This document shows, in pieces, positions 1 through 15,579 of a stretch of 15,579 nt of DNA. Within the stretch, counting starts at the first letter, position 1, and each line of letters starts with the position of its first letter. The notes beneath the pieces were generated by a model. The model did no database searches, had not been told where the DNA came from, and saw nothing but the letters and a program-made list of their open reading frames with translations. The stretch comes from Hyphomicrobiales bacterium. GTDB lineage: Bacteria > Pseudomonadota > Alphaproteobacteria > Rhizobiales > Xanthobacteraceae. The position numbers and the translations under genes were made by a program. The stretch is taken from the NCBI GenBank assembly GCA_003133345.1, contig PKXB01000014.1, forward strand, positions 461 through 16,039, given 5' to 3'.

Positions 1-2
1 GC

Positions 3-347
3 GAGATCGAGCGCGCCTATGTCGACAAGGGATACCGCGGCCACGACGCCTCGAACCCACACCGTGTCTTCATCTCCGGCCAGAAGCGCGGCGTGTTCGG
101 CGCCATCAAACGCGAGCTGCGACGCCGTTCCGCCATCGAGCCCGTGATCGGACACATGAAGGCCGAAGGCCATCTCGGCCGTTGCTATCTCAAGGGGACC
201 GCCGGCGACGCCGCCAACGCCATCCTCACCGCCGTCGGCTACAACTTCCGACGCATCCTCGCCTGGCTGAGGATTCTTTTGTGCCTGATCCTGGCCGCGC
301 TATGGCGTGCCCTCGCAACCCATCCCGCACTCAAATTGGCTTGTTAA
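3..347 (+). CDS. IS5-family transposase, C-terminal fragment (5' end outside window)
   Basis: Frame 3 is open from the window edge to the stop at 345-347 and gives about 114 residues. The reading contains a DKGYRGHDA segment, then RRRSAIEPVIGHMKAEGHLG. Its glutamate (in AIEP) and the lysine seven residues later fit the third acidic residue and following basic residue of the DDE catalytic domain of IS5-type transposases. A hydrophobic, arginine-containing C-terminus (NFRRILAWLRILL) closes the protein, as is usual for this group. The N-terminal half with the first two aspartates lies upstream of the window, so intactness cannot be judged. The protein would cut and join the ends of its own insertion sequence. 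I could not identify the right inverted repeat without the left end; it should lie shortly after the stop, somewhere before the next gene. Confidence 0.85.
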   Translation, partial: EIERAYVDKGYRGHDASNPHRVFISGQKRGVFGAIKRELRRRSAIEPVIGHMKAEGHLGRCYLKGTAGDAANAILTAVGYNFRRILAWLRILLCLILAALWRALATHPALKLAC

Positions 348-455
348 CGGACGACTACATACCAAAGTGAAAGACGTCGCATAAGGCATGATCCTCACGG
401 GGGCTGCCGAAAACTTCATCCAAGACACCTGAACTCGCTGGATTACGCAGGCTTG

Positions 456-493
456 CCTGGAGAAGGTTAGTTTGCAGTTCCACTCCCTCCGCC
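456..493. repeat. 38-bp direct repeat, copy 1
   Basis: This sequence begins cctggagaaggttag and ends ctccctccgcc. It recurs in the same orientation at 9852-9889 with one mismatch (a here, t there, twelve bases before the end). Identity stops sharply on both sides. Copy 1 sits between the transposase stop and the aldehyde oxidase fragment. A long near-identical non-coding block at two sites 9.4 kb apart could be a recombination site, the end of a small repeat element, or an attachment-site duplication. Which of these it is cannot be decided from two copies. Confidence 0.8.
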
Positions 494-531
494 CCCCTCG
501 CTGCGCGGATTGCTCTCAGCCGCTGGGACGA

Positions 532-1389
532 TCAGCTTGCCTTACCGTTCAACTCTGCCTTCACGCGCTCCGGCGTGAACGGAACCGTGCGCAGCCGCGT
601 GCCCGTTGCGTCGTACACGGCGTTGGCGAGCGCCGCGCCAACCGCCGAGCATGCCGCCTCTCCGGCGCCGAGCGGCGGCTCATTCGGCCGATCGATCAGA
701 TCGATGTCGAGCTTGGGCACGTCGGAAAATCTCAGAATCGGATAACTAGACCAATCGAGACTCAATACGCGCGAGCGGTCGAACTTCACCTCTTCCAGCA
801 GCACCCGGCTTAAGGTCTGCAAAATGCTACCTTCGACCTGGGCGCGCACGCCGTCGGGGTTGATGATCTGTCCGCAATCGTGCGCGCAGGCGATGCGCTC
901 GACCGTGATTTTGCCACTCGCGCGATCGACCGCGACCGGCATTGCCATCGCCACATAGGTTTCGCTGTGCTTGTAGTGAACAAAGGAGATCCCACGCCCG
1001 CGCGCGATGGCTGCACTTGTGTCAGCTCCGGGCGACGGCCGGGCTTGCCACTTCATTAGCGCGGCCGTGCGCTTAATGACCTCGATGGCGCGCGGATTCT
1101 TAAGACCGCGCAGGCGAAACTCGATCGGGTCGATGCCCGCCGCAGCCGCCAGTTCGTCAGTGAAGCTCTCGACCGCGAAACAATTGGCCGGCTTGCCGGG
1201 CGAGCGCAGCGGCGCCGGACGCAGCGGCGCCTCTTTCAGCCAATGCACGACGACCTGGATGTGGTCCGCCGCATAGGGCGGGTCGCCGTTCTGCGAGATC
1301 AAACCGGTATTGAGTCCCACGATATTGTCGAGCCCTGCCGCCTGCGGCCCGAGCGCTGGCGATTTCCATTCGAGCGTTCGTGCCGCCAC
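532..1389 (-). pseudogene. Aldehyde oxidase/xanthine dehydrogenase molybdopterin subunit (coxL-type), C-terminal remnant
   Basis: About 285 residues remain of a subunit that normally has roughly 700-800. Recognisable features are SPGKPANCFAVESFTDELA with the following EFRLRGL stretch, the CAHDCGQIINPDGVRAQVEG segment typical of the second molybdenum-binding domain, and EPPLGAGEAA, whose glutamate matches the catalytic Glu of this family. Intact homologues oxidise aldehydes or N-heterocycles at a molybdopterin-cytosine-dinucleotide centre, using separate FAD and 2Fe-2S subunits. Neither partner gene is present here. The first possible start is a GTG at 1387-1389, and an in-frame TGA lies three codons upstream (1396-1398), so the N-terminal two thirds are gone. 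The break coincides with the start of the DNA polymerase gene on the opposite strand, so an insertion or rearrangement at about 1390 is inferred to have removed it. The natural stop at 532-534 looks original. Confidence 0.85.
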
Positions 1390-1946
1390 CGAATGTCAAA
1401 AAATTCACACGGAAGCTTCGCAAGCTGAGGCAAATTCAGTCTGAGTGGACCCTAGTATTTGACACGGAGACAAATACCGACGCCGCACAGGCGCTGCGCT
1501 TCGGTGTCTATCACCTCTATAACGGCGACCAACTGGATGAAGCGGGGATCTTCATCGATCCCGAGATTCTAAGCGGCAAAGAGACATCGTTGCTCACGGC
1601 TTATGCCGCTGCGCATGACTTGAAGCTGATGAACAAAGCTCAATTCATTGATGATGTCTTCTACGGTGTTGCATATGAACTTCGGGCGACCATTATCGGC
1701 TTCAACGAGCCATACGACCTGGCGCGACCTGCCGTTCGGCATAGTTCGGCTCGCGGCAAGACCATGCGCGGCGGCTTTACATTCCAGCTCTCATCGAACT
1801 TATGGAAGCCGCGAGTGCAAATCAAGCATTTGTCAGCGCGTGCAGCGTTTATTCAATTCACGAAGCCGTATCGGCGGTTTGATACACGTGGCAGCGAAAG
1901 AAGGGGCTCGCCGTACCGCCTCGCCGCGGTGCTTTTATCGACGTGA
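1380..1946 (+). CDS. Family B DNA polymerase, N-terminal 3'-5' exonuclease part (separated by frameshift)
   Basis: This 188-residue reading frame holds two of the three proofreading exonuclease motifs of family B polymerases: Exo I as FDTET (Asp28 and Glu30) and Exo II as GFNEPYD (Asn109 to Asp113). The third motif lies in the next frame, so the two frames are pieces of one ancestral protein of about 970 residues. Homology-like sequence runs through IKHLSARAAFIQFTKP (148-163) and then degrades into arginine-rich sequence. The frame that continues the protein (QRKKGLAVPPRRGAFIDVKT) is already readable upstream of 1943 in frame 2, after a stop at 1880-1882. The frame change is therefore placed at about 1890-1906, near an a/g-rich run, and equals loss of one base. 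The start is a GTG at 1380, inside the edge of the aldehyde oxidase remnant, with no convincing ribosome site. The true N-terminus may be missing. Confidence 0.75.
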   Translation: MPPPNVKKFTRKLRKLRQIQSEWTLVFDTETNTDAAQALRFGVYHLYNGDQLDEAGIFIDPEILSGKETSLLTAYAAAHDLKLMNKAQFIDDVFYGVAYELRATIIGFNEPYDLARPAVRHSSARGKTMRGGFTFQLSSNLWKPRVQIKHLSARAAFIQFTKPYRRFDTRGSERRGSPYRLAAVLLST

Positions 1947-4300
1947 AGACAATCGCTGCCGCAATGACGAGCCGATCATTCAAGCTTGGTGCACTGGCTG
2001 ACTTTCTGGAAACCGAGCATCGCAAGCATTCGACGGACGAACACGGCGGACCACTGACCGAAGCTTACCTTGATTATGCCGTCGAAGACGTCCTGGTAAC
2101 GTGGGAATGTTACCGCAAGCTATTCGACAAATTTGAAGACTACGAACTCACGCAAAGTCGCTTAAGTCAGATCTTGAGCGAGGCGAGCTTGGGGAAGGCC
2201 TGTCTCAGAGAGATGGGTATCAAGCCCTGGCGGGAGCTACAGCCGGATTTCCCTGATTGGTTGACCGGTTTGATCATGAGTACCTATTACGGCGGCCGGT
2301 CCGAAGTGCATCTCCGCCGTGTCATAAGCCAAGTGCTCTATTGCGATTTTCTCTCGATGTATCCGAGTGTTTGCACGCTTATGAACCTCTGGCGATTTGT
2401 CGCAGCCAAGGGTGTGAGATGGCACGACAGCACAAAGGAAGTCGCACGATTTCTGCAGCGGGTTAGCCTCGACGAACTGCAAAATCTCGCCACTTGGACC
2501 AAGCTCACCACCATCGTTCAAGTCATGCCCGACGACGACATTTTCCCGGTGCGGGCGAAGTACGCGGATGAAAGGCAAGCAACGATTGGACTGAATTATC
2601 TGACCCGTCGCAAGCCGCTTTGGTTCACGCTGGCTGACTGCATTGCAGCCAAGCTTCTGACCGGCAAATGCGCGGAGGTGCGGCAGGCGATCACTTTTGA
2701 ACCGCTAGGCCCGCAAGACGATTTGAAATCGATCGCGATCATGGGCAATGCGGACTATTCGGTCGATCCAAGCTGTGACGATTTTTACCGCCGCATCATC
2801 GATTTTCGAAGCACGGTCAAAGCCAAGCTGAAGACTTCGGCGGGACTAGTTGCCGACAGGCTCGATAGCGAACAAAATGCCCTGAAGATTTTAGCCAATG
2901 CGACCAGCTACGGCATTTTTGTCGAGTTGAATATCGAGGAGCTGGACGAACGTGAAAAGCGCTTGTGCTATGGCCCCAGCGGCAAGCCGTTTGCAATTAC
3001 CACAAAAAAGAGTGAGGACCCTGGCCGTTATTTCCATCCGTTGCTAGCTACGCTGATTACCGGGGCAGCCCGCCTCATGCTTGCAATCAGTGAAACGCTT
3101 GCCATGCGAGCTAGTCTCGATTGGGCTTTGTGCGATACCGACAGCATGGCGTTGGCAAAGCCGCCATCAATGCCACATGAGGAATTTATCAGACGTGCCA
3201 AATCAGTGTGCGATTGGTTCACACCACTCAATCCTTATGAACAAAAGGCGCCGCTATTCAAAACCGAGAATATCAACTATGGCATCGAGAGCGGCAAACT
3301 GACCAGCGAACTAGCGCCATTGTTCTGCTTTGCCGTGTCAGCGAAGCGCTACGTATTGTTCAATATTGATGCCGATGGCCGTCCTGTAATCCGCAAAGCA
3401 AGCGCACATGGGTTAGGGCATTTACGAGCCCCATATCCAGACATCGACGCACCCAAGTCAATTCCCGCACCGTGTATGCCGTTAGACAAGATTGGCGTCG
3501 AGCGCTGGCAGTATGATCTTTGGTATCAAATCATCGTCGCCGCGCTCGATGGCTATCCGGATCAAGTCGAACTCGACTATCACCCTCTCCTCAGTCAACC
3601 CGCCGCCAGCCGCTATGGCGCTACAACGCCAAAGCTGCTGCGCTGGTTCAAAACCTACAATCAAACCCGGTCCTATCGCGACCAGGTCAAGCCGTTCAAT
3701 TTTCTACTAGCGTTTCAAGCTTCGCCCGCATTGTCAGTTGTCGACGAGAGCTATGAATTTAACGCCCAACCAAAGAGAGGGCCGCGACCTAAAATTCTTT
3801 CCACGCCCAAGCCGATCGCCCCATACAACACTGACATCAAGCGGGCAGCACAAAATTGCTTCGACCGGGAAACCGGCAAACCAATATCCAGCAAAAGCCT
3901 CAAGACCTATCGGGAGGCACTTGCCCAATATCACCTGAGCCCCGAGTCAAAGTTCTTGAATGGGGATTATCTCGATCGTGGACCAACAATCCGTAGGCAT
4001 GTTGAGGTGACTGCAGTTCATCATATTGGAAAAGAAGCAAACCGTTGGGAAGAACAGTTCTATCTTGGTTTTGATGAAGAGGAGCAGATTGAGTATGGCG
4101 TTACGCCGGAGGAATCGAAGAAAACGAGTGACACGCTGAGAAGGGAAATCAATAAAGCTGGTCAGCGCGAGATTGCGAGAGAAACTGGAATTTCGCGGCG
4201 AACAATAGCGCGCGTTATGCAGGGCAAAAGCGTGCGGAAGGGGATCGTTGCTACGGTCATGGCGGCGATTCGGTCACGAAAGGCGTCACGCACTAATTAA
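1943..4300 (+). CDS. Family B DNA polymerase, polymerase domain with C-terminal HTH-like tail
   Basis: The 785-residue frame carries Exo III (YAVED, Tyr45 to Asp49), a YYGGR element (115-119) matching the YxGG linker motif between exonuclease and polymerase domains, motif A (DFLSMYPS, Asp135), motif B (KILANATSYG, 315-324), motif C (CDTDS, Asp398 and Asp400) and a KxY element (AKRY, 467-470). These are the conserved parts of a template-directed family B polymerase. Motif B has one residue more between Asn and Tyr than the common KxxxNSxYG form. After the polymerase core, about 300 residues follow that I cannot assign. They end in QREIARETGISRRTIARVMQ (741-760), which reads as a helix-turn-helix. 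No terminal protein, primase or helicase gene is adjacent. It could belong to the protein-primed (pPolB), primer-independent (piPolB) or another bacterial PolB group; I cannot place it. The 1943 GTG overlaps the previous stop, but the coding frame extends upstream to 1883, so this is probably the rest of one frameshifted gene. Its GC looks lower than that of the operon after 9973. Confidence 0.85.
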   Translation: MKTIAAAMTSRSFKLGALADFLETEHRKHSTDEHGGPLTEAYLDYAVEDVLVTWECYRKLFDKFEDYELTQSRLSQILSEASLGKACLREMGIKPWRELQPDFPDWLTGLIMSTYYGGRSEVHLRRVISQVLYCDFLSMYPSVCTLMNLWRFVAAKGVRWHDSTKEVARFLQRVSLDELQNLATWTKLTTIVQVMPDDDIFPVRAKYADERQATIGLNYLTRRKPLWFTLADCIAAKLLTGKCAEVRQAITFEPLGPQDDLKSIAIMGNADYSVDPSCDDFYRRIIDFRSTVKAKLKTSAGLVADRLDSEQNALKILANATSYGIFVELNIEELDEREKRLCYGPSGKPFAITTKKSEDPGRYFHPLLATLITGAARLMLAISETLAMRASLDWALCDTDSMALAKPPSMPHEEFIRRAKSVCDWFTPLNPYEQKAPLFKTENINYGIESGKLTSELAPLFCFAVSAKRYVLFNIDADGRPVIRKASAHGLGHLRAPYPDIDAPKSIPAPCMPLDKIGVERWQYDLWYQIIVAALDGYPDQVELDYHPLLSQPAASRYGATTPKLLRWFKTYNQTRSYRDQVKPFNFLLAFQASPALSVVDESYEFNAQPKRGPRPKILSTPKPIAPYNTDIKRAAQNCFDRETGKPISSKSLKTYREALAQYHLSPESKFLNGDYLDRGPTIRRHVEVTAVHHIGKEANRWEEQFYLGFDEEEQIEYGVTPEESKKTSDTLRREINKAGQREIARETGISRRTIARVMQGKSVRKGIVATVMAAIRSRKASRTN

Positions 4301-4362
4301 GCTATACTTCCGCTGGCGCATAATGCGAGATGGACCATTGTTTGTTCAGATTTGTCCTTAAT

Positions 4363-4370
4363 GGAGCGGG
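4363..4370 (+). promoter_or_regulatory. Ribosome binding site choosing the start of the TTT binding protein
   Basis: The sequence ggagcggg lies 8-11 bases upstream of an in-frame GTG (4375) and ATG (4378). The earlier in-frame ATG at 4330 lacks a comparable site, and a start there would put 16 extra residues in front of the signal peptide. Confidence 0.5.
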
Positions 4371-4377
4371 TAGCGTG

Positions 4378-5403
4378 ATGTGGGAGAAGTCAAAGGACAG
4401 CATATGGCGCCACCGGCGCGCAGCGGGGCCACTTTCGGCGCTGGCGCTTGTTTCTGTGCTGGCAATCGCGGCCCATGACATCAAACCGGCATCCGCGCAG
4501 GATTGGCCGACGCGCTCGCTGACGATGGTGGTGCCGTTTGCCGCCGGCGGCGGCACCGATGTGATGGCCCGGATCGTCGGTCGCCGCATGTCCGAGATCC
4601 TGGGCCAGGAGGTGAGCGTCCAAAACAAGCCCGGCGCCGGCGGGATGGTCGGTTCAGCGTACGTCGCCAGGGCTAGGCCGGACGGCTACACATTCGTCTT
4701 TGGCAGCAGGTCGGCGGCCATAGATATGACGCTCTACAAACACCCGACTTACAGTTTGCAGAACGACCTGGCCCCGGTCGTCTTGGTTGCGGACCAGCCG
4801 ACGATTTTGGTCGCGCGTAAGGATCTGCCGGTCGACAGGCTGCAGGACTTCATCGCCTATGTGAAGCGCAACGCGAGTACCATTCGAATGGGTTCCGCCG
4901 GCGTCGGCGCTACGGGCTTTGTCGATTGCGCCATATTTAACGGGATGATCGGGGTCAACATCCAGGCAATCCCGTATCGAGGCAGCGGTCCCGCAATGCA
5001 GGATCTGATCACGCGCCAATTCGACTATATGTGCACGATAAGCGGGTCGGCGGCGGCGCCGCTTCAGAACGATCTTATCAAGGGCATCGCAGTGCTCAGG
5101 CACGAACGATTGCCATCGCTGCCCAATGTGCCGACTGCCTATGAGCAGGGCATGGATTTCAACGCCTCGACGTGGTTCGGCTTCTTCGTGCCCAAGGGCA
5201 CTCCAGCCGCGATCATCAAAAAACTTCACGACGTCACCGTCGCCGCAATGGAAACGCCCTGGGTCCAGGAGCAACTCGCTACGATTGGGGCATACGTGGT
5301 GCCGCCCGAACACCGCTCGACGGAATATTTCGAGAGCATCATCGGTCCCGAGATCGAGAAAAACGGGGCGCCGCTCAAGGCGTTGGGAATATCGGTCGAT
5401 TAG
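4378..5403 (+). CDS. Tripartite tricarboxylate transporter (TTT) family substrate-binding protein, Bug/TctC-like
   Basis: The protein (341 residues from the 4378 start) has an N-terminal signal peptide with a basic start (KDSIWRHRR), a hydrophobic core and a likely cleavage after PASAQ. The mature part opens with DWPTRSLTMVVPFAAGGGTDVMARIVG, a hallmark of the Bug family: the PFAAGGGTD loop binds a carboxylate of the ligand. A later AIPYRGSGPAMQDLITRQFDY segment is equally typical. Bug proteins are periplasmic and usually bind small carboxylic acids or aromatic acids for a TctA/TctB membrane pair. No such membrane genes are nearby, so this is an orphan receptor, which is common in this family. 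It runs toward the porin gene and ends shortly before a shared terminator region. A start at 4330 is possible but less likely, given the ribosome site before 4378. The ligand cannot be predicted. Confidence 0.9.
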   Translation: MWEKSKDSIWRHRRAAGPLSALALVSVLAIAAHDIKPASAQDWPTRSLTMVVPFAAGGGTDVMARIVGRRMSEILGQEVSVQNKPGAGGMVGSAYVARARPDGYTFVFGSRSAAIDMTLYKHPTYSLQNDLAPVVLVADQPTILVARKDLPVDRLQDFIAYVKRNASTIRMGSAGVGATGFVDCAIFNGMIGVNIQAIPYRGSGPAMQDLITRQFDYMCTISGSAAAPLQNDLIKGIAVLRHERLPSLPNVPTAYEQGMDFNASTWFGFFVPKGTPAAIIKKLHDVTVAAMETPWVQEQLATIGAYVVPPEHRSTEYFESIIGPEIEKNGAPLKALGISVD

Positions 5404-5464
5404 ACCGGATCGCAATAGCCCTATGCGCGATTGAAGAACCCAATTGAGGTAAAGAAGCTCAAAA

Positions 5465-5494
5465 CATCAGGGCCCGGACTGTAGGTCCGGGCCC
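5465..5494 (-). terminator. Rho-independent terminator for the outer-membrane protein gene
   Basis: A perfect 10-bp inverted repeat (gggcccggac at 5470-5479, gtccgggccc at 5485-5494) has a 5-base loop. On the minus strand the stem is followed by tgatgtttt, a short T-rich tail, about 40 bases after the porin stop. The stem could also block read-through from the converging plus-strand gene, but on that strand no T-run follows it. Confidence 0.75.
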
Positions 5495-5534
5495 ATGATC
5501 TGGTGCAAGCGATTTGTGCACTGCCCCTCTTGCA

Positions 5535-6320
5535 CTAGAAGCGGTAGTTAAGGCCAAGAGTGGCAAGCAACGCATCCTTGACCTGAAAGTTGGTTGTGTA
5601 GGTGGTGCCGAAGGTTCCGGCAGATGTAAGGGTCTTGGTGGCGAAATCGCCATACCATAAGGCTTCTCCGGTGAACGAAACATGCTGACTCACCCGATAC
5701 TCGAAGCCGCCGCCCGCGACCACCCCCGGCACTGTCGAGTCACCGCTGCCCGCCCAATTTCCGCAGCAAGTGCCCGCAATGCCATTGCTATACGTTACAT
5801 GCGCCCAAGCCACGCCGCCGGTGCCGTAGACAAGCAAGTCGTTAAATGCCCATCCCAATCGGCCGCGAATTGAAGCGAGCCGATCAAGCTTTATCGTGCC
5901 GATGGATCCGGGTGGGCCCTCGAGCGGGGGGGGATTGAGACTGCTACTCAGACTGGTCCAGTTCAAGTCTCCGACCACCCCCAAAACGACGGCGTTATAT
6001 TGCCAGTCGTAGCCGGCTCTGAAGCCGCCGGCTACGTTACTATTGCGCGGCATGCCGACCATTGTGCTAGCCGACACTGGCACCGATGAGCATGCGATTT
6101 GGCCAAACTGACCGGCCCCGTTGTTGTTCGACTGGCTGCATTGAGGATCGAAGGTAGCGACGCCGATCTGCCCGCCCACGTAAAAACCAGTCCAGCTGGT
6201 GACAGTCGGGACAGGCGCCATCGGCCGCGGGGCCTTGACCGCCATATCGGCGGCATAGGCGGGAGCCGCCAATCCGACTATTGCTACCGTTGCCAGCAAA
6301 CGCGACCGTACGTTTTTCAT
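5535..6320 (-). CDS. Outer-membrane beta-barrel protein, Omp25/OmpA-like porin family
   Basis: The 261-residue protein begins with a clear signal peptide (MKNVRSRLLATVAIVGLAAPAYA, cleavage about 23/24). A short linker rich in Pro, Ala and Lys follows, then WTGFYVGGQIG, the usual first strand of Omp25/RopB-type barrels of rhizobia and Brucella. Alternating Gly/aromatic strands follow, such as GGFRAGYDWQY, RGRLGWAF and VYGTGGVAWA, and the chain ends in LGLNYRF with the terminal Phe that the outer-membrane assembly machinery recognises. Proteins of this family are small 8-stranded barrels that stabilise the envelope, and many paralogues occur per genome. The start is supported by a GGGGG ribosome site 5 bases before the ATG. 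The gene stands alone with its own terminator. Two Cys pairs (residues about 61 and 77, and a CC) are slightly unusual for a barrel. Confidence 0.9.
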   Translation of the reverse strand: MKNVRSRLLATVAIVGLAAPAYAADMAVKAPRPMAPVPTVTSWTGFYVGGQIGVATFDPQCSQSNNNGAGQFGQIACSSVPVSASTMVGMPRNSNVAGGFRAGYDWQYNAVVLGVVGDLNWTSLSSSLNPPPLEGPPGSIGTIKLDRLASIRGRLGWAFNDLLVYGTGGVAWAHVTYSNGIAGTCCGNWAGSGDSTVPGVVAGGGFEYRVSQHVSFTGEALWYGDFATKTLTSAGTFGTTYTTNFQVKDALLATLGLNYRF

Positions 6321-6351
6321 TAATACCCCCTGAAATCAGCCGTGAAAACCG

Positions 6352-6386
6352 ATCAAACTTAACAGCCTCAATCAAACTTAACAGCC
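6352..6386. repeat. Tandem 16-bp direct repeats upstream of the outer-membrane protein gene
   Basis: The 16-mer atcaaacttaacagcc occurs perfectly at 6352-6367 and again at 6371-6386, a 19-bp period. It lies 32-66 bases upstream of the porin ATG, inside the 5' untranslated or promoter region. Just upstream (6391-6409) is an inverted repeat, aagtga-7-tcactt. Two evenly spaced copies could be sites for a regulator, or a simple duplication. I see no convincing -35/-10 pair. Confidence 0.7.
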
Positions 6387-6606
6387 CCATAAGTGAGAGT
6401 CTGTCACTTTTTAGCAACACTCAATACATATCGACCACCATCCACTGCTTGGCGATGTAATGTTTAAAATCAATGTCTTAATTACAAAATGTGCTTGGGC
6501 GGCTTTGGGGCGCCTGCAAAAACTAGCGTTGGGTTTAACTCATCTACACCGCGACGACGAATGATCCTCACCAACGAGAGCGCCATTTAGTTTTCCGATG
6601 GGTTGG
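6387..6606. other. Intergenic stretch between porin and ligase genes
   Basis: Apart from the inverted repeat at 6391-6409 (aagtga, 7-base spacer, tcactt), I see no gene, RNA or repeat here. It should contain the promoter of the minus-strand porin gene and the 3' end of the minus-strand ligase transcript. No obvious terminator hairpin follows the ligase stop. Confidence 0.4.
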
Positions 6607-8058
6607 TCAATCCGCAGATCTGAAAAGTTTCACGAGCTGACCCCGCTCGATCTTGGCCATATCGTTGCGCGGAATTTTCTCGACCGCGATGAAGCGGACC
6701 GGAATAAAAATAGCTTGCAGTCTCTGCGCGCAATGCTTCCGAAGTTCTGCTTCGTCGAAGGCCTTATTCGTCACAATCAACGCATAGATTTCCTCGATGC
6801 CGAGTTCGTTGGGGATGTTCAGCACGGCGACATCGGCAATAGCGGGAAAGGCGGCAAGCACCTCCTCCACGATTTCTGGATTTATTTTGTCGCCGCCGAC
6901 ATTCAAAAGCGTTTCCTGTCGCCCAGTGACGACCAATAGATCGTCCTCACGCAGATAACCGACGTCGCCCGGATAGAACCAGCCCCCGCGAAAGTGCCGC
7001 GCTGACGTTTCCGGATCGCCGAGGTAGCAGTCCGCGGCCTGCGCCGTGCGAACGCGGACAATTCCCTCCTTGCCGCGCGGCAAAGGCCGATCGCCCGCAT
7101 CGACGATCGCCGCCTCCGCATCCGGCAAGATGAAGCCGACGGCGCCTGGGACTTCTACCGCAACACGTGCATCCCCCGACGCAACCGCGCCGGTTTCTGC
7201 TGCGCCATAAGTGGTGATCAGATTGGGGCACATCCTCGCCCAGGCGCGCACGGCTAGCTGCTTCGTCAGCGATCCGCCAGCGACCAGGATGTGATCGAAG
7301 TTGCAGTGAAAGGTGGGCTGCGCTTCGTAGAATTTCAGATACTCGGCCAAACCATATGGCGAGGTAACCATATTCTCCATCGAATATAGATTTAAGCACT
7401 GTAACGTAGTCGTGGCATCGTCGCCGTAGAGCAGGATCATGCCGCCGCGCGCCAGCATATAGACCACGTAGTAAAAACCAAGCGAGGAGCTTAAGCCGAG
7501 GTCGCAAAACATTCGGGAACTTGAAGACCAGCGATCGAGCCGCGTGTAATCGAGCCGGGCGTTCTTTTCGAGAAGTTTGTGGTGGCTGAAACCGACCCCT
7601 TTGGGAATGCCGGTCGAGCCGGAGGTGAGAATGATCCGGCATAATTGATCGCCGTCGCAGGCGAAGCGTGGATCGTGAAACGGCTTGCCATCGCCGTCTA
7701 ACCATTTCCGATCGGCCAAAATGATTCGACCGGCATTGGCAAAAGGTCCAAGCGTGTCGGTGACAACCGCGGCAGCAGCAAGTTCCTTGGGCAGCGACCG
7801 ACCGCGGCAAGACACAGTGACGATCCCGATCCGCGTCAAAGCCAGCGTGAGAACAACGTGAAAAATCTTATCGTTTAACAAAACTCCGACCGTCTCCCCG
7901 GCTGCCAGGCCAAGCCCCAGGACCACACGAGACACGTTGTGAATCATTCTCTCGATCTGCGCGTAGCTGATGGGTTCGAAGTTAACGCCGGGCGCGCAAA
8001 TTGCCGGCTGGTCAGCATTGATCCGGCATTGAAACAAAATCGGATCGACGATGTTCAC
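6607..8058 (-). CDS. AMP-dependent acyl/aryl-CoA ligase-like enzyme (ANL superfamily), intact
   Basis: Read from the GTG at 8056-8058 the protein has 483 residues and all core motifs of adenylate-forming enzymes: the phosphate-binding loop LTSGSTGIPKG (144-154), the TTYGAAETG motif (282-290), WFYPGDVGYL (360-369) with the ribose-binding Asp365, the hinge GR (379-380) followed by LLNVGGDKINP, and the C-terminal catalytic lysine in NDMAKIERG (about Lys469). It should activate a carboxylic acid as an acyl-adenylate and pass it to CoA or a carrier protein. The acid is unknown and no carrier protein gene is visible. The length is slightly short for the family. The start overlaps the upstream gene's stop as GTGA, and its first residues (NIVDPILFQCR) match those of that neighbour (NIVEPIFAQCR). 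A longer reading from 8133 is therefore rejected. The pair looks co-translated. Confidence 0.85.
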   Translation of the reverse strand: MNIVDPILFQCRINADQPAICAPGVNFEPISYAQIERMIHNVSRVVLGLGLAAGETVGVLLNDKIFHVVLTLALTRIGIVTVSCRGRSLPKELAAAAVVTDTLGPFANAGRIILADRKWLDGDGKPFHDPRFACDGDQLCRIILTSGSTGIPKGVGFSHHKLLEKNARLDYTRLDRWSSSSRMFCDLGLSSSLGFYYVVYMLARGGMILLYGDDATTTLQCLNLYSMENMVTSPYGLAEYLKFYEAQPTFHCNFDHILVAGGSLTKQLAVRAWARMCPNLITTYGAAETGAVASGDARVAVEVPGAVGFILPDAEAAIVDAGDRPLPRGKEGIVRVRTAQAADCYLGDPETSARHFRGGWFYPGDVGYLREDDLLVVTGRQETLLNVGGDKINPEIVEEVLAAFPAIADVAVLNIPNELGIEEIYALIVTNKAFDEAELRKHCAQRLQAIFIPVRFIAVEKIPRNDMAKIERGQLVKLFRSAD

Positions 8059-9194
8059 GGCTTCGCGCTTTCCGCTTGACTGGAAATGATCAGCATATTG
8101 TCGCCGGTGAGGTAACCGCGGTCGCTCAAGCAAACCCGGCCGCGTTGCGTTTCACTGCGATCGTCGAGTACTTGCGCAATCCCGTAATCGGTGGAGATGC
8201 GCAGCTTGCCCTCTATGCCCGCGGGCAAAGCACGGCCTTCATTGTCGACAATTTCGACGCTCACGCCTGGCAAGACAAATCCGACGGCGCCGGGGTTCCG
8301 TATGGCCAAATGCGCCGGCATTGAGGCCACCATCGTTGTGTCCATTGCCAGGTAACCGACCGTTAAATTGGGGCAAATACGGCTGTGAGTTCGTTGCCAA
8401 AGATCCTCTGGTAGCCCGTTTAGGCAGAAGACCGCTTCCAATTGACTCTGAGAACAGCGGCGCTGCTCGATTGCCGTAACGAAATCGAGCAAACTCTGCG
8501 CCGAGGCAACGATGTTCTGAACCTGATAAATGGGGAGAGCCTCGATCGTCTTTTCCGGCTGACCTCGCATGATCAGCGCGCCACCGCGCCAGAGCGTCGC
8601 CAGGAGGACTTGAAATCCAAGCGGCGTGGCCAGTGGCTGATCAAGATATGTTCGAGCGCAAAATGGGGCTCGCCGTCCCAAAAACAATTTCAGTCGCTCG
8701 ATGCCGGCAATCACCATGCGGTTGGTAACCGCGATTCCTTTTTCTTCGCCGGCGTCCATGGGGGCAAGAAATATCCGGCTAATATCGTCAAGCGCGGGAT
8801 TATAAAAATGGACTCGCTCTGACGTGCTTTTACTCGTCGTCCAATCAAATTGAGCGACGATTACTCGAGCTGCGGGAAAATCCTGCTGGCGATCAGTAAC
8901 GATCGCATCGACCACAAAGCGCCACGAAAAGTTTCGCTTGCAGCCAGAAATCGTAACTGCACCGACTTTCATCAAGGCGATGAGCACAATGGAATGAAAG
9001 ATCGGATCATCGATGAATACAGCAACCCGATGGCGCGGCTTTATGCCGGCGGAAAGGAGACGCCCGCAAACATTATTCGCCGACCTCTCCAAGCGGCCGT
9101 AGCTGATCAAATTAAACTGCGTGCCCGGCGCGCATAGCGCGAGGTCCGCCGGTTTATTCCTGCACTGGGCGAAGATTGGCTCAACGATGTTCAT
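8055..9194 (-). CDS. Degenerate AMP-binding protein: N-domain paralogue without catalytic motifs
   Basis: The 379-residue protein is collinear with the intact ligase directly downstream: NIVEPIFAQCR and CAPG at the same positions, VPGVSVEIVDNEGRALPAGIEGKLRI-like C-terminal strands, and similar spacing throughout. Every catalytic signature is altered. The P-loop position (144-154) reads APMDAGEEKGI instead of TSGSTGIPKG, the YGAAETG position reads GYLAMDTT, and the ribose-binding Asp region reads VCLSDRGYL. The chain stops at the hinge (GDNMLIISSQAESAKP), so the whole C-terminal domain with the catalytic lysine is missing. Adenylation by this protein is not expected. The long open frame and the GTGA overlap with the intact gene argue that it is still translated. 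It might be a regulatory or structural pseudoenzyme partner, or an early-stage relic of a tandem duplication. No strong ribosome site precedes its ATG. Confidence 0.75.
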   Translation of the reverse strand: MNIVEPIFAQCRNKPADLALCAPGTQFNLISYGRLERSANNVCGRLLSAGIKPRHRVAVFIDDPIFHSIVLIALMKVGAVTISGCKRNFSWRFVVDAIVTDRQQDFPAARVIVAQFDWTTSKSTSERVHFYNPALDDISRIFLAPMDAGEEKGIAVTNRMVIAGIERLKLFLGRRAPFCARTYLDQPLATPLGFQVLLATLWRGGALIMRGQPEKTIEALPIYQVQNIVASAQSLLDFVTAIEQRRCSQSQLEAVFCLNGLPEDLWQRTHSRICPNLTVGYLAMDTTMVASMPAHLAIRNPGAVGFVLPGVSVEIVDNEGRALPAGIEGKLRISTDYGIAQVLDDRSETQRGRVCLSDRGYLTGDNMLIISSQAESAKP

Positions 9195-9627
9195 ATCTTG
9201 ATGTCAAATGCCTTTGCTGGCTAGCTTCCAGTGTCGTGATAGGAGTTGCGTGCGAGGCTTTGATCTTATTGCAGTCCGCCACGCTGTTCAATTTCTGATC
9301 GATAATCAAGGAATGGATTGCCGTGGATTTCGCCGTTAGTCGGCACGCACGAAACCTCGACCTGCCCCATTTTTCGGACCGCACAAACTCCGCCTTCGCC
9401 TGCTGAGCTCGCAATGGATATCAAGAACGCCATTACTCTAAAAGTGCTAGGGAGAGATGAAAAGTGGCTCCTGGATTGGTTTGTGGAAGATCCTGGTCTC
9501 CCGGCAACCAGCACTCTGGATTGCGGGATATGGCCGCAAGGGCCCGGCTGCTACCCCCAGTGCTTACCCCAGCGCGGACGGCGAAGGTCTTACTGAACGC
9601 GGGTTCGCTATAACCCATTCATCTCAT
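9195..9627. other. Gene-poor stretch between ligase pair and tRNA remnant
   Basis: Short overlapping frames exist on both strands, but none has recognisable motifs, a good ribosome site or clear coding character. A small hairpin (gggtt, 6-base loop, aaccc at 9601-9616) sits just beyond the 3' end of the tRNA fragment on the minus strand and could be the old 3' flank of that tRNA. The segment should contain the promoter of the minus-strand ligase pair, but I cannot point to it. Confidence 0.4.
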
Positions 9628-9680
9628 TGGCGCGCCGGAAGGGATTCGAACCCCTGACCCCCAGATTCGAAGTCTGAAGG
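9628..9680 (-). tRNA. 3' half of a tRNA-Arg(UCG) gene, probable attachment-site remnant
   Basis: Read on the minus strand, the fragment starts in the anticodon arm (tcaga, loop cttcgaa, tctgg), giving anticodon UCG for arginine CGA codons. It continues through a short variable region and a T arm (aggggttcgaatccctt), then the 3' acceptor strand ccggcgc, discriminator g and encoded CCA at 9630-9628. The 5' half (acceptor 5' strand and D arm) is absent: beyond 9680 the sequence turns A/T-rich and unrelated. Duplicated tRNA 3' halves are left when an integrative element inserts into a tRNA gene and restores the intact copy at its other end. By that rule the element extends toward higher coordinates from here. 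The fragment cannot make a functional tRNA. Confidence 0.8.
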
Positions 9681-9709
9681 TCCGTTAAAAAATATTCCGA
9701 CGACGGACC
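9679..9709. repeat. Inverted repeat at the tRNA remnant boundary
   Basis: The sequence ggtccgt (9679-9685) is matched by acggacc (9703-9709) across a 17-base A/T-rich spacer, exactly where tRNA similarity ends. It could be an arm or accessory site of the recombination junction, or chance. Confidence 0.45.
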
Positions 9710-9972
9710 AAGAGTGGCCTACTTTGGCCGCTATCACTATACCCCCCGTTCCTTTGATTAGGGAATTTGCGCCTAACCGTCTGCGCCGACGCCGTTATTT
9801 GGGGTCTCTGGCGTGCCGGGGGCCACGATTTTGCAAAGTTCCCTGTCCTTTCCTGGAGAAGGTTAGTTTGCAGTTCCTCTCCCTCCGCCACTTGCGCGCA
9901 AACTTCTGGCCTCCCTGTCTTCTTTTCCAATTTGTGCTCAGATGCCGCCCCTGATAAAGGAGCGTAGAGGCC
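9710..9972. other. Leader region of the catabolic operon
   Basis: No gene is recognised between the tRNA remnant and the dehydratase. The segment holds the second copy of the 38-bp repeat (9852-9889) and the ribosome site aaaggag (9956-9962), ten bases before the dehydratase ATG. It must also contain the operon promoter, unless transcription enters from further upstream. I could not identify a -35/-10 pair or an operator. The minus-strand frame that spans this stretch overlaps the dehydratase start and has no family features. Confidence 0.4.
9852..9889. repeat. 38-bp direct repeat, copy 2
   Basis: This is the partner of 456-493, in the same orientation with one mismatch. In this copy the last bases plus the next one read ttcctctccctccgcca, which resembles the 3' end of a bacterial tRNA-Ser acceptor with its CCA. 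The preceding bases do not form a T arm, so it is not a tRNA end as it stands. Its place about 170 bp from the tRNA-Arg remnant, inside the inferred element side, makes an integration-related origin plausible. Confidence 0.8.
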
Positions 9973-11778
9973 ATGGGCCGGAAACCATCTCAATCGCGCG
10001 GGCGCCGGCTGCGCTCGCAACTCTGGTTCGACAATCCAGACAATCCGGGGATGACCGCGCTCTATCTTGAGCGCTATCTGAACTACGGGCTGACCAAGCA
10101 AGAACTCACATCGGGCAAGCCGATCATCGGTATTGCGCAGACCGGGTCGGATCTATCGCCCTGCAATCGCCATCACCTCGAACTCGCCGAGCGCGTACGC
10201 GCCGGTATTCGCTCGGCCGGCGGCATCGCCTTCGAATTTCCGGTGCATCCGCTGCAGGAAACCGGCAAGCGGCCGACCGCCGCGCTCGATCGCAATCTTG
10301 CTTATCTCGGCCTGGTCGAAGTTCTCTACGGCTATCCGCTCGATGGCGTCGTTCTCACGACCGGCTGCGACAAGACCACACCGGCCTGCTTGATGGCGGC
10401 GGCAACGGTCAACATTCCGGCCATCGTGCTGTCGGGCGGACCGATGCTCAACGGCTGGTGGAAAGGGGAGCGCGCGGGCTCCGGCACGGTGGTTTGGCAG
10501 GCGCGCGCCGACCACGCGGCCGGCAAGATCAGTTACACGGAATTCATCGACGTCGTTACCTCGTCGGCCCCCTCGGTCGGCCACTGCAACAGCATGGGTA
10601 CCGCCTCGACGATGAATGCGCTGGCAGAAGCACTGGGCATGTCGCTGCCGGGTTGTGCGGCGATCCCCGCGCCCTATCGCGAGCGCGCGCAAATCGCCTA
10701 TGAAACCGGCGTACGCGCCGTTGAAATCGTGCATGACGACCTCAGGCCGACGGAAATTTTGACCCGCGCGGCATTCGAGAACGCCATCGTCGCCTGTTCG
10801 GCCATTGGCGGCTCAACCAACGCGCCGATTCACATCAATGCGATCGCACGTCACGTCGGGGTGAAACTGTCGATCGAGGATTGGGAAAAGGTCGGCTACG
10901 ACGTGCCGCTGCTCGTCGACATGCAGCCCGCCGGAAAATATCTCGGCGAAGACTATTACCGCGCCGGTGGACTGCCGGCCGTGATGCACGAGTTGTTCAA
11001 GGCCGGCCGCATTCATGGCGACGCCAATACTATCAACGGCAAAACGATGGCGGAGAACGTCCGGCGCGCGAAGGTGCAGAATTCCGATGTGATCCGGCCT
11101 TACGCAAAGCCGATGAAAAAGCAGGCTGGTTTCAAGGTACTCAAGGGCAACCTGTTCGCTTCCGCCATCATGAAGACGAGCGTGGTCTCCGATGAGTTCC
11201 GAAAACGCTATCTTTCGAATCCGAAAAAACCGAATGCTTTCGAAGGCCGCGCCGTCGTGTTCGAGGGCCCGGAAGATTATCATCACCGCATTGAAAACCC
11301 GTCGCTGAAGATCGACGAGAACACGCTGCTGGTCATTCGCGGCGTCGGTGCGATCGGCTATCCGGGCTCCGCCGAAGTGGTGAACATGCAGCCGCCGGCG
11401 GCCTTGATAAAAAATGGCATCACCGCGCTGGCGTGCATCGGCGACGGCCGGCAGTCCGGCACGTCCGGCTCGCCGTCGATACTCAACGCGTCGCCGGAAG
11501 CGGCGGCCGGCGGCGGGCTGGCGCTGCTGCAAACCGGCGATCGGATTCGCATCGACCTTGTCAAAGGCAGGGCCGACATTTTGATATCAAAAGTAGAGCT
11601 CGCGCGGCGGCGGGCGGCGCTCGAAAAGCGCGGCGGCTTTGCATATCCCGCGAGCCAGACGCCGTGGCAGGAAATTCAGCGCGCCATGGTCGACCAACTG
11701 GCCGATGGAATGGTGCTCAAGCCGGCCGTTAAATATCAGCGCATTGCACAGAAGCACGTTCCGCGGGACAATCACTGA
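9973..11778 (+). CDS. IlvD/EDD-family dehydratase, probably a sugar-acid (aldonate) dehydratase
   Basis: The 601-residue protein has the three cysteines expected for the Fe-S cluster of this family: Cys64 in [10 protein letters not shown], Cys132 in TTGCDKTTP (whose Lys134 fits the metal-binding lysine) and Cys205 in [11 protein letters not shown]. It also has the [10 protein letters not shown] motif at 490-499, near the catalytic serine. The [20 protein letters not shown] form and overall length match L-arabinonate, D-xylonate and related dehydratases rather than the branched-chain enzyme IlvD; substrate assignment within this group is not safe. It would convert an aldonic acid to its 2-keto-3-deoxy acid in the cytoplasm. 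The ATG has an aaaggag site ten bases upstream. The next gene begins 14 bases after its stop and encodes a dehydrogenase suited to the product, followed by a sugar ABC transporter, which supports a catabolic role. Confidence 0.88.
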
Positions 11779-11791
11779 AAGGTCTGGTTGC

Positions 11792-12601
11792 GTGAGTGAG
11801 CGGCTCAAAGGCAAGTTGGCGTTTGTCACTGCCGCGGGACAGGGCATCGGCTTTGCGATTGCCGAGGCATTTCTGTTGGAAGGAGCGAGCGTGATTGCGA
11901 CCGATCTCTCTGCCGACAAGCTGAAGAATCTCAAGACCGACAAGATTTTCGCGCTGGACGTACGCTCTACGGAGAAAGTCGACGCGCTAGCGGCAATGGT
12001 AATCGACAAATTTGGCCCACCCAATATCCTCGTTAATTGCGCCGGCTACGTGCATCAGGGCAGCGTGCTCGATTGCTCGGAGGATGATTGGGATTTTTCA
12101 TTCGATCTAAATGTAAAGTCCATGCATCGCACGCTACGCGCCTTTCTCCCGGCCATGCTGAAGAATGGCGGCGGCTCCATCATCAATATTTCATCCGCGG
12201 TGTCGTCGATCCGCGGCGTGCACAGTCGCTACGCCTATGGGGCCAGCAAGGCCGCGGTCATCGGGCTGACCAAGGCGGTCGCCGCCGACTTCATCACGCA
12301 AGGCATTCGCTGCAATGCGATATCTCCCGGGACGATCCAGTCACCGTCGCTCGATGGGCGTATCACCGCCATCGCCAACAGCTCAGGACAGCCCGTCAAA
12401 GTCGTGCGCGAGGCGTTTATCGCCCGGCAGCCGATCAGACGCCTTGGAACCACGCAGGAAGTGGCAGCGCTGGCGGTTTTTCTAGCGCCGACGAATCGAG
12501 CTATATCACCGGACAGCCGCATCTCATCGATGGCGGCATGGCCCTTTGACCGGTTGCTTCGCTGCCCACTTAGCATAAGGGCGCAGTCCACGCGGGCGTG
12601 A
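11792..12601 (+). CDS. SDR-family dehydrogenase, 2-keto-3-deoxy-sugar-acid dehydrogenase-like, frameshifted C-terminus
   Basis: From the GTG at 11792 (gaaagg about nine bases upstream) the protein shows the classical short-chain dehydrogenase pattern: the nucleotide-binding TAAGQGIG (13-20), Asp38 favouring NAD, DV at 56-57, NCAG (82-85), Asn107, Ser135 and the catalytic YGASK (149-153). ISPGTIQSPSLDGRI recalls DHRS6-type and bacterial 2-keto-3-deoxy-L-fuconate dehydrogenases. It probably oxidises the product of the adjacent dehydratase. After Leu231 the family ending (SADESSYITGQPHLIDGGMAL, stop at 12547-12549) is found in the -1 frame. Loss of one base near the ttttt run at about 12473-12485 explains it, and the present frame instead reads unrelated residues to 12601. 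The active site precedes the break, but the altered tail should disturb the C-terminal oligomer/substrate region. The change may be a real mutation or a sequencing error. Confidence 0.85.
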   Translation: MSERLKGKLAFVTAAGQGIGFAIAEAFLLEGASVIATDLSADKLKNLKTDKIFALDVRSTEKVDALAAMVIDKFGPPNILVNCAGYVHQGSVLDCSEDDWDFSFDLNVKSMHRTLRAFLPAMLKNGGGSIINISSAVSSIRGVHSRYAYGASKAAVIGLTKAVAADFITQGIRCNAISPGTIQSPSLDGRITAIANSSGQPVKVVREAFIARQPIRRLGTTQEVAALAVFLAPTNRAISPDSRISSMAAWPFDRLLRCPLSIRAQSTRA

Positions 12602-12690
12602 AAGGCCTTTGGTTTTGAGATTTACTCGATAGAATACTGGCCTGGTCGCGGGCCAAATAAAAAAGCCAAGACCCGCAGTTGGGAGGAACA

Positions 12691-13758
<1,068 letters not shown>

Positions 13759-13777
13759 CACAAACGGAGGAACGTCC

Positions 13778-15097
13778 ATGACGATGATTACACGCCGTAC
13801 GCTGGTTGGAACTGGCACGGCGCTGGCTGCCGCCGGCGCGCTCACCGGGCCGGCATTGCTCGATTGGGCCAAGGCCTGGGCGCAGGCCGCGCCCTGGAAG
13901 CCGGAAAAGGGCGCAGCGCTGTCGCTGTTGCGCTGGAAGTACTTCGTGCAGTCGGAAGACGACCAGTTCGTAAAACTCATCGACGCGTTCACTAAGGCCA
14001 CCGGTGTGAAGGTTGCGATCTCGCGCGAATCCTATGAAGACGTGCAGCCGAAGGCGTCGGTCGCCGCCAATACCGGCGCCGGCCCGGATATGTTCTGGGG
14101 CCTATATTCGCTGCCGCATCTGTTCCCGCAGAAATGCGTCGATATGACCGACGTCGCCGACTATCTCGGCAAGAAATACGGCGGCTGGGTCGAGTCCGCG
14201 CAGAAATACGCGATGAACGGTAAGAAATGGATCGCCATTCCGATCTGCTACAGCGGCAATATGCTGAACTATCGCCTTGAAGCGTCGAAGAAGGCGGGCT
14301 TCTCCAAATTCCCGACCAAAACCGACGAGTTCCTCGAATACGCCAAGGCGATGAAGAAGAACAACACGCCGGGCGGCTTCGCGCTCGGGCACGCTTCGGG
14401 CGATGGCAATGCCTGGGTTTACTGGTGCCTATGGGCGCATGGCGGCAATGTTGTCGACAAGAGCGACAAGGTGACGATCAATTCTCCGGAAACTGAGAAA
14501 GCGCTCGTTTACGCCAAGCAAATCTACGAAAACATGATACCCGGAACGGCGGCGTGGAACGACGCCTCCAACAACAAGGCGTTCCTCGCCGGCGAGATCA
14601 ACTGGACCGACAACGGTATCTCGATCTATGTCGCCGCGAAAAAGGATCCCACGAAGACCAACATCGCCAAAGACATGGATCATGCGGTCTGGCCGGTCGG
14701 CCCGGTCGGTAAACCGACAGAACTGCATCTGATGTATCCAATCATGGCGATGACGCACACGAAATACCCGCAAGCTTGCAAAGCACTGATTGCGTTCATG
14801 CTGGAGTCGGACCAGTTCAACAAATGGCTAGAGGAATCGCAGGGCTACTTGACCCATTGCCTCAACGCCTATGACAAGAATCCGATCTGGACCGCCGACC
14901 CGAAGAACACGATCTTCGGCGAAGCGGGCAAGCGCACCTTGACCGCCGGCGGTCTCGGTTCGGTCGGCGAGAAGGCGGCGGCGGCTATTGCCGACTTCGT
15001 GGTGCTCGACATGTTTGCGAGCTTCTGCACTGGCCGCGAAGACGCCAAAGGCGCGATCAAGATCGCCGAGCGCCAACTACAGCGAATCTATCGCTGA
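13778..15097 (+). CDS. Extracellular solute-binding protein of a carbohydrate ABC importer (family 1)
   Basis: The 439-residue protein starts at the ATG after cggaggaa, which excludes longer upstream starts inside the ATPase gene. The N-terminus ITRRTLVGTGTALAAAGA has a twin-arginine pattern and then a hydrophobic stretch, with likely cleavage after AWAQA, so export as a folded protein by the Tat system is inferred. The mature part follows the family 1 layout: LSLLRWKYFV, DAFTKATGVKVAISRESYEDVQPK, GPDMFWGLY, WIAIPICYSGNMLNYR, and AFLAGEINWTDNG in the second lobe. It should bind the transported sugar or sugar derivative in the periplasm and deliver it to the permease. The 19-base gap after the ATPase gene supports one transcript. 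A ligand cannot be read from the sequence; the nearby aldonate enzymes suggest a sugar or sugar acid. Confidence 0.9.
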   Translation: MTMITRRTLVGTGTALAAAGALTGPALLDWAKAWAQAAPWKPEKGAALSLLRWKYFVQSEDDQFVKLIDAFTKATGVKVAISRESYEDVQPKASVAANTGAGPDMFWGLYSLPHLFPQKCVDMTDVADYLGKKYGGWVESAQKYAMNGKKWIAIPICYSGNMLNYRLEASKKAGFSKFPTKTDEFLEYAKAMKKNNTPGGFALGHASGDGNAWVYWCLWAHGGNVVDKSDKVTINSPETEKALVYAKQIYENMIPGTAAWNDASNNKAFLAGEINWTDNGISIYVAAKKDPTKTNIAKDMDHAVWPVGPVGKPTELHLMYPIMAMTHTKYPQACKALIAFMLESDQFNKWLEESQGYLTHCLNAYDKNPIWTADPKNTIFGEAGKRTLTAGGLGSVGEKAAAAIADFVVLDMFASFCTGREDAKGAIKIAERQLQRIYR

Positions 15098-15115
15098 TGA
15101 CGTGAGTCCCGGACC

Positions 15116-15146
15116 TGCGGCGCAGCGCTTACCGCGTTGCGCCGCA
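15116..15146 (+). promoter_or_regulatory. Intercistronic hairpin between binding protein and permease
   Basis: A perfect 9-bp stem (tgcggcgca at 15116-15124, tgcgccgca at 15138-15146) encloses a 13-base loop. No T-run follows, so a terminator is unlikely. Stem-loops at this place often protect the upstream mRNA and help make more binding protein than permease. Confidence 0.55.
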
Positions 15147-15169
15147 TCCAGGGTATGAGGTCTTCGTCA

Positions 15170-15579
15170 ATGACCGACGTTGCCGTCAATATCGTCAAGC
15201 AGGCACCGCGCGTCCCCACCGCGTGGGACCGGCTCAAGACCAACCGTAATTGGCTCGCCATCTGGTTCATGCTGCCGGCGGCGGCATTTCTGATTCTGTT
15301 TCTTGCCTATCCGCTCGGGCTCGGCGTGTGGCTGTCGTTCACCGACGCCAAGATCGGCCGCAGCGGCGTCTTTATCGGGATCGAGAACTACGAGTGGCTG
15401 TGGGACGACAGCGTATTCTGGCTCTCGGTGTTCAACACGCTGCTCTACACCGGTGCCGCCAGTGCGGTGAAATTCGCCGTCGGCCTTTATCTCGCTTTGC
15501 TGCTCAATGAAAACCTACCGTTCAAGGCAATTCTGCGCGCGATCGTACTCATTCCCTTCATCGTGCCGACCGTGCTGTC
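15170..15579 (+). CDS. Carbohydrate ABC transporter permease, MalF/UgpA-type, N-terminal part (3' end outside window)
   Basis: An open frame from the ATG at 15170 runs without a stop to the window end (136 codons). After a short polar start (MTDVAVNIVKQAPRVPTAWD), the segment WLAIWFMLPAAAFLILFLAYPLGLGVWLSF is a first membrane helix. Then FIGIENYEWLWDD matches the (G)xxNY element found after TM1 in the MalF/UgpA group. Further helices follow (VFNTLLYTGAASAVKFAVGLYLALLLN and ILRAIVLIPFIVPTVL). The EAA loop is not yet reached. It is one of the two expected membrane subunits and would form the channel used by the adjacent binding protein and ATPase; a MalG-type partner is expected downstream. An in-frame ATG at 15155 is an alternative start, but the gagg at 15157-15160 favours 15170. 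Confidence 0.9.
   Translation, partial: MTDVAVNIVKQAPRVPTAWDRLKTNRNWLAIWFMLPAAAFLILFLAYPLGLGVWLSFTDAKIGRSGVFIGIENYEWLWDDSVFWLSVFNTLLYTGAASAVKFAVGLYLALLLNENLPFKAILRAIVLIPFIVPTVL

What the first reader, a model, noticed from the sequence alone, without database searches (positions are those of the whole stretch)
1380..4300. Orphan family B DNA polymerase with a C-terminal helix-turn-helix tail
Exo I-III, the YxGG element, motifs A, B and C and KxY are all visible, yet the gene stands without a terminal protein, primase, helicase or integrase. About 300 residues follow the polymerase core and end in an HTH-like segment (QREIARETGISRRTIARVMQ). A DNA-binding tail on a PolB suggests a self-contained replication module of a mobile element that recognises its own origin. 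The known bacterial mobile PolBs (protein-primed pPolB and the primer-independent piPolB of pipolins) are possible relatives, but membership is not shown here.
Basis: partly seen in the sequence, partly recalled or inferred. Interest (0 to 1): 0.72.

Follow-up and report, generated by a model that had tools for sequence, protein, structure and literature searches.

The report
Broken casposon polymerase gene, HTH tail
The lone DNA polymerase gene in this bacterium is a broken left-over of a casposon, a rare jumping element that moves with a Cas1 protein related to the one in CRISPR immunity, and the DNA-binding tail that caught the eye is a common feature of that element's polymerase.

Summary
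A family B polymerase lies at about 1356-4300 with all exonuclease and polymerase motifs and a Cro/CI-type helix-turn-helix tail. It is not an intact module: it lost its start codon at a junction with a truncated xdhA gene (about 1354-1367) and its frame changes near 1900. I searched the two pieces apart and did not mend it. Ten of ten full-length homologues found sit in one block with Cas1, an HNH-like gene and a conserved ~190-aa gene. Three of these have delimited ends: inverted terminal repeats (GGGGTATA...) with 13-19 bp direct repeats outside. These are casposons. Motif C (CDTDS) fits the published PolB_CDTDS group. A terminal repeat identical over 18 bases to another casposon's end lies at window 9730-9747. 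The own genome (83% complete) shows no Cas1. So the gene is 'orphan' because the rest of the element is gone from this spot, not because it works alone. It keeps 139 of 141 family-invariant residues, so the break is recent, or an assembly error. Pipolin or protein-primed membership is not supported. By-products: intact bacterial casposons carrying Mom, ParB/RepB, a serine recombinase and a Na+/H+ antiporter. New member of a known kind.

The parts
3..347 (+). C-terminal fragment of an IS5-family transposase at the window's left end
   Evidence: NCBIfam NF033578 6.3e-28 over profile 328-419, below the curated cut-off as expected for a fragment; Pfam PF13751 1.3e-5
532..1362 (-). C-terminal part of a molybdenum-binding (xanthine dehydrogenase-like) subunit, truncated; some 475 N-terminal residues missing by comparison with G935
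   Evidence: Four congeners have 751-790 aa frames matching from residue 10 of the window ORF at 80-89%; DNA homology to all four ends at 1354
1354..1367 (.). Junction of truncated xdhA and 5'-truncated polB; no casposon terminal repeat here
   Evidence: xdhA homology ends 1354-1362; polB homology starts about 1356; no TIR match here
1356..1904 (+). polB piece 1: N-terminal and exonuclease part with Exo I and Exo II, start codon lost
   Evidence: Alignment with 5 and then 10 homologues; 20 of 21 residues invariant in the other 10 are kept
1872..1913 (+). Region where the polB reading frame changes (frameshift); described only, not mended
   Evidence: Frames read, alignment, positions
1943..4300 (+). 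polB piece 2: Exo III, palm and fingers motifs (A, B, C = CDTDS), thumb, conserved C-terminal region
   Evidence: 50-56% identity to five homologues; 139 of 141 columns invariant in the 10 others are kept; GC 0.527 over 1363-4300 against 0.640 (xdhA part) and 0.619 (9973-11778)
4106..4294 (+). C-terminal helix-turn-helix of PolB (residues 722-784)
   Evidence: AlphaFold helices at 722-739, 741-748, 752-759, 766-784, tail model mean pLDDT 79, Cro/CI-type neighbours, weak Pfam HTH hits
4330..9194 (.). Genes between polB and the terminal repeat: TctC receptor (+), outer-membrane beta-barrel (-), two AMP-binding enzymes (-). Cargo or host genes: undecided
   Evidence: Pfam; no match to 5403-9609 among the listed rows of a DNA search of 43 genus genomes, 6 candidates scored per genome, list cut
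9627..9676 (-). 3' half of a tRNA-Arg(tcg) gene
   Evidence: 50 of 50 identical to G000:C38, where ARAGORN finds the whole gene (L091:842-918); ARAGORN finds no tRNA in the window
9714..9747 (-). Casposon-type terminal repeat, right-end orientation; core GGGGTATAGTGATA at 9732-9745
   Evidence: 18/18 match to the L021 casposon end; 0.01 matches expected in shuffles at up to 3 mismatches; about 32 bp shared with three other sites in the genus
9748..9761 (+). Candidate target-site half (GTTCCTTTGATTAG) inside a dispersed repeat of the genus (9744-9846)
   Evidence: Compare GTTCCGTTGAGTAG beside the C171 terminal repeat and in the uninterrupted copy in congener G933 (L066); 12 of 14 alike, so not a proven duplication

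Best explanation
The gene is the polymerase of a bacterial casposon, of the PolB_CDTDS kind, left behind as a recent pseudogene. In the intact relatives Cas1 lies on one strand and a conserved ~190-aa gene, an HNH-like gene and PolB on the other; in three of them inverted terminal repeats enclose this block and some cargo. Inferred working: PolB copies the excised or displaced casposon DNA, probably from a host-made primer; the HTH tail tethers the polymerase to element DNA, most likely the terminal or subterminal repeats; Cas1 (the casposase) joins the ends to a target, giving direct repeats of about 14-15 bp. In the window this cannot happen: the partner genes are absent, polB has lost its start and frame, and one terminal repeat, 5.4 kb downstream, may mark the old right end. 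Shown: the polymerase family, the Cas1-HNH-PolB block in 10 of 10 full-length homologues, TIRs with flanking direct repeats in three of them, the lesions in the window, the TIR at 9730-9747. Inferred: replication role, priming, what the tail binds, and that polB and this TIR come from one insertion.
For: Cas1 (PF01867, 1.9e-43 to 1.5e-28) beside polB in 8 of 8 loci sent to Pfam: L003, L004, L006, L019-L023; in L005 and, as a contig-end fragment, in L010 by phmmer. HNH-like and ~190-aa genes in 10 of 10 by phmmer. The Cas1 profile's best solved structure is 6opm, 4e-43, against 1.3e-29 for the next; 6OPM is the M. mazei casposase-DNA complex (PMC6977970, passages). TIRs and direct repeats in L019, L021, L022. 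CDTDS in the window and nine of ten others, CDTDG in L023; PolB_CDTDS includes the A. boonei casposon PolB (PMC7544198 section 13). Family 2 casposon PolBs have a C-terminal HTH, and family 3 casposons occur in bacteria (PMC4046053, passages). polB GC 0.527 against 0.62-0.64 in flanking genes. Three exact TIR cores in the own genome against 0.026 expected at equal base frequencies. Congener G931 has the same extended TIR 4.8 kb from a Cas1 remnant.
Against: No Cas1, HNH-like or ~190-aa gene is in the window or its 39 kb contig, and no Cas1 in the genome at E up to 0.1 (83% complete), so casposon origin rests on homologues and the TIR. The TIR is 5.4 kb from polB, against 2.3-4.0 kb in L019, L021 and L022, and the genes between look like host metabolism. 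C171 and C200 carry the same TIR core without casposon genes. Seven of ten full-length homologues gave no clear GGGGTATA-type TIR pair on the flanks held. Pfam did not confirm an HTH in the ~190-aa protein or in the gene beside Cas1 (two of each sent), and gave one sub-threshold HNH match among four HNH-like proteins sent. The polymerase is hardly decayed (139/141), which fits a very recent break or an assembly fault as well as a relic. L022 shows the tail is dispensable in at least one member.
Confidence: 0.9

Rival explanations
1. It is a protein-primed PolB or a primer-independent piPolB of a pipolin-like element.
For: PF03175 (organellar and viral type B) matches weakly: 2.1e-4, below cut-off, in the window; above cut-off in homologues L003 and L022.
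Against: PF00136 matches at a similar strength. The full-length homologues carry Cas1, three with flanking direct repeats, and no terminal-protein gene was recognised in the blocks, though none was searched for by profile. Kazlauskas 2020 puts pPolB+piPolB and PolB_CDTDS in different clusters. No relative in 50,697 phage or 72,556 plasmid records.
Confidence: 0.04
2. The window joins unrelated pieces by an assembly fault: an intact casposon polB of this or another strain stitched to xdhA, with the frameshift a base error.
For: A fragmented draft assembly (3.43 Mb, 238 contigs, 83% complete); the junction falls inside two coding regions within about 10 bp with no TIR at it; polB is almost undecayed.
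Against: Another casposon mark (the TIR) lies in the same contig. Similar cut-down polB remnants without Cas1 in the held flanks occur elsewhere (L007, L008, L009), one of them in a complete chromosome (L008, Acidithiobacillus sp. YTS05).
Confidence: 0.2
3. polB and the terminal repeat at 9730-9747 come from different insertions; the genes between them are ordinary host genes.
For: Three separate TIR copies in this genome. The TIR lies at a dispersed repeat beside a tRNA-Arg 3' half, typical of a busy integration site. The genes between are metabolic and their GC (0.566 over 4301-9713) is between that of polB and of the flanks.
Against: Orientation fits one element (polB points to the right TIR). 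An intact casposon, L021, also carries host-like cargo, a Na+/H+ antiporter inside its TIRs. No match to 5403-9609 was listed in congeners, which fits an accessory block (limited scoring, list cut).
Confidence: 0.5
4. A host gene: the polymerase was taken over for a cell function after the casposon was lost.
For: The protein sequence is under evident constraint (139 of 141 invariant positions kept).
Against: No start codon on the conserved frame and a frameshift. Among the 11 genomes listed as own or same genus only the own one has it, and no polB match is listed for the other 42 congeners in the DNA search (limited scoring).
Confidence: 0.04

Closest known systems
Casposons of families 2 and 3 of Krupovic et al. 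2014 (PMC4046053)
   Same: PolB beside Cas1 and HNH-like genes in the full-length relatives; C-terminal HTH on PolB (reported for family 2); presence in bacteria (family 3); TIRs and direct repeats (published median 15).
   Different: The window holds only a 5'-truncated, frameshifted polB and one candidate TIR, without Cas1. Family 3 was not tested against its reference sequences, and the HTH genes of the published core were not confirmed by Pfam here.
PolB_CDTDS cluster (Kazlauskas et al. 2020, PMC7544198)
   Same: Motif C reads CDTDS; the cluster includes a casposon polymerase; weak matches to both PF00136 and PF03175 here, in line with the cluster's described links to PolBmain and pPolB.
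   Different: Membership was judged by motif and profile behaviour here, not by clustering with its members.
Methanosarcina mazei casposon MetMaz-C1 (PMC10359463)
   Same: TIR begins GGGATATAGGTAA, resembling GGGGTATAGTGATA; 14 bp direct repeats.
   Different: Archaeal; intact, and its movement in cells is reported by that paper.
Pipolins (piPolB) and protein-primed PolB elements
   Same: Bacterial mobile elements that carry their own family B polymerase (recalled).
   Different: The full-length relatives here carry Cas1; another PolB cluster; no terminal protein recognised.

Membership tests
Casposon (as a superfamily) | Family B polymerase gene of a casposon type | tested here: met
   50-56% identity to polymerases of Cas1-bearing elements; CDTDS motif C
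Casposon (as a superfamily) | Cas1 (casposase) gene in the element | tested here: not met
   None in the window, its contig or the 83%-complete genome; present in 10 of 10 full-length homologues. So the window is a remnant, not a casposon
Casposon (as a superfamily) | Terminal inverted repeats | tested here: inconclusive
   One end found (9730-9747, 18/18 to L021); no partner in the window
Casposon (as a superfamily) | Target-site duplication, usually 14-15 bp | tested here: inconclusive
   Direct repeats of 13, 19 and 18 bp (including overlap with the TIR) in L019, L021, L022; in the own genome only similar (12 of 14), not identical, flanks at different sites
Family 3 casposon | Bacterial host, HNH gene and conserved HTH protein(s) | tested here: inconclusive
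   For the homologues, not the window: HNH-like and ~190-aa genes in 10 of 10 by similarity; Pfam confirms neither firmly
Family 3 casposon | Cas1 and PolB branch with NitAL212-C1, HenMar-C1, StrAlb-C1 | not tested
   Reference sequences were not fetched; the in-family tree has no outside references and resolves one fork only
PolB_CDTDS | Motif C CDTDS | tested here: met
   10 of 11 sequences CDTDS, one CDTDG
Pipolin (piPolB) | piPolB sequence cluster; tyrosine integrase and att repeats (features recalled) | tested here: inconclusive
   No piPolB model was matched or used; no integrase gene seen in the window, but a tRNA 3' half is present
Protein-primed PolB element | PF03175 above its cut-off and a terminal-protein gene next to polB | tested here: not met
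   Window PF03175 20.7 bits against cut-off 25.8. No terminal-protein gene was recognised, but such proteins diverge and could be missed
HTH-tailed polymerase | C-terminal HTH fold | tested here: met

The most novel reading that the evidence does not exclude
The window is a decapitated casposon of about 8.4 kb (1362-9747) that carried a metabolic block (tricarboxylate receptor, outer-membrane protein, two AMP-binding enzymes) between polB and its right terminal repeat, and its PolB tail reads the subterminal motif (AAAGTAGGCCAC-like) of its own terminal repeats. It would be one of a broad, scarcely described set of bacterial CDTDS casposons that share the terminus GGGGTATAGTGATA and also move Mom-type DNA modification, ParB/RepB, antiporter and recombinase genes.
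Probability: 0.25. Interest if true: 0.6.

Novelty: new member of a known kind. Interest (0 to 1): 0.4.

Why it matters
Casposons are thought to be the source of the CRISPR adaptation machinery, yet few bacterial ones are described (four in the 2014 paper). Three have TIRs and flanking direct repeats that share a terminus with each other and, in part, with the archaeal MetMaz-C1. The PolB HTH tail in one-, two- and zero-copy forms makes 'what does the tail bind?' directly testable. The window itself warns that a lone mobile-type polymerase may be a remnant rather than a stand-alone replicon.

Tried and rejected
Pipolin/pPolB reading: rejected on context, see rivals. Phage or plasmid polymerase: no tblastn hit in either collection with the window piece or with L003 PolB, none confirmed in viral contigs with one protein or a six-row alignment. 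A TIR directly after the polB stop (4301-4330): looked for by eye, only a short GTATAGCT-like match, not used. Structure of the whole polymerase piece: model too poor (pLDDT 41.9), so no fold search was made with it. In-family PolB tree: 11 rows, one supported fork of eight, so it says nothing on the window's sister. Solved structures for PolB: none with the window piece at E up to 1; the six-row profile finds family B polymerases and HTH proteins only at E 0.0015 or worse. tRNA-based insertion as the explanation of the polB junction: the tRNA-Arg 3' half lies at the other end and its meaning stays open. Direct repeat 452-493 / 9848-9889 as element ends: no evidence found. No Rfam family in the window. 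Long inverted repeats in L003 and L005 made of polB 3'-end copies were not counted as TIRs, nor was a 14-base inverted pair in L006 (GAAGGGGGTACAGG).

Papers: PMC4046053 (abstract, passages, section 7), PMC7544198 (passages, section 13), PMC9939771, PMC9966878, PMC10359463, PMC6977970 (passages only). Of 87 papers holding 'casposon' or 'casposase' I saw a list of 40. Not in print by my searches, which cover open-licence PMC text only: casposon with Mom and 'DNA modification' (0 papers), casposons with Rhizobiales. Casposons with Bradyrhizobium and casposon with Acidithiobacillus and 'bacterial genomes' gave one paper each, seen as listing only.

Full report
OBSERVATION. The window lies in a 39.4 kb contig (G000:C57:461-16039) of a draft assembly of 238 contigs, 83% complete. 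The polymerase is split over two frames, 1380-1946 and 1943-4300. Aligned apart with homologues, the first piece holds the N-terminus, Exo I and Exo II, the second Exo III, YxGG, motifs A, B, C and KRY (positions). The frame changes between about 1872 and 1913. Upstream of GTG 1380 the frame is open to a stop at 1311-1313 with no start codon, but the family's conserved IRAF/IRAY segment is read at 1368-1379, so the true start is lost. Its GC is 0.527 (1363-4300), against 0.640 in the xdhA part and 0.619 in 9973-11778.

THE LEFT JUNCTION. On the minus strand the ORF 532-1389 is the C-terminal part of a molybdenum-binding subunit. In a search of 43 genomes of the genus, four congeners (G935, G942, G931, G191) have an orthologue at 80-89% identity in frames of 751-790 aa; the match starts at residue 10 of the window ORF. 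At DNA level homology stops at 1354 in all four. Thus xdhA and polB meet within about 10 bases, inside both genes. No terminal repeat is there, so this is not a casposon end but a deletion, a rearrangement or an assembly fault.

HOMOLOGUES AND CONTEXT. The 785-aa piece found 7 relatives in one scan of GTDB contigs (L003-L009). It matched 2 of 198 genomes drawn from the family, one of them the own. With a six-row profile it matched 3 of 385 class genomes and 6 of 398 phylum genomes, own genome included in each and the samples overlapping. No match in 50,697 phage or 72,556 plasmid records (same with L003 PolB), none confirmed in viral contigs. Ten loci hold a full-length PolB: L003, L004, L005, L006, L010, L019, L020, L021, L022, L023. 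All 10 hold a Cas1 (in L010 only the part before the contig ends), a conserved ~190-aa protein and an HNH-like protein in the same relative order and orientation. Cas1 was confirmed by Pfam in 8 of the 8 sent (L003, L004, L006, L019-L023). The names of the small genes are weaker: of four HNH-like proteins sent to Pfam (L003, L004, L006, L019) one gave a sub-threshold HNH match and three none; of two ~190-aa proteins sent (L003, L004) none gave an HTH match at a useful level; and the gene beside Cas1, sent for L003 and L004, gave none either. I take them for the HNH and HTH genes of the published casposon core by position and length. The gene beside Cas1 was matched by sequence in 4 of 10 (L003, L004, L005, L019). 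Four loci hold only parts of polB or a broken polB and no Cas1 in the held flanks: the window, L007, L008, L009.

THESE ARE CASPOSONS. The profile of nine Cas1 proteins matches 6opm best among solved structures (4e-43, next 1.3e-29), and 6OPM is the M. mazei casposase (PMC6977970, passages). Inverted repeats flank the block in L019, L021 and L022, all starting GGGGTATA(G/A), with direct repeats outside: CCATCAAGGGGGG, CCCCGGCACAAGGCCGGGG and CCCCCGCTAGTGCAGGGG, of 13, 19 and 18 bases counting G-runs shared with the repeat. Published casposon duplications have a median of 15 and often overlap the TIR (PMC4046053 section 7). MetMaz-C1 ends in GGGATATAGGTAACTC and has 14 bp duplications (PMC10359463, passages). 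The other seven (L003, L004, L005, L006, L010, L020, L023) gave no clear GGGGTATA-type pair on the flanks held; L004 has two such repeats back to back downstream of polB, L006 a 14-base inverted pair of another sequence, L003 and L005 long inverted repeats made of polB 3'-end copies.

THE POLYMERASE GROUP AND ITS TAIL. Motif C reads CDTDS in the window and nine of ten homologues, CDTDG in L023. Kazlauskas et al. [quoted passage not shown] That fits the weak double match to PF00136 and PF03175. Krupovic et al. 2014 already describe an HTH at the C-terminus of family 2 casposon PolBs and family 3 casposons in bacteria (PMC4046053, passages). Here the tail looks single in the window, L004 and L019, double in L003, L005, L006, L010, L020, L021 and L023, and absent in L022. 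Pfam supports an HTH, at least weakly, in six of the eleven (window, L003, L004, L005, L006, L019); for L010, L020, L021 and L023 it is my reading of the alignment, with no Pfam HTH match. The predicted fold of the window's tail is a four-helix HTH whose nearest structures are Cro, HipB and control proteins, none with E at or below 0.001.

THE TERMINAL REPEAT IN THE WINDOW. GGGGGGTATAGTGATAGC occurs at 9730-9747 (minus strand), 18 of 18 with one end of L021, with 0.01 matches expected in shuffles. The 14-base core has three exact copies in the own genome (0.026 expected at equal base frequencies), one in 42 other congeners (about 1.3 expected over all 43, so unremarkable by number), and one in 288 other class genomes. 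The three own copies and the G931 copy also share most of the next ~18 bases (GYGGNNAAAGTAGGCCA). In G931 a Cas1 remnant lies 4.8 kb inside that end (59.6% over 47 aa and 42% over 38 aa), in the orientation of an intact left end. This ties the extended sequence to casposons in this genus. Against: C171 and C200 of the own genome carry it with no casposon gene found, and the own genome shows no Cas1 at E up to 0.1. The flanks at C171 and the window look like two sides of one dispersed repeat, present uninterrupted in G933, as expected for insertions into that repeat. The flanking 14-mers agree at 12 of 14 positions only, so they are not the two ends of one proven insertion.

WHAT HAPPENED HERE. 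polB piece 2 keeps 139 of the 141 positions that are invariant in the ten others (the others, each left out in turn, keep 0.92-1.00), and piece 1 keeps 20 of 21. The break is therefore recent, or an assembly fault. Between polB and the TIR lie a TctC receptor, an outer-membrane protein and two AMP-binding genes, GC 0.566 over 4301-9713. In the genus-wide DNA search (43 genomes, 6 candidates scored in each, list cut) only the TctC part, the tRNA part and the xdhA edge matched in the listed rows. In L049-L059, eleven congener loci around the dehydratase gene, homology to the window's right side begins at 9986-10012 in every one, apart from a separate match to the 9744-9846 repeat in L049 (about 1.1-1.5 kb of upstream flank held). 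Both results allow the block 1362-9747 to be one accessory insertion but do not show it. L021 shows that a TIR-bounded casposon can carry host-like genes: a Na+/H+ antiporter (PF06965, 1.1e-139) and a sigma factor lie inside it.

MECHANISM AND STATUS. Shown: group, context, ends of three intact relatives, lesions. Inferred: PolB replicates the element from a host primer (the 2014 authors' proposal), the tail tethers it to element DNA, Cas1 integrates it. The window copy should be inert.

NOVELTY. A new, broken member of a known kind. The intact relatives are the more useful result: Mom-family proteins (PF25680) in two of them, a serine recombinase with two ParB/RepB genes in L021, where the 2014 paper reports no serine or tyrosine recombinase in its islands.

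Noticed in passing
L004:5529-6242 and L006:4464-5318: Two casposon blocks carry a Mom-family DNA-modification gene (PF25680, 6.7e-47 and 7.5e-48) next to a gene I take for ParB-like (by eye; Pfam gave no ParB match for the L004 one), between the Cas1 side and the PolB operon.
   Followed up: partly
L021:4481-17743: A TIR-bounded casposon that also holds a large serine recombinase, two RepB/ParB-type genes, an ECF-like sigma factor and a Na+/H+ antiporter.
   Followed up: partly
L003:103-311; L005:638-915 and 13891-14124: In two Nitrosomonas casposons the 3' end of polB (HTH-coding) recurs at the flanks: inverted copies 88% and 81% identical and, in L005, a further copy in the direction of polB.
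   Followed up: no
L004:12915-12965: Two casposon terminal repeats stand back to back with exactly 15 bases between them, as if a second element sat next to the first and shared its target-site copy.
   Followed up: partly
L008:10001-12755: Acidithiobacillus sp. YTS05 (complete chromosome) has a broken casposon polB in pieces and one terminal repeat (2 mismatches) 1.3 kb downstream, a remnant much like the window.
   Followed up: partly
window 9627-9676: The 3' half of a tRNA-Arg(tcg) gene, a typical integrase attachment remnant, lies 53 bases from the 18-base terminal repeat.
   Followed up: partly
window 452-493 and 9848-9889: A 42-base direct repeat, 95% identical, 9.4 kb apart, beside the xdhA end and just beyond the terminal repeat.
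   Followed up: partly
window 6607-9194: Two tandem AMP-binding genes on the minus strand; Pfam finds the C-terminal domain in only one of them.
   Followed up: no
L006:803-2422: This casposon Cas1 (539 aa) has a C-terminal segment with a sub-threshold HTH_3 match (9.5e-4), like the fusions reported for other casposons.
   Followed up: no
L022:11280-14030: An Eco57I/MmeI-type methylase or restriction-modification enzyme (PF07669 2.1e-40) is cargo between polB and the right terminal repeat of an intact casposon.
   Followed up: no
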